DNA from: Terriglobia bacterium
GTDB taxonomy: Bacteria; Acidobacteriota; UBA6911
Direction of reading: 5' to 3'
DNA: 64,000 nucleotides
NCBI GenBank assembly: GCA_020072565.1
Contig: JAIQGI010000021.1
Span: 1-64,000, forward strand
A program made the translations under genes and the position numbers. Position 1 is the stretch's first letter; each line of letters opens with the position of its first letter. Shown in pieces: positions 1 through 64,000 of the stretch. Below the pieces are notes generated by a model. The model was not told the DNA's origin, did not search any database, and saw nothing but the letters and a program-made list of their open reading frames with translations.

Positions 1-135
1 AAAGCAGCGAGACTTTCCCACATTTCCCACAGGCCCTACTGGTCTTTCTTTTTCTGATGTCAAGACAAAAACACCCGGTAGCGAAAGCACCTTAAGAAGA
101 TCGATTTTCTGTCTAGACAATGGGGTACACCTTAG

Positions 136-990
136 CTCGCGGACTCCGTGGATCCTTCGGTTCGGGGTAAGGCATTCGGATTTCACCGTTTTGGAGACAC
201 GCTTGGCGCAATAGTCGGCCCGCTGCTCGGAGTCTGGCTCCTTGAGATCTGGCAGCCGCATGCGCTGCTCGATCCGTCCGCGCCGTTCCGCAACATCTTT
301 CTGATTACTCTCATCCCCGGCATTCTCTCCGCATTAGTGTTTGCCGTGATGACGGTTGAGAAGCGCCGCGCTGCCAACCATCAATTAGAGTTCTGGGGAA
401 CCGTCCGATCCCTGCCGAGCAATTTCAGACGTTTCCTTCTCGGTGTGGGGATGTTTGGTCTTGGCGACTTCGCACCGACACTCCTCATCCTTGCCGCAAC
501 GCAGTTGCTGAAGCCTGAGTTTGGAATTGCGCGCGCCGCACAGCTTGCCGGTCTGATGTACGTGGCGCGAAACCTTACCTACGCGCTGGCTTCGTTCCCC
601 ATTGGAGCCATGAGCGATCGGATGAGCCGGATCGTGTTGCTTGCTCTGGGATACTTTCTTGCCGTGCTGACGATCGGCGGGTTTGCGCTTGCATTTCTGC
701 TAGGTTGGACAAGCTTGCCCTACCTCTTCTTGCTTTTCGCTCTCGCCGGCGTCTTCATCGCGGCAGAAGATACGCTCGAAAGCGCAATCACCGCGGATTT
801 CATTCCGACGGAAACCCGTGGCATCGGCATGGGGGTGTTGGGGACGGTCAACGGCATAGGTGATTTCGGCGCCAGCGTCATCGTGGGGTTGTTGTGGACT
901 GCCATGTCACCGGCTGCCGCATTTGGATTTGCGGCTGTGGTGATGCTTGTTGGCTCGGTGGTCCTTGTCGGTGTGCATAGGGAAAACTGA
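136..990 (+). pseudogene. MFS transporter, N-terminally truncated
   Basis: This is the C-terminal two thirds of a major facilitator transporter. The frame is open from a TAG at 133-135, and the recognisable family sequence begins directly after it (LADSVDPSVRGKAFGFHR, then DTLGAIVGPLLG), which in the family lies at the cytoplasmic end of about the fourth to fifth membrane helix. Seven to eight hydrophobic segments follow, and the motif AMSDRMSR is visible. A GTG at 148 could start a 280-residue product, but family members are about 400 residues and the first helices are missing. Bases 1-132 show no in-frame continuation, so the gene was cut by a deletion or rearrangement, or the contig is misjoined here. 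Confidence 0.75.
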
Positions 991-1095
991 GAATATTGGC
1001 GAACAAATAGATCTTCCGATATTTCTCACGACCTCACGCCGACCTTGGTGCGCCACCGTTTGACATACCGGCTGGGCTCAGCATACCTTTGTTTC

Positions 1096-1803
1096 ATGCG
1101 TTACTTAATCTTAACCGACATTCACGCGAATATTGATGCCATCGAAGCAATTGACGAATCCTACGACCGGTTGCTCGTGCTCGGCGATCTCGTCGATTAC
1201 GGCACCGCGCCTGAAGAGGTTGTTCGTTGGGTGAAGGACCGGGATCCACGTGCCGTCAGCGGCAATCATGATTTTGCGATGGCAACCGGCGCGGATTGCC
1301 GCAGTTCGCCGATCTCCTACGAACTCTCCGTGGCCACCCGCGCTCACTTCCGCCCCTTGCTCAGCCAGGATTCCATAGATTTCCTGCGCAATCTGGAGAT
1401 GTATCTCACTCTCGACGTGGAAGGAAGCCGCATTCATCTCGTACACGCCACGCCGCGCAATCCTCTTTATGCATACCTCAGCGGCGACGCTGCCGAATCA
1501 GAGTGGCGCGCGGCCGTCGGGGATTTAGCCGACAAGGAAGAGTGGCTTTTCCTCGGGCACACGCATAAGCCATTCCGTCGCCGCATCGGTCGCCTCACGA
1601 TTGTCAATCCTGGAAGCTTGGGAATGCCCGTGGACGGTGACCCGCGCGGGTGTTATGCGGTTTGGCAGGATGGCGACGTGCAGCTCAAGCGCATGCCTTA
1701 TGATGTCGAGCGCGCTGTCGAGCGTCTGCGCCTGAGCGGCCTTCCCGAGGACGTCGCAACAAAGATGTCCGCGGTGCTGCGCTTCGCCGGCCGTGTGGGT
1801 TGA
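1096..1803 (+). CDS. calcineurin-like metallophosphoesterase (YfcE/MJ0936-like)
   Basis: A 235-residue cytoplasmic metal-dependent phosphoesterase. All the metal-binding blocks of the family are present in order: LTDIHAN near residue 6, LGDLVDYG, SGNHDFAM, VHATPRN and LGHTHKPF, followed by IVNPGSLGMP, typical of the short YfcE/MJ0936 subfamily. The frame is open from 1045, but the extra 17 residues have no family character, so the ATG at 1096 is preferred; no strong ribosome-binding site is visible. It reads alone, convergent with the minus-strand operon ending at 1846. The substrate cannot be told from the sequence; cyclic nucleotides and phosphodiesters are typical for the family. Confidence 0.85.
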   Translation: MRYLILTDIHANIDAIEAIDESYDRLLVLGDLVDYGTAPEEVVRWVKDRDPRAVSGNHDFAMATGADCRSSPISYELSVATRAHFRPLLSQDSIDFLRNLEMYLTLDVEGSRIHLVHATPRNPLYAYLSGDAAESEWRAAVGDLADKEEWLFLGHTHKPFRRRIGRLTIVNPGSLGMPVDGDPRGCYAVWQDGDVQLKRMPYDVERAVERLRLSGLPEDVATKMSAVLRFAGRVG

Positions 1804-1845
1804 TGGTTGCGAATCTCGCGGAGGGAAAGCTGCGATCCGCGCGGG

Positions 1846-2268
1846 CTACTTGACCACGAGGACGCTGCATGGAGCCAGCCGGGTAAGATTCTGGGAGGTG
1901 CCGCCCCAGATATGGTCGTAGATCTTCGAGTGTCCTGTATAGCCGACCACAAGAAGGTCGTAACCACCCTGACGGACGAATTCGACGATGGCCTTCACCC
2001 CGTGACCTGCAATGATATTGGTGTGCAGCGTCTTGCCCTTGAGAGCGGCACGACCCTTACAGTGCTCTGCAAGGGGCTTGAAATATTCGTCCGCTCTTTC
2101 TTTTTCACCCCTGACCTCTTCCACATCCTCGGCGAATCGCGGCAGGTTTTCTTCAACACTAACCATGTGGAGATCGACTTCGAATTGCACCGCAATCTGC
2201 AGAGCGGCATCAAACGCATTCTGCGCCCCTTCCGAACCATCGTGGGCGATGAGTATCTTGTCAAACAT
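1846..2268 (-). CDS. universal stress protein, UspA family
   Basis: A 140-residue single-domain universal stress protein. It starts FDKILIAHDGSEGAQNAFDA and ends with the nucleotide-binding loop VVGYTGHSKIYDHIWGGTSQ followed by the closing strand APCSVLVVK, so it is probably of the ATP-binding class. The ATG at 2268 is chosen because AAGGAGGAAG lies just upstream. It overlaps the end of the DUF190 gene by 8 bases and is the last gene of the antiporter operon (4528-1846). In such operons USP domains often act as nucleotide-sensing regulators of transporters; that role here is inference. Confidence 0.9.
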   Translation of the reverse strand: MFDKILIAHDGSEGAQNAFDAALQIAVQFEVDLHMVSVEENLPRFAEDVEEVRGEKERADEYFKPLAEHCKGRAALKGKTLHTNIIAGHGVKAIVEFVRQGGYDLLVVGYTGHSKIYDHIWGGTSQNLTRLAPCSVLVVK

Positions 2269-2605
2269 CGCTTCCTCCTTTGGCCTTTTGGATTCGGATG
2301 ACCTCGACATCGGACATGGCGATGAGCCCGGTGTCCACGATCCCTTCCAGAGCCGAGAGAAGGCGCCGGGTGTTTTCCTCCGAATCCACGATCGTCACAA
2401 CCACCGGAAGGTTTTTCGCGATCAGATGCGCCCGATGGATTTCGGCCGATTCCCCGAAACCCTCCAAACCGCGGAACACCGTGGCGCCCGCGATTCCGAG
2501 TGCCCGGCACTTCTCCACGATCACCTCATAGAGTGCCTTGCGCTGGTATTGGTCCTGTTCACAAAGGTGAAACCGCAGGAGCTTAGCTGGCCGGCCGGCT
2601 TGCAT
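2261..2605 (-). CDS. DUF190 protein (PII-like fold)
   Basis: A 114-residue DUF190 protein, a family with a ferredoxin-like, PII-type fold. Family landmarks are LLRFHLCEQDQYQRKALYEV, the glycine-rich stretch GIAGATVFRGLEGFGE, and a second half with NLPVVVTIVDSEENTRRLL and GLIAMSDVEVI. The ATG at 2605 has GGAGGTG just upstream and lies within the last codons of the preceding tandem DUF190 gene (23-base overlap), suggesting coupled translation. With its neighbour it gives the operon three PII-like modules. Function is unproven; a nucleotide- or ion-responsive control of the linked antiporter is the most economical guess. Confidence 0.88.
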   Translation of the reverse strand: MQAGRPAKLLRFHLCEQDQYQRKALYEVIVEKCRALGIAGATVFRGLEGFGESAEIHRAHLIAKNLPVVVTIVDSEENTRRLLSALEGIVDTGLIAMSDVEVIRIQKAKGGSDV

Positions 2606-3317
2606 CGGGCACCTCCGCCAGGGACTGGCTATGGACAAAGCGGATGACATCCACATCGGAGACAACGATCAGTCCGTCCTCGATCATGGCCCCAAGCACC
2701 TCAACAGCTTGATTCAGTTTTTCTTCCGTGTCGACAATGGCGATCATGATGGGAAGATCGCGTGAAAGATGCCAGAAACTCTGCTTGTGGGCATGGCCCT
2801 TGGCGCCGTAACCCAGGATGCCACGATGGACCGTGGCGCCGGAGATCTCCAGCATGCGTAATTGCTTGACGATGGCCTGGTAGAGGGGCTCACCCTTCCA
2901 CTGATCGGCCTCTCCCAGATAAATGCGCATCAATTTGGCTTTGCCTTGCTGCTTCGCATGCGGATGTTTCGGCTCCGTTCTCCTCTCCTTCATGGCGGCT
3001 TTCACCACAATGGTGTCGTGCACCTCAATCAGGCCGTCGCTGACCATGTCATAGAGCGTGGGGAGGATCTCGTCGACTTTGGCAGCAGCCTCGACAAACT
3101 CGATGCGAATCGGAAGGTGCTGTGTGAGCTCCTCGATTTCGGCCGTGTGAACGAGCTGCTGGGCGCCAAAGCCCGCAATCGCTCGCGTGGCGGTGGCGCC
3201 TGCTACCCCTTTGTGCAGCAAAAGGGTCAGAATGGCTTCGTAGAGCGGGCCGGTCTGATATCGAGTTTCTTCGTTGACGTAGATCGTTACCTTCTTCGCG
3301 GGACCTTTAGCAAGCAT
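2583..3317 (-). CDS. tandem-DUF190 protein (two PII-like domains)
   Basis: A 244-residue protein made of two DUF190 domains. Domain 1 (about 1-105) contains TGPLYEAILTLLLHKGVAGA and FGAQQLVHTAEIEELTQHLP. A basic linker rich in Lys, Arg and Gln covers roughly 106-128. Domain 2 (about 128-232) repeats the pattern with KGEPLYQAIVKQLRMLEISG and YGAKGHAHKQSFWHLSRDLP. The ATG at 3317 shares a base with the antiporter stop codon (TAATG), so translation is probably coupled. The arrangement with antiporter, single DUF190 and USP points to a regulatory module for the transporter, which is inference from context. Confidence 0.88.
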   Translation of the reverse strand: MLAKGPAKKVTIYVNEETRYQTGPLYEAILTLLLHKGVAGATATRAIAGFGAQQLVHTAEIEELTQHLPIRIEFVEAAAKVDEILPTLYDMVSDGLIEVHDTIVVKAAMKERRTEPKHPHAKQQGKAKLMRIYLGEADQWKGEPLYQAIVKQLRMLEISGATVHRGILGYGAKGHAHKQSFWHLSRDLPIMIAIVDTEEKLNQAVEVLGAMIEDGLIVVSDVDVIRFVHSQSLAEVPDASRPAS

Positions 3318-4528
3318 TACACCACCTCCTCCGAGGTCTGCTCATCCATGCGCGCACTGGAATCCGCCGCTTTATTTGCCTGCGGCAGCAGATGTGTGGG
3401 CATGAAATAGGCATTGGCAATTGCTGTTGGGATGACGGCGCTCCCGATGACCGCAGCGACCAGATGAGAGTATTGGCCCTGGTTGATGATGCCGTGGTTC
3501 AGGCCAAACAAAGCGGAAATGGTTCCAAACGTCAGGCCAGTTGACATCATAAGAGAATAATACAGACCTTCGTGCCCGAGATAGTTGAACGCGCGCACGG
3601 TTGGCACCAGGGCAGCCATCTTGGAAATCATCTTCGCCAGAAGCAAGACGAAAAATACCATGGGCGCCGCAATCAGGGCGGGGATCGAAACCAGGGAGCC
3701 TGCCCTGATGAAGTAAAACGGAGTCAGCAGCCCGAACGTCATCGTGCGCAGGCGACGGACCAGCATATGGTCTTTTCCAATGGTACTGGCAAGCACAATT
3801 CCGAGGATATAGGCAGGGAGCACGGCCTCGCTTCCTGCCCAAGCGGCAAGGCCGCCAAGCCCGAACAGGAGAAGCAAGATCCACTTTGCCTCCAGTTCCG
3901 AAACCCTCCCGCCAAAGCGGTCAAACAACCAGGGGGTCACGAATGGCAACAGGATGAAAACGACCAGGCTCATCCCGATAAAAATCAACGTGCGCATCGT
4001 GAAGGGTGAGAAAATCAATCCCAGCCCGATCACCGTTCCCAGGTCGTTGATAAAGCAGGCGGCCAGAATGCCCTTGCCAAGACTGGTCTGGTTGAAACCG
4101 AGCTCGAGCATCACGGCATAGACAACCGCCACGGACGTTGTCGACAAGGCGATGCCACCGAGCCAGCTCGATCGTACAGACCATCCCAGCACGAAGTGAG
4201 CAACGGCTGTCGCCCCTAGAAACGGCGCAAAAAAGCCGACCAAACCAACGGCAGAGGCTTCTTTCCACTTGGTGCGAAAAATCGAAGGGTCAAGTTCCGC
4301 TCCCGCAAGGAACGTCAATACGATCGCGCCGGCGCCGGCCAAGAAGGCGATCCAGGGGGCGTTGGCGCCGAGTACTGCGGCTCCTATGAAGGTGCCCAGG
4401 ATCAACTGCGCGGCCGTCCCGATAACGATCTCGGTAAGAGCGGTGGAGATACGGAATCGGATTGAAAAAAATGTCGCTACCAAAGCCAGGCTAAGCCAGA
4501 GCGCCGCGAGAAACCACACATCTCCCAT
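3317..4528 (-). CDS. CPA2-type cation:proton antiporter, membrane domain only
   Basis: A 403-residue integral membrane protein of the Na+/H+ or K+/H+ exchanger type (Kef/NapA-like), with about 12 hydrophobic segments. Useful landmarks are VLTFLAGAELDP, ALSTTSVAVVYAVMLELGF, the helix-break stretch ACFINDLGTVIGLGLIFSPF with its Asn-Asp pair, and STGLTFGTISALFGL. It ends soon after the last helix and has no TrkA-N/TrkA-C domain, so control must come in trans, plausibly from the DUF190 and USP proteins coded immediately downstream. Start: the frame also opens at a TTG at 4543, but the ATG at 4528 has GGGAG at good distance. The ion specificity cannot be read from the sequence. Confidence 0.85.
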   Translation of the reverse strand: MGDVWFLAALWLSLALVATFFSIRFRISTALTEIVIGTAAQLILGTFIGAAVLGANAPWIAFLAGAGAIVLTFLAGAELDPSIFRTKWKEASAVGLVGFFAPFLGATAVAHFVLGWSVRSSWLGGIALSTTSVAVVYAVMLELGFNQTSLGKGILAACFINDLGTVIGLGLIFSPFTMRTLIFIGMSLVVFILLPFVTPWLFDRFGGRVSELEAKWILLLLFGLGGLAAWAGSEAVLPAYILGIVLASTIGKDHMLVRRLRTMTFGLLTPFYFIRAGSLVSIPALIAAPMVFFVLLLAKMISKMAALVPTVRAFNYLGHEGLYYSLMMSTGLTFGTISALFGLNHGIINQGQYSHLVAAVIGSAVIPTAIANAYFMPTHLLPQANKAADSSARMDEQTSEEVV

Positions 4529-4594
4529 CGCAAAGTCTCCCAAAAATCCGCAATCTTCAGGAAATCACCGAGGAGAAGCCAAATGTGAGAAACC

Positions 4595-4616
4595 CCTACA
4601 GTGATCCTACTGTAGG
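4595..4616. promoter_or_regulatory. inverted repeat upstream of the antiporter operon
   Basis: CCTACAGT and ACTGTAGG form perfect 8-base arms around a 6-base spacer, about 65 bases upstream of the antiporter start. The right half (CCTACTGTAGG, 4606-4616) is itself an 11-base palindrome, so three related half-sites are present. The spacing fits an operator for a dimeric regulator of the minus-strand operon. A short hairpin in the leader is the alternative. Confidence 0.45.
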
Positions 4617-4779
4617 AGTTATTGGCCGCGTAGCGACGTTAAGCGAACTCCACCGCTCGGAAAAATTTACATGGTGCCATTCGATTTATCAAGGGGGAAG
4701 CGCCGGTAGGGGTGCATCCGTGATTATCCCAATTCCATAGGGTGGACAACATGTCCTGTTTTCGATAACATCGGCGTCC

Positions 4780-5289
4780 ATGTTGATGCCCATCCTCAAA
4801 TACGGAGCCCCGGAGTTGAAAGCCCTCAACAAGCCGGTGGACAGTTTTAACGGCGAACTGGAGAAAATCGCTATAAGCATGATTGAGACGATGTACGCCG
4901 CGTCAGGCGTTGGTCTTGCCGCGCCACAGGTGGGCATCAATATCTGCCTTACCACGGTGGACACTTCCGTTGGAGAGGAAGCCGGCCGGTTGATCGTGAT
5001 TTGCAATCCGGAAATCGTATCGGCCGAAGGCGAACAAAAAAACGAGGAAGGTTGCCTCAGCATTCCCGATTTCACCAGTTACATCGTGCGTCCCAGCAAG
5101 ATTACTCTGCGGGGGCAGGATACCCACGGTGCCGAAATCAGGATTGAGGCGGTTGGCCTGATGGCGCGGTGCTTAAGTCATGAGATTGATCACTTACATG
5201 GGGTTCTTTTCATCGATCATTTGAGCGCACTGAAAAGAAGCCTGATCAAAAACAAAATCAAGAAGCTGGCAAAGTCGGGCGAGTGGTAA
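4780..5289 (+). CDS. def: peptide deformylase
   Basis: A 169-residue metalloenzyme that removes the formyl group from the N-terminal methionine of new proteins. The three signature motifs are intact: GVGLAAPQVG (residues 43-52), EGCLS (90-94, metal ligand Cys92) and HEIDH (134-138, two metal-binding His and the catalytic Glu). Length is normal for the family. A second ATG at 4786 could be the true start; no clear ribosome-binding site separates the two. It reads alone, divergent from the antiporter operon, not next to fmt as is common elsewhere, so it may be an additional copy. Confidence 0.93.
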   Translation: MLMPILKYGAPELKALNKPVDSFNGELEKIAISMIETMYAASGVGLAAPQVGINICLTTVDTSVGEEAGRLIVICNPEIVSAEGEQKNEEGCLSIPDFTSYIVRPSKITLRGQDTHGAEIRIEAVGLMARCLSHEIDHLHGVLFIDHLSALKRSLIKNKIKKLAKSGEW

Positions 5290-5611
5290 TACCTACGCAT
5301 GAGCGCTCATAGCCCCATGGAAATTGCACGTCTACTCCCTCGCCGCTAATCTCCAGTCATTCCAAATCCTCAGGTATGGCCATTGATTGCGTCTCGGCTG
5401 AGTGAGTGCCTGCCGAAGTAGTTGTCAAAACGGTCGGGAAAACCCCGTAGAAGGCTGTTCTTTCGAGGTGCCGAGGCCGGTGTACCCAGGCAAGAAATCC
5501 GAGGGGTCGCCGGCATCCGGTTTGGATGGGTGCCAGACAGCCAGCTTATGTGCGCCACGGCGAGACTTTGCCCTCCTTAGGCATAGATCCGCTGGGAGGC
5601 AAGAAACTAGA
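5290..5611. other. intergenic stretch, no gene recognised
   Basis: Between the converging deformylase and P-II-like genes. Short open frames exist on both strands, but none has family-like sequence or a convincing ribosome-binding site. No obvious strong hairpin was found. Confidence 0.5.
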
Positions 5612-5941
5612 CTAAACTTCGCCGGATTTTGCGAGGGTCTTGGTCCGAATCCGGAAGACCTTGTGCACCGGCAATACCGCTACAAGTCCGTCGCCGACTG
5701 AGCCGGTGTGCGCCGCGTCCATGATCACGCCGGCGATCTGTTCCGCGCGATTTTCTTCGGTGAAGATTTCTATCTTGCAATGTGTGGATGGTCCGGCAAA
5801 GAAGGAGAATTTCTTTTCCCACTCCCCCACGCCTTTCACGTTGGTAACTGTGAACCCGCTGACACCCGCCTTCTCCAGTGCCACTTCTACATTCTCGACC
5901 ATTTCATTGCGTATAATTGCAGTCACTTTCGCGAACTCCAT
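5612..5941 (-). CDS. P-II family signalling protein with shortened T-loop
   Basis: A 109-residue protein of the GlnB/GlnK superfamily, which forms trimers that bind ATP/ADP and small effectors and contact target proteins through the T-loop. The frame-work matches: KVTAIIRNEMVENVEVALEK, then GFTVTNVKGVG, and later GDGLVAVLPVHKVFRIRTKT, equivalent to the GDG...PV..V.RIRTG region of GlnB. The T-loop is shorter than in GlnB and the uridylylated Tyr is absent, so it is a P-II-like variant, not a standard nitrogen sensor. GAGGAGGT precedes the ATG. It could serve the neighbouring transporters, but nothing in the sequence fixes the target. Confidence 0.82.
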   Translation of the reverse strand: MEFAKVTAIIRNEMVENVEVALEKAGVSGFTVTNVKGVGEWEKKFSFFAGPSTHCKIEIFTEENRAEQIAGVIMDAAHTGSVGDGLVAVLPVHKVFRIRTKTLAKSGEV

Positions 5942-6181
5942 GCGACCTCCTCGATTAATGTAGCGGATCTTTCGGAATCCTTTCAGAGTGTGCTAAAGCT
6001 CGGACAGAGAACTCTCTGATGGAATCTGTTGCGGGCCGAAGCCAGCAGTCACCGCTTTGGTCGCTGACCAAAGCACAATCTCACCTGGAGCGGTATACTA
6101 ATTATTGATGATGCTAAGATGGTTCGTCAAGATCCCGGATTGCATGTTGACCGGGCGGGTGCCTGCCGGAACCCCAAACGC

Positions 6182-7402
6182 CTATGCCATGATGATCGAG
6201 ATCAACGTCCCCCCCAAGACTACCCAGAGGATATCGACATCCAAGAGTAAAGCAATGAAGGCAGCGGCACTGAGGAGAATGTGAATGAGACTCCAGTGAA
6301 CGTTCAAGGCAAAGCGGAAAGTGACCGTTAGCAGAAGTCCCACGAAAGAACATAGGACGCCGCCGAATGCCCTGCTGAGATAGAACGAAGCGAAAATTCT
6401 GCTGCTGTAAGGCGCGATCCCAACAACCAGCAGGAAAGAAGGCAGAAATACACCGATCGTGGCCAGCAGTCCTCCCCAAAAACCGTATAAAGCATAGCCC
6501 ACGAAGGTTGCAGTGATCACGATTGGACCCGGGGTAATCTGTCCCAGCACAATTCCATTCAGAAATGTCGGACCGTCCAGCCAGCCCCGCACATGGACGA
6601 TCTGATGGAACATAAGGGGAACAGATGCAAAACCACCCCCGAAGGCGAACAGGTCGATGGTAGACATCAGCGCAGCGAGGTCGAAAAACTTCCGTTGAAA
6701 TAGAAACAGCAGGGTGAATCCCGTGGCGCCGGCGGTGAGGAGGACCAAAAATGCAAAGGGCAAGCGCAACCTGTCGGCCGAACAGTCAGTCGGGGGCGGT
6801 GGTGGCGGATTCACATTGCGTGCGAGTCCCAGGATTGCAGCGATCGGGAGTATAATAATTGGATTGACTCCAAGCCCAAATATGAGCGCAGCCACCACGG
6901 CAATGATGACGTCTCGCCCGTTCTTCAGCGAATTCCTGCCAAACATCAAAGTAGCATTTGCGACAATGGCAACGATTATCGCCCGAAGCCCCTGGAACGT
7001 TGACACCACGACAGGCAGGTTGTGTGCGTGCACATAAACAGCAGAAAACGCCATCATGAGCAGAAAAGCCGGGAAACCGAATCCAACGAAGCTCGCGGCT
7101 GCACCCATCACTCCATGTGCTTTCAAACCCACATAGGCCGATGTTTGCATTGCAGTCGCGCCGGGTATCAGTTGGCAGAGAGCTACGCCATCCATAAAAG
7201 CGCGCCTGCTCATCCAGCATTTTTTCTCCACCGCCATCTTGCCAATATAGGCAACCATGGACGGGCCGCCGAACGCGCTGGCGCCCAACCGCAGGAACGC
7301 CAGCAAAAGGCAAATCAGTGACGGTTTTGTTAAGACCTCAACCGTCTCACTTTGTCCTGGCACCGATTCGACTTGTCGAGGTTTTAGAGTGTGCGAAAGC
7401 AC
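6182..7402 (-). CDS. chrA: chromate transporter, two-domain CHR family
   Basis: A 406-residue membrane protein with two homologous CHR halves. Half 1 contains LGASAFGGPSMVAYIGKMAV and ALCQLIPGATAMQTSAYVGL; half 2 repeats the pattern with LFAFGGGFASVPLMFHQIVH and GIVLGQITPGPIVITATFVG. Each half has about five to six hydrophobic helices. The family carries out proton-driven efflux of chromate, though many environmental members have untested substrates. A GTG at 7402 is the likely start, since the protein from there covers the whole family length. The proline-rich cytoplasmic linker between halves (about residues 200-210) is unusual but plausible. Confidence 0.88.
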   Translation of the reverse strand: MLSHTLKPRQVESVPGQSETVEVLTKPSLICLLLAFLRLGASAFGGPSMVAYIGKMAVEKKCWMSRRAFMDGVALCQLIPGATAMQTSAYVGLKAHGVMGAAASFVGFGFPAFLLMMAFSAVYVHAHNLPVVVSTFQGLRAIIVAIVANATLMFGRNSLKNGRDVIIAVVAALIFGLGVNPIIILPIAAILGLARNVNPPPPPPTDCSADRLRLPFAFLVLLTAGATGFTLLFLFQRKFFDLAALMSTIDLFAFGGGFASVPLMFHQIVHVRGWLDGPTFLNGIVLGQITPGPIVITATFVGYALYGFWGGLLATIGVFLPSFLLVVGIAPYSSRIFASFYLSRAFGGVLCSFVGLLLTVTFRFALNVHWSLIHILLSAAAFIALLLDVDILWVVLGGTLISIIMA

Positions 7403-8452
7403 GCAGTAGCCCCCTGGTTTGCGCGGCTATTATGCAGTAGCCGACGGTGGAGAGCAATCGTCAGGGTAGCCAGGGAGATCCGCCTTTCCGTGCGATGCTT
7501 TGCCGTAGAGTGGCGCACGCCGACCGGGAAGCGGATCCCGGAATGTTGATCGAATGCCGTCTCTGAGACGCCGAGAGAATCGTCAGGAAGAGTACAGATG
7601 AGATCGCTCCTCTTCATGCTGCGCGAACCAAGCTACAACCTGGAGCCCACGCTCCCGCGACGTCCTAGAGTTGCATCCGGAGCGCACCAATAGGACAAAA
7701 TTGCATACTGGGCCAAGCCGCGAGGCCGCGGAGAATCTCCTCACTTGTATGGAATCAGATCGCGGGTCATGTATTTCCGCAAGTCAGGATGGATCCACGC
7801 AACTCCGAGGTCCAGTCTCCGCGATCTTGGAGTGTGCTGAGCCACAAACGGTGCCATGTGGCAGATGCACAATAGGTCTTTGCATCCGCTTCCACAAAAA
7901 AAGCGGACTGCGACCGACTCTGTCGTAATGTCAGACAGTGATGTGACCATTGGGCGCAGGTGCCGCAAACGTGAAGTTTGTCATACAACCTCCCTTGGAA
8001 TGCTCACCTGCCTCAGCGCCCCCAACCGAGGCACACCTCCGGTCACCATTGAAGAAGATGCTCGTCAAGGAGCGGTCTTGAGCTATGGTTTTCCATAAAA
8101 CCGTTGCACAACCATTACACTCCTTCTGATTGGAGTCCGCATGGCATCTTCAAACCCTCTCTTGACAAGAGTTTATGCCCAATCCGCAATGGCCGCCAAT
8201 TTCGAACGTTTGGGATTTTCAACCCCAATGGCAGTCCCTCCGCTCCAGACTTTTGGCCTCTCGGATTGCGCGTGTCCAGAAGTGTAATAATTGCCATTGG
8301 TTAGGCAAGGAATCTCGAAGGAACGAATCTCGATCGCCCTTTCTCGACCGTGGGATTTTGGCTGCAAAAGTGGTCGAAAAACAGCGGGGACCTGTCGCCG
8401 GATTGCTTTCCAATTATCGCTTGATATTATTGATAAATAAATGTTTGCAGGT
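7403..8452. other. about 1 kb with no recognisable gene
   Basis: This lies between chrA and the left attachment repeat. Several short open frames of 60-90 codons overlap on both strands without family-like sequence. It is probably decayed DNA at the edge of the integration hotspot. No strong promoter or terminator was identified. Confidence 0.45.
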
Positions 8453-8499
8453 TTTGGTAGCGACGGGTGGAATCGAACCACCGACCTTGGGGTTATGAA
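8453..8499 (-). repeat. tRNA(CAT) 3'-end fragment, left attachment repeat
   Basis: The minus strand reads as the anticodon CAT, the 3' arm of the anticodon stem, a variable loop, a complete T-arm (GGTGG-TTCGATT-CCACC), the 3' acceptor strand and an encoded CCA. The 5' half of the tRNA does not follow, so this is not a functional gene. The same 47 bases occur without mismatch at 13160-13206. Duplication of a tRNA 3' end next to tyrosine integrases is the classic sign of an attachment core. The CAT anticodon means tRNA-Met or tRNA-Ile2. Confidence 0.85.
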
Positions 8500-8721
8500 T
8501 GGGTTCCCTGGGTTATTCAATGATTGAACAATCACACGAAACCCAATAAACATGCGGGTCCCAGCGATATTCCGTCCGGTTGAGACAGCGCGTTTTTCGG
8601 TAGCTTTTAGCACAGTTTTAGCACAGTTGTAGCACAGGCCTGAGACTCTGCTCCCCCTTTGTTTTCGCTGAATTTTTCTCCGCATGTGGTCTACCTTTTT
8701 CGATTCTTTAGCACACTCTGC

Positions 8722-9894
8722 TCAGTCAGAATCTTCCTCTGCTGTTTCATCTGGAGCAGGTGAACTTCCTTCGAACAATGCAAGGTAAGGCGAAAATTTG
8801 TATCTTCGGTTTCGCTGCCAGCCGGTGGTTTCCTTTAGCAGTCCATAGGCTTCAACCTGAACTACAAGCTGATTCGCCTTTGCAAAGGAACATTCCAAAT
8901 GCTTCTCCACCATCCGGACGTTGAACATCGGTTGTTCAAATAGAAAATCAAAGAAGCGCTGAGCCAGCGTGGAATTCCGGAAATGCTTTAAGAAGATCTT
9001 ACGGCCATCTTCGCGAAGACCGAGAATCTTGCGCGCCGTGTCGGCGGCCGACACGCTGACTTCCGCAACGCCGCGAAGGAAGAATTTCAGCCAGCCTTCC
9101 CAATCTCCATCGGCGCGCACTGCCATGAGCCGGTCGTAGTACTGCGCGCGATGCTGCTTCAAGTACAGGCTCAGGTACAGCAGCGGACGAGACAGAATTC
9201 GTCGTTGGCAAAGCAAAAACGTAATTAAGAGGCGCCCCACTCTGCCGTTGCCATCGAGAAATGGGTGAATGGTTTCAAACTGGGCATGAGCAAGTCCACA
9301 GTGAATCAATGCCGGCATCTCGCCTTCAAGATGCAGAAACTTCTCTAAATCGCCGAGCGCTTCCTTCATCTCCGGGACCGGAGGCGGGACAAAGGAGGCG
9401 GTCGTCAGATTGCAGCCCGCTGGCCCAATCCAATTTTGGGTTTTGCGAAATTCACCAGGCTGCCGGGTGCTCCCCCGAGCGCCACGAAGCAATTCGGCAT
9501 GGATCTCCCGGATCAGACGGAGACTGAGCGGCAACTTGTCGAGCCGATCCAATCCGTGATTCATGGCTCGAACGTAGTTGACCACATCCGAGACATCCTT
9601 CGGCACAGCCTCGCCACTTGCGTCGATCTCAAACTGAAGAACATCCTCCAGCGTGCTCTGAGTCCCCTCGATCTGCGAGCTGAGCACGGCCTCCTGTCGA
9701 ACGTACATGCCAACAAAGAGATCCGGATTTGGGAGCGTGGAGGTGATCCCATCCAAACGTCCCATGGCCAGGTCAGCTTCAGAGAGGAGGTGCACCATCT
9801 CCGAGTCCACCTGAACGGGTGGATCCGGGGGCAACGGCTTCGGAATGAAGGCGCGGTAGCCGCTAGCTTGTTTTACAAAAACGCCAGATCTCAT
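8722..9894 (-). CDS. Fic family protein with C-terminal winged-helix domain
   Basis: A 390-residue Fic protein, probably an AMP-transferring enzyme that modifies hydroxyl side chains of target proteins. The catalytic motif HPFLDGNGRVGR is complete (residues 210-221, catalytic His210). The N-terminal helix carries SSQIEG (72-77), the class II inhibitory motif whose Glu blocks productive ATP binding, so the enzyme is likely self-inhibited. After the Fic domain, residues about 300-375 look like a winged helix (LAQRFFDFLFEQPMFNVRMV, then FAKANQLVVQVEAYGLL). A long palindrome lies about 60 bases upstream of the start. It is cargo of the small element; a toxin-like or regulatory role is inferred. 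Confidence 0.88.
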   Translation of the reverse strand: MRSGVFVKQASGYRAFIPKPLPPDPPVQVDSEMVHLLSEADLAMGRLDGITSTLPNPDLFVGMYVRQEAVLSSQIEGTQSTLEDVLQFEIDASGEAVPKDVSDVVNYVRAMNHGLDRLDKLPLSLRLIREIHAELLRGARGSTRQPGEFRKTQNWIGPAGCNLTTASFVPPPVPEMKEALGDLEKFLHLEGEMPALIHCGLAHAQFETIHPFLDGNGRVGRLLITFLLCQRRILSRPLLYLSLYLKQHRAQYYDRLMAVRADGDWEGWLKFFLRGVAEVSVSAADTARKILGLREDGRKIFLKHFRNSTLAQRFFDFLFEQPMFNVRMVEKHLECSFAKANQLVVQVEAYGLLKETTGWQRNRRYKFSPYLALFEGSSPAPDETAEEDSD

Positions 9895-9954
9895 AATAAG
9901 AACCCATCATTGAAGCGCTTATTTCATTCTCGGTTAGTATGGAAGCAATTCACT

Positions 9955-9986
9955 TTATTTTACAATTCTCAACAATTGTAAAATAA
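9955..9986. promoter_or_regulatory. long palindrome upstream of fic
   Basis: Perfect 13-base arms (TTATTTTACAATT and AATTGTAAAATAA) flank a CTCAAC spacer. The site sits between the fic start and the end of the integrase gene, overlapping the last integrase codons. It is AT-rich, so an operator is more likely than a terminator. A second inverted repeat (ATCTTATT / AATAAGAT) follows around 10003-10030. Confidence 0.6.
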
Positions 9987-11258
9987 GAATCGACAACAAT
10001 CCATCTTATTTAACAATCGGAGAATAAGATCCGGAGCCGCACCCTGGAATCTTGCCGCCTCGTCCCGCCGCTTCGCATCCTTTTCAGCCAGTTTCGAGAC
10101 ATGCGCGCTGACCTTCTCGACGGCGTCGATCAGGTCATCGTCGGATGTAATGTTGTATCGATCGAAAACCGAGCGCGACCGATGCCCAGTGATCAGCATC
10201 GCTACCTTCTCACTGACGCCGGCACGCACGAGGTTCCGCGCTGCCGTTCGCCTGAAATCATGGAAGATCTTGTCGGGAACTTTTGCATCCTGGCAGGCAC
10301 GCTTCCATGCTTTTCTGAACTCGCCAATCTTAAACCACGCCCCCGGAATGCCGCGGCCATGTTTCCGATAAAAAACATATGGGACAAGGAATGTTTCTCC
10401 GCTCGGCATCTGAAGCTTGCGCTGCTGCCACCGCCTCTTGATGATTTCCCACAGCTCACCCCGCAACGGAATCTTCCTCGGCTTGCCGTTCTTGGAAAAG
10501 CATCCCGGCAGTTTCAATAACCTCGCGTCGTAATCGATCATCGTCCACTGCAGATTGCTGACCTCGCCTTTGCGCCAGCCGCACAGGTAATCGAAGTGCG
10601 TGTAATCTCTGAGCTCTTCCGGCAGGAACCGAAGCACGTCGAGAAACTCGCCATATTCAAAGAAACCCTGTCGTGCGTTGTCCACTTTCAGCTTGGTGAT
10701 CTTTGGCACTTCTCCGATCTTTCTGCGGCCGTGAGTCAGTGCCTGCCCGAGTAGCTGCGTGTATTGGTTGATCGTGGCCGGCGCGAGTCTCTTGCATTTT
10801 TCATTGCAGTGATGGAGCGGCCTTCTCTCTTCCGGGATGTGATGGAGCCGGTTGCAGGTATTTTTCAACCGTTCAATCCACCTGTCGATATCCCGTTCCG
10901 TAAGGCTCTTCGCCTGGAGCTCTCCTATGTCGCCGCGCATAAATTTGAAACGAGACTTAACCTGTGGCCGGAACTTATCCCGGATCTTAAAATTTGCCTC
11001 CAGGTCGTCGAGCAACTCGTTTACCGTCACCTTCTCGGCAGAGGGCCCGACAAACTTCCGGGCGCCGATCTCGTCGGCGTGCACCTGCTTGAGGCGATCG
11101 CGCAGATACTTTTTCGCCTTGTTTTCCTCCGCTTCATTCGTCGTTTCGCGCTCCTGCACACCATGCAGCATATAGGCGCACCACCAAAACCGGCTTCCAG
11201 GACGCTGGTATATGAATCCGTCGCCTCGTTCACCGACTTTGATGACTTTCACGATCAC
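9969..11258 (-). CDS. tyrosine recombinase (integrase) of the small element
   Basis: A 429-residue phage-type integrase. The catalytic domain shows the family residues in order: first Arg in YLCGWRKGEVSNLQW, HDFRR (H-x-x-R) in [18 protein letters not shown], then ITGH, and the nucleophile in DRYNITSDDDL. The core-binding domain contains HHCNEKC, a His-Cys-Cys cluster that may bind metal. It is strongly similar along its length to the prophage integrase at 13327-14598, with long identical runs around the catalytic Arg. It lies about 1.5 kb from the attachment repeat at 8453, with fic between them. The last residues run into the palindrome at 9955. Confidence 0.93.
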   Translation of the reverse strand: MIVKVIKVGERGDGFIYQRPGSRFWWCAYMLHGVQERETTNEAEENKAKKYLRDRLKQVHADEIGARKFVGPSAEKVTVNELLDDLEANFKIRDKFRPQVKSRFKFMRGDIGELQAKSLTERDIDRWIERLKNTCNRLHHIPEERRPLHHCNEKCKRLAPATINQYTQLLGQALTHGRRKIGEVPKITKLKVDNARQGFFEYGEFLDVLRFLPEELRDYTHFDYLCGWRKGEVSNLQWTMIDYDARLLKLPGCFSKNGKPRKIPLRGELWEIIKRRWQQRKLQMPSGETFLVPYVFYRKHGRGIPGAWFKIGEFRKAWKRACQDAKVPDKIFHDFRRTAARNLVRAGVSEKVAMLITGHRSRSVFDRYNITSDDDLIDAVEKVSAHVSKLAEKDAKRRDEAARFQGAAPDLILRLLNKMDCCRFLFYNC

Positions 11259-11330
11259 TTGTCATTGCCAAAATCCCGTCCGCGTTGAAACGCTTGACTT
11301 TCCAAGCCTCCAAGACCGACGCTTCCGTCC

Positions 11331-12359
11331 ATGATTTTGATAATTCTTCGCCTGCTTTCTCTGGTTTGTGCTGCCTTTCGGCTCCGCTCCAATCTGGCTC
11401 TCGAAAACCTCGCCCTTCGCCAGCAACTCGCGATCATGAAGCGACGGCATCCACGACCGAGGCTTCGAAGGTCAGATCGAGTCTTCTGGCTGCTCTTGTC
11501 GCGCACCTGGTCTCGCTGGAGGGAGACGTTGGTCATCGTGAAGCCCGAAACCGTCGTCCGCTGGCATCGAAAGAGATTCGCGTCGTACTGGACCCGCTTG
11601 TCGCGGAGCAGCCGTCCCGGTCGGCCAGGGAAGGATCGTGAGATCCGGGAACTGATTCGGAGGATCGCGAATGCCAACATCCTGTGGGGTGCGCCGCGGG
11701 TGCACGGCGAACTCCTGAAACTCGGAATCGACATCTCAGAGCGAACGGTCTCGCGGTGGATGCCGAGACGGAGAAAACCGCCCTCGCAGACCTGGAGAAC
11801 ATTCCTGGACAACCATATCGGTGAACTGGTCTCGATCGATTTCTTAACCGTCCCTACGGCCACGTTCCGCGTACTGTTCGTCCTCGTCGTACTCGCGCAT
11901 GATCGACGCAGGATCGTCCACTTCAACGTGACCGAGCACCCGACGGCCGAGTGGACATCGCAGCAGATGGTGGAAGCGTTCGGCGACGGAAAGGTGCCGC
12001 GCTTCATGATTCGTGACCGGGATGCGGTCTACGGCTTGACGTTCCGGGAACGAGTGAAGTCTCTCGGTATTGAGGAGGTGGTCATTGCGCCGCACAGTCC
12101 CTGGCAGAGTCCGTACGTGGAGCGCGTAATCGAAACCCTGCGCAGGGAGTGCCTCGATCATGTCGTCGTGCTCGGAGAAGCGCATCTGCGACGAATTGTG
12201 CGATCCTACGTGGGCTACTACCACGGGGTGAGAACGCATTTGGCCCTGAAAAAGGATGCACCCGAGCCGCGGACGGCACAGCCGCCGGAGAAAGGGAAGG
12301 TGGTCGAATTTCCGGAAGTCGGCGGTCTCCATCACCGTTACGAGAGAAGCGCGGCATAG
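11331..12359 (+). CDS. DDE transposase, integrase-core (rve) family
   Basis: A 342-residue transposase. The N-terminal third has a helix-turn-helix-like region (LENLALRQQLAIMKRRHPRP, later ANILWGAPRVHGELLKLGI) and the C-terminal part is an rve domain. The probable catalytic triad is the Asp of LVSIDFLTVP, the Asp of MIRDRDAVYG and the Glu of SPYVERVIETLRRE. The frame is complete in one piece, without the split of typical IS3 orfAB. Clear terminal inverted repeats were not identified, so the outer ends are unknown. It lies between the intact integrase and the broken one and may have caused the truncation of the latter. Confidence 0.88.
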   Translation: MILIILRLLSLVCAAFRLRSNLALENLALRQQLAIMKRRHPRPRLRRSDRVFWLLLSRTWSRWRETLVIVKPETVVRWHRKRFASYWTRLSRSSRPGRPGKDREIRELIRRIANANILWGAPRVHGELLKLGIDISERTVSRWMPRRRKPPSQTWRTFLDNHIGELVSIDFLTVPTATFRVLFVLVVLAHDRRRIVHFNVTEHPTAEWTSQQMVEAFGDGKVPRFMIRDRDAVYGLTFRERVKSLGIEEVVIAPHSPWQSPYVERVIETLRRECLDHVVVLGEAHLRRIVRSYVGYYHGVRTHLALKKDAPEPRTAQPPEKGKVVEFPEVGGLHHRYERSAA

Positions 12360-12408
12360 TCCCGCCCGGCCCGCGCTGGGCTCTCAACATCCTCACCTGA
12401 CCCAACAC

Positions 12409-12432
12409 CTCTGCGCCTCTGCGCCTTTGCGC
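12409..12432. repeat. three 8-base tandem units
   Basis: CTCTGCGC, CTCTGCGC and CTTTGCGC follow directly after each other, about 50 bases downstream of the transposase gene. It is a short simple repeat without known function. Confidence 0.6.
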
Positions 12433-12589
12433 CTTCCACTCCCACAGAGAACCTGCCTGGCAGGCGCCGCCCGCAGACGCCGCTTTTAAGAACTCGTCGA
12501 TCTGGGTGCCCCGCCGTGTCGCCAGAAACCTCGGGATCCCGACACGCACCAGATCCGCTGACACGGCCGGACTTTTGGCGGGGGGCAGA

Positions 12590-13022
12590 GCCTTGGGAGC
12601 TCGTCCAGAGACGGTGGAAGGTCCGGCCTTACAAGGGTGAGAATCGTGAGACAATTCTTTCACCGCTGGTCTTCTTCCGCCTGAAAGGTCGCGGAGAACC
12701 GAAGCCGGGTGGCCCGGTGAAGCAATTCCGGAAGGCCTGAAAGGCGGCCTGTGAAGCTGCCGGGAAGCCTGAAGCTCTGTTCCATGACTTTCGCAGGACG
12801 GCGGTCCGGAACATGATCCGGGCCGGTGTGGACCGCATGGTTGCGATGATGATCTCCGGGCATAAGACGGAATCCGTCTTCAACCGCTATAACATCACCG
12901 ATGACCGGGATCTGGAAGAGGCGATCCGCAAGACGGACGCCTACGTTTCCCAACTCCCAAAGGAACGCCAGAATCCTTTCGGGAGCGCCGTTCAGGACAA
13001 GCGGCGAAAGCAACCAAAATGA
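12590..13022 (+). pseudogene. broken tyrosine integrase, C-terminal part
   Basis: The frame reads PWELVQRRWKVRP, then LVFFRLKGRG, VKQFRKA, a TGA stop at 12738-12740, and continues [36 protein letters not shown] and [12 protein letters not shown] to the stop at 13022. In both intact integrases nearby the residue at the stop is Trp, so TGG has become TGA. The N-terminal domain and first catalytic Arg are missing. It is on the opposite strand to the two intact integrases and ends about 140 bases before the attachment repeat. It is more diverged from them than they are from each other, so it came from a third element at the same site. Confidence 0.85.
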
Positions 13023-13159
13023 CAAATTTTTTGAGAACAGCCCCACAAAAGCCCCACTCGGCATTTTGGGGGCAGTTTTTGCGTGATTTCGAGGCGTTCA
13101 GGCTGTACAATCTAAGTGGATTAACCTTAGTGGAATCTGCTATTTATTGGCGTGGGAGG

Positions 13160-13206
13160 TTTGGTAGCGACGGGTGGAATCGAACCACCGACCTTGGGGT
13201 TATGAA
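13160..13206 (-). repeat. tRNA(CAT) 3'-end fragment, prophage left attachment repeat
   Basis: Identical over 47 bases to 8453-8499. Again only the 3' half of a tRNA on the minus strand is present. It lies between the broken integrase and the stop of the prophage integrase, so it is both the right border of the small element and the left border of the prophage. Confidence 0.85.
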
Positions 13207-13326
13207 GTATGAAACCAGGTTTCTTAACCAACGCTCAAACCAAAGAAAGCCAATAAAACTACAGTTTTCATCCTCTGAAGCGCGGCGACGCCCACGCGAA
13301 TTGACACTGGCCGTGTCATACCCGTG

Positions 13327-14598
13327 TCATACTGTTCCGCCATCCTTCTGTTCTCCGAATTTGGCCTTTTCCTCGCGCTTCGTCGCATCCTTCTCTGCCA
13401 GCGCCGCAATGTATTTTGCTTCCTTCTCGATGGCATCGATAAGGTCGTCGTCAGAGGTGATGTTGTACCGCTGAAACATCGATGTCGACAGATGGCCTGT
13501 GATCATCATGGCCACTTTCTCACTGACGCCGGCACGCACAAGGTTCCTCGCTGCCGTGCGCCTGAAATCATGGAAGATCTTGTCCGGAACGCCGGCGAGT
13601 TTGCAGGCCCGCTTCCAGGTTTTGCGGAACTCTCCGATTTTTCGCCATGCCCACGGAAGTCCTCGGCCCTTCCGCCGGAAGAAAACGTATGGACAGAGGA
13701 ACACGGATCCATCAGGCATTTGAATACTACGCTCCTTCCTCCGGCGCTGGATGATCTCCCAGAGTTCCCCTTGAAGCGGCACCTTCTTCGGCCGCCGATT
13801 CTTCGAGAAATGGGCCGGCAGCCTGAGCGTCCGTCCTTCGTAGTCGATCATCGTCCACTGGAGGTTGCTGACTTCGCCTTTGCGCCAACCACACAGGAAG
13901 TCGAAGTGCGTGTAGTCTCTGAGGTCCTCAGGCAAAAACTGCAGCACGTCGAGGAACTCTCCGTACTCAAAGAAACCCTGCCGCACGTTGTTTTCTTCGA
14001 GCTTCGTTATCCGTGGCGGGTTACCTATCTTGTCAGCCATCCTCCTTAGGGCCTGACCGAGGATCTGGGAGTATTTGTTGATCGTGGACGGCGAAAGCTT
14101 CCTGCACTGCTCGTCGCATTCATGCACCTGGCTCTGCTCTTCCGGCATGCGCGACAAGCGATTGCAGGTCACTTTCAGCTTCGCGATCCACCTGTCTATG
14201 TCGTCCTCTGAAAGCATTTTCAACCTGACGAGGCCGATGCTCGTCTTTATTGCCTTGAAGCGCGATTTGACTTGCGGCGAGAACTTCTCTCGGATTTTGT
14301 AGTTGGCTTCGAGACTGTCCAGAGCATCCTTGACCGTCAGCTTCTCGGCCGACGGCCCAACAAACTTCCGGGCGCCGATCTCGTCCGCATGGACCTCCTT
14401 CAGTTTGTCCCGAAGAAATTTGATTGCCTGCTTTTCATCTTTCTTCTCGGTCGATTGCCGGATGCGCTCCCGCCTTCCTGGCAGATTATAGGAACACCAC
14501 CAGTATGGGCTTTTCGGCTGCCGATAGATGAATCCATCACCCCTCGGTCCGACCCTGACGCTCCTCTTTCCGTTATCCTCTTTGGAGTTCTTTGACAT
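13327..14598 (-). CDS. int: tyrosine recombinase (prophage integrase)
   Basis: A 423-residue site-specific recombinase closely related to the one at 9969-11258. Catalytic landmarks are [38 protein letters not shown] and FQRYNITSDDDL. It also has the His-Cys-Cys cluster (VHECDEQC) in the core-binding domain. It is the last gene of the early operon and ends about 120 bases from the attachment repeat. The ATG at 14598 lies inside the end of the HTH gene; the frame is open from a TTG at 14640, and the start is not certain because neither has a strong ribosome-binding site. Confidence 0.93.
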   Translation of the reverse strand: MSKNSKEDNGKRSVRVGPRGDGFIYRQPKSPYWWCSYNLPGRRERIRQSTEKKDEKQAIKFLRDKLKEVHADEIGARKFVGPSAEKLTVKDALDSLEANYKIREKFSPQVKSRFKAIKTSIGLVRLKMLSEDDIDRWIAKLKVTCNRLSRMPEEQSQVHECDEQCRKLSPSTINKYSQILGQALRRMADKIGNPPRITKLEENNVRQGFFEYGEFLDVLQFLPEDLRDYTHFDFLCGWRKGEVSNLQWTMIDYEGRTLRLPAHFSKNRRPKKVPLQGELWEIIQRRRKERSIQMPDGSVFLCPYVFFRRKGRGLPWAWRKIGEFRKTWKRACKLAGVPDKIFHDFRRTAARNLVRAGVSEKVAMMITGHLSTSMFQRYNITSDDDLIDAIEKEAKYIAALAEKDATKREEKAKFGEQKDGGTV

Positions 14599-14878
14599 AT
14601 TTTTCAATCCCACGAAGAGAGAACCGGACTTTTCGGCCAAGTCTCACAACAAACGGCAGAGTACTCGTTCGAGTATAAAGCCAGTCCTTGGAGACTCCAA
14701 GTTTCTCAGCGGCCTGGGCAGCATCGAGCAACTCATCGTTGAGTTCCGCCTTATTCTCTGCGCTCAGAAGCCTGGCTGCCAGCGTGGACTGCGCGGCTGC
14801 CATCTGGGCCATGAGCGCCGGAACTGTTTCCAGCGGTAGTTTGAGCAATCGTTCAACATCCAATGCATTTGCAGCCAT
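14573..14878 (-). CDS. small HTH protein, excisionase-like
   Basis: A 101-residue protein. The C-terminal half has the pattern of a MerR/AlpA-type DNA-binding domain of phage excisionases (LDAAQAAEKLGVSKDWLYTR, then LGRKVRFSLRGIEKYV); the N-terminal half is a helical, Ala- and Leu-rich segment. The ATG at 14878 is chosen for the AAGGGAGA just upstream. It overlaps the integrase start by about 26 bases, which fits a role as the excision partner or as a regulator of int. The exact role is inferred. Confidence 0.7.
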   Translation of the reverse strand: MAANALDVERLLKLPLETVPALMAQMAAAQSTLAARLLSAENKAELNDELLDAAQAAEKLGVSKDWLYTRTSTLPFVVRLGRKVRFSLRGIEKYVKELQRG

Positions 14879-14892
14879 ATGTCTCCCTTGTG

Positions 14893-15402
14893 TTAGGTTC
14901 GGTGTTCTCTCCATGTACGCGGTTGTGCGCTGTACGGCAGGTACAGCGGATGACAGGGTTGGCCGGTTTTGGCCAGCCTCAAAACGTGCAGGGGCTTGCC
15001 GAGGCGCCGGAGCATCCCTCCCACGAAAGTTGACCTGCCGGCTTGAGTGCCATGATTGCCCCAGGCACAGATGATCAGGTCTGCATCAGACGCGCAGCTG
15101 ACCAGAAACGCATCATTCTGCGGACCGACAGGATCGCCTACGGTTTTGAGGGCGCGCGGATCGGTTGCTCTCAGAGCAAATAGATTCGTGACGATCAGGC
15201 GATCAAAATCCCAGGCAGCCGCTCGCCTCTGGCATCGCTCAACGGTCGGATCGTTTGCATATTCATCTGCGGTGCTTGGATTCAACATCACAAAATTCAC
15301 GGTCCGGCCGGTCTCGCCCCACTGCCGAATCAGCGTGTATCGGTAGATCCTGTCCTTACTGAAATCCGCCGTAGACCGGCAAAACAGGGTTGAGGGTTTC
15401 AT
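14893..15402 (-). CDS. DUF1643 protein
   Basis: A 169-residue DUF1643 protein. The family signature is clear: RYTLIRQW, VNFVMLNPSTADEYANDPT, RCQRRAAAWDFDRLIVTNLF, then ATDP and later ICAWGNHG. The domain occurs in many phages and its function is not known. Its ATG overlaps the stop of the preceding small gene (ATGA), so it is translationally coupled within the early operon. Confidence 0.85.
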   Translation of the reverse strand: MKPSTLFCRSTADFSKDRIYRYTLIRQWGETGRTVNFVMLNPSTADEYANDPTVERCQRRAAAWDFDRLIVTNLFALRATDPRALKTVGDPVGPQNDAFLVSCASDADLIICAWGNHGTQAGRSTFVGGMLRRLGKPLHVLRLAKTGQPCHPLYLPYSAQPRTWREHRT

Positions 15403-15638
15403 TTGCCGCTCTTTCTCGGAAAAGGGATCACCTCTGCCGGGGTCGAGATCTTGCGCCGGTGCTGCTCCATCATTTCGCAGGTGAGTTCAAAGATGTACTC
15501 GGCGAGCGAAGACGCACTGAACAGGTTTGCACCACCGCCGCCGTTCATGGCGAGCACGGCGGCATTCCGCGCTTCTGCAAAATACTTGTCCCAGCGCTCG
15601 GGATTTTCCGCTATGTACCGCTTCAACTCTTCGTCCAC
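15399..15638 (-). CDS. small early phage protein, unknown
   Basis: 79 residues, soluble and mostly helical (DEELKRYIAENPERWDKYFA, then SLAEYIFELTCEMMEQHRRK). There is no family I recognise. Position in the operon and coupled overlap with the DUF1643 gene support it being real. Confidence 0.65.
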   Translation of the reverse strand: MDEELKRYIAENPERWDKYFAEARNAAVLAMNGGGGANLFSASSLAEYIFELTCEMMEQHRRKISTPAEVIPFPRKSGK

Positions 15639-15683
15639 GTGCGTTCCTCTTGGGCAAAGCCCGTCCGGGGCTTGCGGAGCTGG

Positions 15684-16850
15684 TCAGTATGAGCCGTCAT
15701 GTTCGGATGAGCCCGTTCTCGGCGAATCGCCGTTGCGTCTGGGCATCATTAGTGGAGCCTCCTGTGGCACATCATGCAATTCGAAATCGTCTTCGTCCGT
15801 CACGGGATCGCCACCACCAAATTCGGCCTCCATGGCGGCTGCAATCACTGGCGGCGGCTCGACGTCTTCTGCCTGAGGATCAGTGACGTCCATTGCCGGC
15901 GGCAGTTCTTTTGGCGCTGGTCTGACGGGCACCTCCCCACGAAAGTTCCGGACATGCTCCAACAAATTCTTGCGGAGTGTAGCGGCGTCCTTATCCGGAA
16001 ACTCCAGGTGGACACCGTACTGTGTCGCCGGCTTGCCATTGTGCGACGTTCTGTAAGGTCTGACGATCATTTTGAGCGGGATCCCGGCTATATGACCGTC
16101 TGTCAATCCTCGGAACATCTCGAGGTTCGAATGAAGCTGGGAAACCGACCTGAACCCTGTCGTATCGAAATACGCGCTGCCTCCGAAGCTAACCCTGGAA
16201 AGAAGTTGGAATAGCAGACGGCCATGCGGTTTGCACGGCGGCGCATCGTCCCCGCTCGTCTGTGCATACGGACAGCCCATCACGCGGCACTGGTTAATGA
16301 CAGGGAAGTGTCTCTCGCCTGCCCTCTTCGCCTCCTCGGCCAGCCGTTTCTCTTCCTCCGTCCGCGCCATCGACAGAACGCGCATTCCGTTCATGCCGTC
16401 CCCGAAGCACTTGCGCTCGGCCGCCGTCCACATTTCGTAGGCGTATTCAAACGGCTCTTCCCGGAAGAAGACAATGTCGATTTCCGTGGGCGTCGGACCG
16501 TGCGCTTCGATGGCGTCAAAGTCGGGCTCGAACATCCCCTGAGGGCTGACCTTGGTAAAGATGAAATATGGAAGCTTTTGTGGATACCGGCGCTCGGGAG
16601 CCTTGTCCCTGGCGGTCTTGTAGAACGCCCTGGCTTCTTCCTTGGAAGCAAAGCGTGCGATCTTGTCCTTCTCGTGCTGGACGCACCAGTTGCCCTTGGC
16701 GTCGATCCAGACTAGAACGCTCCGCCCTTTCGGGACTCCGATGCCGACTTTGATGACACGTGGCTCGCGAATGATGGGCGTGCCGTCGAGCTCGTGGGTG
16801 AGCCCATACATCCGGTTTTTGGCGGGTCTTGCTGAGAGATTGGTTGCCAT
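15684..16850 (-). CDS. phage metal-binding protein, Gp3-like
   Basis: A 388-residue protein. The central part (about 180-285) has a Cys pattern, INQCRVMGCPY followed by PPCKPHGRLLFQL, then SAYFDTTGFRSVSQLHSNLE and IAGIPLKMIVRP. This resembles the Gp3-like phage family, annotated as recombination directionality factor or as hydrolase/metal-binding protein. The last 80 residues are acidic and proline-rich, probably disordered. The ATG has GAGGAG upstream. As an early gene beside a tyrosine integrase, a directionality role is less certain, since characterised Gp3 proteins serve serine integrases; a recombination accessory role is equally possible. Confidence 0.55.
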   Translation of the reverse strand: MATNLSARPAKNRMYGLTHELDGTPIIREPRVIKVGIGVPKGRSVLVWIDAKGNWCVQHEKDKIARFASKEEARAFYKTARDKAPERRYPQKLPYFIFTKVSPQGMFEPDFDAIEAHGPTPTEIDIVFFREEPFEYAYEMWTAAERKCFGDGMNGMRVLSMARTEEEKRLAEEAKRAGERHFPVINQCRVMGCPYAQTSGDDAPPCKPHGRLLFQLLSRVSFGGSAYFDTTGFRSVSQLHSNLEMFRGLTDGHIAGIPLKMIVRPYRTSHNGKPATQYGVHLEFPDKDAATLRKNLLEHVRNFRGEVPVRPAPKELPPAMDVTDPQAEDVEPPPVIAAAMEAEFGGGDPVTDEDDFELHDVPQEAPLMMPRRNGDSPRTGSSEHDGSY

Positions 16851-16884
16851 CGTACTCCTCGCTGATCAATGGTTGTAAGCGGGA

Positions 16885-17622
16885 TTACTGAGCCTTCTTA
16901 AACCCGATACTGGTTTCCCTAATGGCCTTCACTCCAGGTATGTTGAATGCTGATTTAGATCGCGTGGCCAGCGTGTTCAGAAGCGTCATATTCGGCTGGA
17001 CCAGTTCTGCCATGACTTTACCGTCCGCCACCGCGCGGCACAGAGCGCGGATGTCAGTCACCTCCGCCTTCCAACGGCCGGATGACGTAACACCCTCAAC
17101 TTTGGGTACGGCCGGAAGGACGGGCGCCGGCAGGTTCAGTTCCATGTTGAGGGTCGCCTCGACCTCCTCCACGGAGGCTCCGGCTCTTTCTGCTTGGATG
17201 GCCAGCTGGAGCTTGGCTTCCTCGGATGCCTTTTTAGCAGCCTCCTCGGCCTGGCGCTGACGCTCGGCCACGATCCGATCCTGCTCGTCCTTCCATGTGC
17301 GGGCCGCCTTGCGCAGATAGTCGAGACCGCGCTGCACTGGCTCAAGGAAGCTCTTTTCCATGTCGCACAGTTTCTTGTGCAACGCATATGCATCGGACTT
17401 CAGGGGGCCGAAGGTCTTTTTGATCCGGTCCTCAATCGTTACTCCCGCCTGCCCGAGTTCGACGGCTCTCTGGTAGCTCTCGTGATCGATGATCACAAGG
17501 GCGGTTGCGCGTCCGGACCAATCCGTCGCCTCCCGTTTCACCAACTCCTTCACGTCTTCCTTCTTGACCGTTTCCTGCACGCCCTCTGTGCCAGGCGCAG
17601 GGAACTGAACGATGTTGCTCAT
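16885..17622 (-). CDS. early phage coiled-coil protein
   Basis: 245 residues. Residues about 85-175 form a long charged coiled coil (AARTWKDEQDRIVAERQRQA, then EEAAKKASEEAKLQLAIQAE). The C-terminal domain (WKAEVTDIRALCRAVADGKV, NMTLLNTLATRSKSAFNIPG) matches a pattern common to early phage proteins next to exonuclease genes. It overlaps the nuclease stop by 4 bases (ATGA). A recombination-related or Gam-like role fits the position but is not shown by any catalytic motif. Confidence 0.6.
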   Translation of the reverse strand: MSNIVQFPAPGTEGVQETVKKEDVKELVKREATDWSGRATALVIIDHESYQRAVELGQAGVTIEDRIKKTFGPLKSDAYALHKKLCDMEKSFLEPVQRGLDYLRKAARTWKDEQDRIVAERQRQAEEAAKKASEEAKLQLAIQAERAGASVEEVEATLNMELNLPAPVLPAVPKVEGVTSSGRWKAEVTDIRALCRAVADGKVMAELVQPNMTLLNTLATRSKSAFNIPGVKAIRETSIGFKKAQ

Positions 17623-18212
17623 GCTGCCCTCCCGTGTTTAGCCTTCCAACGCAACACGTTCATCAAGCTGACGAACGTGCTCCAGTCTTCCGCCGCCTCG
17701 CTGTGCGGCAACTCCCGAAGGTCGTACTTGCCGTCTCTCTTCAACCGCAGAACTGCCCTGCGATAGCACTCGGGCTGGTCCAGGAGATGCGCGTAAGCTG
17801 CCAGCTGTATGCCCCAGCATGCTTCCGGCACGCCGCTTTTCAGATCGAGCACCACCGGGACTAGGTCCCCGCCCAAATGCATCAGGCCCCATCGGTCGAT
17901 CGTCCCTGCGTACCGGAAGGTCCGATGCCAGCGCCTGTCTTCCACTCCCTCCCAGGCAAATTCGATTTCAGCCTTGAAGCGCCTGTAGGCGTCCACGTAG
18001 GGCAGGATGCGCGAATCGATGCTCGATTCATCCAGGCAGCCCTGATCGTCATACTCGCAAGCCATGTGAACCGCCTGCCCTCGCAACCGGTGAAACTCGG
18101 TGAAGTGAGAGGTGTCCACCAGCCCGGACCGATCGATCACCTGGGTGACCGAGACGAGCACTTCTCCGGTTGGCAGCGAGTACTCGTGTTTTTCCGGGTT
18201 GAAGTTGAGCAC
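17619..18212 (-). CDS. PD-(D/E)XK nuclease family protein
   Basis: 197 residues. The nuclease core is visible: RLRGQAVHMACEYDDQG (GxxvH element), then FRYAGTIDRWGLM (catalytic Asp), VPVVLDLKSGVPEACWG (the D-x-K triad residue pair) and IQLAAYAHLL (the Q..Y motif). This is the arrangement of single-domain exonucleases of the RecB/Cas4-like superfamily in phage recombination modules. GTG at 18212 is the start, with AGGAGGT five bases upstream. It is the first gene of the early operon, directly under the promoter at 18237-18264. Confidence 0.82.
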   Translation of the reverse strand: MLNFNPEKHEYSLPTGEVLVSVTQVIDRSGLVDTSHFTEFHRLRGQAVHMACEYDDQGCLDESSIDSRILPYVDAYRRFKAEIEFAWEGVEDRRWHRTFRYAGTIDRWGLMHLGGDLVPVVLDLKSGVPEACWGIQLAAYAHLLDQPECYRRAVLRLKRDGKYDLRELPHSEAAEDWSTFVSLMNVLRWKAKHGRAA

Positions 18213-18236
18213 TTATACCTCCTGATCTGGGCACAT

Positions 18237-18264
18237 TCTATATCTAAAGACAATGCATTGTCAA
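18237..18264 (-). promoter_or_regulatory. early promoter with palindromic operator
   Basis: On the minus strand TTGACA (18264-18259) and TATAGA (18242-18237) are separated by 16 bases. The -35 box overlaps a perfect 14-base palindrome, GACAATGCATTGTC (18249-18262). It lies 25 bases before the nuclease gene and divergent to the repressor gene, so it is probably the lytic-phase early promoter under repressor control. Confidence 0.65.
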
Positions 18265-18445
18265 TCAATAAAGCACACAACTCCAACTAGTTACGCACGC
18301 AACGCGAGCGCACGTACGATTCATTTATTGTTGATGCCGCACATAATAAATATTTAAATATTAAAGTCAAGAACATTCACGAAAAAATCACGCAAAACTT
18401 AAAGAATTCTTCCCATCCATCCGATCTTAGGTTAAATTGTGACAT

Positions 18446-18943
18446 ATGAAGACATTAGCGGAATTTCTAGACGAACAAGTTCAAGCTGGCGGGTGGGGCG
18501 CCCAGGTAGCCCTGGCAGAAAAACTCAACCTTTCGTCCTCGGCGATCAGCGGCTGGAAACGAGGCAAGAAACCCGGATTTGGCGATTGCCTTCGCATTGC
18601 CCGCGCCTTCGAGAATGATCCCTTGATCAAGGGCGATCCTCTCGTTGTGTTTGAGATGACCGACCAGCCGGAATCTGCAGAACTCTACCGCAGTTTCTTT
18701 CCTTCAGCCGGGCACACGAAGACCGATCGGGATACAGAATGCGTTTGCAGCAAGAACAGCCAGCGCCACACCCTGCATACCAAGTTGGAAGCGATTCTGG
18801 ACGGCCGGCTTGGCTACGCCATTGCGTCCAATGTTGAGGCCCTCCACAGACTACATTCCATGCCACCCGCGAATGATGAGCCCGCGGGTCACGGTCCCTA
18901 TTACCCGGGAACTAGAGTCCGAAAACGAAAAAAGCAGCACTAA
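18446..18943 (+). CDS. HTH protein, probable phage repressor
   Basis: 165 residues with an N-terminal helix-turn-helix of Cro/CI type (AQVALAEKLNLSSSAISGWK, residues about 19-38). The rest lacks the peptidase motif of LexA-like repressors and ends in a basic tail. It is divergent from the early operon across an AT-rich 230-base gap containing the palindrome at 18249-18262. Position and domain make it the likely maintenance repressor; without a self-cleavage domain it must be released some other way. Confidence 0.7.
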   Translation: MKTLAEFLDEQVQAGGWGAQVALAEKLNLSSSAISGWKRGKKPGFGDCLRIARAFENDPLIKGDPLVVFEMTDQPESAELYRSFFPSAGHTKTDRDTECVCSKNSQRHTLHTKLEAILDGRLGYAIASNVEALHRLHSMPPANDEPAGHGPYYPGTRVRKRKKQH

Positions 18944-19378
18944 GTTGAAGCAGCACTGTTTTTCGGGGAATGCTCGATTGTGCGGGTCCTGCGCAAGCCT
19001 GGCCGTTTTTCCTCTCGAAGCCGTATGACGGCGCCGCACCAGCAGCAGACGTAAAGGTGCGGTGCCAGTTTATGAGGACAGTGTTTCGTGCAACCATCAA
19101 CAGGAGGAAGGCGATCCATGATATAAAAATCCTTTCGATTCCTTTCTTGTTAATAAAGTCTTGGCCTTACATATATCAAGAACGCAAAATAGAGCCGATC
19201 GCCCACCGGAAATCTTCACAACCCAACACCTGGTTATTGAAAAGCTGCGCGAGGCCACGTAGCAACAGCCCTATATAATTGGCATTTTGGCAGTTAGGCT
19301 TGTGGACCATCCTGCCTGGAATGCAGATGATTCCAGAATCTTTGGCCAATTATTCGATGCAATCGTACAATTTCTTCT
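18944..19378. other. intergenic stretch, no gene recognised
   Basis: Between the repressor and the ATPase gene. No long open frame with family-like sequence. The base composition is more AT-rich towards the right. A TATAAT at 19274-19279 stands about 100 bases before the ATPase start, without a convincing -35 box. Confidence 0.4.
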
Positions 19379-20542
19379 ATGTGGATCTTGAGGTACGTGG
19401 AAGAGCATCTGCGCCGGTCGGCACGAACACGCCCGGTCCTGGTTCTCACCGGCGCACGCCAGACCGGAAAGACCTCGACCCTTCGGCGGCTTTTCCCGGA
19501 TTACGGCTTTATCTCGCTCGAATTGCCGACTGAGGCTGAGCAAGCCGAAAAGGAACCGGAGGCGTTCTTAGCCAGACATCCCGCGCCCGGGATCATTGAC
19601 GAGGTACAGTATGCCCCGGCTTTATTCCGTCACCTCAAAATAGCCGTGGCGCAGAACCGGAACCGTCACGGACAATTCCTTCTTGCGAGTTCGCAAAAGT
19701 TCACGCTTATGAAAGGCGTGTCTGAATCACTTGCCGGGCGCGCGGACGTGGTCGAGATGGAGACACTGTCTCTGGCTGAAATCCTGCGGGCACAACCGGG
19801 AATCGGGCAGGAAACCGCCCTTGCCGTACGCGGCGGCTTCCCGGAATTGCACGCCAACTCGGAAATCGACCCGGTCGCCTTTTACAATTCCTATTTGGCC
19901 ACGTACCTGGAGCGCGATGTGCGATCGCTCTCGAACGTAACCAGTCTCCGCGACTTCGAACGCTTTTTGCGCGCTTGCGCCTTGCGTTCCGCCAATCTGC
20001 TCAACAAGGCCGATCTGGCGCGTGACGTTGGAATTGCGCCCTCCACTGCCAATCTGTGGCTGTCCGCGCTCGAGGCATCTGGACAGGTGGTACTGCTGGA
20101 ACCGTGGTTTTCAAGCCACGCCAAGTCGCTTGTAAAGCGCCCGAAGCTCTACCTAGCAGACACGGGTCTCCTCTGCGCACTGCTAAACATCCGCTCGGCG
20201 AAAGCCCTGGCACAGTCACCGTGGGCCGGCCTGGTATGGGAGACGTTTGTTTTTGCGCAGTTGCGGCATCGAGAACGCCGCGCCGGGCGTTTCGGCAGCC
20301 TGTTCTTCTGGCGCGATCGCACGCGCGAGGTAGACTTCGTCATCGAAACCAACGGCCGCCTGGAACTTTTCGAGGCAAAATGGACCGAGCTGCCTGCTCA
20401 ATCCGACACCGTGAACCTTGTTTTCATGCGTGATGCCATAGGCAAGGCGCATGTAGCGGAGGCATCCATTGTCTGTCGCGCGCCGAATAGCTATCCCGTC
20501 TCCCATGGATTCAAGGCACTACCCATTATGGAACTCAACTAG
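19379..20542 (+). CDS. AAA+ ATPase with DUF4143 domain
   Basis: A 387-residue protein of the widespread DUF4143 ATPase family. Walker A is GARQTGKTS (25-33), Walker B GIIDEVQYAP (71-80), and a sensor-like stretch FLLASSQKFTLMKGVSESLA follows. The C-terminal DUF4143 domain begins about residue 185 (YLATYLERDVRSLSNV) and ends in EVDFVIETNGRLELFEAKW, which has the D-x(n)-E-x-K layout of a PD-(D/E)XK nuclease fold. The family is common in mobile and accessory DNA and has no settled function. It stands alone as the first gene of the cargo region. Confidence 0.88.
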   Translation: MWILRYVEEHLRRSARTRPVLVLTGARQTGKTSTLRRLFPDYGFISLELPTEAEQAEKEPEAFLARHPAPGIIDEVQYAPALFRHLKIAVAQNRNRHGQFLLASSQKFTLMKGVSESLAGRADVVEMETLSLAEILRAQPGIGQETALAVRGGFPELHANSEIDPVAFYNSYLATYLERDVRSLSNVTSLRDFERFLRACALRSANLLNKADLARDVGIAPSTANLWLSALEASGQVVLLEPWFSSHAKSLVKRPKLYLADTGLLCALLNIRSAKALAQSPWAGLVWETFVFAQLRHRERRAGRFGSLFFWRDRTREVDFVIETNGRLELFEAKWTELPAQSDTVNLVFMRDAIGKAHVAEASIVCRAPNSYPVSHGFKALPIMELN

Positions 20543-20732
20543 CCGATTCGCGCGCGCATCCTGCAGCCAACAGGTCGGGTTAGGACACGGAGAAGAGCAT
20601 TCCTGAGCTCATTAAGACATTCTTCTGAACGGCACTATTCCTGGAAAATAGCCAATCGACGAGCCCCAACAATTCGAATTCTCTTCCTTTTTCCTTCAGG
20701 TAGATAATCTTTTGGAGTATGCTATTTTCACC

Positions 20733-21086
20733 ATGCCAAAGAAGGGAACACCCCCGATACAGGGGGAAATGCTGCAAGGCACTCTGGATCTCTTAGTGCT
20801 GCAAACGCTCGTGATGGGTCCGGCTCACGGCCACACCATTGCCTATGCAATCGAGCATCGATCGGAGAACGTGCTTCAGGTCGAGCACGGATCACTTTAT
20901 CCAGCACTGCACCGCCTGGAGGACCGGGGATGGATCGCCTCTTTCTGGGGTACGTCAGAAAACAACCGCAAGGCTAGGTACTACCGGCTAACGCCTGCGG
21001 GCCATAAACAACTGGCGGAACAAACCAGTCGCTGGGATCAGTTGGTGCAGGCCATCAATCGGATTCTCCGGCCGGCCACGGAGTAG
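20733..21086 (+). CDS. PadR family transcriptional regulator
   Basis: 117 residues with a PadR winged helix: [56 protein letters not shown], then [16 protein letters not shown]. The ATG at 20733 matches the usual start (MPKKG). It is four bases ahead of the ADOP permease gene. This pair is the standard arrangement in Acidobacteriota, where the regulator is presumed to repress its own operon. Confidence 0.92.
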
Positions 21087-21090
21087 AGCC

Positions 21091-23724
21091 ATGGGTTGGA
21101 GTCGCTTTTTCCGACGTAGTTTTTGGGACGACGAACGCGCGAGAGAGATCCAATCGTACATTGAAATCGAAACCGACGAGAACATCGCCAGGGGTATGCA
21201 TCCGCACGAGGCTCGGTGCGCTGCATGCCGAAAATTCGGAAACCCGGTTTTTATCCGTGAGGAGATCTTTCGCATGAACACAATCGGGTTCATCGAAATG
21301 CTTTGGCAGGACATGCGTCATGCCTTCCGCTCCTTGTGCCGAAACCGCGGTTTTGCCACGACCGCAGTCCTGACGCTGGCTCTCGGCATCGGCGCCAACA
21401 CTACCGTGTTCAGCGTCGTGGATGCGGCATGGTTCCGGCCCTTGCCCTACGGGGATCCGAACCGGCTGGTCACAATAGCCTGGGTGGCGGCACGCGGTTC
21501 GGCAGAGCAGGTGACCTTCGTCGGGGGCGAGTCGCTGCAGGAAATGGAAGACTGGCGCGCGCAGAAGCAAATCTTCGCTGCCGTCGAGCCATATTCCATG
21601 CCCCGGGTGTCTGTGGGGCCTTCGGGACTGCCGGATCCGATTGCGGTGGTATGGATCTCGACCGGCATGCTGGATCTCCTGGGGGCGAAGCCGAAGCTGG
21701 GACGCGGTTTCCTACCGGAAGAAGGGCAGGCGGGCAGAGATCAGGTCGCACTGCTCAGTTACGGTTACTGGACACGTGAGTTCGGAGCCGACCCTGCAGT
21801 TTTGGGAAAGACGATTGTGCTCGACAATCATCACTGCACGGTGATCGGCATTATGCCTGAGGCATTCCAGTTCGGCTCGAAGCCGAATGCGTGGGTGCCC
21901 TGGACGCCGAAGTCCGGCGGCGACCTGTCCTTCATCGGGCGTCTTCGTCCCGGACTCGGCATTGAACAGGCCGAGCGCGAAGCTGCGCTGGTTTCGGATC
22001 GGATTGGCTACGACGGGCGAGTGTCTTGGGCAAGAATGACGCCCGAATTCCGATCGTTTGGCGAGCGCATGAGCGCGCGGTACAACAAGGAGACCCGGAC
22101 GGCACTGCTCATCATGATGGGCTCCGTCGGCTTCGTGCTGTTGATCGCCTGCGCCAATGTCGCCAACTTGATGCTGTCCCGCGGCGCCACGCTCCGGCAC
22201 GAAATTGCGATACGCGCTGCCATTGGTGCAACCCGGGGCCGCCTCGTGTGCCATTTCCTGATCGAGAGCATGGTCATTTCGGCAGTCGGCGCGCTGGCGG
22301 CCCTTCTCCTGGCCTGGTGGATGACCCACCTCATTCCCGCGCTTCTGCCCGCGGGCTTGCGCCGCTTTTTCCAGGTGTACGAGGTGGCGTTGAGCGCGCG
22401 CGTGTTTGCATTCACGGCCGCTGTGACGGTGCTGGTGTGTATCCTGAGCGGCCTTACTCCTGCCTTACGGGCCGCTCACGGCGGCGTTATCGCAGGACTG
22501 ACAGGAACGAATCGCGTTGCGGGTGTTACCCGCGCCACCCGGAGGCTCCATGCTGCATTCCAGATCCTACAGGTGAGCCTTGCACTGGTTCTGCTTTGCG
22601 GTGGAGGCCTCCTAGCCAACAGCTTCGTGCGCATTGTGTCCGCGGGAAACGGCTTCGACACAAACAACCTGTGCCTGGTAAGGATTTCTCTGCCTTCGGA
22701 TTATCTCAAGGGGGCTGATCTACAGGCGTTCTACGATCAACTCCCAGCGCTCGTAAAAAAAATCCAGGGAGTGTTGGCTGCCACTATCTCAGGCGGCACC
22801 CCCGCCACAACGCCAGGATTCGGCAGCGGCAGGCTGTTTCCTGAGGAATCTGGGGGCGCCGGACCCGAACCTCGGGGCGGTGATCTCTTTTATGTCAGGC
22901 CGGATTTCTTTTCCACCCTCCGGCTCCCTCTGATCGCCGGCCGCAGCATTGGCCCTGTGGACGGCCCCTCATCTCCGCCGGTGGCAATCATAGATCAACG
23001 TACCGCCGAATATCTTTGGCCGGGGCAAAGCGCGGTGGGCCGACGCTACCGTACCAGCTCGCGAGCGCCATGGGTAACCGTCGTCGGCGTTGCCGCACCG
23101 GTGAAGACGTCCTCATTTACCGATCCAAAGGCCGGCCAGATCTATAAGCCGCTCTCCCAGAGCGGATCCGCGCTCGGCAATTGCCTAGTCATCCGCACGG
23201 CAGGAAACCCGGGACCGGTGATGTCCCAGGTGCGTGCGATGGCTGCCGCACTTGATCCAAAGGCCACGATTAGGACTGCGGCCACTTTTGAGGAGCTCTA
23301 CGCGGCCATGGATGCAAGAAACGCTGCCACCCCGCGCTTTTACCTGATCCTCATGATGATCTTCGCAGGAGTGGCATTGGCAACCGCAGCCGTAGGCATC
23401 TACGGCGTACTCTCCTATTCGGTGGCCCAGCGCACCGCTGAGATCGGCGTTCGCATGGCCCTTGGGGCGACGACGCGCGACATCCGCCGCCTGGTGACAC
23501 GCACGATGCTGGCGCCCGTATGTATAGGCGCGGGCACAGGAGTCATCGCATCCTTCTGGCTCACCCGATTCCTTCAGTCATTGCTTTACCAAATCTCACC
23601 CCATGATCCAGTCACGATCATCTCGGTGGTTGGTTTCCTGCTGTTTGTGGCTCTGGTGGCCGGCTGGCTGCCAACGCGGCGCGCCAGCCGCGTCGATCCC
23701 ATGACCGCGTTGCGGGTCGAGTGA
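21091..23724 (+). CDS. ADOP-type duplicated ABC transporter permease
   Basis: An 877-residue membrane protein of the acidobacterial duplicated orphan permease family. The first 80 residues are the typical leader with DDERAREIQSYIEIE, followed by MLWQDMRHAFRSLCRNRGFA and the first membrane segment (VLTLALGIGANTTVFSVV). A large periplasmic MacB-like domain, an FtsX domain with LLIACANVANLMLSRGATLR, a second periplasmic domain and a second FtsX domain (VGIYGVLSYSVAQRTAEIG, RMALGA) follow. No ATPase gene is adjacent, as expected for the family. Its ligand is unknown. Finding it in prophage cargo is unusual. Confidence 0.92.
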   Translation: MGWSRFFRRSFWDDERAREIQSYIEIETDENIARGMHPHEARCAACRKFGNPVFIREEIFRMNTIGFIEMLWQDMRHAFRSLCRNRGFATTAVLTLALGIGANTTVFSVVDAAWFRPLPYGDPNRLVTIAWVAARGSAEQVTFVGGESLQEMEDWRAQKQIFAAVEPYSMPRVSVGPSGLPDPIAVVWISTGMLDLLGAKPKLGRGFLPEEGQAGRDQVALLSYGYWTREFGADPAVLGKTIVLDNHHCTVIGIMPEAFQFGSKPNAWVPWTPKSGGDLSFIGRLRPGLGIEQAEREAALVSDRIGYDGRVSWARMTPEFRSFGERMSARYNKETRTALLIMMGSVGFVLLIACANVANLMLSRGATLRHEIAIRAAIGATRGRLVCHFLIESMVISAVGALAALLLAWWMTHLIPALLPAGLRRFFQVYEVALSARVFAFTAAVTVLVCILSGLTPALRAAHGGVIAGLTGTNRVAGVTRATRRLHAAFQILQVSLALVLLCGGGLLANSFVRIVSAGNGFDTNNLCLVRISLPSDYLKGADLQAFYDQLPALVKKIQGVLAATISGGTPATTPGFGSGRLFPEESGGAGPEPRGGDLFYVRPDFFSTLRLPLIAGRSIGPVDGPSSPPVAIIDQRTAEYLWPGQSAVGRRYRTSSRAPWVTVVGVAAPVKTSSFTDPKAGQIYKPLSQSGSALGNCLVIRTAGNPGPVMSQVRAMAAALDPKATIRTAATFEELYAAMDARNAATPRFYLILMMIFAGVALATAAVGIYGVLSYSVAQRTAEIGVRMALGATTRDIRRLVTRTMLAPVCIGAGTGVIASFWLTRFLQSLLYQISPHDPVTIISVVGFLLFVALVAGWLPTRRASRVDPMTALRVE

Positions 23725-23830
23725 TCATGGAGAATTCTGAGGACTGACTGGACGCACTATCGCTGATGCCCGAGCGGTACTGCGGTTCGGAATCTCAGTC
23801 ACGAATTGAGTAGCCGACCTGTCATGCCAA

Positions 23831-24334
23831 CTAAGTCTTTTTGATAACGATTCGATAGCGCTCCAGGCGGATGGCGATTTCTCGACGAGGTAACCGGCAT
23901 CGTGGATGCGCGGCAAGGATCGTCAGTCCATCATGGAGGAGTTGGATGCCGGGAATGTCGCACTTCTCCATGATATCCAGCAGCCAAAGCACGCCATGGC
24001 ATTGCACCTTCTCGCTGGCGGCCAATTCTCGCAGGTGGGCATCTCCGGTTAACAGCAGCCATTCTCGCTCCTTCGCCAGTGCCAGGGCAAAACAGTCAGG
24101 TACGGAAAGTGCCGAACGTTGCTGGCGATAGCGGAGGGCGTTGCCAACGCCCTCGGCCGATACCTCGACGACTCGAATCCCGAGGTGCACCAAATGTTCG
24201 CCCCATTCGCCTTGCATCTCTCGATCATAAAGAACGTCGGGGATCGCGAACTCGTGCGGGAGAGAAAAGACGGCCTCCAGGAGCGCTCCTCGCTCCATGT
24301 CGATCAGAACGGAGGTATCGGAGACGAGAATCAT
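23831..24334 (-). CDS. PIN domain protein, probable toxin
   Basis: 167 residues with PIN-fold landmarks: VSDTSVLIDMERGALL at the N-terminus (first catalytic Asp), an acidic middle, and LSVPDCFALALAKEREWLLL, TGDAHLREL towards the centre. This is the pattern of Mg2+-dependent ribonucleases of the VapC type. The ATG overlaps the end of the XRE-ImmA gene by 4 bases, so the two are one operon and probably act as a toxin and its regulator. The C-terminal 40 residues are basic (LPRREIAIRLERYRIVIKKT). Confidence 0.82.
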   Translation of the reverse strand: MILVSDTSVLIDMERGALLEAVFSLPHEFAIPDVLYDREMQGEWGEHLVHLGIRVVEVSAEGVGNALRYRQQRSALSVPDCFALALAKEREWLLLTGDAHLRELAASEKVQCHGVLWLLDIMEKCDIPGIQLLHDGLTILAAHPRCRLPRREIAIRLERYRIVIKKT

Positions 24335-25407
24335 TGGCGACCAGCCGCTGCAGGTTCCTCCATGCGGCGATTAAGTTCACGCACCGTAATATTCAGCAAC
24401 TCAGCCGTCTTTGGTTCAGAGATAGCGCCTTCGGCGAGCGCCCGATAGCAAAGGCGATCAAAACGCCCCGGTTCCTCCTCGGGTAGTTGGTTCGGCTCGT
24501 ACCTCGGGGCGGTACGATATCCCAGACGAGAAAAATCACGGAACAACTTTCGGGACAATGGTTGAGGAAATATCCCCAGATCGGCGCAGCGGTACGTGAT
24601 CGCCTGAACGCTCGCACCGAATAACCGTTTCAAAGCGAACAGTTCACTCCAGCCGATCGAACTCCGATGTCTGCCTACGTTGGACCACACCGCCTCGGCC
24701 GGCATCAATAAGGCGCCAGCGAAGCGATGGGCGGCCTTCTCGCGGAATTTTTCGTCTGCTTGTACCTCCATGAGCATATGTCCCAGTTCATGGGCAAGGT
24801 TGAAACGCTGCCGTTCGCCATGGACACCGTGGCGAATCAGGATGATGGGGACCGGTTCGCCGCGTGAACGGCGGACCCGCGCGGCCAGCCCATCAATATT
24901 CTCTTCTGACTGAACGATCAGAACCTTGATGCCGTGCTCTTCAAGAAGCTCCACGAGATTGGGAATCGGATCTATTCCGAGATTCCAGTGCTCGCGCAAA
25001 TACTGTGCAGCGCTGTCGGCCTCTGCGATCTGGCGCACGGGGAACGGCGCCCCCCTGGGCTTGTCCCATTCGGCACTCGGTAGCCCTAGGATTTCCTCCA
25101 CCGCCAGGTAGCGTTCCATCAGATGGAGTGCCTGAGCCTGGATTTGGGCCTGTTCCTTCTTGCTCGTAATTTGTTTCTTGCGGAACTCCACGCTCTCCAG
25201 AACCATCTCCTGGTCACCGACTAGGTAGTCGAGGGACACACCCAGGGCATGGCTCAGAGCCACGAGTACCCCGGAGCTGGGTACATCCTCGTCCCTTTCA
25301 TACTTGCCGATCTGCTGGGCCGAGACACGGTTTTCAATTTTGACCGCGAGCTGTCGTAGGGAGAGACCGGCAGCGGCCCGAGCGAGCTTAAGTCGTTTAC
25401 CGATCAT
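24331..25407 (-). CDS. XRE HTH plus ImmA/IrrE-type peptidase
   Basis: A 358-residue protein. Residues 1-60 are an XRE helix-turn-helix (LARAAAGLSLRQLAVKIENR, ISAQ-QIGKYERDEDVPSSG). The central domain is a COG2856 zinc peptidase with HELGH at about 206-210 (RFNLAHELGHMLME) and the supporting residues KAAHRFAGALLMPAEAVW. The frame has two ATGs; the second (25407) is preferred because GGAGGAGG stands six bases ahead of it and would collide with the first. It shares an operon with the PIN gene. Such fusions act as regulators or antitoxins that can be inactivated by proteolysis. Confidence 0.88.
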   Translation of the reverse strand: MIGKRLKLARAAAGLSLRQLAVKIENRVSAQQIGKYERDEDVPSSGVLVALSHALGVSLDYLVGDQEMVLESVEFRKKQITSKKEQAQIQAQALHLMERYLAVEEILGLPSAEWDKPRGAPFPVRQIAEADSAAQYLREHWNLGIDPIPNLVELLEEHGIKVLIVQSEENIDGLAARVRRSRGEPVPIILIRHGVHGERQRFNLAHELGHMLMEVQADEKFREKAAHRFAGALLMPAEAVWSNVGRHRSSIGWSELFALKRLFGASVQAITYRCADLGIFPQPLSRKLFRDFSRLGYRTAPRYEPNQLPEEEPGRFDRLCYRALAEGAISEPKTAELLNITVRELNRRMEEPAAAGRQ

Positions 25408-25428
25408 TGGCATCCTCCTCCTGCGTCT

Positions 25429-25467
25429 GGTTTACAATTATATTGTAATCTCATTGATTTGTAAACC
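25429..25467. promoter_or_regulatory. nested inverted repeats upstream of the XRE-ImmA gene
   Basis: Outer arms GGTTTACAA (25429-25437) and TTGTAAACC (25459-25467) are perfect inverted repeats. Inside, TTACAAT (25432-25438) and ATTGTAA (25442-25448) form a tighter pair with spacer TAT. Three TTACAA/TTGTAA half-sites thus lie directly upstream of the gene, as expected for an autoregulated HTH protein. Confidence 0.65.
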
Positions 25468-25842
25468 ACAAACAGGAGTCCTGCAGCAACAATCAGGTTG
25501 AATCGGCCAAACGCCTCCTGCATAAATCCCCAGAAATGATGCTCTGGGAGATTGCAGCGCCAGGATGGCCGTGTAACGCTATCCGTTGATTTAACCTGCC
25601 TGAAAGAGCGCCGGTAATGAGATCTGGTCGGAAACGCCTTCGAATACCTCAAGCGCCAGCGGCAGGGCAAGCGGCAGTTTGTGGATTATCCCACCTCCCC
25701 ACAATTGGCAGGAGAAAGTGCGGACAAATGAAGGTCGCGTTTTTTGACCACGAACTCGCATGCATGTCCACGAGGACGGATTTTTTTCCTGCGGCGGACA
25801 AGTGAGCACGGCGATGTGAACATTATAGGTTACGCTTTTGCG
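25468..25842. other. intergenic stretch, no gene recognised
   Basis: Between the XRE-ImmA promoter region and the small gene at 25843. Short overlapping frames only. No family-like sequence, repeat or strong hairpin noted. Confidence 0.4.
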
Positions 25843-26094
25843 TCAATTCGAACCTAGTGCATCATCGATGTCCCGCACAAGCTCACTGCTCAGCGCATTC
25901 TGTGCAACAGCGTCTTCGAACCGCTCTTTGAAGACGGTAAGCACACGAGCATCGTTGCTGCCACCCTGAAAACGCAGGTGGTACATGCCTGACTGAGGAA
26001 TAAACGTGATGTCCAGCAAGCGATACGGGTATTTGGGCCCTGCATAATTCTGTACAAGGTTGAAGAATCTTACTTCCTCTGGTGTCATGTTCAT
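25843..26094 (-). CDS. small protein of unknown function
   Basis: 83 residues (PEEVRFFNLVQNYAGPKYPY at the start, FKERFEDAVAQNALSSELVR near the end). I do not recognise the family. AAGGGA precedes the ATG at 26094. It follows the 302-residue gene by 20 bases on the same strand, so the two probably form a unit. Confidence 0.55.
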   Translation of the reverse strand: MNMTPEEVRFFNLVQNYAGPKYPYRLLDITFIPQSGMYHLRFQGGSNDARVLTVFKERFEDAVAQNALSSELVRDIDDALGSN

Positions 26095-26114
26095 CGTCCC
26101 TTGAAAAATCGTGC

Positions 26115-27023
26115 TTATGCCAACCGTAGGAAATCAAAGCTACCCAACGCGTCGCGGCTGATGATTTTGTCAATGATTTCAGGCACCCTCGTCGGTGGAG
26201 TGACATACAGGCGTGCCTTGCTCTCAAGTGGCCGTCGCGGGGAGTGCTTGCACCCAGGAAGACTCTCGACAAAGCTGAAATGCTGCTGCTTTAGAAAATC
26301 CTTAAATCCCTCCTTTGCATACGGCCGGGAGCGCTGGCCAAAGACAAAGGCACTATACAGCTGGCTTTTGAGATGGGCGAGAGGCAGTGATACGCCGGGA
26401 AAACAACGACGGCACAGAGCATCCAATTCTTGTCCTACCGCATCCTCGAGAGGATCATCCGATGCGGGGAAAGCCTGGTCGATGAGCGAGCAAAAAGAGC
26501 GCCGATGCGAAACCCCTCTTTTGAGGCCAAACAGTTGCCATGCCCGCGCCATCACTTCCACGATCGGTGCCTTACGTTCAAAAGGCACCGTCGCCATGAT
26601 CGTGAAAACTTTTGGCTCCAGTTTCTGCCATGCTGCCTGGCAGGACTGCCGTTCTGCTTTGCTCACCTGCTTGAACAAAAACTCCTCGTTTTCCGCCACC
26701 GAATATCGTTCCGCCCCTTCGCTGACAAACTCCTCAACAAGCGGCAAGAGCTCTTCCCGCAGCCGCTTGATTTGCAATAGCGGTGTCTTAAACGGGTAGT
26801 ACGTCGTCAGCTCTCCAAGGGTCTGCAGCTTGCGCCGATCCCTGATGACCTTCTCATCAAGCAAGTCCAAGGCTCGGTTAAAGCTGGCATAAAAGGGCTT
26901 GGCCATGTCCTTGCCGTCGTTACCAGCAGTCCAGAGGCGCCAGCGCAGGGCGTTCGCCTGTACAGGTCCCTCGCCGAGATTCTCAAGGATCGAACGCTGC
27001 AGCTTACCGAGACCACGCGACAT
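26115..27023 (-). CDS. protein of unknown function with winged-helix-like N-terminus
   Basis: 302 residues, basic and rich in aromatic residues. The start (LGKLQRSILENLGEGPVQAN, ALRWRLW, then FNRALDLLDEKVIRDRRKLQ) looks like a winged helix that reads DNA. The middle is helical with KRGVSHRRSFCSLID and a Cys pair in LDALCRRCFPG. No catalytic motif is obvious. With the 83-residue gene it forms a two-gene cargo unit, whose role cannot be told from the sequence. Confidence 0.6.
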   Translation of the reverse strand: MSRGLGKLQRSILENLGEGPVQANALRWRLWTAGNDGKDMAKPFYASFNRALDLLDEKVIRDRRKLQTLGELTTYYPFKTPLLQIKRLREELLPLVEEFVSEGAERYSVAENEEFLFKQVSKAERQSCQAAWQKLEPKVFTIMATVPFERKAPIVEVMARAWQLFGLKRGVSHRRSFCSLIDQAFPASDDPLEDAVGQELDALCRRCFPGVSLPLAHLKSQLYSAFVFGQRSRPYAKEGFKDFLKQQHFSFVESLPGCKHSPRRPLESKARLYVTPPTRVPEIIDKIISRDALGSFDFLRLA

Positions 27024-27390
27024 GATATGTGTTGTATCCTCTTGACAGCAAAGAAAAATACTTTGGGGCTTTTTTTAAAATGAACCATCGCCACAAATCG
27101 CGAAGGGACCTGCAAATCGAAATGATCTGAACAATGAGCGTAGCAGCATCAAGGCATATCATGACGCAATTATAATCCCGTTTGAAATCTCAACGCAACA
27201 ATAATAAGTGTTGTTTTTACAAAGACTGCTCGCTGTTTCTGATTGCGTACAACAGCCGTGAGTTGCGGTCCCGCAAGAATCGGTGGTGAGAACGGAAGGA
27301 AACTTGATCCGGCTACATGGCGGCAACGGGCTATTCGGAGAAGTGAATCCTGGCACGCCGCTGAAATCTAAGTCGGTGAGGTAAGTTTGA
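27024..27390. other. intergenic stretch, no gene recognised
   Basis: AT-rich gap between the unknown cargo gene and the terminator at 27391. A promoter for the minus-strand gene at 27023 must lie here, but no single candidate stands out. Confidence 0.4.
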
Positions 27391-27420
27391 GGGCCGCCAG
27401 CTTTGGGCTGGCGGCCCTTT
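27391..27420. terminator. strong hairpin terminator at the end of the phage operon
   Basis: An 11-base perfect stem (GGGCCGCCAGC / GCTGGCGGCCC) with loop TTTGG, followed by TTTCTC on the plus strand and preceded by A/T-rich sequence. It lies 5 bases beyond the stop of the cohesin-like gene and would end minus-strand transcription coming from it; it may work in both directions. Confidence 0.75.
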
Positions 27421-27425
27421 CTCTA

Positions 27426-27749
27426 CTAACGGCTGATCATAATCTTGATCTGCCCAGGAGGACTCAGGGTCCTGATTGTTACCGGCACCGGCAAGCCATC
27501 CAGGCCTGCACCCACCACATTAAACACGCCACTCACCCGGGAGTCCACCGTCGCAAATTTGCCCTGGAAGGAGACTTGGTTCAAGCCGTAGATGATGACC
27601 CGAACCTTGCCGTTGACTGGCGCCTGCGCGATCTGTTTTTGGACGGTGTCAACCAACGCGACGGTTCCTGTCGTGTCCAGATCGAACTGCAGGCTGGCCA
27701 CCGGCTTGTCGACATACAGGAATACCATCATGAGGAACACCGCCTTCAT
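27426..27749 (-). CDS. cohesin-like domain protein
   Basis: 107 residues. The pattern ASLQFDLDTTG, then GKVRVIIYGLNQVSFQGKF, ATVDSRVSGVFNVVG and VPVTIRTLSPPG resembles the cohesin-type beta sandwich found in many environmental proteins (ligands of dockerins). The frame is open further upstream, but that part is the wrong-frame reading of the FnIII gene; the ATG at 27749 overlaps the FnIII stop (ATGA), so it is taken as the start. The hydrophobic beginning (MKAVFLMMVFLYVD) may be a weak membrane signal. The neighbouring gene encodes a dockerin, which supports the call. Confidence 0.55.
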   Translation of the reverse strand: MKAVFLMMVFLYVDKPVASLQFDLDTTGTVALVDTVQKQIAQAPVNGKVRVIIYGLNQVSFQGKFATVDSRVSGVFNVVGAGLDGLPVPVTIRTLSPPGQIKIMISR

Positions 27750-28021
27750 TGGGCTACCGAAACGTTCACCACGATCGAGATGGACAGGCCACCCACCTTC
27801 GAACACGGCGCCGGCGTCTTCACCGGATCCGATTGCGGGCCTTCGCCCCACACGTTCACGGCCGAAACCGCAAATGTATGAGCCTCGGGCGTGATGTCCA
27901 CCTCGAATTTGGGTTCCTGCGTGTTTCCCACCTGCGCCCCATCCATGTACACATTGTACCCAGTGACTTGCTCTTCTGCCGCGTTCGCCGGCCAACTCAG
28001 TTGCGCCCTTGTTGCCATCAA
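27746..28021 (-). CDS. single fibronectin type III domain protein
   Basis: 91 residues forming one FnIII domain (AQLSWPANAAEEQVTGYNVY, then FEVDITPEAHTFAVSAVNVW, GEGPQSDPV). There is no signal peptide. It sits between the dockerin and the cohesin-like genes and overlaps the latter by 4 bases. FnIII modules are common on phage virions and secreted proteins as adhesion or spacer domains. Confidence 0.7.
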   Translation of the reverse strand: MMATRAQLSWPANAAEEQVTGYNVYMDGAQVGNTQEPKFEVDITPEAHTFAVSAVNVWGEGPQSDPVKTPAPCSKVGGLSISIVVNVSVAQ

Positions 28022-28040
28022 TCACTCTCCTTTGCCGTTG

Positions 28041-28523
28041 TTATTTACACCCCGTGATCCCGAGGATCACAGAAACCAAGACCTGCACGTCGAGCACGTT
28101 GGTTTCGCCATCTCCGTTCATGTCGCCGCTCACCCCTACGGGAAGCGGCTTCGCGCCCAGGATCGCATTGATGAGTGCCTGCAGGTCCATTATGTCCACT
28201 GCACCATCAAGGTTCAGATCGCACCTCGAGGGCGCCGTGACAGTCGTAGAAACCTCATTCGAAAAGCCGCTCTCCAGGCCGGATGTGTTGTAGGCCGTCA
28301 CCGCGAAATAGTAGGTGCCCGGTGAAAGGCCGTTCACGGTGAAGGTGGTCCGCTTTCCCATGGAGATCGGCGCGCCGTATGTCCCCGGCGACGTGCCGTA
28401 ATAAACCTTGTAGCCGGCCAAATCGGTTTCGCTATTTGGATCCCACGCCAGGGTCACATCCGCTGCCACGAGCTGCCTTGGGGCCAGGCACATCAAAAGA
28501 ATCAACACTGTTTTCCAGCACAC
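28041..28523 (-). CDS. secreted FnIII-dockerin protein
   Basis: 160 residues. A signal peptide covers about 1-21 (WKTVLILLMCLAPRQLVAAD). An FnIII domain follows (VTLAWDPNSETDLAGYKVYY to about residue 92). The C-terminus is a type I dockerin with both calcium-binding repeats intact: DLNLDGAVDIMDLQALINAI and DMNGDGETNVLDVQVLVSVI. Dockerins bind cohesin domains, and a cohesin-like protein is encoded two genes downstream. The three genes read away from the late phage operon and end at the terminator at 27391. Export of a phage-borne dockerin protein is unusual; it may be lysogenic-conversion cargo or a virion-binding adhesin. Confidence 0.75.
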   Translation of the reverse strand: MCWKTVLILLMCLAPRQLVAADVTLAWDPNSETDLAGYKVYYGTSPGTYGAPISMGKRTTFTVNGLSPGTYYFAVTAYNTSGLESGFSNEVSTTVTAPSRCDLNLDGAVDIMDLQALINAILGAKPLPVGVSGDMNGDGETNVLDVQVLVSVILGITGCK

Positions 28524-28532
28524 TTTCCACCT

Positions 28533-28622
28533 TCAATTGACATAGAAAGTCCCATTGAAGAACGCCTTCAATGTGGTTCGGTTGCCGTTGACGATTTCGA
28601 TCGCGGCATCACGTTGACGGAG
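28533..28622 (-). pseudogene. remnant of a phosphoesterase 3' end
   Basis: The minus strand reads DAAIEIVNGNRTTLKAFFNG then TFYVN and a stop. The intact phosphoesterase at 31125-32045 ends IVEIVNGDRITLKAFFNG then TFHVN and a stop. Only about 25 codons are shared, and they differ at several positions, so this is an old paralogous fragment and not a fresh duplication. Upstream of it the frame has no recognisable continuation. Confidence 0.65.
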
Positions 28623-28956
28623 GCCCGACGATAAGATGCTCTGACCTGCCGTGAGACTTCTGCGCTTTCCGGAAGTCCCCAGAGATTTCCGCATGACGCC
28701 AACCAGAAGCGTTGTAATGATTTACCGATCTTGTAATAGGGATTATTCAGTCAGCGGAGCCGTTTTTATGATGTTGGTGAATACTTTTGTCCGCCACGCG
28801 GGCCAGCCGGAGGGGGTTATCCACGAAAACGCCGTAATCTGCCCAGAATGGAAACTGATTGTGCTCAATGCGAAAGAGCGCTAGAACGAACTTGACACCG
28901 GTATGTTTCCGTAAGCAAGGGAACACGGTGGCCGGCGCAAATAATGGAGAAATGAC
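28623..28956. other. intergenic stretch, no gene recognised
   Basis: Between the phosphoesterase remnant and the membrane protein gene. No family-like open frame. A 77-codon frame on the plus strand is not convincing. Confidence 0.4.
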
Positions 28957-29676
28957 ATGCGGACACCAACCGTTTTCTCTCTTGGGCGGTGGACGATCTT
29001 TGCATCCATGGTGCTCGGTGGCCTAGCGATGCTGCTGTATCCAGGTGGCACCCGGCGCGATCCGTCAACGATCGGCTACCGCTTCTTCCAGAACTTCCTG
29101 AGCGATCTCGGAAACACGGTTGCCTTTTCCGGCCAGTCGAACCGTGTAAGCTCAATCCTTGCCCTGACAGTCTGCGCGCTAATGGTCCCAACGGTTCTTG
29201 CATGTATTTTGGCATTCGTCAGGCTGTATTCGTTGTCCCGAAGTCGACGCCGGATCGCGATCGCGGCTGCCGTGCTCACCGCAATATCGTGTGTCGGCAT
29301 GATGGGCGTCGCGATGTCTCCTGGAAATCTCGCCCTAACTCGTCACGTCCGGTTTTCGCTGCTCACACTGGCGCCATGGCCGGTAGCTTCACTTCTTTTC
29401 GCAGTTGTAACCGTGCGCGATGATCGTTTTCGATGGGGGGTGCCAGCCGCGTGGCTGGCGCTTACCTTTGTCTCTGCTGGGTTGCTGTCAGTGCGGTTGT
29501 GGGGACCATCCATCACCACAGACATTGGACTGACAATGGCAGTGACAGCTCAAAAGATCGCCATGTTGACCGCGCTCGGAGTTTTTGTATATCAAACCTG
29601 TGAGGCAGATCGCCTAGCGGCCCGAGCCAGGAAAGCGGCGGCTGAGCCGCCGATCGGGGAATCGATTCACGGCTGA
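28957..29676 (+). CDS. DUF998-like membrane protein
   Basis: 239 residues with about six hydrophobic helices. The N-terminal pattern (FASMVLGGLAMLLYPGGTRR, then GYRFFQNFLSDLGNTVAFSG) resembles DUF998 integral membrane proteins, in which FLSDLG precedes the second helix. The C-terminal tail is cytoplasmic and Ala/Arg-rich. It is on the plus strand in the cargo region, apart from the phage operon, with host-like character. Function is unknown. Confidence 0.65.
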   Translation: MRTPTVFSLGRWTIFASMVLGGLAMLLYPGGTRRDPSTIGYRFFQNFLSDLGNTVAFSGQSNRVSSILALTVCALMVPTVLACILAFVRLYSLSRSRRRIAIAAAVLTAISCVGMMGVAMSPGNLALTRHVRFSLLTLAPWPVASLLFAVVTVRDDRFRWGVPAAWLALTFVSAGLLSVRLWGPSITTDIGLTMAVTAQKIAMLTALGVFVYQTCEADRLAARARKAAAEPPIGESIHG

Positions 29677-29835
29677 GTGGCCATATCATACATTGCCGAC
29701 CGCGCTAGGTCATTATACGAGATCGCCGTATTGCGGCCATAATCCCAGTCCGTCCTTACCGGAGTGAGCTATAGTCGCAGCCCAGTAGAAGAGTTGGAGG
29801 CATGACGAACCATTATGACGGAAACATCCAAGCTA

Positions 29836-30855
29836 TCATTCGAGATGCTTCCAAAAGATCTGAAATTCATTTCGGCTCGGCTCATACCGCGCCAATACGA
29901 GGTTCGAGTTGTCAAGTCCAACCGGCACGTCATCAGCGATGCGATACCTCACCATGCCTTTTTTGCTGAGAATGTATAATCCCCCTTCGACGTTCACGGC
30001 TCTCGAAGTAACCCAAAATACAAAGCGATCACCAGGAATCCGAACCCAGTCGAATGCAGTGGCTAGAGTCCCGTTGTAATGAACGAAGCCAGGCTGGGCT
30101 CCCTTCGGCTTGGGCAGGTTCATCGGAATTCGGGTGAGGTTTCCTCCGTCACGATCCAATGAGAAGACATCATAACCGGGCAGCCAAAACCACACGCCGT
30201 CTTGGGTTATGCCGAATCCCGGAGCACCTTCAGCTTTGGGTCCCTCCTCAATCCCATCAGCATGATGAGGGAAATAGGTCCAGTTCAGGAATGAGTTGAC
30301 AATCCGGTCGCCCTTAAATACAGCAATGACGGGACTCTTCGCCGGACCAGCATCTCCATCGCCGTTAAGCAACGCCCATACATTACCGTCCTCATCCACC
30401 TCCAGGCGTTCAATCGATGGATTCACACTCACGGCTTGCGTCAGTTTGCCATGCCAATCGTAATATAGGAGAGTCGATTTCACCTGGAGAGCCTTCTCCT
30501 GTTGGCGGTTTTGGACGACAGCCGCCACAACTATGGCACGGTCTGGTTGCACGGAAGCATCATAAATACCTACCGCATTAAATCCCGGAAAGCTCCCCAA
30601 TACATCAATTCTTGCAACCGAGGATCCATTCCTATCGAACACCTCTATTTTCCGAGAATTATGCCCCCAGGTTACAAAAAAGCCATTAGTCAGTTTGATG
30701 TGAGATGATTCTGGAACAGCAGGTCGAACCGTTATCTGTTGACCGAAAACAAGCAGAGCTGAAAGCTCAAAACACACACCCAGTACCAAAGTGATTGACA
30801 CGATACGTCGGAGAGGTCGTCTAAAGGGCCCAACTGCCGAAGGGATATAACTCAT
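29836..30855 (-). CDS. secreted propeller-like protein, unknown function
   Basis: 339 residues with an N-terminal signal or anchor (ITLVLGVCFELSALLVF). The rest is rich in beta strands with blade-like repeats such as RKIEVFDRNGSSVARIDVLG, IERLEVDEDGNVWALLNGDG, GITQDGVWFWLPGYDVFSLD and GGLYILSKKGMVRYRIADDV, which suggests a six- to seven-bladed beta propeller. No enzyme motif is seen. Exported proteins of this kind are frequent in Acidobacteriota chromosomes, so it is probably host-derived cargo. Confidence 0.6.
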   Translation of the reverse strand: MSYIPSAVGPFRRPLRRIVSITLVLGVCFELSALLVFGQQITVRPAVPESSHIKLTNGFFVTWGHNSRKIEVFDRNGSSVARIDVLGSFPGFNAVGIYDASVQPDRAIVVAAVVQNRQQEKALQVKSTLLYYDWHGKLTQAVSVNPSIERLEVDEDGNVWALLNGDGDAGPAKSPVIAVFKGDRIVNSFLNWTYFPHHADGIEEGPKAEGAPGFGITQDGVWFWLPGYDVFSLDRDGGNLTRIPMNLPKPKGAQPGFVHYNGTLATAFDWVRIPGDRFVFWVTSRAVNVEGGLYILSKKGMVRYRIADDVPVGLDNSNLVLARYEPSRNEFQIFWKHLE

Positions 30856-31124
30856 GTCGGTCTCCTCTTTTCGGGTCTCAAGAGGCGTGCACTTGCTAAT
30901 TTACGGCGTGGTTGATTCACCGGTTTCTTTTTTTTCGTGTCGCCGAAAGATGAGACCTAAAATCCCAACTGAAACGTCTAGCTGCCTTCAACTGCCCGTA
31001 ATTGCCGTTCTGGGAGGACATTAAACCATTGTGATCGGGGACACGGGCGAGTAGGTTACTCGTACATAACCCCTTGGCGATGAATTGCCAAACGGAATGA
31101 AGCCGAATCGCGCACTTTCTGCCC

Positions 31125-32045
31125 TCAGTTGACGTGGAATGTGCCGTTGAAAAATGCCTTCAAGGTTATCCGGTCGCCGTTGACGATCTCGACAATCGGG
31201 TGCTGCTCGACCGAGAAGCAGTCACTCTTCTTGTCTTTGTAGACAATCGAGAACCCAAGCTGCCAATTCGGGTGATCGACGTAAGCCGGGTTTCGGTCGC
31301 AGAGACAGAAGTTTTCGTATGCCACCACATCCCGGTCCCACAGCCGTTTGAAGGACGATCCGCCGCGGTGGGTGTGGTTTTGAATCAGCGAAATTCCCTT
31401 ACTGTCGAGGAGGTTCTTCGCCGTGTACCCGCTGTGCTTTGACACGGCGTCAAAATGTCCCATCAGTAGCTTGCCCCACTGCCAGCTTGTCTCTCTGTTG
31501 CCGGAGTAAATCCACTCAATCCTGTGCTCCATGAGCTCCAGTTGTTCCTGCAGCGTCATGCCCTTCAATCCGTGCAGCTCGCGGGCATTGCTGGCAATAA
31601 AGACGGCCCATCTGTGCTCGTGATTCCCGAATATGTAGACGATGCGCGCCTTCTGAAACCGCTTGCGCAGGCGCACCAGGAAGTCCCGCGTGCCTTTTAA
31701 CTCCGAGGAGAGTTTGCCTTTCTCGTGGAGCGCCGGACTCTTGTCAAACTTTGAGATTTCCCAGCAATCCGTGGCGTCGCCGTTGATCACGATCAGATCC
31801 GGAGCCAGCTCGTCGGCAATGCCCAGGGCGACCTCAATGGCCCGGTCGTTCTGCCAAGGGAAGTGAAGATCACCGAGGACGAAGGATGTCTCGTAGTCTG
31901 CTGACGTATGACGTTTGATGCAGCACCCCCTTTGAAGTGTTCGAAAGCCTGGCGAGGGCAGCGGGGAGGTGCCCTCGCCGTGTGCAACTGCGCCGCTGGC
32001 TTTATCGCCTGAGCTGGACTGAAAATGCCAGGGCCGGCGTCCCAT
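31125..32045 (-). CDS. phage calcineurin-like phosphoesterase
   Basis: A metallophosphoesterase with FVLGDLHFPW, LIVINGDATDCWE, IFGNHEHRW, LMGHFD and IQNHTHRGGS in the right order. The frame opens with an ATG at 32045, but the first 43 residues have no family character. A strong AAAGGGGGTG lies just before the codon for Ile in IKRHTSADYETS (around 31920), where an ATC stands at the position expected for the start codon, so the true start may be this non-standard codon or the upstream ATG. It follows the late membrane genes and is the last clearly phage-like gene of the late operon. The substrate is unknown; such genes are frequent in phages. Confidence 0.78.
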   Translation of the reverse strand: MGRRPWHFQSSSGDKASGAVAHGEGTSPLPSPGFRTLQRGCCIKRHTSADYETSFVLGDLHFPWQNDRAIEVALGIADELAPDLIVINGDATDCWEISKFDKSPALHEKGKLSSELKGTRDFLVRLRKRFQKARIVYIFGNHEHRWAVFIASNARELHGLKGMTLQEQLELMEHRIEWIYSGNRETSWQWGKLLMGHFDAVSKHSGYTAKNLLDSKGISLIQNHTHRGGSSFKRLWDRDVVAYENFCLCDRNPAYVDHPNWQLGFSIVYKDKKSDCFSVEQHPIVEIVNGDRITLKAFFNGTFHVN

Positions 32046-32460
32046 TTGAAACCGGAGCTACGACTGCAGCAGGTGAGCCATGGTTGAACGTGTTCGCGTA
32101 GGCGCGACCGGCGAAATAAGCCGTTGCCACGGCCAATGCGATGTTGATGGGCTTCACGGTTCGAGGGAAGTAATGCCGGATGGTATAGGCAACGAAAATG
32201 CTGCCGCCGGCAATCCCGAGCCTCTGTGCTGGGGTGATCGCGTACTCCCGACCAACGAGCGAGAATCGCCAGTCGGTTTTGGCATCAGCCACATTGGAAA
32301 GCAGGAAAGCCGCCGGTGCGATGTTGCTCGGGTCGCTGATCACGTCCCAGACGCCCCCGGTGTTCGTTTGCGCCGCCGTCGGTTGATTCTGGCCTTGGGC
32401 CATCAAGGGCAGGGCGCACAGAATGCACGCAATGATCAGCACGAAGATACTTCTTTTCAT
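32002..32460 (-). CDS. exported phage protein of unknown function
   Basis: 152 residues with a typical signal peptide (IFVLIIACILCALPLMAQGQ), a Gln/Thr-rich segment, and two weakly hydrophobic stretches (GIAGGSIFVAYTIRHYF and INIALAVATAYFAGRAYANT). There is no family that I recognise. Its ATG overlaps the stop of the holin-like gene by 4 bases. Position in the lysis block suggests a role at the cell envelope. Confidence 0.6.
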   Translation of the reverse strand: MKRSIFVLIIACILCALPLMAQGQNQPTAAQTNTGGVWDVISDPSNIAPAAFLLSNVADAKTDWRFSLVGREYAITPAQRLGIAGGSIFVAYTIRHYFPRTVKPINIALAVATAYFAGRAYANTFNHGSPAAVVAPVSNGTPALAFSVQLRR

Positions 32461-32708
32461 TCATGACCTCCTTCGGTCTTGGTTTTGATGACGGGCCCGT
32501 GGGCGCCGTCGTTGTGGTTATTGGTTACCAGGGCGATCAGCGCCCCGAGAATTCCTGAGAAGGCGTCCTCGATGCGAATGACGATCTCCTGGGAAACGTT
32601 CCAATGGGCGAGAATCACGATGGTCGCGCCGGCAGCGACGAAGAGCGCTGCGAGCATTACCTTGTCGAAATTCGAGCGGAGGAGCCCGCGCCAGGTGAAA
32701 TCCTGCAT
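32457..32708 (-). CDS. holin-like small membrane protein
   Basis: 83 residues with two hydrophobic segments (VMLAALFVAAGATIVILAHW and IEDAFSGILGALIALVTNNH) and a charged, His-rich tail. Size and layout are those of a class II holin. It stands near the muralytic enzyme gene in the late operon. The call rests on position and topology only. Confidence 0.55.
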   Translation of the reverse strand: MQDFTWRGLLRSNFDKVMLAALFVAAGATIVILAHWNVSQEIVIRIEDAFSGILGALIALVTNNHNDGAHGPVIKTKTEGGHE

Positions 32709-32793
32709 TTCGACCTCATTTCAAAATAGAAAAACCCGGTTAAACGTCCTACAAAGGCCGGATTTCAGGGCAATAAATGGGATTGGTTTTCGT

Positions 32794-33528
32794 TTAGAAG
32801 GCGCGCGCGATCGTTGCCAGAAGCTGGGCAAGCAGCAATAGCTTCTGGTATTTCGAGGAGGTCGCAGCTATCTTATCGAGACTCGCGGCAATAGCCGGCA
32901 TCAAGCGGGAGGCCTCCTCGAAGTGGCCCGCCACGGTGTCAGCGTGCGCGCTTGTAGCCGCTACGTTTGTCAGAATCTGCAGCCAGTGAGGGTCGGCTAG
33001 GAGGGCGTTGATTTCATCAATAGACAGTGCGCCCTTAGTTGCCATGGTCCGAACTGAAGCCGTCACGGCCTCCATAGAGACCCCCAGCGTTCGAGCAGTC
33101 TCTGCCAGGTTTGGCAATACGCTTTCGTTGATGCTGCGGTCAGTATTTCGAACCAAAGCCGTCAGTGCCTGGGCGCTCTGGTCGAAGCTGCCGATGGCGG
33201 CGTTGAGGCCGTCCATCGTGTTCATGGCCCTCGGCACCACCAGGCGATTAATATCCCTGGCTGTCCCGTTCAAAACAGCCGCCATTTGCCAGCCGGCTTC
33301 CAGCGCCTTTTGATTCCGTGGGCTCTCAAGGACAGCCTTTTGTTTTTGGACGTAATCAGTGACCAGCTTGGACGTCCGTTGCAGCTCGGCCGCCGTGCCG
33401 TCGATCTTTGCCAGCGCGCCGTCCAGGCTGAGCAGTGCATAGTGAGCGTCCCTTGCAAGGAGGACAACGCAGATCGCCAGTGTAATCATCAGGCTGGCGA
33501 TGGCCCAGTTCTTGACGGTGTTAGACAT
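32794..33528 (-). CDS. membrane-anchored coiled-coil phage protein
   Basis: 244 residues. One N-terminal helix (WAIASLMITLAICVVLLA) anchors a long helical domain with heptad-like repeats (LDGALAKIDGTAAELQRTSK, VLNGTARDINRLVVPRAMNT, VLPNLAETARTLGVSMEAVT). There is no enzyme motif. The stop of the muralytic enzyme gene overlaps its start by 8 bases, which places it in the lysis block; a spanin-like or envelope role is possible. Confidence 0.6.
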   Translation of the reverse strand: MSNTVKNWAIASLMITLAICVVLLARDAHYALLSLDGALAKIDGTAAELQRTSKLVTDYVQKQKAVLESPRNQKALEAGWQMAAVLNGTARDINRLVVPRAMNTMDGLNAAIGSFDQSAQALTALVRNTDRSINESVLPNLAETARTLGVSMEAVTASVRTMATKGALSIDEINALLADPHWLQILTNVAATSAHADTVAGHFEEASRLMPAIAASLDKIAATSSKYQKLLLLAQLLATIARAF

Positions 33529-34081
33529 TGAGGAGCTCCCGGTACATAACGGCGTATCTGAGAACTTCGCGGCTGTAATCCCTGCCGGCCGTGTAGTGGT
33601 CGATGAAGTCCGGGCCGCATGCCAGCGGATCCGCTTTCATTTGAGCCAGAGCCTTCAGAACATTGCCCTCGCCGCAGTTGTAAGCCGCGATGGCCGCCCG
33701 CTCCAGATCATGTATTTCCAGGCCCTTTTTCGGTGCGAGGATTCGTAACACCTGGCGTTTCTTTGCCAGCACCTCCCCGGCGCATAAGGCATTCAGACGG
33801 GGAACTTTCCATTTCTCGCCAGCACAGAATTCAGGGAACGAGCGGTCGTCAATTTGAAACAGGCCATGCCCATGGCCACCGTCACCCAAATCATCCGCTG
33901 GGTCGTTCGGCGTCCCAAACACGTCTTTCAATAGCGGGGACTTTCCGCCCAGGGTTTCCCGCATCAGAATCCCGGCCATCACCTCTTCGCGATGTTTGTA
34001 CAGCTCGGCCGCCTCAACCAGAAGCTGACGATACGTCGCCAGGATGTGTTTGAGCAGTTCGATTTCTCTCTCTTTCGTCAT
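33521..34081 (-). CDS. lytic transglycosylase/lysozyme-like endolysin
   Basis: 186 residues from the ATG at 34081; the frame runs further upstream but without family character. It has a muramidase-type fold pattern: VMAGILMRETLGG with the likely catalytic Glu42, GHGHGLFQIDDRSFPEF, and IAAYNCGEGNVLKALAQ. These match the SLT/goose-type lysozyme family that cuts glycan strands of peptidoglycan. There is no signal peptide, so it needs a holin for release; candidates are at 32457 and 34078. It overlaps the next upstream gene by 4 bases. Confidence 0.82.
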   Translation of the reverse strand: MTKEREIELLKHILATYRQLLVEAAELYKHREEVMAGILMRETLGGKSPLLKDVFGTPNDPADDLGDGGHGHGLFQIDDRSFPEFCAGEKWKVPRLNALCAGEVLAKKRQVLRILAPKKGLEIHDLERAAIAAYNCGEGNVLKALAQMKADPLACGPDFIDHYTAGRDYSREVLRYAVMYRELLNV

Positions 34082-34329
34082 ACTCCACCCCTCAAAAGTG
34101 CTTTGATGTCCTGCTTCACCTCGTCCAGGTCGCGTTTGATCTGTTCGAGTTGCGGCTGGAGAACGTCCTTGCGGACAAAAAGGTCCGGGCATTGTTCCTG
34201 GCCTCTCTCCAGGTCCTCAATCCTCCGGCTGAGCCGCCCGTAGCCCATGGCGAGGACAACCGCGTTGAGCAAAATCGCCCCGAAAAAGGTCAACGCTGCT
34301 TCAATGTGATCGGTGATCCAACTGAACAT
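34078..34329 (-). CDS. small membrane protein with coiled coil (holin/haemolysin-like)
   Basis: 83 residues. One membrane helix (ALTFFGAILLNAVVLAMGYG) is followed by a charged coiled coil (RRIEDLERGQEQC, then LQPQLEQIKRDLDEVKQDIK). The layout resembles XhlA-like proteins of phage lysis modules, though with the helix at the other end. The ATG at 34329 has GGGGGT upstream. It is directly ahead of the endolysin gene. Confidence 0.55.
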   Translation of the reverse strand: MFSWITDHIEAALTFFGAILLNAVVLAMGYGRLSRRIEDLERGQEQCPDLFVRKDVLQPQLEQIKRDLDEVKQDIKALLRGGV

Positions 34330-34516
34330 AGCCGACCCCCACACACATGGCGAAACTAGGGTCAGAAGGCTCTCCCTTCCGGCATTCGTTACGCCGCTTG
34401 TGCTCGAATCAGTGCTTGGACGCGTCCCTGGTGAAACTGCGTGCGGCGAACCTGAGCTGCTTTCTATTTTCGGCCCACCGGCTCAATCGAGCCTGCGGCT
34501 GGTCTGGCGGAGTTCC

Positions 34517-34550
34517 TTGACACATGTTGTCAGATATGACAACATAAGAT
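34517..34550 (+). promoter_or_regulatory. promoter region with 9-base-arm operator for the toxin-antitoxin pair
   Basis: TTGACA (34517-34522) is a good -35 box. Directly after it, ATGTTGTCA (34524-34532) and TGACAACAT (34537-34545) form a perfect inverted repeat with spacer GATA, covering the space where the -10 box must lie (AACATAAGAT region). Bound protein would block the promoter, as in autoregulated toxin-antitoxin operons. The toxin starts 55 bases further on. Confidence 0.7.
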
Positions 34551-34599
34551 GTCCTTGTCGCGAGGATTGGCGAACTGGCAAAACTAACGGCGGATCTGG

Positions 34600-34947
34600 A
34601 TGACACGAGCAACGCGGCCCGTCTCCTGGATAAGAGCGGCACTAAAGGAATTCGAGACATTCCCAGAGAGAGCCCGGTCCGTATGTCTTACAGCCCTAAC
34701 GATTGCCGCCGAGGGTGGAAAGGCCGACATCGCGAAGCCCATGCGCGGGCTGGGATCGGGCGTGTTCGAGATTGCGCTGCCATTCAAGGGCGACGCATTC
34801 CGCGTTGTCTACGCAGTGCAGCTCGCCGAGGAAATCTGGGTAGTGCATGCATTCCAGAAGAAATCGACGCTGGGTATCAAGACGCCTAAGCGCGACATCG
34901 ACCTCATTAAGGACCGTTTGAAGCGACTCAAGGAGGTGCTGCCATGA
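34600..34947 (+). CDS. RelE/HigB-like toxin (Gp49 family)
   Basis: 115 residues of the phage-derived Gp49-like/HigB toxin family, relatives of RelE that cut mRNA on the ribosome. Landmarks are IRAALKEFETFPERARSVCL, GGKADIAKPMRGLGSGVFEI, FRVVYAVQLAEEIWVVHAFQ and KKSTLGIKTPKRDIDLIKDR. The toxin-first order, with the antitoxin overlapping by 4 bases (ATGA), is typical of higBA. It is encoded against the direction of the late operon. Confidence 0.88.
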   Translation: MTRATRPVSWIRAALKEFETFPERARSVCLTALTIAAEGGKADIAKPMRGLGSGVFEIALPFKGDAFRVVYAVQLAEEIWVVHAFQKKSTLGIKTPKRDIDLIKDRLKRLKEVLP

Positions 34948-35264
34948 AAGACCCACTGGAGGTGGTGCGAGGCAGCGGCAATGTATTCCGCGATCTCGGG
35001 CATGAAAACGCTGACGCTGAACAGTTCAAGGCCATCCTTGCCGCCGAAATAATCAAGTCGCTCGAACGGGAGCGACTGACCGTTCGAGCCGCGCATGACC
35101 GAACCGGCATCGCAGCGGCCGACTTCTCGCGCATCCGCAATGCAGACCTCGCCCGATTCACCGTTGATCGGCTCATGTCGATCCTCAACCGCCTCGGATC
35201 ACGCATCGAAGTGAAAGTCAGGGTGCGACGCACGGAAGCCGTTGGCCAGAGAGTGCCAGCATAA
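34944..35264 (+). CDS. HigA-like XRE antitoxin
   Basis: 106 residues with an XRE helix-turn-helix in the second half (RLTVRAAHDRTGIAAADFSR, then NADLARFTVDRLMSILNRLG). This is the HTH_37-type antitoxin that pairs with Gp49-like toxins. It probably neutralises the toxin and represses the promoter through the palindrome at 34524-34545. It ends 24 bases before the stop of the convergent phage gene. Confidence 0.85.
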   Translation: MKDPLEVVRGSGNVFRDLGHENADAEQFKAILAAEIIKSLERERLTVRAAHDRTGIAAADFSRIRNADLARFTVDRLMSILNRLGSRIEVKVRVRRTEAVGQRVPA

Positions 35265-35288
35265 AGATAACTGCGCGATGGCGCCCAC

Positions 35289-36314
35289 TTACAGCATCAA
35301 AAATCCGCCCGATCCGCCCTTATTGAAGTCCCCGGGATCCGGCAATCCGTCGTCGGGCGGCGCAGAATCAACCGGCACACCAAGTCCAGAGCCTCCTCCC
35401 GGCGGCGGGCCTGTCGGCGCCTGATCCCGGGGCTTGGAAGTAACTGTCGGGTCCGGCGTTGCCAAGGTCTTCCTCTGCTCGCTGGTAGTCGTAACCGACC
35501 TCCTGACCCACCTGTCGGCCAGATAGCGCATGATGATCGGCATGAAGATTCCGTTGCGGGCACCTTCGGGCGCGTAATTGATCGGACGCGGCAACAGGGC
35601 TGACTGCTGCATGCTTGTCGCAATGAAGCCCATCAGTGCCACGTTCGGCTCTTTGATCGCCACGAAGTCGTGCCACGTATCCGGCGGCACAGGAGGCGGC
35701 CCCGGACTGTCACCGCCGATGTCGCGCCCGTCCCAGACTCCGGGCACTAGGTCCAACTTGCCGGTGTCGGGATTAAAGCCGTGCGTCAGTGTGCTGAACG
35801 TGCCTTGACCGGAAGCGTCCGACCTCGAGCTGTAACGCAAGGTCACTGGATTGCCGCCAGAACTGTCAGTTACGTTCAACAGCACGGCGCCGCCTGCCGG
35901 TGTGACCCTATAGGCCGAGACATTGATGGCTGATGAGATCACCTGCAGCGATGTCGCCGGAGGACACGTGGCGGTGCGCAGGTCCGTCCTACCCACGCAG
36001 CAAAAGGTCGTCCACGCGCTGTTTACGATCCGGAGATCCTCTTTGAGAACTGGCGCGGGCCAATCGTTGGGATCATGGAGTGGTCCCAGGTGCTCGGCCT
36101 CTTCGTTCAGCACGCGAACGATGGAATGCCAGATGTCCTCCGCGTTTTGCAGCTTGTGGCTCGACTGCAAGGAGTACGCAGTGCTGTTTTTGGAGTGCGT
36201 CTGAAAGGCGAACGATGACGCCGCGGCCGGTGACGTGATCTTGTGGCTCCAATAAGACGGGCTGAGCACCTCGAACACGCTGCCGACCCACCTTGTGAAC
36301 TGCAGCCTTGGCAT
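35289..36314 (-). CDS. phage tail-region protein, unknown function
   Basis: 341 residues without recognised domains. The N-terminal two thirds are a mix of strands and Ser/Thr-rich stretches (NPVTLRYSSRSDASGQGTFS). The C-terminus is low in complexity, with repeated proline and glycine (PTGPPPGGGSGLGVPV). It follows the four appendage paralogues by 4 bases and is probably a virion protein of the tail tip. Confidence 0.6.
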   Translation of the reverse strand: MPRLQFTRWVGSVFEVLSPSYWSHKITSPAAASSFAFQTHSKNSTAYSLQSSHKLQNAEDIWHSIVRVLNEEAEHLGPLHDPNDWPAPVLKEDLRIVNSAWTTFCCVGRTDLRTATCPPATSLQVISSAINVSAYRVTPAGGAVLLNVTDSSGGNPVTLRYSSRSDASGQGTFSTLTHGFNPDTGKLDLVPGVWDGRDIGGDSPGPPPVPPDTWHDFVAIKEPNVALMGFIATSMQQSALLPRPINYAPEGARNGIFMPIIMRYLADRWVRRSVTTTSEQRKTLATPDPTVTSKPRDQAPTGPPPGGGSGLGVPVDSAPPDDGLPDPGDFNKGGSGGFLML

Positions 36315-36318
36315 CGCG

Positions 36319-37098
36319 TCACCCTATCCTGATCGCTATTTTTGCACCGGCATACGAGGCGATGCCGCTCACCAGGAACAAGCCTGACTGCCCCACGTCA
36401 ATAGGCAGCGTGACCTTCGCTCCGTAGCTTATGTCGGCTGGCACCATCACGCATTGGTATGCGCGCCCGTGAAACTTCGCGTTGCTGACCTCACCGAGCG
36501 CCCTCGCCCACATGCCCCACGGACGGACGATTCGGTTGCCCCCCGCCGTCCAGTTGATGGTGTAGCTCTGGTTGCTGGCATACTGCGTGGCACGGTTTGC
36601 GAGAGACGCTGTGGCATTGTCTATCATGCCCGCATACGTCCAAGGATTGGAGCTGTCGAACGTGTCCGTGTTGCTCCGCGATCCGTTGCCGAACACGTAT
36701 CGCGTGTTCGTCGCCTGTGGCTCCGGCGTTTGATCCAGAACGCCAGCGTGCACGTATTCCCAGCCGACGCCGCTGTCGGCGCTGATGTGAGCGTGGTACT
36801 CGCCCAGCAGGATGTGCGCAATGCAAGATCCAGCGATCTGCATGCGCCGCGTGCAAAGGGTAGTTCCATACTGATCGCGCACGCGCCATTCCAGCTTCGT
36901 CGCCGCGATCCTCGTGAGCAAGACGTCAAACCAACGCCCGTCCGAATCCACGGGTGACTTGTATAGCGTGGTACTGGGATTCGACCAGTGCGCCGCTGCC
37001 GTTTCTGTGGCGAAGTCGTCCATGATGGTCTGAACATCGCTCACGCCGCGTCGGAAGAAATACCGATAGCTCGAGTTGAGGAAGGCCGGCACGCTCAT
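36319..37098 (-). CDS. tail appendage paralogue B' (fourth in array)
   Basis: 259 residues. It starts SVPAFLNSSYRYFFRRGVSD and VQTIMDDFATE, as in the other three, and is most like the second copy: TLYKSPVDSDGRWFDVLLTR, RVRDQYGTTLCTRRM, and AGVLDQTPEPQ. The C-terminal half differs more. The ATG at 37098 is chosen by alignment to the start of the paralogues; the frame is open further upstream. No catalytic motif is present. Location after the large tail protein suggests a fibre, receptor-binding or decoration protein. Confidence 0.7.
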   Translation of the reverse strand: MSVPAFLNSSYRYFFRRGVSDVQTIMDDFATETAAAHWSNPSTTLYKSPVDSDGRWFDVLLTRIAATKLEWRVRDQYGTTLCTRRMQIAGSCIAHILLGEYHAHISADSGVGWEYVHAGVLDQTPEPQATNTRYVFGNGSRSNTDTFDSSNPWTYAGMIDNATASLANRATQYASNQSYTINWTAGGNRIVRPWGMWARALGEVSNAKFHGRAYQCVMVPADISYGAKVTLPIDVGQSGLFLVSGIASYAGAKIAIRIG

Positions 37099-37100
37099 CG

Positions 37101-37907
37101 TCAGCCCTTTCTGAAGGCAATCTTTCCCTGATATCCCAACGGGATGCCCACAACCTTGAACACCCCTGTGGACGCGCCGTCGCCCAACGGCACCGTGATT
37201 TCCGCCGCCCACGCGAACTGGTCTGACACTAGAATCGCCTGGAACACGCGCCCCAGCAAAACGTCGTAGTCGGGGTTATAGCCTGTCATTTCCCACGGCT
37301 CTATCAGCCACGTACCATTCACGTGCTGTCTCCTGTGCGTCGTGTAGTATCCGATCAGGTTGCCGCGCGTAACCCCGGTGTATGAAGTCGCCCCTCTTTC
37401 TCGGGCGAACGTGCTCACCCAACTATTTGAATCCCAGGTGCCAGCGTTGAGGCGTGGTCCGCGCGTGCACCAGTACATCGCAAGCACCGATGAAAACGAG
37501 TCCGGCGTCTGGTCAAGCATGCCCACCGCCCAGCACTCCGGCGTTGTGCGCTCCGTGTTCACGCAAACGTGAAACTCGCCGGTGTAGTAGTGCACGGTCG
37601 TGCCGGTTCCGTCGATGTCCTGGCGCGTGTCCGTTTGGTTGTTGATGAGCAGCCCCATGTGGTCTTTGGCCATGTACGCCATGCGTGTAGCCGAGATGCG
37701 CGAGCAGTTCAGGGTGATGAAAACGCCATCGCTGCGCGTCGGCGACTTGAACTCAGTCGGCGTCTCTCCGACGCCACCTACTGGGCAGGTCCAGCCGCCG
37801 TTGGTCACCAGCTCCGTATACAGGTCGTTGATGATCGTCTGAACGTCCACGACCGCCAGGGCCTCCTTGTATCGAAAAGTCGAGTTCCAGTGCGCCGGTA
37901 TGCCCAT
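37101..37907 (-). CDS. tail appendage paralogue A' (third in array)
   Basis: 268 residues. Most like the first copy: DVQTIINDLYTELVTNGG, TEFKSPTRSDGVFITLNCSR, LLINNQTDTRQDI, TPECWAVGMLDQTPDS. It closes with TGVFKVVGIPLGYQGKIAFR, matching TGVFKILGLAAGYSCKFAVR in copy one. The ATG at 37907 shares a base with the stop of the upstream gene (TAATG). Between the conserved ends the sequence is variable, as expected for proteins that contact changing receptors. Confidence 0.7.
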   Translation of the reverse strand: MGIPAHWNSTFRYKEALAVVDVQTIINDLYTELVTNGGWTCPVGGVGETPTEFKSPTRSDGVFITLNCSRISATRMAYMAKDHMGLLINNQTDTRQDIDGTGTTVHYYTGEFHVCVNTERTTPECWAVGMLDQTPDSFSSVLAMYWCTRGPRLNAGTWDSNSWVSTFARERGATSYTGVTRGNLIGYYTTHRRQHVNGTWLIEPWEMTGYNPDYDVLLGRVFQAILVSDQFAWAAEITVPLGDGASTGVFKVVGIPLGYQGKIAFRKG

Positions 37908-38761
37908 TATCCACTCCTCATGCAGGTCATGAACGACGACGCGCCGTTGTCTCCGATGACGCCGCCGATTACGCGAAACTCGCCCAGCACGCCCGTGTCG
38001 ATCGGCACGTAAACCAGCGCGCCAAACGCCAGGGATGCAGGACAGAGCAACGCCTGGTGCCGCTTGCCTGCAAAGTGAACGTAGCCATACATGCCGCCGG
38101 CGCCCGTCTGCTTGCACCACATCTCGACCGGCCGATACACGCGCGCGCCACTCAGCGTTTTGCGCCCCACCGCTGCACCCGACTGCCAGTGCCTGTATAA
38201 GCCGCCCCTGCCAGTCGACAAAACTGCCGTCGTGTCATCGACCATGGCTACCTGATCCCAACAGTTGTTGGACTTCGTGTCTGCCGCGTCGCGCGAGCCG
38301 CCGCCGTACACGTAGTGCTGATGAGCGCCTTGAGGGTCCGGACTCTGATCGAGGATTCCTCCGTACAAGGCCTCGGCCGCTGCCGAACCCATGAACACGT
38401 CGATCAGCGCATGAAACGGACCGGTGAAAATGCGCACCGTCCAGCCGTTCGTTGATGGACAGTTGATGCGCCTGGTGCAAATCGACACGAGGTTCTGGTC
38501 TCTTATCTCCATCGAGAGTTTCTGCTGCGTCACGCGCGTCAACACCACCTTGAAGAAACGGCCAATGCTGTCCACGGGCGACTTGTAGACGCCGCCGCCT
38601 TCACTCGTCCACGCCGCCCATTGCACACCAGGCGCGCCCATGCTCGGCGCGATCGTCGACAGCACCTCGTCCTCGAAGTCGTCGATGATGGTCTGCACAT
38701 CGGTCACGCCTTTGCGTTCAAAGTATCGAAACCCCGAACTGAGGAAGTACGGAACGGCCAT
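37907..38761 (-). CDS. tail appendage paralogue B (second in array)
   Basis: 284 residues. It starts AVPYFLSSGFRYFERKGVTD and contains VYKSPVDSIGRFFKVVLTRV, EIRDQNLVSICTRRI and GGILDQSPDPQ, shared with the fourth copy. The start ATG overlaps the stop of copy one (TGATG). It ends with YVPIDTGVLGEFRVIGGVIG, the counterpart of LPIDVGQSGLFLVSGI in copy four. The role is inferred from position. Confidence 0.7.
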   Translation of the reverse strand: MAVPYFLSSGFRYFERKGVTDVQTIIDDFEDEVLSTIAPSMGAPGVQWAAWTSEGGGVYKSPVDSIGRFFKVVLTRVTQQKLSMEIRDQNLVSICTRRINCPSTNGWTVRIFTGPFHALIDVFMGSAAAEALYGGILDQSPDPQGAHQHYVYGGGSRDAADTKSNNCWDQVAMVDDTTAVLSTGRGGLYRHWQSGAAVGRKTLSGARVYRPVEMWCKQTGAGGMYGYVHFAGKRHQALLCPASLAFGALVYVPIDTGVLGEFRVIGGVIGDNGASSFMTCMRSG

Positions 38762-39588
38762 CAGCTTTTCCTCACCGCAAATTTGCACGAGTAGCCCGCC
38801 GCCAGGCCGAGGATCTTAAATACGCCCGTGGTGTTTCCGTCTAGCGGCACCGTGTATTCCGCCTGGTTGACCAGACCCCAATCGGTCATCAGCCAGTTGA
38901 ACATGCGCCCCAGCAAGTACTCCGTGTCGATCACCTCCATGGGCAAAAAACACAGCGTCCCTGCCACCGTGTAGCGGTCGATATACTGATTCGTGTAGGG
39001 ACTCCTGGTGTCGATGATGGCGTATGAGTCGATAGCGTAGGAAGTCGCGCCCACCTTCAGCGTGAACCATGGCCTGCCGGTGTTGTTCTGAAGCGCGCCG
39101 TCGCTGTTGCGTCTTGGGCCCGCGGATGCGTAGTAGCAGGCGCGCGGCATGCCCAGCGGCTCCGGCGTTCTGTCCAAAACGCCCGCCGCCCAGCACTCCG
39201 GCGTCCCCGCTGCCGCGCCCTCCGAATCCACGACCACGTAAAACGGGCCCGTATACAGACGCACCCAGATGCTGCTCCCCGCCCTTATGTCCTGCCGCGT
39301 GTCCATGTCGTTGTTTACCAGCAGCCCCGCTGCATCTCTGACGACGTAGGCGATCCTCGTCTGGCTGAAGCGCGTGCAGTTGATGGTGAAGAAGACTCCG
39401 TCGCTCCGGGCTGGCGACTTGAACGCGGTAGGCGATTGGGTCTTCCCTCCAAGGGTGCAGGTCCACTTGTTTGCTGATGCCGGATTCGTGACCAGCTCCT
39501 CGTACAGATTGTCAATGATGCTCTGCACGTCCGAGATCTGCGACTCTTGGAACCGAAACGGCGCATCGAGAAATGCGGGGACTGCCAT
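38761..39588 (-). CDS. tail appendage paralogue A (first in array)
   Basis: 275 residues. It starts AVPAFLDAPFRFQESQISDV and has LYEELVTN, TAFKSPARSDGVFFTINCTR, LLVNNDMDTRQDI and GTPECWAAGVLDRTPEP, all shared with the third copy. It begins just after the stop of the large tail protein and overlaps the second copy by the TGATG junction, so the four genes are translated as one coupled block. Confidence 0.7.
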   Translation of the reverse strand: MAVPAFLDAPFRFQESQISDVQSIIDNLYEELVTNPASANKWTCTLGGKTQSPTAFKSPARSDGVFFTINCTRFSQTRIAYVVRDAAGLLVNNDMDTRQDIRAGSSIWVRLYTGPFYVVVDSEGAAAGTPECWAAGVLDRTPEPLGMPRACYYASAGPRRNSDGALQNNTGRPWFTLKVGATSYAIDSYAIIDTRSPYTNQYIDRYTVAGTLCFLPMEVIDTEYLLGRMFNWLMTDWGLVNQAEYTVPLDGNTTGVFKILGLAAGYSCKFAVRKS

Positions 39589-39589
39589 T

Positions 39590-42526
39590 TCAATACCCCC
39601 TCACGAACGCCACGACGTCGATCTCGTCGTAGTCGGCGTTGTACATGAATCCGAAATAATCCCGGCTCTCGCTCTCGCCCGACAGCGACACGTCGTCGAT
39701 ATCGATGCCTGTGTTGTACTTCTCGTCGAGGACGAGCTTGTGCCCTCCCGCGGCATCCTGCTGCACCACGAGGATAGTCGGCCTGCAGTGCTTCGCGTTC
39801 TTGAGCGGATCGAGGATCGCATCCGCCGTCAGGAGCAGGTAGAAGATGCTCCCGAGATTACAGTCGATCACGATGTGCGTTTCGGTCTTGATGATGATGA
39901 CGCCCGGGTCGTTTCCGCCCGGCGGCGGATCCGTCGGGCACTTTGATACGGTGTCATCGTCCGAGAAGCTGTAGGCGTTCGCAAACCACACCCGCCCCTG
40001 CAGCTTGTTGAAATCGACGGCGGAATCGAACGGAATGTCGATCGACTCGAAAGTTTGGGTCGCCTTGTCGCCGCCGTTGCGCCAGTACTCGCCCATGTAC
40101 ATCCCGAGGCCGGTCTGCGCGCCCTGGTAGCCCTCGGCAGTCCATTCCCAAGGCGGCTTCACGATCATGAGGCGCACGTCATGGTATTTGCCGTCTTCGT
40201 CCGGATCGGCCGCCAGCCTGATTCCGAACCTGTCGGGTATCTTGTTGCCGCTGATCTGCGAGGAGCCAATGCCGTTCCACAGGCAGTACTTCTCATTGAA
40301 CTGCCCTGCTCGGACGTCCATCAGCAAGAGACCGCCGGCCAGGCCGTCGCCATAGTCGGCAGGACCTCCCTCGTCAATCGTAAGCTCGCCAGTGACGGGA
40401 TCGAGGGTATGGCTCACGCCGCTGCCGTCATACAGGACCTTGGCCGAACCCTCGATGCCGGAGTCCGCGCTGACATCGCGCCAAGCGCCGGTGGTCGAGT
40501 CCTTGATCTGGAAGAACGCAAACAGGATCTTGTGACTGTTCTTATTCGGCCTGGAGGCTCGCACCCGGCAGGTGCCTTCGGCAATCCCCTTGATGACCTC
40601 GACCGCCCAGTCGGCAGGCGGTCCATCGTCAGCAACCGCCTCGTCCTCCGTATCGAGGAAATCGGTCACAACCGAAGGTGTGTCGTTCCCGTCGCTCCAT
40701 ACGCTCCAGCCCTTGGAGTTGTGCAGGCGGAAGGTGAAATAGAGCCGTCCCTGCTGCGCGGCTTTGATAAAGAATCTCGCGCCATACATGTTGGCCTTGA
40801 GGCCGGTCACAACCCACTTGTCGGTACCGTTGTGTTCGAGCGCGCCGCCTTCCGCCGGCGTTCGAAGATCAACCGATTTGTCCGAAAAGCCCACTCCGAA
40901 GAGCTGTGCCCTGAACTCTGCGCCATCGATGTCAACGTTCCACTTGTCGGCGGCACAGCCCATGTCGAGGCCGAGACCGTTCGATATCGCATTGACCCAA
41001 AGGTCGTCCGGCACGTGTGGAGATCCCGGTCCGGTTGTGGGCGGCGGAATCACCTTCGGTTCGTATGGATAAGAGCTGTTCGGCCATTCGTGGAGCGATT
41101 CTTCGGAGCACTCCACGGTCATCAGGTGCGTGCCGGCCACTACGTCTACATCGTGCGAGATACTCTCGACGAAGAACTCGCCATCCAGGTACAGTCCGAC
41201 CTTTTCATCGGCCAGCACATGAATCAGGTCGCTCACGTCGCGCGTCTGCGCTTCGACCAGGTTGGTCTCGCTGGCATGCGCCCGGAGTACGATCGTGACG
41301 ATTGGGCGAGGCTCCTTGTAGATCGCGAGCAAATGGTCGCAGAAATCCTGCGCCTCTTGCACATTCGTCAGGTATTTCCCCGGGAAGGGATAGGTCCGGT
41401 CGATTTTCGCTTCGGCTGCAGCCTTCACAGTAGCGCCGTCGCTTTCAACAACCATCGTGCCATGCGCGCGAAGCAGAGTCACATAGGCCCGAACCGCGTT
41501 ATTATTCGTGATCTCCAGGTCCATCGTCATGCCGGTTTTATCCGGCGGAACGATGTCAACGTGCTCCGTGAGTTCGGCGCCACTGCCATCGGCGTTCGCG
41601 TACGCCTGGTAATCGATCATCCCCCATTCGTTGACCGCGATGTTGTTGCCCGAAGGCGTGAACTTGGCCGTAATCTTCTTGGTTTCACTGGGTTCCAGGG
41701 CAATCGGGTCGCCGCCGTTATTGGCGGCGAGGTCTACGTAGCACCAGACAACCTGCTCCTCGGAGATGTTGAAGGTGTGGATGGTCGCCTCAATGATGTT
41801 GTAGACATCACGGGTGCAATCCTGCGGAGAAATGCCGGAGTACCGAATGTTGCCAGTGCTGATCCTGTTGTCCCAGCTGGCAACTACGGAATGTCCAGCC
41901 CGGTGCGCACGGTCTTCAAAGCAGATCTTTCCGTCTTTCGTCTCTCGAATGAAGCCGCACTCGTTTTCTTCCAGGTCGCGCAAGGCCTGGAAAGCAGCGA
42001 TCTTCTCCTGGGTCCAGTAGCGCGAAAGGGTAGAGCAACCCGTGTCCAGTAGCCGGTCGCCTGCCGGGAAGTTGGCCGCGTCAAGAACATGCGTTATCGC
42101 ATCTCCGGTGGTAATTCCCTCGTGCATCGGGATCGTCACCTGGACCTCAGAGGTGCGCGACAGCACGCCGACGCCGCGGATTGTGGCCGTGGCGCCATTG
42201 ATGTGGTCGCCAGGTTCAGGCGTGATGGAATCCAGGTCGCCTTGCCACACGATCACAAACTGACCGCCATTCACGCTCATCTGGATGCGCATGAGCATGC
42301 CGGGAAGAGTCTTCCCATGGAGCGGGCTTGCCGGATTGTACTTGCTGAAATAAGAAGTTCGATTGCGGACGCTCAAAGTGCATGTGCCGGCGGAGGAACG
42401 GCCCGTGAGCTGAGAGCTGAAATCGCGGCCGAAGCGCCATTGAGCGCGGTAGACGTATTGGGTAATGTCAACCAGGTTCCCGTCGCCGTTAATGTCGAGG
42501 AGGTACTTGTAGGTCGCCAAACCCAT
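39590..42526 (-). CDS. large phage tail protein (hub or central fibre)
   Basis: 978 residues from the ATG at 42526, preceded by GGGAGAG; the frame extends upstream across the hairpin at 42553, which is probably not coding. The N-terminus (YKYLLDINGDGNLVDITQYV, then SSQLTGRSSAGTCTLSVRN) looks like a tail-attachment domain. About 100-450 contains sequences typical of phage hub proteins (GDAITHVLDAANFPAGDRLL, EENECGFIRETKDGKICFED). Later there are beta-rich domains with RLYFTFRLHNSKGWSVWSDG. It follows the tape-measure gene, the usual position for tail tip proteins. Which part contacts the host cannot be told. Confidence 0.75.
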   Translation of the reverse strand: MGLATYKYLLDINGDGNLVDITQYVYRAQWRFGRDFSSQLTGRSSAGTCTLSVRNRTSYFSKYNPASPLHGKTLPGMLMRIQMSVNGGQFVIVWQGDLDSITPEPGDHINGATATIRGVGVLSRTSEVQVTIPMHEGITTGDAITHVLDAANFPAGDRLLDTGCSTLSRYWTQEKIAAFQALRDLEENECGFIRETKDGKICFEDRAHRAGHSVVASWDNRISTGNIRYSGISPQDCTRDVYNIIEATIHTFNISEEQVVWCYVDLAANNGGDPIALEPSETKKITAKFTPSGNNIAVNEWGMIDYQAYANADGSGAELTEHVDIVPPDKTGMTMDLEITNNNAVRAYVTLLRAHGTMVVESDGATVKAAAEAKIDRTYPFPGKYLTNVQEAQDFCDHLLAIYKEPRPIVTIVLRAHASETNLVEAQTRDVSDLIHVLADEKVGLYLDGEFFVESISHDVDVVAGTHLMTVECSEESLHEWPNSSYPYEPKVIPPPTTGPGSPHVPDDLWVNAISNGLGLDMGCAADKWNVDIDGAEFRAQLFGVGFSDKSVDLRTPAEGGALEHNGTDKWVVTGLKANMYGARFFIKAAQQGRLYFTFRLHNSKGWSVWSDGNDTPSVVTDFLDTEDEAVADDGPPADWAVEVIKGIAEGTCRVRASRPNKNSHKILFAFFQIKDSTTGAWRDVSADSGIEGSAKVLYDGSGVSHTLDPVTGELTIDEGGPADYGDGLAGGLLLMDVRAGQFNEKYCLWNGIGSSQISGNKIPDRFGIRLAADPDEDGKYHDVRLMIVKPPWEWTAEGYQGAQTGLGMYMGEYWRNGGDKATQTFESIDIPFDSAVDFNKLQGRVWFANAYSFSDDDTVSKCPTDPPPGGNDPGVIIIKTETHIVIDCNLGSIFYLLLTADAILDPLKNAKHCRPTILVVQQDAAGGHKLVLDEKYNTGIDIDDVSLSGESESRDYFGFMYNADYDEIDVVAFVRGY

Positions 42527-42552
42527 TGGAAGAACTCTCCCAGAGATGGGAA

Positions 42553-42574
42553 AGGCCCGGATTTCTCCGGGCCT
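42553..42574. terminator. hairpin after the tape-measure gene
   Basis: AGGCCCGGA and TCCGGGCCT pair perfectly around the loop TTTC, between the tape-measure stop (42654) and the next start (42526). There is no strong T-run on the minus strand, so it is likely a partial terminator or an mRNA-stabilising element. Confidence 0.55.
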
Positions 42575-42653
42575 CCATTGAAAAATAACCGCCGATTCGC
42601 CAGGCCGGCTCAGCGGAAAAGCCTCTGCAGGTTCTGCTGCCTGAGGCAGAGAA

Positions 42654-45600
42654 CTACGCGCGCATGTAGGCAAAACCTCCATTGCGCCAAGCAGCGGTTA
42701 CGGCCTGTGCAACCTTGGCATTGAAGTCGTCCGCACCGTACACATCGCCGTTGATATTGACCACGATCGGCGGAATGTCACCCTTGTTGTCGCCTGGATT
42801 CTCAGGCACCGTGTCGCCATTGCCGGGTACCGTGTCGCCGTTGCCGTTTGGGTTGACCACGGGCGTAACGCCATACTTCAGGTTGTGAAGCATGGTGTCG
42901 ATCTCGGTGCAGACTTGCGTCGCAGCTGCCGAAATCGCATTCGTAATCTTTTGGCCCACGGTGTCAAACTGGCTCGTCACCGTGTCGGTCAACCGTTGAA
43001 TCTCGGATTTCACCTGCGTCTCTGCGTTATTGAGGTCGCCAAGCAGATTCTTCACCTGGTCCTGATACGCCTTGTCCATCGCGGCTTTCGTTTCCGCGAG
43101 CAGCGAATCCGAGATCGTGTTGAATCCCTGGCCGTACCGTTCCACTGCTGTCTTGCCGGCGCTCCCACCGTACTGGAGCAGAGCCTGCTCGATGACGCCG
43201 CCCGGAATGAGCTTGCCGGTGCTTTGGAACTTGCTCACTGCATCATCCCAGCCCGACAGGTTGCCGATGCCAGAAATGGCCTTAAACTTCTCCGGATCCA
43301 ACCCGGCTTTGGTGAGGGCGTCTACAACGTCCTGGTCCCATTGGCCGCTGAGCAGCTTTTGGACCGGGTCCATTGTCGGCGCCAACTTTCCCAGCTCGTC
43401 CTTCAGCTCGGTGATGAAATCAAGTGAGTTGTGAAGCCCGGGAAGGGACGCCGCCTCGTCGAGCTTCGACATCTCCCCGCCCCATTTCTGATACATCGAG
43501 ATGAGGTCGGGAAGAATTTCGCCCGTGTCCTTGAAGTGCTGCACGAGGTCATCCCAGGTCCTGTCCTCCTTCGTTAGGTCGGACATAGCCCTGAACTTGT
43601 CGATGTTGCCGCCCAGCTTCTGAATCTGGTCGGCCAACTCGTCGGTGACGTTCCCCGTGGTAATGAAATCGTCGTACAGGTGCTTGGTCGTGGGAATCAG
43701 ACCCTGCACGGTTTGCTTCAGGTTTTCGAGGTCCGTGACTGCTTGGCTCGTAGCCAGTAGCAGATCGCCCCAGTTCGGCAACGCCTCCTTAAGCGCTGCC
43801 GAGTTTTTGAACGCGTCCTGGAACTGTTTGTTCAGCTCGGTCCAATCCCCAGTTGCCTGTCCCAACTCGAAGGCCGCACGAAAGTTAAACGTGCCCCACG
43901 AAGTCTTTACCGTTTCCAGCGACTTCAGGAATTCGTTCACCTTTCCCTGCGCTTGAGCCATCGGGTACAGCGTCTCGACCAGAAACTTGGGAGCCGAGGA
44001 GATGTCCTTTCGGACGTTCCACGCTGCACCCTCGGACAGTCCAAGGCTCTCGTAGTACGACTTGAACTCGTCCTCCGTCATGTTGATGCCGCCAAAGTCG
44101 CGAGCAATCTCCATGGCGCCGGCCTGGCCGGTGGTTTTGCCTTTGATGGCCGTTACCAGCGATTGAATGCCCCTGCTGATCGCGCCCACGGCCGCACCGA
44201 TAGCAGCCCCGATTGCCGTGCCGATCACCGGGACCATTGACCCGATGGCCGCGCCCATCGCGGCGCCGCCACCGATGGCCTCGCCCCAGCCCAGCGCGCC
44301 CTTACGATTGAACGAATCCATGAACGCCATGGAGCCGCCTGCCATAAGCGCACTCTGTGTTACTGTCGCGCTTTTGCCAGACAATCCGAAGATCCCGGCC
44401 GGACTTGCGCTACCAGTGCCGCCGGTAGCTTTCCCAGTGATCTTTCCTTTGATCCAGTCAGAAATCTCCTTGCCCAGGTCCTTAAAGGCATCCTGGAGAG
44501 GGCTGAGCAGCTCAGACAAAAACGTGCGCAGAAGACTCTTGGCGGAATCTTTCGCGATTTGCGATACGGTGCTCCAGAATCCCTTCCAGTCCACGAGGGC
44601 ATCGGCAATGCCTTTGATCCAGTCGTTGAAGATGGTCGAGAACTCCTGCGTGATGCCGTCCTTGGCGTCAGCGGCGCCGCCAACCATGATCCGATTGAAC
44701 TCTTTCCATTGCTTCTCCAGTTCCGCATTCGTCGGCAAATTGAAAAGCCCTTTGAGCGGATCCCTGGGCTTCAATTTGATCAACTCCTCCTGAGATTTGT
44801 TGATCTCCTTCATGATCTCGGAAACGGTGTCGGCCGGCTTCTCTTCCTTGATGTTCTTCAGCTCGTCGTGCCATGCCTTCATGGCATCGTCGGCCTTCTT
44901 CCACACGAGCGCGGACTTGTAAAGCTCCTCGTCCGTCTTGGTAAGCGGCTGCTGGAAATCCTTCTGCGCTTCAGTAGCCTTGACGATCTCCTGCCAGTGC
45001 GCCTGCGCATACTGGTCGACAGTTGCGCCCACGGCCGCGTACTTCTGATACTCTTCCGTGATCGCCGACATCGGCCTGATCTGCTTGAGCCACTGCTCCT
45101 GGAGTTTCTTTTCCTCCTCGGTGAGCTGGTGAACGGTCGCGGCTTCCGTCGCCTGAGTCGCCGCCTTCTTCTGCGCGAGTTTATTGATTTTGTCGTAACC
45201 GTCGAGCATCGGCTTGACGCGGTCGATGTATTTCTGGGGGTCTTCCCAACCAGACCGCTTCAAGATGTCGATGCCGTATTGCGCCTCGTACTGGCCAAGA
45301 TTTAGACTGCGCGCGCGTTTCTCCAGTGCCTCCGCCTCTTTGCGGAGTGCGTCTTGGGTCATCTGCTCTGCTTCTTTGACGCGGCCCTGGAACAGGCCCA
45401 TCTTGTTCCAGAGCTTCGTGAGCGCTTCATCGGCCCCGGTGAGATCCGCGATCCAGCGGCCGATATTCCAGCCGAGGATTGCCACGCCGGCAGCCGAAGC
45501 TGCCTTGCCAAACAGCCCCATGCTGGTTACGGACCTGCCGAGCGCGGCCGTGAAGTTCTCCCAGTCGGAGACGATGGCCGCGATCTTGATGACCGCGATC

Positions 45601-46802
45601 GTGCTGGCAAACGCCGCGAGCGCGACGGTGTACTTGTTGATCGGGACGGCGCCACCTTCCAGGAAGCCGTTTAACTCCCGAATGGATCTGGTGAAGTCGC
45701 CCGTAGCCGGCAACAGGCTCTTGAAGGTCTTGCCCAAGTTCGTCCACAGCGCTTCGAGCTGATCCTTCAACGTCGCGGTTTGCTTCTTAAAGGCTTCATC
45801 GGTCAGTCCCGCGGCTTCTCCCATGTCTTTGAGATACTGGGTGTAGGTGCCCGATTGCTCTCCGGTGAGAGCGAGAGCGGCGCGCAACGCCCGGACGCTG
45901 CCGAAAAAGGTAGCGATCGCCTCGTCGTTGCCTTTCGAGGCTTTTGCCAGGTCTCCCAACGCGCCAGCCAGTCCTTTTGACTTCAGAGCCGCAGCGTCGA
46001 TCTCGACGTGTAGCTCTTTGGCGAGCTTCTTCGCCTGTGCGGACGGATTCAGAAACGCAAGCAACGCCTGGTTCAAGCTGGTCGTCGTGATCTGCGCGCT
46101 CAAACCCATCTGGGTCATCGTGGCAAATGCCGCGCCCAGCTGTCCCAGGTCGACCTTCAGCGCCGCCGCAGTCGGGATCACCATGCCCAGCGAATGGGCC
46201 AGCTCGTCGCCTGTGGTCTTCCCTTTGCGGACCATCTGGAAAAGGATGTCGCTTACGCGTGTCGTCTCTTCGACCTTCAAGCCGTACGCGTTGATGACTG
46301 TCGTCAAGAGATCTACCGACGTGTAGGTGTCGGTAACGGCAGCCTTGGCAAACTTGGCTGCATCCTCGACAAACTTCACCGATTTCGAAGGATCGATGTT
46401 GGCAGACAATGCCAGGTACATGCCCTTGGCAAGCTCTGCGGTTGTCCCGAATTCAGCCGAGACGTTTTTCAGCTGATCGTACAGCGCGCCGGCATTGACC
46501 TTTGTTTCGTCGAGCAAGGTTCGGACATTGGCCCAGACCTTCTCGCCCTCCATGGCGGATTGCGTCCACTCCCGAATTTGGTTACCGACGGCCAGGGCGC
46601 CAAACGTCAGGCCAAGTCCACCCACGATGCCCTTGACTGTGTTCAACACGGACCCGAACTCGCCGGCTGCCTCCGCCGCCCGCTTCTGCGATTTTGCGGC
46701 TTCATCGCCCACGTCGCCGAGAGCCAGACGCATCTTCTCAAGCGCCGCCACTCCCTGGGCCGTGTCTGCCCGAAGCGTGAATTGGATGGTGGAACCCGGC
46801 AT
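42654..46802 (-). CDS. tail tape-measure protein
   Basis: 1382 residues, the longest phage gene here. The N-terminus (IQFTLRADTAQGVAALEKMR) and the region about 60-350 are typical of tape-measure proteins (LNTVKGIVGGLGLTFGALAV, ELAKGMYLALSANIDPSKSV, AAFATMTQMGLSAQITTTSL). Long helical stretches follow, with a hydrophobic Gly/Ala-rich segment (GAAIGSMVPVIGTAIGAAIG) near 890. In siphophages the length of this protein sets tail length; by the usual rule of about 0.15 nm per residue the tail would be near 200 nm, which is an estimate. It directly follows the frameshifted chaperone gene, the standard order. Confidence 0.93.
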   Translation of the reverse strand: MPGSTIQFTLRADTAQGVAALEKMRLALGDVGDEAAKSQKRAAEAAGEFGSVLNTVKGIVGGLGLTFGALAVGNQIREWTQSAMEGEKVWANVRTLLDETKVNAGALYDQLKNVSAEFGTTAELAKGMYLALSANIDPSKSVKFVEDAAKFAKAAVTDTYTSVDLLTTVINAYGLKVEETTRVSDILFQMVRKGKTTGDELAHSLGMVIPTAAALKVDLGQLGAAFATMTQMGLSAQITTTSLNQALLAFLNPSAQAKKLAKELHVEIDAAALKSKGLAGALGDLAKASKGNDEAIATFFGSVRALRAALALTGEQSGTYTQYLKDMGEAAGLTDEAFKKQTATLKDQLEALWTNLGKTFKSLLPATGDFTRSIRELNGFLEGGAVPINKYTVALAAFASTIAVIKIAAIVSDWENFTAALGRSVTSMGLFGKAASAAGVAILGWNIGRWIADLTGADEALTKLWNKMGLFQGRVKEAEQMTQDALRKEAEALEKRARSLNLGQYEAQYGIDILKRSGWEDPQKYIDRVKPMLDGYDKINKLAQKKAATQATEAATVHQLTEEEKKLQEQWLKQIRPMSAITEEYQKYAAVGATVDQYAQAHWQEIVKATEAQKDFQQPLTKTDEELYKSALVWKKADDAMKAWHDELKNIKEEKPADTVSEIMKEINKSQEELIKLKPRDPLKGLFNLPTNAELEKQWKEFNRIMVGGAADAKDGITQEFSTIFNDWIKGIADALVDWKGFWSTVSQIAKDSAKSLLRTFLSELLSPLQDAFKDLGKEISDWIKGKITGKATGGTGSASPAGIFGLSGKSATVTQSALMAGGSMAFMDSFNRKGALGWGEAIGGGAAMGAAIGSMVPVIGTAIGAAIGAAVGAISRGIQSLVTAIKGKTTGQAGAMEIARDFGGINMTEDEFKSYYESLGLSEGAAWNVRKDISSAPKFLVETLYPMAQAQGKVNEFLKSLETVKTSWGTFNFRAAFELGQATGDWTELNKQFQDAFKNSAALKEALPNWGDLLLATSQAVTDLENLKQTVQGLIPTTKHLYDDFITTGNVTDELADQIQKLGGNIDKFRAMSDLTKEDRTWDDLVQHFKDTGEILPDLISMYQKWGGEMSKLDEAASLPGLHNSLDFITELKDELGKLAPTMDPVQKLLSGQWDQDVVDALTKAGLDPEKFKAISGIGNLSGWDDAVSKFQSTGKLIPGGVIEQALLQYGGSAGKTAVERYGQGFNTISDSLLAETKAAMDKAYQDQVKNLLGDLNNAETQVKSEIQRLTDTVTSQFDTVGQKITNAISAAATQVCTEIDTMLHNLKYGVTPVVNPNGNGDTVPGNGDTVPENPGDNKGDIPPIVVNINGDVYGADDFNAKVAQAVTAAWRNGGFAYMRA

Positions 46803-46840
46803 GGATCACCTGATAAAGACCGCTGCGAGCCGCGCGGCGA

Positions 46841-47946
46841 TTATGTTGGCTTGAAGTTCGGCCACATGGACTTGCCGCTTGAATGCAAATCCAAGGCGTC
46901 GCGCACGAGTTCGACATTCTTGGTCGCCTCAAACACCGCTTCAACGTCCCTCTTCGGATACGGGTTCTCTTTCAGACCACACTGTAGGCAGCACCGAGGG
47001 TCTTTTTTAAGCAGACCGCAATGACGGAGGTGCAGAGTTTCGTGCCGGATTTCGTCCTGCGCCTTTTGGTCGCCAAGCAGCGGGAAGAGGTCCGCAAAAC
47101 ACTCCTCCCGCCCGCACTTGGCATCATCGCGCAATAGCCGATAGCCGCGAAGGCTCTTGCCCAGAACCTTCGCGACTAGCCGTTTTTTACTGCCACGCGG
47201 CTGAAGACACGGTTGACGAAAAACAGCTTGTCGCTCAGTTGCAGCTTGGGAAGCCACGCGTTCTTGTTGGCTTCCGTGCAGGGCTGATCGTTGATCAGGT
47301 AGCCGCCGAGGCCCGTGAGAAGCGAATCCGCGAGCTGCTCGATCGCATCCCAGTTGATGCGCACGATTTGCCGGCGGCCCTTCGTGACTTGCTTGCCGGC
47401 ACGCTTGTGGCGGATCCGATCTTCTTCCGTAACCCGGCGGTGCTTGAAACTCACCGGTATGGCCGTCACGGCGTCAAGTTCCGGCACATACAGCGGCCGC
47501 TTCGCCTTCACTTCCTGCTCTGCGCTTCCGAGCACCAGCTTCAGTTTGCCCGTGCCCTCCTCGCCAGCCACAATCAGGTTGCCGTAACCTTCCGTGTAGA
47601 TGCGCGCTTTGATCTGTGGATTGGCATCAAGCCAGGCGAGCATTTCTTCCTTCGTGGCCTCACCCTCAATGCCCAGGATGCCCCGGAAATGCTTCGTGAC
47701 AAATGCCCGCACGCCGGCATCGTCGCCGGCTTCAGTTTCGGTTTCATCGGGAAGGTCCGACGCTTTGGTTCTCGGCATCAACTCGTCAAGGAACGCCCTA
47801 ACCTCATGCGCACCGGTCTGCGCGTCCATGGCGAAGTAGCCCATAACATCCTGGCCGCCTTGCTCAAATTGTAGTGGGAAAATGACCTCGTCTCCGGAAA
47901 GCTCGTAGACCACTCCATCCTGCTTCACGACTGCGACATTGCCCAT
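46841..47946 (-). CDS. tail assembly chaperone, -1 frameshift fusion product
   Basis: The second frame runs from the slip site at 47188-47182 to a stop at 46841 and has no own start with a ribosome-binding site. Read through a -1 slip, the fusion continues from RVAV-K as K-R-L-V-A-K-V-L-G-K, and ends with a Cys-rich extension (HLRHCGLLKKDPRCCLQCGL) and VFEATKNVELVRDALDLHSS. Total length is about 368 residues. Equivalent G/GT pairs in lambda and other tailed phages make the short form in excess and the fusion in minor amounts; both coat the tape-measure protein during tail assembly. The position just before the tape measure fits exactly. Confidence 0.75.
47142..47188 (-). promoter_or_regulatory. 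programmed -1 ribosomal frameshift signal
   Basis: The minus strand has the slippery heptamer A AAA AAC (47188-47182) in the correct phase: the zero-frame codons are AAA AAC and the stop TAG follows two codons later. Seven bases downstream a perfect 8-base stem begins (CGCGAAGG / CCTTCGCG; 47174-47167 with 47153-47146), which extends to 12 pairs with one G-U wobble by including the TAG (47178-47142); the loop has 13 bases. A -1 slip enters the only open frame, which runs 114 more codons to 46841. Confidence 0.85.
47176..47946 (-). CDS. tail assembly chaperone, short form (G-like)
   Basis: 256 residues from the ATG at 47946; the frame extends upstream by 18 codons without support. Sequence: NVAVVKQDGVVYELSGDEVI, an acidic middle (KASDLPDETETEAGDDAGVR) and a C-terminal domain with AWLDANPQIKARIYTEGYGN and KLFFVNRVFSRVAVKNG. 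No recognised family; the assignment rests on its place between tail-tube and tape-measure genes and on the frameshift signal at its end. Confidence 0.72.
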   Translation of the reverse strand: MGNVAVVKQDGVVYELSGDEVIFPLQFEQGGQDVMGYFAMDAQTGAHEVRAFLDELMPRTKASDLPDETETEAGDDAGVRAFVTKHFRGILGIEGEATKEEMLAWLDANPQIKARIYTEGYGNLIVAGEEGTGKLKLVLGSAEQEVKAKRPLYVPELDAVTAIPVSFKHRRVTEEDRIRHKRAGKQVTKGRRQIVRINWDAIEQLADSLLTGLGGYLINDQPCTEANKNAWLPKLQLSDKLFFVNRVFSRVAVKNG

Positions 47947-48018
47947 CCAACTGTTCTCCCAAAAAGAAAAAAGGCGAGGTTCCTCTCGTCCATCCGGCAA
48001 CCCCGACCCTGACCCGAC

Positions 48019-48432
48019 CTAACTCGTGCTTCTGGTGATCGGCGTGTTGATGCCAATGTTGATCGTCAACTCCTCGGCAGTGCCCACTGCTCCGGAGATC
48101 AAGGGGATCTGCCCCATGAAGCCTGAGAAGGAAAACTCCGGATTATCTGCGCCTTTGACTGCACGTTTGCGTCGCATGATGAACGGCACCAGCTGCCCCC
48201 TGGTGTTCCACAGAAGTTCGTCCACGCTGCCGGCGCCATAGTTCTTAAACATCTTCGCGCTCGCCGTGGGCTTCTCCAGGCCGGGCACATAGACATGGCA
48301 ACTGTCACCGCTTGCCGTCGATTCGATCTCATCGAGTGCGAAGTTGAGCTGAATTTCCGACACCTGATCGGAGATGTCATTCCCGTCCACACTGAGGAAC
48401 GGATCTTTGATGACTTCAACCACAGCGGTCAT
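48019..48432 (-). CDS. tail-tube-like protein 2
   Basis: 137 residues beginning TAVVEVIKDPFLSVDGNDIS, close to the start of the larger neighbour (TAIVNIIKDRKVYLGGVDLS). It contains VSEIQLNFALDEIESTASGD and SCHVYVPGLEKPTASAKMF, matching LTLEFDMKECTTFSDSSHVN and APGLSKVTLNQKGF in the other gene. The protein is thus a shorter paralogue of the probable major tail protein. GGAGGA lies before the ATG at 48432. Confidence 0.68.
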   Translation of the reverse strand: MTAVVEVIKDPFLSVDGNDISDQVSEIQLNFALDEIESTASGDSCHVYVPGLEKPTASAKMFKNYGAGSVDELLWNTRGQLVPFIMRRKRAVKGADNPEFSFSGFMGQIPLISGAVGTAEELTINIGINTPITRSTS

Positions 48433-48503
48433 TGAAACTTCCTCCAAAAATGAAAAAGGTCCGGATCTCTCCAGGCCTCGTTAAAGGTCCACTCCTCACA
48501 GTT

Positions 48504-49196
48504 CTATGCGATTCCGGCCACCACGAACACCGTGGTCGGACCGACGGCCGTTATGACTGCACGCCATTGAGCGCCGGCAATAGGACCGTCTACTACTTTG
48601 TAAAGCGACCCCGGCCCTGCCGTCTGCTCAAAGGTGATCTTGTCTGCGCCGTCTATCTGAATGGAGCCGCTCGCACTGCCTTCAAAGACATGCAGGGCTG
48701 CAAACATCCTCGATCCAGCAGGAACCGCCCCGAGGTTGTATGCCGTCCCTTGATGCGCGCCATCGGCGAGCGTTGCCTTCGCCATGAGAATCGTGCCGCG
48801 AATCACGGCGCCGCCCGCCTGGCTCATATTGAAGTCGAAGCTCGGCAGTTCTCCCACAGCCATGCGCGGTGCATAACTCAAACCCCATGCCTTCGTGAAG
48901 TAGGCAATCTCTCCTGCCAGGCCGCCCTTCTGTGTTACGGACACGGGAACCCCAGCCTTGCCCAGCCGCGCCACCAGCGTCTCATCCACAAGCCCCTCGC
49001 CGAAGCTGACGAATCCCTTCTGGTTCAACGTCACCTTGGATAACCCTGGAGCGTTGACATGTGAACTGTCCGAGAACGTGGTGCATTCCTTCATGTCAAA
49101 CTCCAGAGTGAGGTTCACTTCATTTTCATCTCCGCTCAGGTCCACGCCGCCCAGGTACACCTTGCGGTCCTTGATAATGTTGACAATCGCTGTCAT
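48504..49196 (-). CDS. probable major tail (tube) protein
   Basis: 230 residues, beta-rich. The N-terminal 140 residues align with the neighbouring small paralogue; the C-terminal 80 (ALHVFEGSASGSIQIDGADK, ITAVGPTTVFVVAGIA) form an additional domain. Location between connector genes and the tail chaperone is that of the tail-tube gene in siphophages. AGGAGGG precedes the ATG. Confidence 0.72.
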   Translation of the reverse strand: MTAIVNIIKDRKVYLGGVDLSGDENEVNLTLEFDMKECTTFSDSSHVNAPGLSKVTLNQKGFVSFGEGLVDETLVARLGKAGVPVSVTQKGGLAGEIAYFTKAWGLSYAPRMAVGELPSFDFNMSQAGGAVIRGTILMAKATLADGAHQGTAYNLGAVPAGSRMFAALHVFEGSASGSIQIDGADKITFEQTAGPGSLYKVVDGPIAGAQWRAVITAVGPTTVFVVAGIA

Positions 49197-49205
49197 GCCG
49201 CCCTC

Positions 49206-49445
49206 CTAGAAAATGGATCCGCAAGACCTGCACGCCGTTCTGCCGTCCGACGTTGGAATGTGAAACTCAGGCTTTGATCCGCACTTGGGACATGTCTTTG
49301 GAAGCTCGATACCTGGATCTTCCTCCAGTTGATGCCTCAGCGCCGCCCGAAGGGAATGTATCTCGGCCAGCAAGGCTTGTGCCGAGGCAGCGGCCGCCTC
49401 CGCTGAGGCTTCGACTGCTCGTAAATGTGCTGCGGTCAGATTCAT
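49206..49445 (-). CDS. small zinc-ribbon-like phage protein
   Basis: 79 residues: an Ala-rich helical first half (LRAVEASAEAAAASAQALLA) and a C-terminal zinc ribbon with Cys pairs KTCPKCGSKPEF and TACRSCGSIF. The ATG at 49445 lies shortly after the stop of the upstream gene; an ATG at 49460 is also possible. Function is unknown. Confidence 0.6.
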   Translation of the reverse strand: MNLTAAHLRAVEASAEAAAASAQALLAEIHSLRAALRHQLEEDPGIELPKTCPKCGSKPEFHIPTSDGRTACRSCGSIF

Positions 49446-49456
49446 GCCACCTCTCG

Positions 49457-49849
49457 TCATAATGCGGTGCGTTCTTTCAGGACCTTGAAATTGCAAGCAA
49501 AGACCGTTCGGCCCTGCTCGTCTCTGCGCAGCAGAAACGGTTCGTCGAGCGCTGCAATCCACACGTACCGTGTGCCGTTTAGCGTTTGGTTTGCCAATCC
49601 GTCTAGGAGCTGCTTGATCCTTTCGATTTTCAACCGGCCGGACTCGTAATCAGTGTCGCGGACTTCGATTTGAAATCTCGGCTGCTCCGCTGCGATCCCT
49701 CCAGACGTTCTGATGGGTGCCTGGCCGCGATACTCGAATATCGCCACCGTGGAATCCGGCGTCTCTGGAAGGTCAGATTTGAACAGGTCCTCGCCCTCTG
49801 TGCCGTACTCGTTCTCGGCCAGATACCCACAGATGTCGTCAAGCAGCAT
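49457..49849 (-). CDS. tail terminator/minor capsid-like protein
   Basis: 130 residues: LLDDICGYLAENEYGTEGED, VAIFEYRGQAPIRTSGGIAA, QPRFQIEVRDTDYESGRLKI, then FACNFKVLKERTAL. The pattern fits the family of small phage proteins at the head-tail junction (Gp12-like minor capsid or tail terminator). It follows the HK97-gp10-like gene, the expected order. Confidence 0.65.
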   Translation of the reverse strand: MLLDDICGYLAENEYGTEGEDLFKSDLPETPDSTVAIFEYRGQAPIRTSGGIAAEQPRFQIEVRDTDYESGRLKIERIKQLLDGLANQTLNGTRYVWIAALDEPFLLRRDEQGRTVFACNFKVLKERTAL

Positions 49850-49861
49850 TGGCGATCTCCC

Positions 49862-50314
49862 TTACCTCGGGAAGTTCGTCTCGACCTCAACCTCGATCTC
49901 TCCGGCTATCGCACTGTCGAGCTTAGGCCACGCCTCGTTGATCGGGTCTTCGAGAAACTTCGCCTTTCCGGACGGATGCTTGGCCGCAAGATTCTCATGG
50001 ACATGTTCCGCATACCCGACATGCTCCGGCGGCTGCCTTCCCGAGTGAATCCCGACGTGAGTCCCGCTTCCCGCCGGGCCGCCATATCCGCCGACGATCG
50101 TGACAACGCTGCCCGCGATGACTGGCTTTTCTACATGTCCCGTTGATTTCAAGGCGCCTGTGTCGACGGGACATTCCCTTTTTGACTGGGTCATCACCTC
50201 TTCATACCAGCCGTAGGCACCGCGAGCTACCGCCTCGGTCTGCCCGCGTTTGAGCTTTTCCAGACCATTGATCGCCTGCGCCAAACCGACGAACTCGCCT
50301 TTGAACTCAATCAC
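49862..50314 (-). CDS. HK97 gp10-like neck/tail completion protein
   Basis: 150 residues from a GTG at 50314 (GGAGAGAGGC upstream, overlapping the preceding gene by 8 bases). Landmarks are GLAQAINGLEKLKRGQTEAV, ECPVDTGALKSTGHVEKPVI and YAEHVHENLAAKHPSGKAKF, the VDTGxL and YAxxVxxG/N blocks typical of this family. It works in joining head and tail. Confidence 0.75.
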   Translation of the reverse strand: MIEFKGEFVGLAQAINGLEKLKRGQTEAVARGAYGWYEEVMTQSKRECPVDTGALKSTGHVEKPVIAGSVVTIVGGYGGPAGSGTHVGIHSGRQPPEHVGYAEHVHENLAAKHPSGKAKFLEDPINEAWPKLDSAIAGEIEVEVETNFPR

Positions 50315-50672
50315 GCCTCTCTCCGAACCAAACCTCGACCGCGTAAGGTTGCCCCTCGCTGTCGAGCGTTGCCTGAACATCGACAATCGGAAGCCGTGAG
50401 CCGTCCGGCAAAGTGAAAACGTCCATTGGTTTGACCGTCACGTTTTCCGGGATGATGATCTGGGTACGGCTGACAAGCTCGGTTCCATCCGCCAGTCTGC
50501 GGCGCCGCTCACGGTTGACGATCAGCGCCTTCCTGGCTACGGGATCGTTGTATTCGGGCTTTCCGTAACCGGATCTTCCCTTGATGGTTTGATGCTGCAC
50601 GGTGGCGAGCAATCCCTGAACGGTCCGCTGTGCCACAGCCACAAGGTCGTGGATGAGTTTCGAGTTCATCAT
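50307..50672 (-). CDS. head-tail connector protein
   Basis: 121 residues from the ATG at 50672, which shares a base with the stop of the preceding gene (TGATG). Contains ALIVNRERRRRLADGTELVS, IIIPENVTVKPMDVFTLPDG and LPIVDVQATLDSEGQPYAVE, a beta-rich pattern seen in small phage neck proteins. Family assignment is by position and general character. Confidence 0.6.
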   Translation of the reverse strand: MMNSKLIHDLVAVAQRTVQGLLATVQHQTIKGRSGYGKPEYNDPVARKALIVNRERRRRLADGTELVSRTQIIIPENVTVKPMDVFTLPDGSRLPIVDVQATLDSEGQPYAVEVWFGERRD

Positions 50673-51223
50673 CAGGCTCGCACCAAATTGATCATGCCGC
50701 TTGATCCATACTTGCGGTCTCCCCAAAGGGAGATCATCTCGAAGACGGCCTCAGGAATGACGCGGCGCTTTGGAGAATTGCCTTGGTTGAAACCAACCTT
50801 GACCGGCCCGACAGTGACATCACCCAAGCCCTCGGTCGATAGGTCTGCCGTCCGATCATTGGCGATCAGATACATTGCCAGCTCCGCCTGGGCGTCCTTC
50901 AGCGCCTGCGGAATCTCGCTGTCAGAGAGAAGGCGGCCAACTCCGTCATAAAGGCCGCTATCTATTGGATCGCCGTCGTACATGCCGATGCGAGGCCACT
51001 GGAGCGCCTGGTTCTCTGGGTCGGTCGGGTAACCTTCCCATGCAATTTGGCTGTCGAGCAGCCGGGCAGACCACAGTAACGCCTTGGCCCTGGTCTCGGG
51101 TGTCGCGGCGTCCCAGTCGCTCGTATGCAATCGGGTCTCGTGATAAGCATTTGCCTCATCGAGCGAACAGTACGAGTTTGAGTCCGATCCGCCGGGCGTT
51201 GCATTGATTTCCGGGACTGCCAT
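50672..51223 (-). CDS. head completion/adaptor protein (DnaT-like annotated family)
   Basis: 183 residues. The N-terminus (GGSDSNSYCSLDEANAYHET, then WDAATPETRAKALLWSARLL) is typical of phage adaptor proteins that databases often label DnaT-like ssDNA-binding. QWPRIGMYDGD and IPQALKDAQAELAMYLIAND complete the pattern. In this position, next to the capsid and connector genes, a head-tail adaptor role is more likely than DNA binding. Confidence 0.72.
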   Translation of the reverse strand: MAVPEINATPGGSDSNSYCSLDEANAYHETRLHTSDWDAATPETRAKALLWSARLLDSQIAWEGYPTDPENQALQWPRIGMYDGDPIDSGLYDGVGRLLSDSEIPQALKDAQAELAMYLIANDRTADLSTEGLGDVTVGPVKVGFNQGNSPKRRVIPEAVFEMISLWGDRKYGSSGMINLVRA

Positions 51224-51237
51224 GTCTCACCTCGCCT

Positions 51238-51399
51238 TTAGTAGGTGCTTATCACCTTGGCGCCACGCTTGATGCGCCGCGTGTCTTGCCTGGTCGGATT
51301 CGGTTCAACCTCGATGCCGCCGACCTTATAGGCCAGGCGAATTAACAGCCGAGCCAGCTGCATCCTGATTCTCGTCGTGCGGGACAACTTCACCGCCAT
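51238..51399 (-). CDS. small basic phage protein
   Basis: 53 residues, strongly basic (VKLSRTTRIRMQLARLLIRL, then RQDTRRIKRGAKVI). GAGG lies six bases before the ATG at 51399. It overlaps the end of the acidic protein gene by 74 bases. Function is unknown. Confidence 0.45.
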   Translation of the reverse strand: MAVKLSRTTRIRMQLARLLIRLAYKVGGIEVEPNPTRQDTRRIKRGAKVISTY

Positions 51400-51718
51400 G
51401 TTCATCCTCGGGTTTGATGTCGGTCTGATCGCTTTCACCCGGCCTTGCTCCTTTCTGTTTTTTCGCTGCCTTTGCCGCTGCTTTGGCCGTTTTTCTCGCT
51501 ATAGATTCCACTGCCCCCTCAAGCCCTGGAATCGGCGGAGTCTCGGGCCGTTTGCCATCCTTTGCCGCTTCGCCTTCCCCCTCCGGCTCATTGGCAGTTT
51601 TGGATTCCTTGTCGCGGTCCTCCCAGCGCACATAGCGCGGATCTTTCCCGATATCCCTTTCATCCAGCCACAGAAATTCCTGGGGCTTCTTCCAGTTCAC
51701 GATCTTGATTAGGGCCAT
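51326..51718 (-). CDS. phage protein with charged low-complexity tail
   Basis: 130 residues. A compact start (ALIKIVNWKKPQEFLWLDER) is followed by a mainly acidic and then Lys/Ala-rich linker (ARKTAKAAAKAAKKQKGARP) and an acidic end. It lies directly after the capsid gene; a capsid accessory or decoration role is possible but not shown. Confidence 0.55.
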   Translation of the reverse strand: MALIKIVNWKKPQEFLWLDERDIGKDPRYVRWEDRDKESKTANEPEGEGEAAKDGKRPETPPIPGLEGAVESIARKTAKAAAKAAKKQKGARPGESDQTDIKPEDEHGGEVVPHDENQDAAGSAVNSPGL

Positions 51719-51738
51719 TAACTACCTCCGAAACGACA

Positions 51739-51763
51739 GCGGGGCTACCCATAGCAGCCCCGC
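51739..51763. terminator. hairpin after the capsid gene
   Basis: GCGGGGCT and AGCCCCGC form a perfect 8-base stem with a 9-base loop, 16 bases after the capsid stop on the minus strand. No strong T-run follows, so it is probably partial, reducing transcription of later genes or protecting the capsid mRNA. Confidence 0.5.
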
Positions 51764-51778
51764 CATCAATAGGATTGA

Positions 51779-52915
51779 CTACGCTGCGTCGCGCAACCGG
51801 ACGCCCATGTTGCGATCAAGCACCTTCATCCCGTATAGGACGTCGAGCGCGACCTTGATCGTGCTGTCGTCGCCTTCGTACCAGATGCGGGAACGAAGCG
51901 CCAATCCGGTGATCGGATCGGTGATCGTGGAAATACGCGCGCCCAGGTTGTTGCCGGCCTCGGTCAACGGAGCCATCGCAAGTGCGATGGCATTGCGGTG
52001 GAAACCAATACTCTCGCTGAAGTTGCCCACGATGACCTTCACCACCTGTGCATTGGTAACGGCCAACTGCAAACCGGGCTCAATCTTCAGCGTAATCGCA
52101 CCAGCAATGGCAGTCGCATCCTCGGTGATCACATACTTCTGGGTGTGACCCGTGATCTCCAGGACATCGCCAGCCTTGACCGTGCCAGCGGCGGTCAGAC
52201 CGTCTACGTTGATGGTCTTCGTGCCCGCGACATATCCGGGGGCATTGGCAATCGCACCATCGGGATCGGCACAGGCGCCGCCGGTGTGGGTGTTGACGTT
52301 CTGATTCGCGAACACCTCGAACCCAAACTTCTGGCCCAGCGTGCCGCGCATCTGGGTCTGAACACCGGCATCTCCGGCGCCGGACGCCTGGGAAAATGCC
52401 GCCAGGTTCAGGAACTCGCCCTCGAGTGTCCCGTTCAGCATCATGTGCAGATCGTCCATCGGCACCTTGTTGTTGAACAGGACCGTCCGTGCGGCGGTGA
52501 TATCGGCGACGGCAGCCGGCCCAGTCGCGACCACATAGAACGGGAACAGCCTGTAAAGCGCGGCCAGTTTCTGGTCGATGTCGTCCGCCAGGGCGTAGGC
52601 CGCCGGCCGGATGTGATCGTTGATGATCTTCTCGGTGGTGAAGGTCAACTCCTTGTCGGTCAGAGCGAACTTCACCTCGCGCCAGAAGTTTAAAGCGATC
52701 TGCACCTCGCCCGCCTTGATGTCCTGTGCCTGCGACGGAGCGTCCTGAGCGGCGAACGTGCTCGGAACGGAAATGGAAATGACCGAACCCTTCTGCTGAG
52801 GGCTCTTGTCATAGCCGCGATAAACGCGGCCGGCCATCCCCAGGGCCTTTTCCAGGGCAATCAAGCCTTCCTGGGCGTAAAACAGGGGATCGTATACGGA
52901 AAGAACGTTACCCAT
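51779..52915 (-). CDS. major capsid protein, P22 coat-like
   Basis: 378 residues of the P22 coat protein family (HK97 fold). Landmarks: the N-terminal ALEKALGMAGRVYRGYDKS, QDIKAGEVQIALNFWREVKF, ELTFTTEKIINDHIRPAAYA, and an inserted domain (about 210-285) with DGLTAAGTVKAGDVLEITGH, followed by AIALAMAPLTEAGNNLGARI. The inserted domain is typical of the P22 branch. GAGGAGC precedes the ATG. The gene follows a scaffold gene, as expected for this capsid type. Confidence 0.88.
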   Translation of the reverse strand: MGNVLSVYDPLFYAQEGLIALEKALGMAGRVYRGYDKSPQQKGSVISISVPSTFAAQDAPSQAQDIKAGEVQIALNFWREVKFALTDKELTFTTEKIINDHIRPAAYALADDIDQKLAALYRLFPFYVVATGPAAVADITAARTVLFNNKVPMDDLHMMLNGTLEGEFLNLAAFSQASGAGDAGVQTQMRGTLGQKFGFEVFANQNVNTHTGGACADPDGAIANAPGYVAGTKTINVDGLTAAGTVKAGDVLEITGHTQKYVITEDATAIAGAITLKIEPGLQLAVTNAQVVKVIVGNFSESIGFHRNAIALAMAPLTEAGNNLGARISTITDPITGLALRSRIWYEGDDSTIKVALDVLYGMKVLDRNMGVRLRDAA

Positions 52916-53042
52916 TGCTACTTGCTCCTCAACATGATGTGCTTCTCTTCACGGCACACCGATCCCCGGTGCCTCTTCACCCGGACCATCCCGGTCCCCG
53001 GCTACAGAAGCGCGTCCGTTTCTGTGAAGCGGTTGAAATGAT

Positions 53043-53067
53043 GAAGGCCCGCAACTCGCGGGCCTTC
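53043..53067. terminator. hairpin between scaffold and capsid genes
   Basis: A perfect 10-base stem (GAAGGCCCGC / GCGGGCCTTC) with loop AACTC in the 187-base gap between scaffold stop and capsid start. On the minus strand the downstream sequence has only short T-runs, so it may be an attenuator or a processing site that sets the scaffold-to-capsid ratio. Confidence 0.55.
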
Positions 53068-53102
53068 GCTTTCAGTGGATTGTCACTCGTTTGCTCGAAA
53101 GA

Positions 53103-53900
53103 CTAATCTGCGATCTCGAACGGCAGCCCGGCCTTTTCGGCCTGCGCCTTCGCATTGCGGTACTTCTGCGGGTCTTTCGCCTCCTCGCGGCTCAGCCGAA
53201 CCACTTTGGCGTTGCTCGTGCCGCCCGAACTCGGCGGCGTCCCCGCTCCTGCGGACATCTTGAAGAGGTGCGGCGCGTCCTGCTGCAAGCCGCTCACCCA
53301 CTCATCGATCGAGATCGGCTTGTTCGGGTCCTTGCCGTAAATCACCTGGTCGCCCTTCATCGCTGTCGGGGTCTTGTCCTTCAACGTCCAGGTCCTCTGA
53401 CCGCGCAGCACCACATCCTCTACGGCATGCTCCAGAACGCCAGCTTTCATAGCCGCGGCGCGAATCGAGTTGTCGATCAGCACCTCAGCCATGGTCTGGT
53501 TGGCGGTTTTCAGATCCTTCTTCAGGTCGAGGATCGTTTTGTTGAAAGCGACGATCTGATTCTCATAATCGGCCTTCATACGCTCGGTTCGGAGCTTCAG
53601 CAGATCCTCCACCTTCCCGGCGTCGAGCAGCTGTTTATCCTCGAGCTCCTGGAGTTTCTTCTGGGCCTCCTTCGCCTTCTCAGGGTCGATGTCCTTGAAC
53701 TTGTCGATGGTTTCCTGCAACTGCTTCTTGGCGGTCTTCAGTTCATCCCGAACTGCCGTCAAGGCATTCTTCAGGCCACTGACATCCTCAACCCCTTCCG
53801 CGTCGAGTATGAACTTCCCGTCCTTCTCGGCGTAATATTCACGCAAAGCCTCCGGCAGTGCGTCGTGTTCCTCTTTTGAGAGGATCGCCTTCAAAGCCAT
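53103..53900 (-). CDS. capsid scaffolding protein
   Basis: 265 residues. ALKAILSKEEHDALPEALRE at the start, a long coiled coil (about 50-160; LKTAKKQLQETIDKFKDIDP and MKADYENQIVAFNKTILDLK), a conserved AAAMKAGVLEHAVEDVVLRG and a C-terminal tail with a GTPPSSGGTSN linker and basic end. This is the general build of phage scaffolds. The ATG at 53900 is preferred, with AGGAG ten bases upstream. It stands directly ahead of the capsid gene. Confidence 0.82.
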   Translation of the reverse strand: MALKAILSKEEHDALPEALREYYAEKDGKFILDAEGVEDVSGLKNALTAVRDELKTAKKQLQETIDKFKDIDPEKAKEAQKKLQELEDKQLLDAGKVEDLLKLRTERMKADYENQIVAFNKTILDLKKDLKTANQTMAEVLIDNSIRAAAMKAGVLEHAVEDVVLRGQRTWTLKDKTPTAMKGDQVIYGKDPNKPISIDEWVSGLQQDAPHLFKMSAGAGTPPSSGGTSNAKVVRLSREEAKDPQKYRNAKAQAEKAGLPFEIAD

Positions 53901-54039
53901 CCGCAACATTCTCCTAAAATGGAAGCGCCCGAAGTCTGGCACCCGGCCAAATCTCAGGCGTTTCTGTTCTTCATGGATCCCGACCGGAACCCGTCCGGAG
54001 GGGCGTTCGCCGTTTCAATCAGGAATCTGTGTCCATCAG

Positions 54040-55005
54040 CTACGCCACTTTCATGATGGGCAATCTGAGTCCGCGCACCTTCCTGACCAGACCTTCGCTG
54101 CACCGGCAGTTCGGGTGTAAGGTCGGACGGGCAATCCCGTTCGGATAAACCCCGTTGATGTCCCGCCGCATAGTCTCCATTCCCCGGCAGCGCGGACACA
54201 GCCGGTCGTCATGCGCGACGATCCAGCAGACTTCCCATTCCTCGGGCCGAAGTAGGCCGTCGCTCACCGCCTGGGTCCAGAGTGCCCCCTGGCCGGCATT
54301 CGAAGCGTCAATCGTGAGCGTCCTGGCAATGCCTTCGGCCCGCTCGCGAATCAGTCGGTCCGTGTAGTTCGCGACCAGCTTGTCGATTCGGTCCTTCGTC
54401 AAGCCCTGCCGCGCGATCACATTGGCCGACCGGGCCATCCCGCCACGGCCGATCTTGTAGAGCGCCGTCTTGCCCAGTTCGCCAGCTCCGCGTCCGGCAA
54501 GTTCCTCGAAATACAGCCGGTATCGATCAACGGTCTCCCACTGGTTTGCGGTCAGCCCGACGATCTCCCGGATCTGCCGTGCCATATCATACGGGTGCAC
54601 GCCTTCGGTAAACGCCTTGAACAATGAGTCCCGGATCGCATTCTCGCTCTCAGCCCGTATCTTCAGGATTGGATTGAGCGTCGCCTCGCGGATGAAGTCG
54701 AAAACCTCCGGGTTCGTCACGTTGAGCGAGGCGGTGATTCCGCCGGGTAGTACTGCGACCTCGGCCCCCCCCTCTGCCACATCGCGAATCGTGCGGGCAA
54801 TATCGGACTGAAACTGCTTCTCAAACTCCTGGAGCGGGATCGCATTCAGCACGCCAGCCATGTCCCGCCGGCGGATCGCTGCTTCTATTCTGGAGATCGC
54901 TGTCGCGTCCTTGATCTGCTGAATCGTCCGCAGGAACGCCCTTGCTATGTCGGGCTCCATTTGCTTCGCTATGCGCTGGATACCCTGGATGTTTTGGATT
55001 GGCAT
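54040..55005 (-). CDS. phage head morphogenesis protein (SPP1 gp7/Mu F-like)
   Basis: 321 residues. The family's C-terminal domain is clear: WIVAHDDRLCPRCRGMETM and ARPTLHPNCRCSEGL, with the Cys and His residues that mark Mu F-type minor head proteins. The helical N-terminus has IARTIRDVAEGG and HPYDMARQIREIVGLTANQW. It should be the gene directly after the portal in the late operon, but a 5.3 kb plus-strand insertion lies between the two. Confidence 0.85.
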   Translation of the reverse strand: MPIQNIQGIQRIAKQMEPDIARAFLRTIQQIKDATAISRIEAAIRRRDMAGVLNAIPLQEFEKQFQSDIARTIRDVAEGGAEVAVLPGGITASLNVTNPEVFDFIREATLNPILKIRAESENAIRDSLFKAFTEGVHPYDMARQIREIVGLTANQWETVDRYRLYFEELAGRGAGELGKTALYKIGRGGMARSANVIARQGLTKDRIDKLVANYTDRLIRERAEGIARTLTIDASNAGQGALWTQAVSDGLLRPEEWEVCWIVAHDDRLCPRCRGMETMRRDINGVYPNGIARPTLHPNCRCSEGLVRKVRGLRLPIMKVA

Positions 55006-55144
55006 TTAGTACCTGTGCGGGGACTGCAAGCCCATAAAACTGAATGAGTTGAGGATGTGAAATTTTCTTGACTCTTACTCATAACATGGGGAGACTCATC
55101 CGAGTGGTTCACTCTATCTATCCATTGCAGGCAGTCAGATTCCT

Positions 55145-55864
55145 ATGGCGGTCAAGTCCTATTTTGATGGAAGCGGGGACCCAGGCAACAGATCAGAGAG
55201 GTACCTGACGCTGGGATCCTATTCAGGATCAGCGAACGCTTGGCAGCATATTGCGCCAATTTGGTCAAAAGTTTTGGATAAGCACGATGCTGCATACCTT
55301 CATATGTTTGAGGCGGCTTCCCTTAAGGGCGAATTCAGAATCAGTAACGGATGGAATCGCGACCGAGTAACGCGGCTTCTTCTTGACTTGGCCGACGTTG
55401 TGAATTGCTGGCATGAACGAACACTTTTACCGGTCGTAGTGTCGGTAGAAATGAATTCGTACGCAGCAACCGCGTTGACAATGCAACACAATAGTCAAGT
55501 ACTCCGTGCTGCAGCCGTATGTAGTGTTCAGTGCTGCCAAAGAATCCTGGGGTCATTAAATCAAAATCCAGCAGATTCAAATTCCACAATAGAAATCTAT
55601 CGGGATGATCGAGACCCTTATCTGGGTGAGTTAGTCAATGATTGGAGGTCCATTCGGATTCGACGTGAGCAGCAGATACTCAACAAAATTGATAAAATTG
55701 AGGCAGTCGACATGAAAGAGACCCCAGGAATCCAAATGGCAGACATGATTGCTTGGACGGCGCACAGATGCCTGACGTACCCTGAGGACCAGAGAGCCCA
55801 GATGCTTTGGTTGGCATTGAGAGTCGTCGAAAACAAGATTCTCGGGGGATCGAATCCAGCCTAG
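55145..55864 (+). CDS. DUF3800 protein
   Basis: 239 residues of DUF3800, a family with an RNase H-like fold and likely metal-dependent nuclease chemistry. Family motifs: KSYFDGSGDPG at the start (Asp8, Asp12), YLHMFEAASLKGEF, IEIYRDDRDPYLG (Asp154, Asp155) and TPGIQMADMIAWTAHR near the end (Asp200). The conserved acidic residues are all present. It is the first gene of a two-gene plus-strand cassette and ends 18 bases before the large PNP-STAND gene. The ATG at 55145 has only a weak ribosome-binding site. DUF3800 genes occur often in defence islands and mobile elements, but their function is not settled. Confidence 0.85.
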   Translation: MAVKSYFDGSGDPGNRSERYLTLGSYSGSANAWQHIAPIWSKVLDKHDAAYLHMFEAASLKGEFRISNGWNRDRVTRLLLDLADVVNCWHERTLLPVVVSVEMNSYAATALTMQHNSQVLRAAAVCSVQCCQRILGSLNQNPADSNSTIEIYRDDRDPYLGELVNDWRSIRIRREQQILNKIDKIEAVDMKETPGIQMADMIAWTAHRCLTYPEDQRAQMLWLALRVVENKILGGSNPA

Positions 55865-55882
55865 GCAAGGAGGTCAGACTCG

Positions 55883-58800
55883 ATGCGGAATGGTCCGAGC
55901 TCTAATCCCCTGTTCGGCATAGTTACAGCTCTGCCCATCGAATTTGCTGCGATAAAGGCTATGCTCGACCGGCCACGTGATCTTCAAGTCGATGGAGATC
56001 CAAATGATTATGTCGTTGGCACCATCTCGGCGCTTGGCGGTGGCAAGCACACGGTAGTTGGAACACTCTTAAAGAAACCCGGGAACAATAGCGCTGCGAC
56101 CGCAGCAGCCGATCTGCTTCGCAGTTTTCCGACGGTAGAAGAAGTCCTCATGGTTGGGATAGCTGCCGGCACACCCAATCCCGAGAAAGTAGATCTTCAT
56201 GTCCGTTTGGGTGATATCGTCGTGTCTGATGTCTCGGGCATTCTGCAGTACGATCTTGTCAAGCTCTCGAACGGCATTGTTGAGATTCGCAGCACCTCGG
56301 CGCCTCCGTCTGCACGTCTAATAGGCCGGCTTCACATTCTAGAGGCAGATCGTCTTGCTGGAAAATATCCTTGGGAGCACTTCATCGCACGGGCAAATCA
56401 TCTTGAAGGTTGTGGGCGACCGGACGCAGGAACGGATCGATTATTTTCGTGCGCAATCCCACCGGCCGAGATCGCGCATCCAGAAGATCCGTATCGTACG
56501 CGACGGCCCGGCCTTCCCAAAGTGTTCTACGGCAGGATAGGGTCGGCGAACACACTACTTCGAGATTGTAAGCTACGGGATCGTCTACGAGACCAATATG
56601 ATGTACGCGCCATTGAGATGGAGGGATCAGGAGTTGCCGATAGCACATGGACGCACCAACAGTCGTATTTGGTGATTCGTGGGATTAGCGATTACGGCGA
56701 TGGACATAAGAATGATCTTTGGCACGGTTATGGCGCCGTCGTTGCGGCCGCATTCGCGCGGGCGCTACTTGAAGCGGTTCCGAGCAAGGCAACAGGCAAG
56801 AAACGCAACAAGCGTACCATAGGAGCTCGATCAAGCCTGCAGGGACGCAAATCTACTGACCGGCGAGCACTTGAGCGATTGCGCCATCTGACCGCGATAG
56901 TTCGTGACGACGCTCGCGAAATTCCAGGTTCCGGACCAGAATCCAGACCAATCTATCTCGATGAATCCTTGTACGTGCCACGATCCATAGAGCAAGAACT
57001 GGAACATCTGATTGCTGACGCTATGATCGCTGACCCTGTCGTCGCGGTTATAGTGGGTGAAGCAGGAAATGGGAAGACCACACTGCTCTGGAAACTCCAT
57101 CATGCGCTTACCAACCAATCAAGGTGGGAACCGTGGTTCCTCAAGGCAAGCATGTTATCAATGAAGGAGCATGAGGAAGCGACCGGCAGATTCGACATAA
57201 GCGACATCCTTCAGGCAATCAATGCCTTAAAGACAAAGAAACCAATTCTCTTTCTGGATACTGTCGATCTCCTTCTGCATAGTGAACGCGAGCGGGATGC
57301 CTTGTTGGAACTGCTTGTAGCCCTACGCAGTCATAACTGTCCAGTGATTGCCACTTGCCGACCCCAGGAGGCGACTCGCTTGCGTAGCGCTGGGGCGCAC
57401 CACCTCATGCTAGGCCCATATACGAAGACGGAGCTTGATGAAGCCGTAGCAAAGCATGTCGCTCGGTTTTACAAAAATGCTGTCCCTCGTGACCGGCAGG
57501 AACATCTCCTGAGAATTCAGGAAGCTGTTGCACTTGGGCTTCCGATACGGGAGATCTGTTCAATTCCTCTTACACTCCGGATGCTGTTCAGCCTCTATGC
57601 GCCTGAAGAAGTACCCGTTGAGATCCATGCCTTCCGTTTGTATGACGAGTACTGGAAGTCCCGCGTCGTCCAAGACGTGCGAGCTGGAAGCCTCCCAGCG
57701 GACCTGGCGAATAATAGCCTTGAAAGGTCTTGCTGGCTTGCGTCCCTGACCATGCTGGCCGAAGGTACGCCCGAAATTGACGAAAGAAGAGTCGAACGGG
57801 TGCTTTCAGAGTTTGGCGCTTCACCAGAAGATATATGGAGGCTTGCGTCAAGGGCAGTCATTCGCCGCTCTGAAGCAGGCACTATCAGCTTTTTTCACCA
57901 GACATTCTTCGAGCATAGTGCAGCACGAGCAATATTAGGTCTGATGGGCACTGCAGGCCTAGCATTGATGCGTCGCCGGATAAAAGCATCACCGAACGAT
58001 CTTTTTCTTAGTCCCATCCACGAACAACTGCTTCTGCTTAGTGAATTTGACGTTTCGCTTAGGAGTCAGGGGAACTCAGCCCTTGCAGAACTTCTTTCGA
58101 TAGAGGGATATCCCAGAATGTCTGGGATTTACGTGTATGCTCACCTTAGCAATCCTACGGTTGAGATCTCAACTACCATCAGATCGTTGCTGACGAATGA
58201 AGAGACGGCCCTCGTAAAGAGGTTTCTTCAAGTTGCTCCCAACATGCCAGGTTCAAGACTTCGCATGCTCTTTGAGGAACTAGGGAGCATCTGGTGCCGC
58301 AATCAGTGGACAGAGCGACAACATGTTCTTGAATTGCTCGAGCGATTGGGTTCTCGTGACGCGCTCTCGGTCAAGGAGTTTCTCGAACGGCACTCGATTT
58401 TCGACCACGTCCTCGCTATGCCTGCTTCTGCAGGCCCGGGTGATCGCAGACTGCTTCGCGTTTTGCACGCAATCGCGCCGGGTTTTCCAGAATGGACCTG
58501 GGGGTGTCTCATCCAGCTATATGCTAAGTCCCTTCCTCGAGCTGAAAGCAGGCAACTCCAAGTGGCAATCCTCGATACTATATGCGCGCGTGCGAGCACT
58601 TTTTCTCCTAGTGGTATTGCGAGACGATTCGAGGACGCCATTTCCGGAGCGGCAAATAAACCCTACACCAATGATTTCGATGACCTTACGCGGTCAGCAG
58701 GGCGCCTCTGGGCAATCGAGTGGAAGGAGAGTGGAATCCAGATTAGATCGATTCTAGAGGAGCTCGCCAAAATGGAGGACGGCTTGGGATTGCGAGCTAG

Positions 58801-60232
58801 GCTCAATGGCCTCAGTTACCTCCTCATTGAGTCGAGTGAGGTCGAAGCAAAGCGCGCTTTTGATGTGTTCAAAGGAGAAACCGACGTTTTTCGACTCTGG
58901 CTTTGGAGCATGGTCGTCTTTCCCAACTGGCTTCGCGGCAACCGAGGAGACATCGGTTCCGCCCAGACAACCGATAGTGTCAGATTCCTCCGTCGAAAAA
59001 CGAGGACCGTGCTCACGCTCATTGCCTCTGAGAAAGAGACGTTGTTGGCCCCGATGCGACGCGCATTGATAGAGGCCTCTCTACCTCCAGAAATTCTGCT
59101 GGAGATCCTCAGCGACGTACATCAAGACGAATGGCTCGACCCTGATCGCCTGGCAGAACTTCTCGCTGATGCTGCTCTTGCGAATCACCCAGCGGCCTCG
59201 CGGGCTCTGGAACAACTGATTTCTGACCCCAAAATGTTCAGTCAGTCGACTGCGTCCATGGTGTGCTCACTATTGGCTCGCAGGGCTCAGCAAAACCGTC
59301 GAGCTGTTTTTAAATTAATTCAGTTATCGGTGAAGATCAGAGATTCAGTCCGTCTCTTCAGAGCACTGGCCATGCTCGAAGGACCTGTTGAACCATGTAT
59401 TCTTCGGTACGCCTCGCAACTGGACCATTTTCGGCAAAGTCTAGTTGATTCTACAGCAGGACAAAGCCGGCGCATTGGATTAATAATATGGCTCCATTTG
59501 CTGCGCCTCGGACTGGTACCGGAACCGATATTGTCAGAACTTCAGGGACGATTCCAAAAAGAAAGCGATTTACGCGCGCGGGCCTCCATCGCACGTCTGA
59601 TTGCACAAGCAAGTATTGGTCCCGGCTCAACATTAAAAGAGATTGTAGATATCCTAGGGCCCATGTCACTGGCAACTGATGAGGACTTACGGACGCAGGC
59701 ATTTGACGCTCTTGCTCGGGCAGTTGCCGAGCGCTCAAATGATCCGGATCTTTACGCGAAAGTTCTCGATATCGCCTTGACCCAGCCGACAAATGCCGGC
59801 CGACTCTCCATGGTCGGTCATCTCGTCACCCGTCTCCTGCCGCAGACCCCAACACACGCCCTGGAAATGTTCGAGCGGCTTCTGCTTTCGCCACAAGTAG
59901 CTGCGATGGGCGCGCAGGCCAAACGAGTACTCATCAACCGTCTGCGGACTCCTGCTCGGCATCTTGTTTCGTCAATCTCATCGACCGATCGGTTGCAGCT
60001 TATCGGCCACGTACCAGGTCTTGATCGCTTTCTGGGTCGGCTCGTCATCGAAGCGATCTGCCATGAGGCGTTCGATTCCGTAGTGCCCCAACTGGATGCC
60101 CTTCTTCAAACAAAGCTTGATGGCGATATTAAAGAACTCATCCGGCGCCAAAAATACCAACGAGAAAGAACACTTGGTGGAGACCAGTGGCCCGAAGTCC
60201 TCCAGGCGGTTCGAAATAAGAGCAGGCTCTAA
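55883..60232 (+). CDS. PNP domain-STAND NTPase-helical repeat protein (NLR-like)
   Basis: 1449 residues. Residues about 10-290 are a purine nucleoside phosphorylase/nucleosidase domain: FGIVTALPIEFAAIKAM (Glu20), VGIAAG (91-96), AIEMEGSG (243-250, Glu247) and VIRGISDYGD (Asp270) match the catalytic and base-binding positions of MTA/SAH nucleosidases. A basic linker (about 296-330) leads to a P-loop NTPase: Walker A GEAGNGKT (392-399), Walker B PILFLDTVDLL with Asp459, and VIATCRPQEA as sensor. About 550-640 looks like a winged helix (SRAVIRRSEAGTISFFHQTF). The last 800 residues are helical repeats without signal or membrane segments. Effector-NTPase-sensor order is that of STAND/NLR immune proteins. 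AAGGAGGT precedes the ATG. Confidence 0.85.
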   Translation: MRNGPSSNPLFGIVTALPIEFAAIKAMLDRPRDLQVDGDPNDYVVGTISALGGGKHTVVGTLLKKPGNNSAATAAADLLRSFPTVEEVLMVGIAAGTPNPEKVDLHVRLGDIVVSDVSGILQYDLVKLSNGIVEIRSTSAPPSARLIGRLHILEADRLAGKYPWEHFIARANHLEGCGRPDAGTDRLFSCAIPPAEIAHPEDPYRTRRPGLPKVFYGRIGSANTLLRDCKLRDRLRDQYDVRAIEMEGSGVADSTWTHQQSYLVIRGISDYGDGHKNDLWHGYGAVVAAAFARALLEAVPSKATGKKRNKRTIGARSSLQGRKSTDRRALERLRHLTAIVRDDAREIPGSGPESRPIYLDESLYVPRSIEQELEHLIADAMIADPVVAVIVGEAGNGKTTLLWKLHHALTNQSRWEPWFLKASMLSMKEHEEATGRFDISDILQAINALKTKKPILFLDTVDLLLHSERERDALLELLVALRSHNCPVIATCRPQEATRLRSAGAHHLMLGPYTKTELDEAVAKHVARFYKNAVPRDRQEHLLRIQEAVALGLPIREICSIPLTLRMLFSLYAPEEVPVEIHAFRLYDEYWKSRVVQDVRAGSLPADLANNSLERSCWLASLTMLAEGTPEIDERRVERVLSEFGASPEDIWRLASRAVIRRSEAGTISFFHQTFFEHSAARAILGLMGTAGLALMRRRIKASPNDLFLSPIHEQLLLLSEFDVSLRSQGNSALAELLSIEGYPRMSGIYVYAHLSNPTVEISTTIRSLLTNEETALVKRFLQVAPNMPGSRLRMLFEELGSIWCRNQWTERQHVLELLERLGSRDALSVKEFLERHSIFDHVLAMPASAGPGDRRLLRVLHAIAPGFPEWTWGCLIQLYAKSLPRAESRQLQVAILDTICARASTFSPSGIARRFEDAISGAANKPYTNDFDDLTRSAGRLWAIEWKESGIQIRSILEELAKMEDGLGLRARLNGLSYLLIESSEVEAKRAFDVFKGETDVFRLWLWSMVVFPNWLRGNRGDIGSAQTTDSVRFLRRKTRTVLTLIASEKETLLAPMRRALIEASLPPEILLEILSDVHQDEWLDPDRLAELLADAALANHPAASRALEQLISDPKMFSQSTASMVCSLLARRAQQNRRAVFKLIQLSVKIRDSVRLFRALAMLEGPVEPCILRYASQLDHFRQSLVDSTAGQSRRIGLIIWLHLLRLGLVPEPILSELQGRFQKESDLRARASIARLIAQASIGPGSTLKEIVDILGPMSLATDEDLRTQAFDALARAVAERSNDPDLYAKVLDIALTQPTNAGRLSMVGHLVTRLLPQTPTHALEMFERLLLSPQVAAMGAQAKRVLINRLRTPARHLVSSISSTDRLQLIGHVPGLDRFLGRLVIEAICHEAFDSVVPQLDALLQTKLDGDIKELIRRQKYQRERTLGGDQWPEVLQAVRNKSRL

Positions 60233-60312
60233 TTCGCCTTGTCGATCTGCCTGCTTGGATGCTGGAATAGGGAACCATTCATCTATGGGCCGTTAGAACA
60301 TCCGTTGCCGTC

Positions 60313-61680
60313 CTACAGAACTGCTCCCGCCAGGACCTCGCTTTGCTCTTGCGCGAAGTCTACGCCGGGCCTGGTAAGGCCGCTGCGCTCCATGTTGTGA
60401 TACAGGGTGGCCTTGGCAATCGCACCGCCTTGCCAAACTGTGACAAGCTCGCGCAACATGGCGGGATCCATCGACTGTTCAAAGAACTCGGTGTTCAACC
60501 GGACCATAATGCTTCCTGACGCCCCAGCCCAGTCCGCAAACCATTGAAGCGCGATTGTTAGCGCCAGGCTGGCAGTGTTCCCGATCGTCGTCAGCGCAAC
60601 CTGCTCGCCGCCCAGCCTGAGGCGTATCGCTTCGGCGGCTTCGGCTGCGCGTTTTGGATCTTCCAACAGGCGAGCGCCCAATGCGGCCATCATCGCCTCT
60701 TTCTGGGAAAGCGCCTTCTCCAGCGCTCCCAGACCCTGGCCCGTAAACTCCAGGATGCCGGCCTTGGCGTCGGTGCGGTCGGTAATCCATGCTGTCTGAC
60801 TGCCGATCCGCAGTTCCGTTCCCTCCGTCGGGAATCCTGCCACCCAGACGGTAGGAAGAGCTGTGTAATGTCGCCCGTGCTCCAGATCCGCCGAGCTGCG
60901 ATAGTGCGACAGGTTCACGTCGACCAGGTCTTCACTCGGTGACTTCTCGACATCAGGCAGGATCGTGTTCGGGCCGATGAAGCAGAACGGAATGAAATCT
61001 AGCGGCTGCCCCTTTAGCTTGGGGACATATTCCGCGACTGGAGTCCACGAATCTGAGTCGTTTTTGTCGATCTGTCGCCATACCCTGACCGTGTACGTGT
61101 TGAGCGCATCGCCCTCAAGGGTCAGCACCCGATACTGCTCCACGTTCTTGATTTCGAATGGATCTTCAGGTTGCGGCACCGCTTCAGTTTCCCTCAGCAC
61201 GACCATCGACAGCACCACGTCTCCCTGCCGGCGGGCGGTCTGCCAATTAACGATCTGTTCCGCCTTGAAGGGGATCAGGTACGGACGCCGCTCCTTGGAT
61301 TCCTCGGTCGGCATGTCAACCAGGATGCCATAGCGCCCAACCGTCAAAACCTCCTGAAGCGCCGTCTTCGCGAGCGCTTCAATCGGGACACCGGTCAGCG
61401 TTACATCCTGGAACTGCTGCTGAATCGAATCAGGGACTGCAATCTGCGGGTCCTTCCGAAATACGCAGCCGAGCCAGCCTTGAATCGTCCGGGCGGTGGC
61501 GTTGTAGTACAGGGCCCGTTCCATGTACGCGTCGTAATCATCGCTGTTCTGGCCTCCCAGTTTTGGAAGGTACGTCTCGCCCCGAGCTTTGACAGCCTCG
61601 CTGCCATCGAACGCATCCCGGCATTTCTGCCACTTGCCTTCGTTCTCGTCATACTGCGGATGCTTCGTCGTAACGCCCAT
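60313..61680 (-). CDS. portal protein, DUF4055 type
   Basis: 455 residues. DUF4055 portal signatures: HPQYDENEGKWQKCRDAFDG, ARGETYLPKLGGQNSDDYDA, YMERALYYNATARTIQGWLG and VFRKDPQI, then ILVDMPTEE and IPFCFIGPNT. This protein forms the dodecameric DNA gate of the capsid vertex. The ATG at 61680 fits the family start (MGVTTKHPQY). It follows terL by about 30 bases, and its stop lies 80 bases from the end of the inserted cassette. Confidence 0.88.
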   Translation of the reverse strand: MGVTTKHPQYDENEGKWQKCRDAFDGSEAVKARGETYLPKLGGQNSDDYDAYMERALYYNATARTIQGWLGCVFRKDPQIAVPDSIQQQFQDVTLTGVPIEALAKTALQEVLTVGRYGILVDMPTEESKERRPYLIPFKAEQIVNWQTARRQGDVVLSMVVLRETEAVPQPEDPFEIKNVEQYRVLTLEGDALNTYTVRVWRQIDKNDSDSWTPVAEYVPKLKGQPLDFIPFCFIGPNTILPDVEKSPSEDLVDVNLSHYRSSADLEHGRHYTALPTVWVAGFPTEGTELRIGSQTAWITDRTDAKAGILEFTGQGLGALEKALSQKEAMMAALGARLLEDPKRAAEAAEAIRLRLGGEQVALTTIGNTASLALTIALQWFADWAGASGSIMVRLNTEFFEQSMDPAMLRELVTVWQGGAIAKATLYHNMERSGLTRPGVDFAQEQSEVLAGAVL

Positions 61681-61710
61681 TGAACCGCGCCTCTCCAAAA
61701 TGATGAGACC

Positions 61711-63132
61711 TCAGAATCCGGTGATTTTCCCGACCTTGATCGACGCCTTGCGGTACATCGCCCGATAGCGCGTCTCGTCCGCGATGTGGTCTTCAGACTC
61801 GTCGTTGATGTCGTCGGGGTCGCGCTCGTCCCGCGGCAGCACCGGAACCGTCCGGATGAAATCCCGGCAAGTGTCGAAAACGAACATGCCCGCCGACTCC
61901 ATCGGTCGATCCAAGCACGCTTTGAGCCGTTTCCTGAGTTCCTGCCAGCCCGGTTTGCGGCTGTTGTCTGTGCGATTGTCCCAGCGGATGCCAACCGCGG
62001 CCATGTCCTCGGCTACGCAGTTGCCGTTTTCCTTGCTGAAGATCGATGGATCGGCCGGTCCCGGCCTTATCGTATTGCCCTGAACCAGGGTTTTGAGGAG
62101 GATGCTCTCGCGCTCGCGAATGCGCCGCGCAATCTCGGGCGCCGTCAGCTTCAAACCCTCGTTGGGATTCCCGGAGCAGCCGTAGTACTCTGAGATCCGG
62201 AACAGCGTTCCCCGTGGGTACACCTTCCCGTTCGGCGCTTGTGTGCCGTCGCTCTCCGCCCACCAGCCGACGCTGAACGGTTTCGCACTGCCCCAGTCAA
62301 ACGAGCGATCCACATACCACGTCTTTGGAACCGTGAACGGTTGGACCAAGTGAACATCGGGCCGCCAGAGGTCGTCCAACATGCCGCCGGCAACAATGTC
62401 CCAAATGCCCCAACGCCAGGCTTTGAGTAGCGCCTCGTTGCCCGATACCGACTCCACAACGCGCTGCCAGTACTCGGGATCTGCCTCCAGGAGCTTCCTG
62501 TTGTCTTCGAGCAGCGCCGGAATGTAGACGCGCTTTCTGATAGCAGTTGAACCATCGAGCAGCTTGATCTTTTGGACGTGTGGAATCAGCGGTGGCGCAG
62601 GATCAACATAGCGGCCCTTCACCCAGGAATGTCCAGGTCCGCCCGGGTTCCCAGTGCACCGGAGAATCGTCTTGACACCCTTCGCGCTTCGCAGGGTCGC
62701 CTTGATCTTGTCAATCGCGTACGGGCTGGCCCAGTTCGTAACCTCGTCGAACCCGGCCCACGTGTACGAATGGCCCTGGTATTCCTCAGCGTCAACGTCC
62801 CGCTCGAGATGCCTGAGCTTCAACTGCGCCCCGTGCGTCCAAGCGAACGTCGGCGGGGACGTCTTCCACGTCACCCCCATCGGCAGGTATATCTCTTTTG
62901 CCCGCCGGATGATTTCTTCGAACTGCTTGTACCGTTTTCTGAACAGGATGCCGTTTGCGTTTGGGCCATGCTGAATGACGTGATTCAGCCAGTCGCCCAG
63001 CAGGCTGTCGGTCTTGCCCCCGCCGCGTCCTCCGCCAAGGAAGACATCGGAAATTTTGCAGCTAATGAGCCAAGTTTGCGGCCCCGGCTGTGGCTCCCAA
63101 ATCGTTACTTCTTTGATTGCGCCGGCGCTCAT
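61711..63132 (-). CDS. terL: terminase large subunit
   Basis: 473 residues. ATPase domain: Walker A GGGRGGGKT (33-41) and Walker B YTWAGFDEV with Asp129-Glu130, followed by CTGNPGGPGHSWVK. Nuclease domain: YVDRSFDWGSAKPFSVGWWA (first Asp), DPSIFSKENG and DINDESEDHIADETRYR. This enzyme cuts and pumps the phage DNA into the head. It overlaps the terS gene by 71 bases, with no internal defects. Confidence 0.93.
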   Translation of the reverse strand: MSAGAIKEVTIWEPQPGPQTWLISCKISDVFLGGGRGGGKTDSLLGDWLNHVIQHGPNANGILFRKRYKQFEEIIRRAKEIYLPMGVTWKTSPPTFAWTHGAQLKLRHLERDVDAEEYQGHSYTWAGFDEVTNWASPYAIDKIKATLRSAKGVKTILRCTGNPGGPGHSWVKGRYVDPAPPLIPHVQKIKLLDGSTAIRKRVYIPALLEDNRKLLEADPEYWQRVVESVSGNEALLKAWRWGIWDIVAGGMLDDLWRPDVHLVQPFTVPKTWYVDRSFDWGSAKPFSVGWWAESDGTQAPNGKVYPRGTLFRISEYYGCSGNPNEGLKLTAPEIARRIRERESILLKTLVQGNTIRPGPADPSIFSKENGNCVAEDMAAVGIRWDNRTDNSRKPGWQELRKRLKACLDRPMESAGMFVFDTCRDFIRTVPVLPRDERDPDDINDESEDHIADETRYRAMYRKASIKVGKITGF

Positions 63133-63664
63133 ATTCCTCTTGGCTTCGTTTGGCCCATTCGTCGTCGTCCTCGACCGGCGTCGGCAGCCTCACCACTTTC
63201 ACCTCACCCGAATGATCCGCAGCCACGTTGTCTGTCGGCTCGCCCCTGGCCAAACGCTCAATTTTCACTCCCACCTCAAGCAACCGCGCAATCACGCTTG
63301 GCGTCATCTCAACGTCTTTCCTGACTTGCCCCTTCTCGTCGAGCAGGTTCTTGACGCCGCCCATCGCGATGTTTTGCAGCGTTGTTCCTTCCCTGGCCTG
63401 ACGCTCCGCCATTTCGATGCGGGCCTTTTCCTGCGCGGCCTGCTTCAATCGCTGCATGTGCAGGTCATAGGCTTCGGCCCGCTTCAGCCAGTCCCACTTG
63501 GAACTCAGATCCCACATCATGCGGACGGATCGCCCGACCTTCTCCGCAACCTTTTTGACCGAACGCTCCAGAGCTTCCATATCTCGATACAGGCAGAAGT
63601 ACGAATACGCCCGCATCGACTCAAACGGCTGCCGATCCCATTCCTCAATCTCGATCTTGGCCAC
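63062..63664 (-). CDS. terminase small subunit-like protein
   Basis: 200 residues. A DNA-binding N-terminal part (YFCLYRDMEALERSVKKVAE, VGRSVRMMWDLSSKWDWLKR) is followed by a coiled coil (RLKQAAQEKARIEMAERQAR) and a C-terminal acidic-basic tail. The pattern of helix-turn-helix and coiled coil and the place directly ahead of terL support the small terminase call. It is the first late gene seen in the window. Confidence 0.75.
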   Translation of the reverse strand: MAKIEIEEWDRQPFESMRAYSYFCLYRDMEALERSVKKVAEKVGRSVRMMWDLSSKWDWLKRAEAYDLHMQRLKQAAQEKARIEMAERQAREGTTLQNIAMGGVKNLLDEKGQVRKDVEMTPSVIARLLEVGVKIERLARGEPTDNVAADHSGEVKVVRLPTPVEDDDEWAKRSQEEYERRRNQRSNDLGATAGAANLAH

Positions 63665-64000
63665 GACACACCAACCGCTTCACTTCGTATGCGCTTCTTG
63701 CCGAGCTGCAATGATTCCTGCGACCGCTCTGCGTCGCCACCGGTCAAAGACCTCGATCTATCTTCATACTTTCCGTCGATGTTAGGTCGCCGACTGTCTT
63801 GGGGGCCATCGAGAGCTACGCGGATTGACCCTGCCGAGTCGATAGATGATGGAACATTGTCTGTCAGCGAATATCAAGGTCCAATCCGCCATACCGAGCG
63901 GAGCCGCGCTGGAAATCTCAAAAACTCCATGACCGACAACATCGTTTTCGTTGTAACATCAATTTGCAAATCCCATTGGGATTCGGGACAACGCGGTTGG
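63665..64000. other. terminal stretch, no gene recognised
   Basis: The region upstream of terS. No long open frame with family-like sequence. It should hold the late promoter, but no clear candidate is seen. The attachment repeat is not present here. Confidence 0.4.

Follow-up and report, generated by a model that had tools for sequence, protein, structure and literature searches.

The window analysed here, a stretch of 64,000 nucleotides from a Terriglobia bacterium (source genome: a 7.46 Mb draft in 135 contigs), carries prophage tail genes on its minus strand, among them a putative tail assembly chaperone gene that overlaps an extension open in the -1 frame. The features of the locus are listed below in the direction of reading; C54 denotes a second copy found in the same genome.

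48504..49196, minus strand: second major tail (tube) protein (PHROG 9522, E 3e-28)
48019..48447, minus strand: major tail (tube) protein (PHROG 4574, E 5e-15)
47176..47946, minus strand: putative 0-frame tail assembly chaperone (G analogue), 256 aa, ATG start, ending AAA AAC GGC TAG
47182..47188, minus strand: candidate slippery heptamer A_AAA_AAC, in phase here and unchanged in sequence and phase across the seven lineages compared
47175..47181, minus strand: 7-nt spacer GGCTAGT, containing the 0-frame stop TAG, of equal length in six of the seven lineages
47142..47178, minus strand: entire stem, with 16 pairs possible, the outer four less conserved
47146..47174, minus strand: presumed stimulatory hairpin, 12 bp with a 5-nt loop (29 nt), based on stability and covariation
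46841..47188, minus strand: putative -1 extension (T analogue), 115 codons plus TAA, Cys/His-rich (C25, H56, C57, C67, C70), C-terminally truncated
46879..46880, minus strand: junction of an 85-nt out-of-frame deletion, from comparison with C54
42654..46802, minus strand: tail length tape measure protein, 1382 aa (PHROG 991, E 5e-45; Pfam PhageMin_Tail)

The likely start of the 0-frame gene is the ATG at 47946, which has GGGAG upstream and was preferred over a TTG at 48000, and on the minus strand the gene ends with ...GCA GTA AAA AAC GGC TAG. As claimed in a preliminary description of this DNA, A_AAA_AAC lies in the correct phase near the stop (47188..47182, followed by one sense codon and the TAG at 47178-47176), and the -1 frame runs without a stop from the heptamer to the TAA at 46841-46843. 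Neither the 0-frame protein nor the -1 extension matched Pfam or PHROGs, a result that may reflect absence from these libraries and does not by itself argue against family membership. The predicted structure of the 0-frame protein (pLDDT 75, pTM 0.73) gave weak viral Foldseek matches (E 0.01-0.5), the best of which included tape measure chaperones and Mu FS-gp41, and the best E obtained with Foldseek against the PDB was only 0.028. With VIA-align, the model matched 3fgx (Z 6.1) and the HK97 tail assembly chaperone 2ob9 (Z 3.0), in both cases over the C-terminal half. The predicted structure agrees weakly with a chaperone fold and falls short of proof. The likeness to Mu FS-gp41 and to tape measure chaperones from several tailed phages is a weak one of predicted structure, and no sequence similarity to them was detected. 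In the same model, residues 1-128 and 132-256 (window 47179-47946) show much the same succession of strands and helices, which suggests that the protein may have arisen from two tandem copies of a chaperone domain; at the sequence level this internal duplication had weak support (hhalign probability 5%). The predicted structure of the extension (pLDDT 68) had no meaningful match among viral structures.

Comparison was based on seven lineages, namely the window group, which comprises C54 (94% identity) and the viral contigs L008 (86%) and L009-L011 (79%), and the more distant L005/L012, L007/L013, L022 (partial), L028, L029-L031 and L032, of which the last three were detected via a profile of the extension. 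The 0-frame proteins of the distant relatives, where complete, shared 20-26% identity. A genome of the same class as the source (G019) was found to carry two chaperone loci, and a tblastn search with three queries against 50,697 phage records yielded no match. The divergent set of 0-frame proteins contained no stretch of sufficient conservation for a profile search of viral contigs. In all relatives A_AAA_AAC is in phase and the 0-frame stop follows after 0 or 3 bases; the -1 extension is present in every confirmed relative, and a strong hairpin lies at equal distance in nearly all. Conservation in related phages, the check proposed in the preliminary description, was thereby confirmed for the heptamer, its phase, the position of the stop and the extension; counter-evidence was sought in the form of related phages with one in-frame gene or a changed heptamer, and the outcome was the opposite. 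The gene order described there, between tail tube and tape measure, held in the window and in the relatives whose flanks were scanned: a PHROG 4574 gene lies upstream of the chaperone gene in the window, L012, L013, L028, L029 and L032, and a tape-measure family gene lies downstream of it in the window, L010, L012, L028, L029 and L032. As a separate observation, the two major tail (tube) proteins encoded in tandem at 48019-49196 belong to different families (PHROG 4574 and 9522).

The motif AAAAAAC alone is ordinary in the window (6 seen vs. 7.9 expected). Its combination with the other elements is not: among 12,121 simulated ORFs, none had an in-phase AAAAAAC at the 3'-end together with a -1 extension of at least 100 codons, and 14 had any such site of the XXX-YYY-Z type. 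The codon that provides the first A of the heptamer varies across relatives (GTA, CGA, TCA, ATA, CTA, GAA), and codons ending in A make up 12-20% of the total in their chaperone genes; GTA accounts for 0-6% of Val codons in the window group, and roughly half of the Glu codons of L029 and L032 are GAA. Since this codon differs among relatives and codons ending in A are few, it is apparently the nucleotides of the heptamer, rather than an amino acid, that are conserved for their own sake.

Downstream of the heptamer, the stem reported in the preliminary description was recovered seven bases away, with CGCGAAGG and CCTTCGCG forming a perfect 8-bp helix; outward pairing lengthens it to 12 bp, one of them a wobble, and inward pairing (UUCU/AGAG) brings the total to 16 bp, two of them wobbles, around a 5-nt loop. 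The 91-nt region had a minimum free energy of -45.5 kcal/mol (z -4.44), which none of 200 shuffles equalled, and the 69 nt counted from the heptamer gave a folding z of -4.59. A search against Rfam returned nothing at the gathering threshold. The alignment of heptamer, 7-nt spacer and 29-nt hairpin is gap-free in all lineages but L005, in which a different hairpin begins 6 nt downstream; L029 has a poor hairpin (z -1.7). In the alignment, 84.4% of cells were standard pairs under the proposed pairing vs. 39-47% when the partner was slid by 1-3 bases, and changes on both sides were found in seven of the 16 pairs, including six of the 12 in the main helix. The covariation score was 0.415, compared with 0.234 ± 0.037 in shuffles, for a set of only eight distinct rows. 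Because this region is also coding in the -1 frame, protein constraint could explain some of the pairing, yet the slid controls argue against its being the sole cause.

The extension evolves as a protein in the -1 frame: in the four close relatives its dN/dS was 0.07-0.20 in that frame vs. 1.0-2.9 in the other two, and the 0-frame gene had values of 0.06-0.09. It is homologous across all lineages, with invariant residues K1, K2, C25, E28, F31, G39, R48, C57, L60 and C67, and H56 and C70 are kept in most relatives.

These results were weighed against three other readings. Two ordinary overlapping genes would leave the -1 frame to be translated from a start of its own, for which the window offers a GTG at 47257 (L010 and L005 have one at -69) and the window group a TTG 54 nt past the heptamer. 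No equivalent of the GTG at 47257 exists in C54 and L008, the closest relatives, where the -1 frame is closed 24 nt and 12 nt upstream of the heptamer, respectively, and where a search for start codons of the extension found none before the TTG at +54. That TTG lacks a clear Shine-Dalgarno sequence and lies downstream of the hairpin, and initiation there would drop the conserved N-terminal part of the extension, so that separate initiation cannot yield its conserved beginning in these two copies. In the preliminary description the extension lacks a start signal of its own; C54 and L008 have no usable start, and the window has the -1-frame GTG. Separate translation would also leave the invariant heptamer and the covarying hairpin unexplained, and it was given very little credence. 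Scarcely more probable is transcriptional slippage on the A run, by which mRNAs one A short (or two longer) would encode the fusion. The run of six As (seven in L029 and L032) speaks for it, and by inference from known cases a downstream hairpin could help the polymerase to slip. Six As, the length in most lineages, is however a short run for slippage of this kind, which would moreover need neither the C after the run (always AAC, never AAA or AAG) nor the phase A_AAA_AAC, both of which are invariant. Also against it are the 7-nt spacer to the hairpin, fixed in six of the seven lineages, and a distant candidate (L037, see below) that uses G_GGA_AAA, with four As only.

A third reading, that a chance frameshift mutation or a sequencing error split one gene of a dying prophage, draws on real damage in this copy. 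The window lacks 85 nt near 46880 with respect to C54, the flanking sequence of both being nearly identical, and the -1 reading frame changes at the deletion, leaving an extension of 115 codons (155 in C54, L008 and L010) whose final 11-12 residues bear no relation to the ends of the other copies. Judging from the sequence, the GT product of the window copy is probably impaired and this copy may be decaying. Its frameshift signal is nonetheless intact, and the second copy in the same genome, C54, compared over L004 35-499, is intact at the deletion site. The two-frame layout recurs in all independent contigs and genomes, and dN/dS is well below 1 in both parts. Conservation across seven lineages contradicts a pseudogene, which was regarded as barely credible. 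The contig of C54 starts close to the chaperone gene; between the tail tube and chaperone genes of that copy (L004, approximately 1290-2420), about 1.1 kb with an extra reading frame was observed that is not in the window.

The best explanation, to which we assign a probability of about 0.94, is that the prophage makes G and GT chaperones by a programmed -1 frameshift of the lambda type. It is based on the sequence signal and its conservation, the covarying hairpin, selection on the extension as coding sequence, the order of the genes and weak fold similarity; that the slip occurs, how efficient it is and what G and GT do are inferences. The frameshift in the tail chaperone gene proposed in the preliminary description is thus supported, at the level of sequence, by the comparison across seven lineages. 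Under this programmed frameshift, the majority of ribosomes would terminate at the TAG and release the 256-residue chaperone (G). A minority would be paused by the hairpin 7 nt downstream with tRNA-Lys and tRNA-Asn on AAA AAC, the two tRNAs would re-pair one base back on AAA AAA, and reading would enter the -1 frame, producing a GT fusion with the Cys/His-rich extension. By analogy with lambda, G would form a coat on the tape measure protein, T within the GT fusion would bring in tube subunits, and the G:GT ratio would thus be important for tail assembly.

The attributes of the G/GT kind appear to be present here, namely the gene order, the heptamer and a selected extension without its own start, as does a downstream structure, which is frequent but not universal in that kind and is represented by a covarying candidate hairpin at 7 nt. 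As in lambda G/GT, the pair lies between tube and tape measure genes, the -1 slip would take place at a heptamer close to where the first gene ends, the extension is without its own start, and a ratio of two products would result. The heptamer of lambda G/GT is G_GGA_AAG, unlike the A_AAA_AAC found here. Further differences from lambda are a simple and strong hairpin whose 7-nt spacer is fixed, a Cys/His-rich extension, both parts being without a Pfam or PHROG match, and a 0-frame protein of 256 aa that is longer than the 100-140 aa usual for such chaperones. In the lambda-type scheme, mostly G and some GT are made, and T links tube subunits to the tape measure (PMC5009743); a conserved -1 G-T frameshift of long-tailed phages is attributed there to Xu, Hendrix and Duda (2004). 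The same source gives A_AAA_AAC as the g-t frameshift site of the haloarchaeal virus HCTV-2, whose host, in contrast to the present one, is archaeal, and reports that A_AAA_AAC is far less shift-prone than A_AAA_AAG in E. coli (PMC5009743).

The mechanism is already known from phage G/GT, and what is new is this well-supported example. A deeply diverged, unannotated chaperone family would join the G/GT group, and its compact module of heptamer, spacer and hairpin gains direct covariation support; annotation pipelines would label the two parts as unrelated hypothetical genes. The strict use of A_AAA_AAC is of mild interest, since this heptamer is weak in E. coli and shared with HCTV-2, and it offers a testable point on slippage in a little-studied bacterial phylum. 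One tentative and rather unlikely account is that acidobacterial phages keep A_AAA_AAC, described as strong with mammalian ribosomes and weak in E. coli, because host ribosomes or tRNA-Lys/tRNA-Asn slip differently, that the 7-nt spacer and the 29-nt hairpin are tuned accordingly, and that the long G and the Cys-rich, possibly metal-binding T form a separate type of chaperone. Queuosine was considered as the reason for AAC and set aside: a TGT-family enzyme is encoded in the genome, but also in 14 of 14 control genomes.

A weak profile match (E 1.8e-4 among 396 genomes) was found in another genome of the phylum (L037, 1003-2435). Its 0-frame end reads CTG GGA AAA TAG, with G_GGA_AAA in phase directly before the TAG, its -1 extension comprises 137 codons with several Cys residues, and at this locus (L044) an ORF of 359 codons lies upstream and one of 1333 codons downstream; the region past the heptamer folded no better than shuffles. 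If L037 is a true relative, the shift would have been retained with the heptamer changed to a lambda-like one, a lead that lies outside the core evidence. Another match (L036 in G267; E 1.7e-4, one of the 396 genomes) had no candidate -1 heptamer near its end and was too weak to count either way.

Elsewhere in the window, three alike ORFs of 275-340 aa (FRYKEALAVVDVQTIINDLYTELV, FRYFERKGVTDVQTIIDDFEDEV, FRFQESQISDVQSIIDNLYEELV) lie in tandem at 37101-39588, with no Pfam match. At 55883-60232, a 1449-residue protein combines a PNP/UDP phosphorylase-like N-terminus with a STAND/NACHT-type NTPase and matched the PADLOC Effector model and, weakly, Avs4; a DUF3800 protein (55145-55864) adjoins it, and from its sequence the pair looks like an antiphage defence gene and its neighbour beside the prophage.
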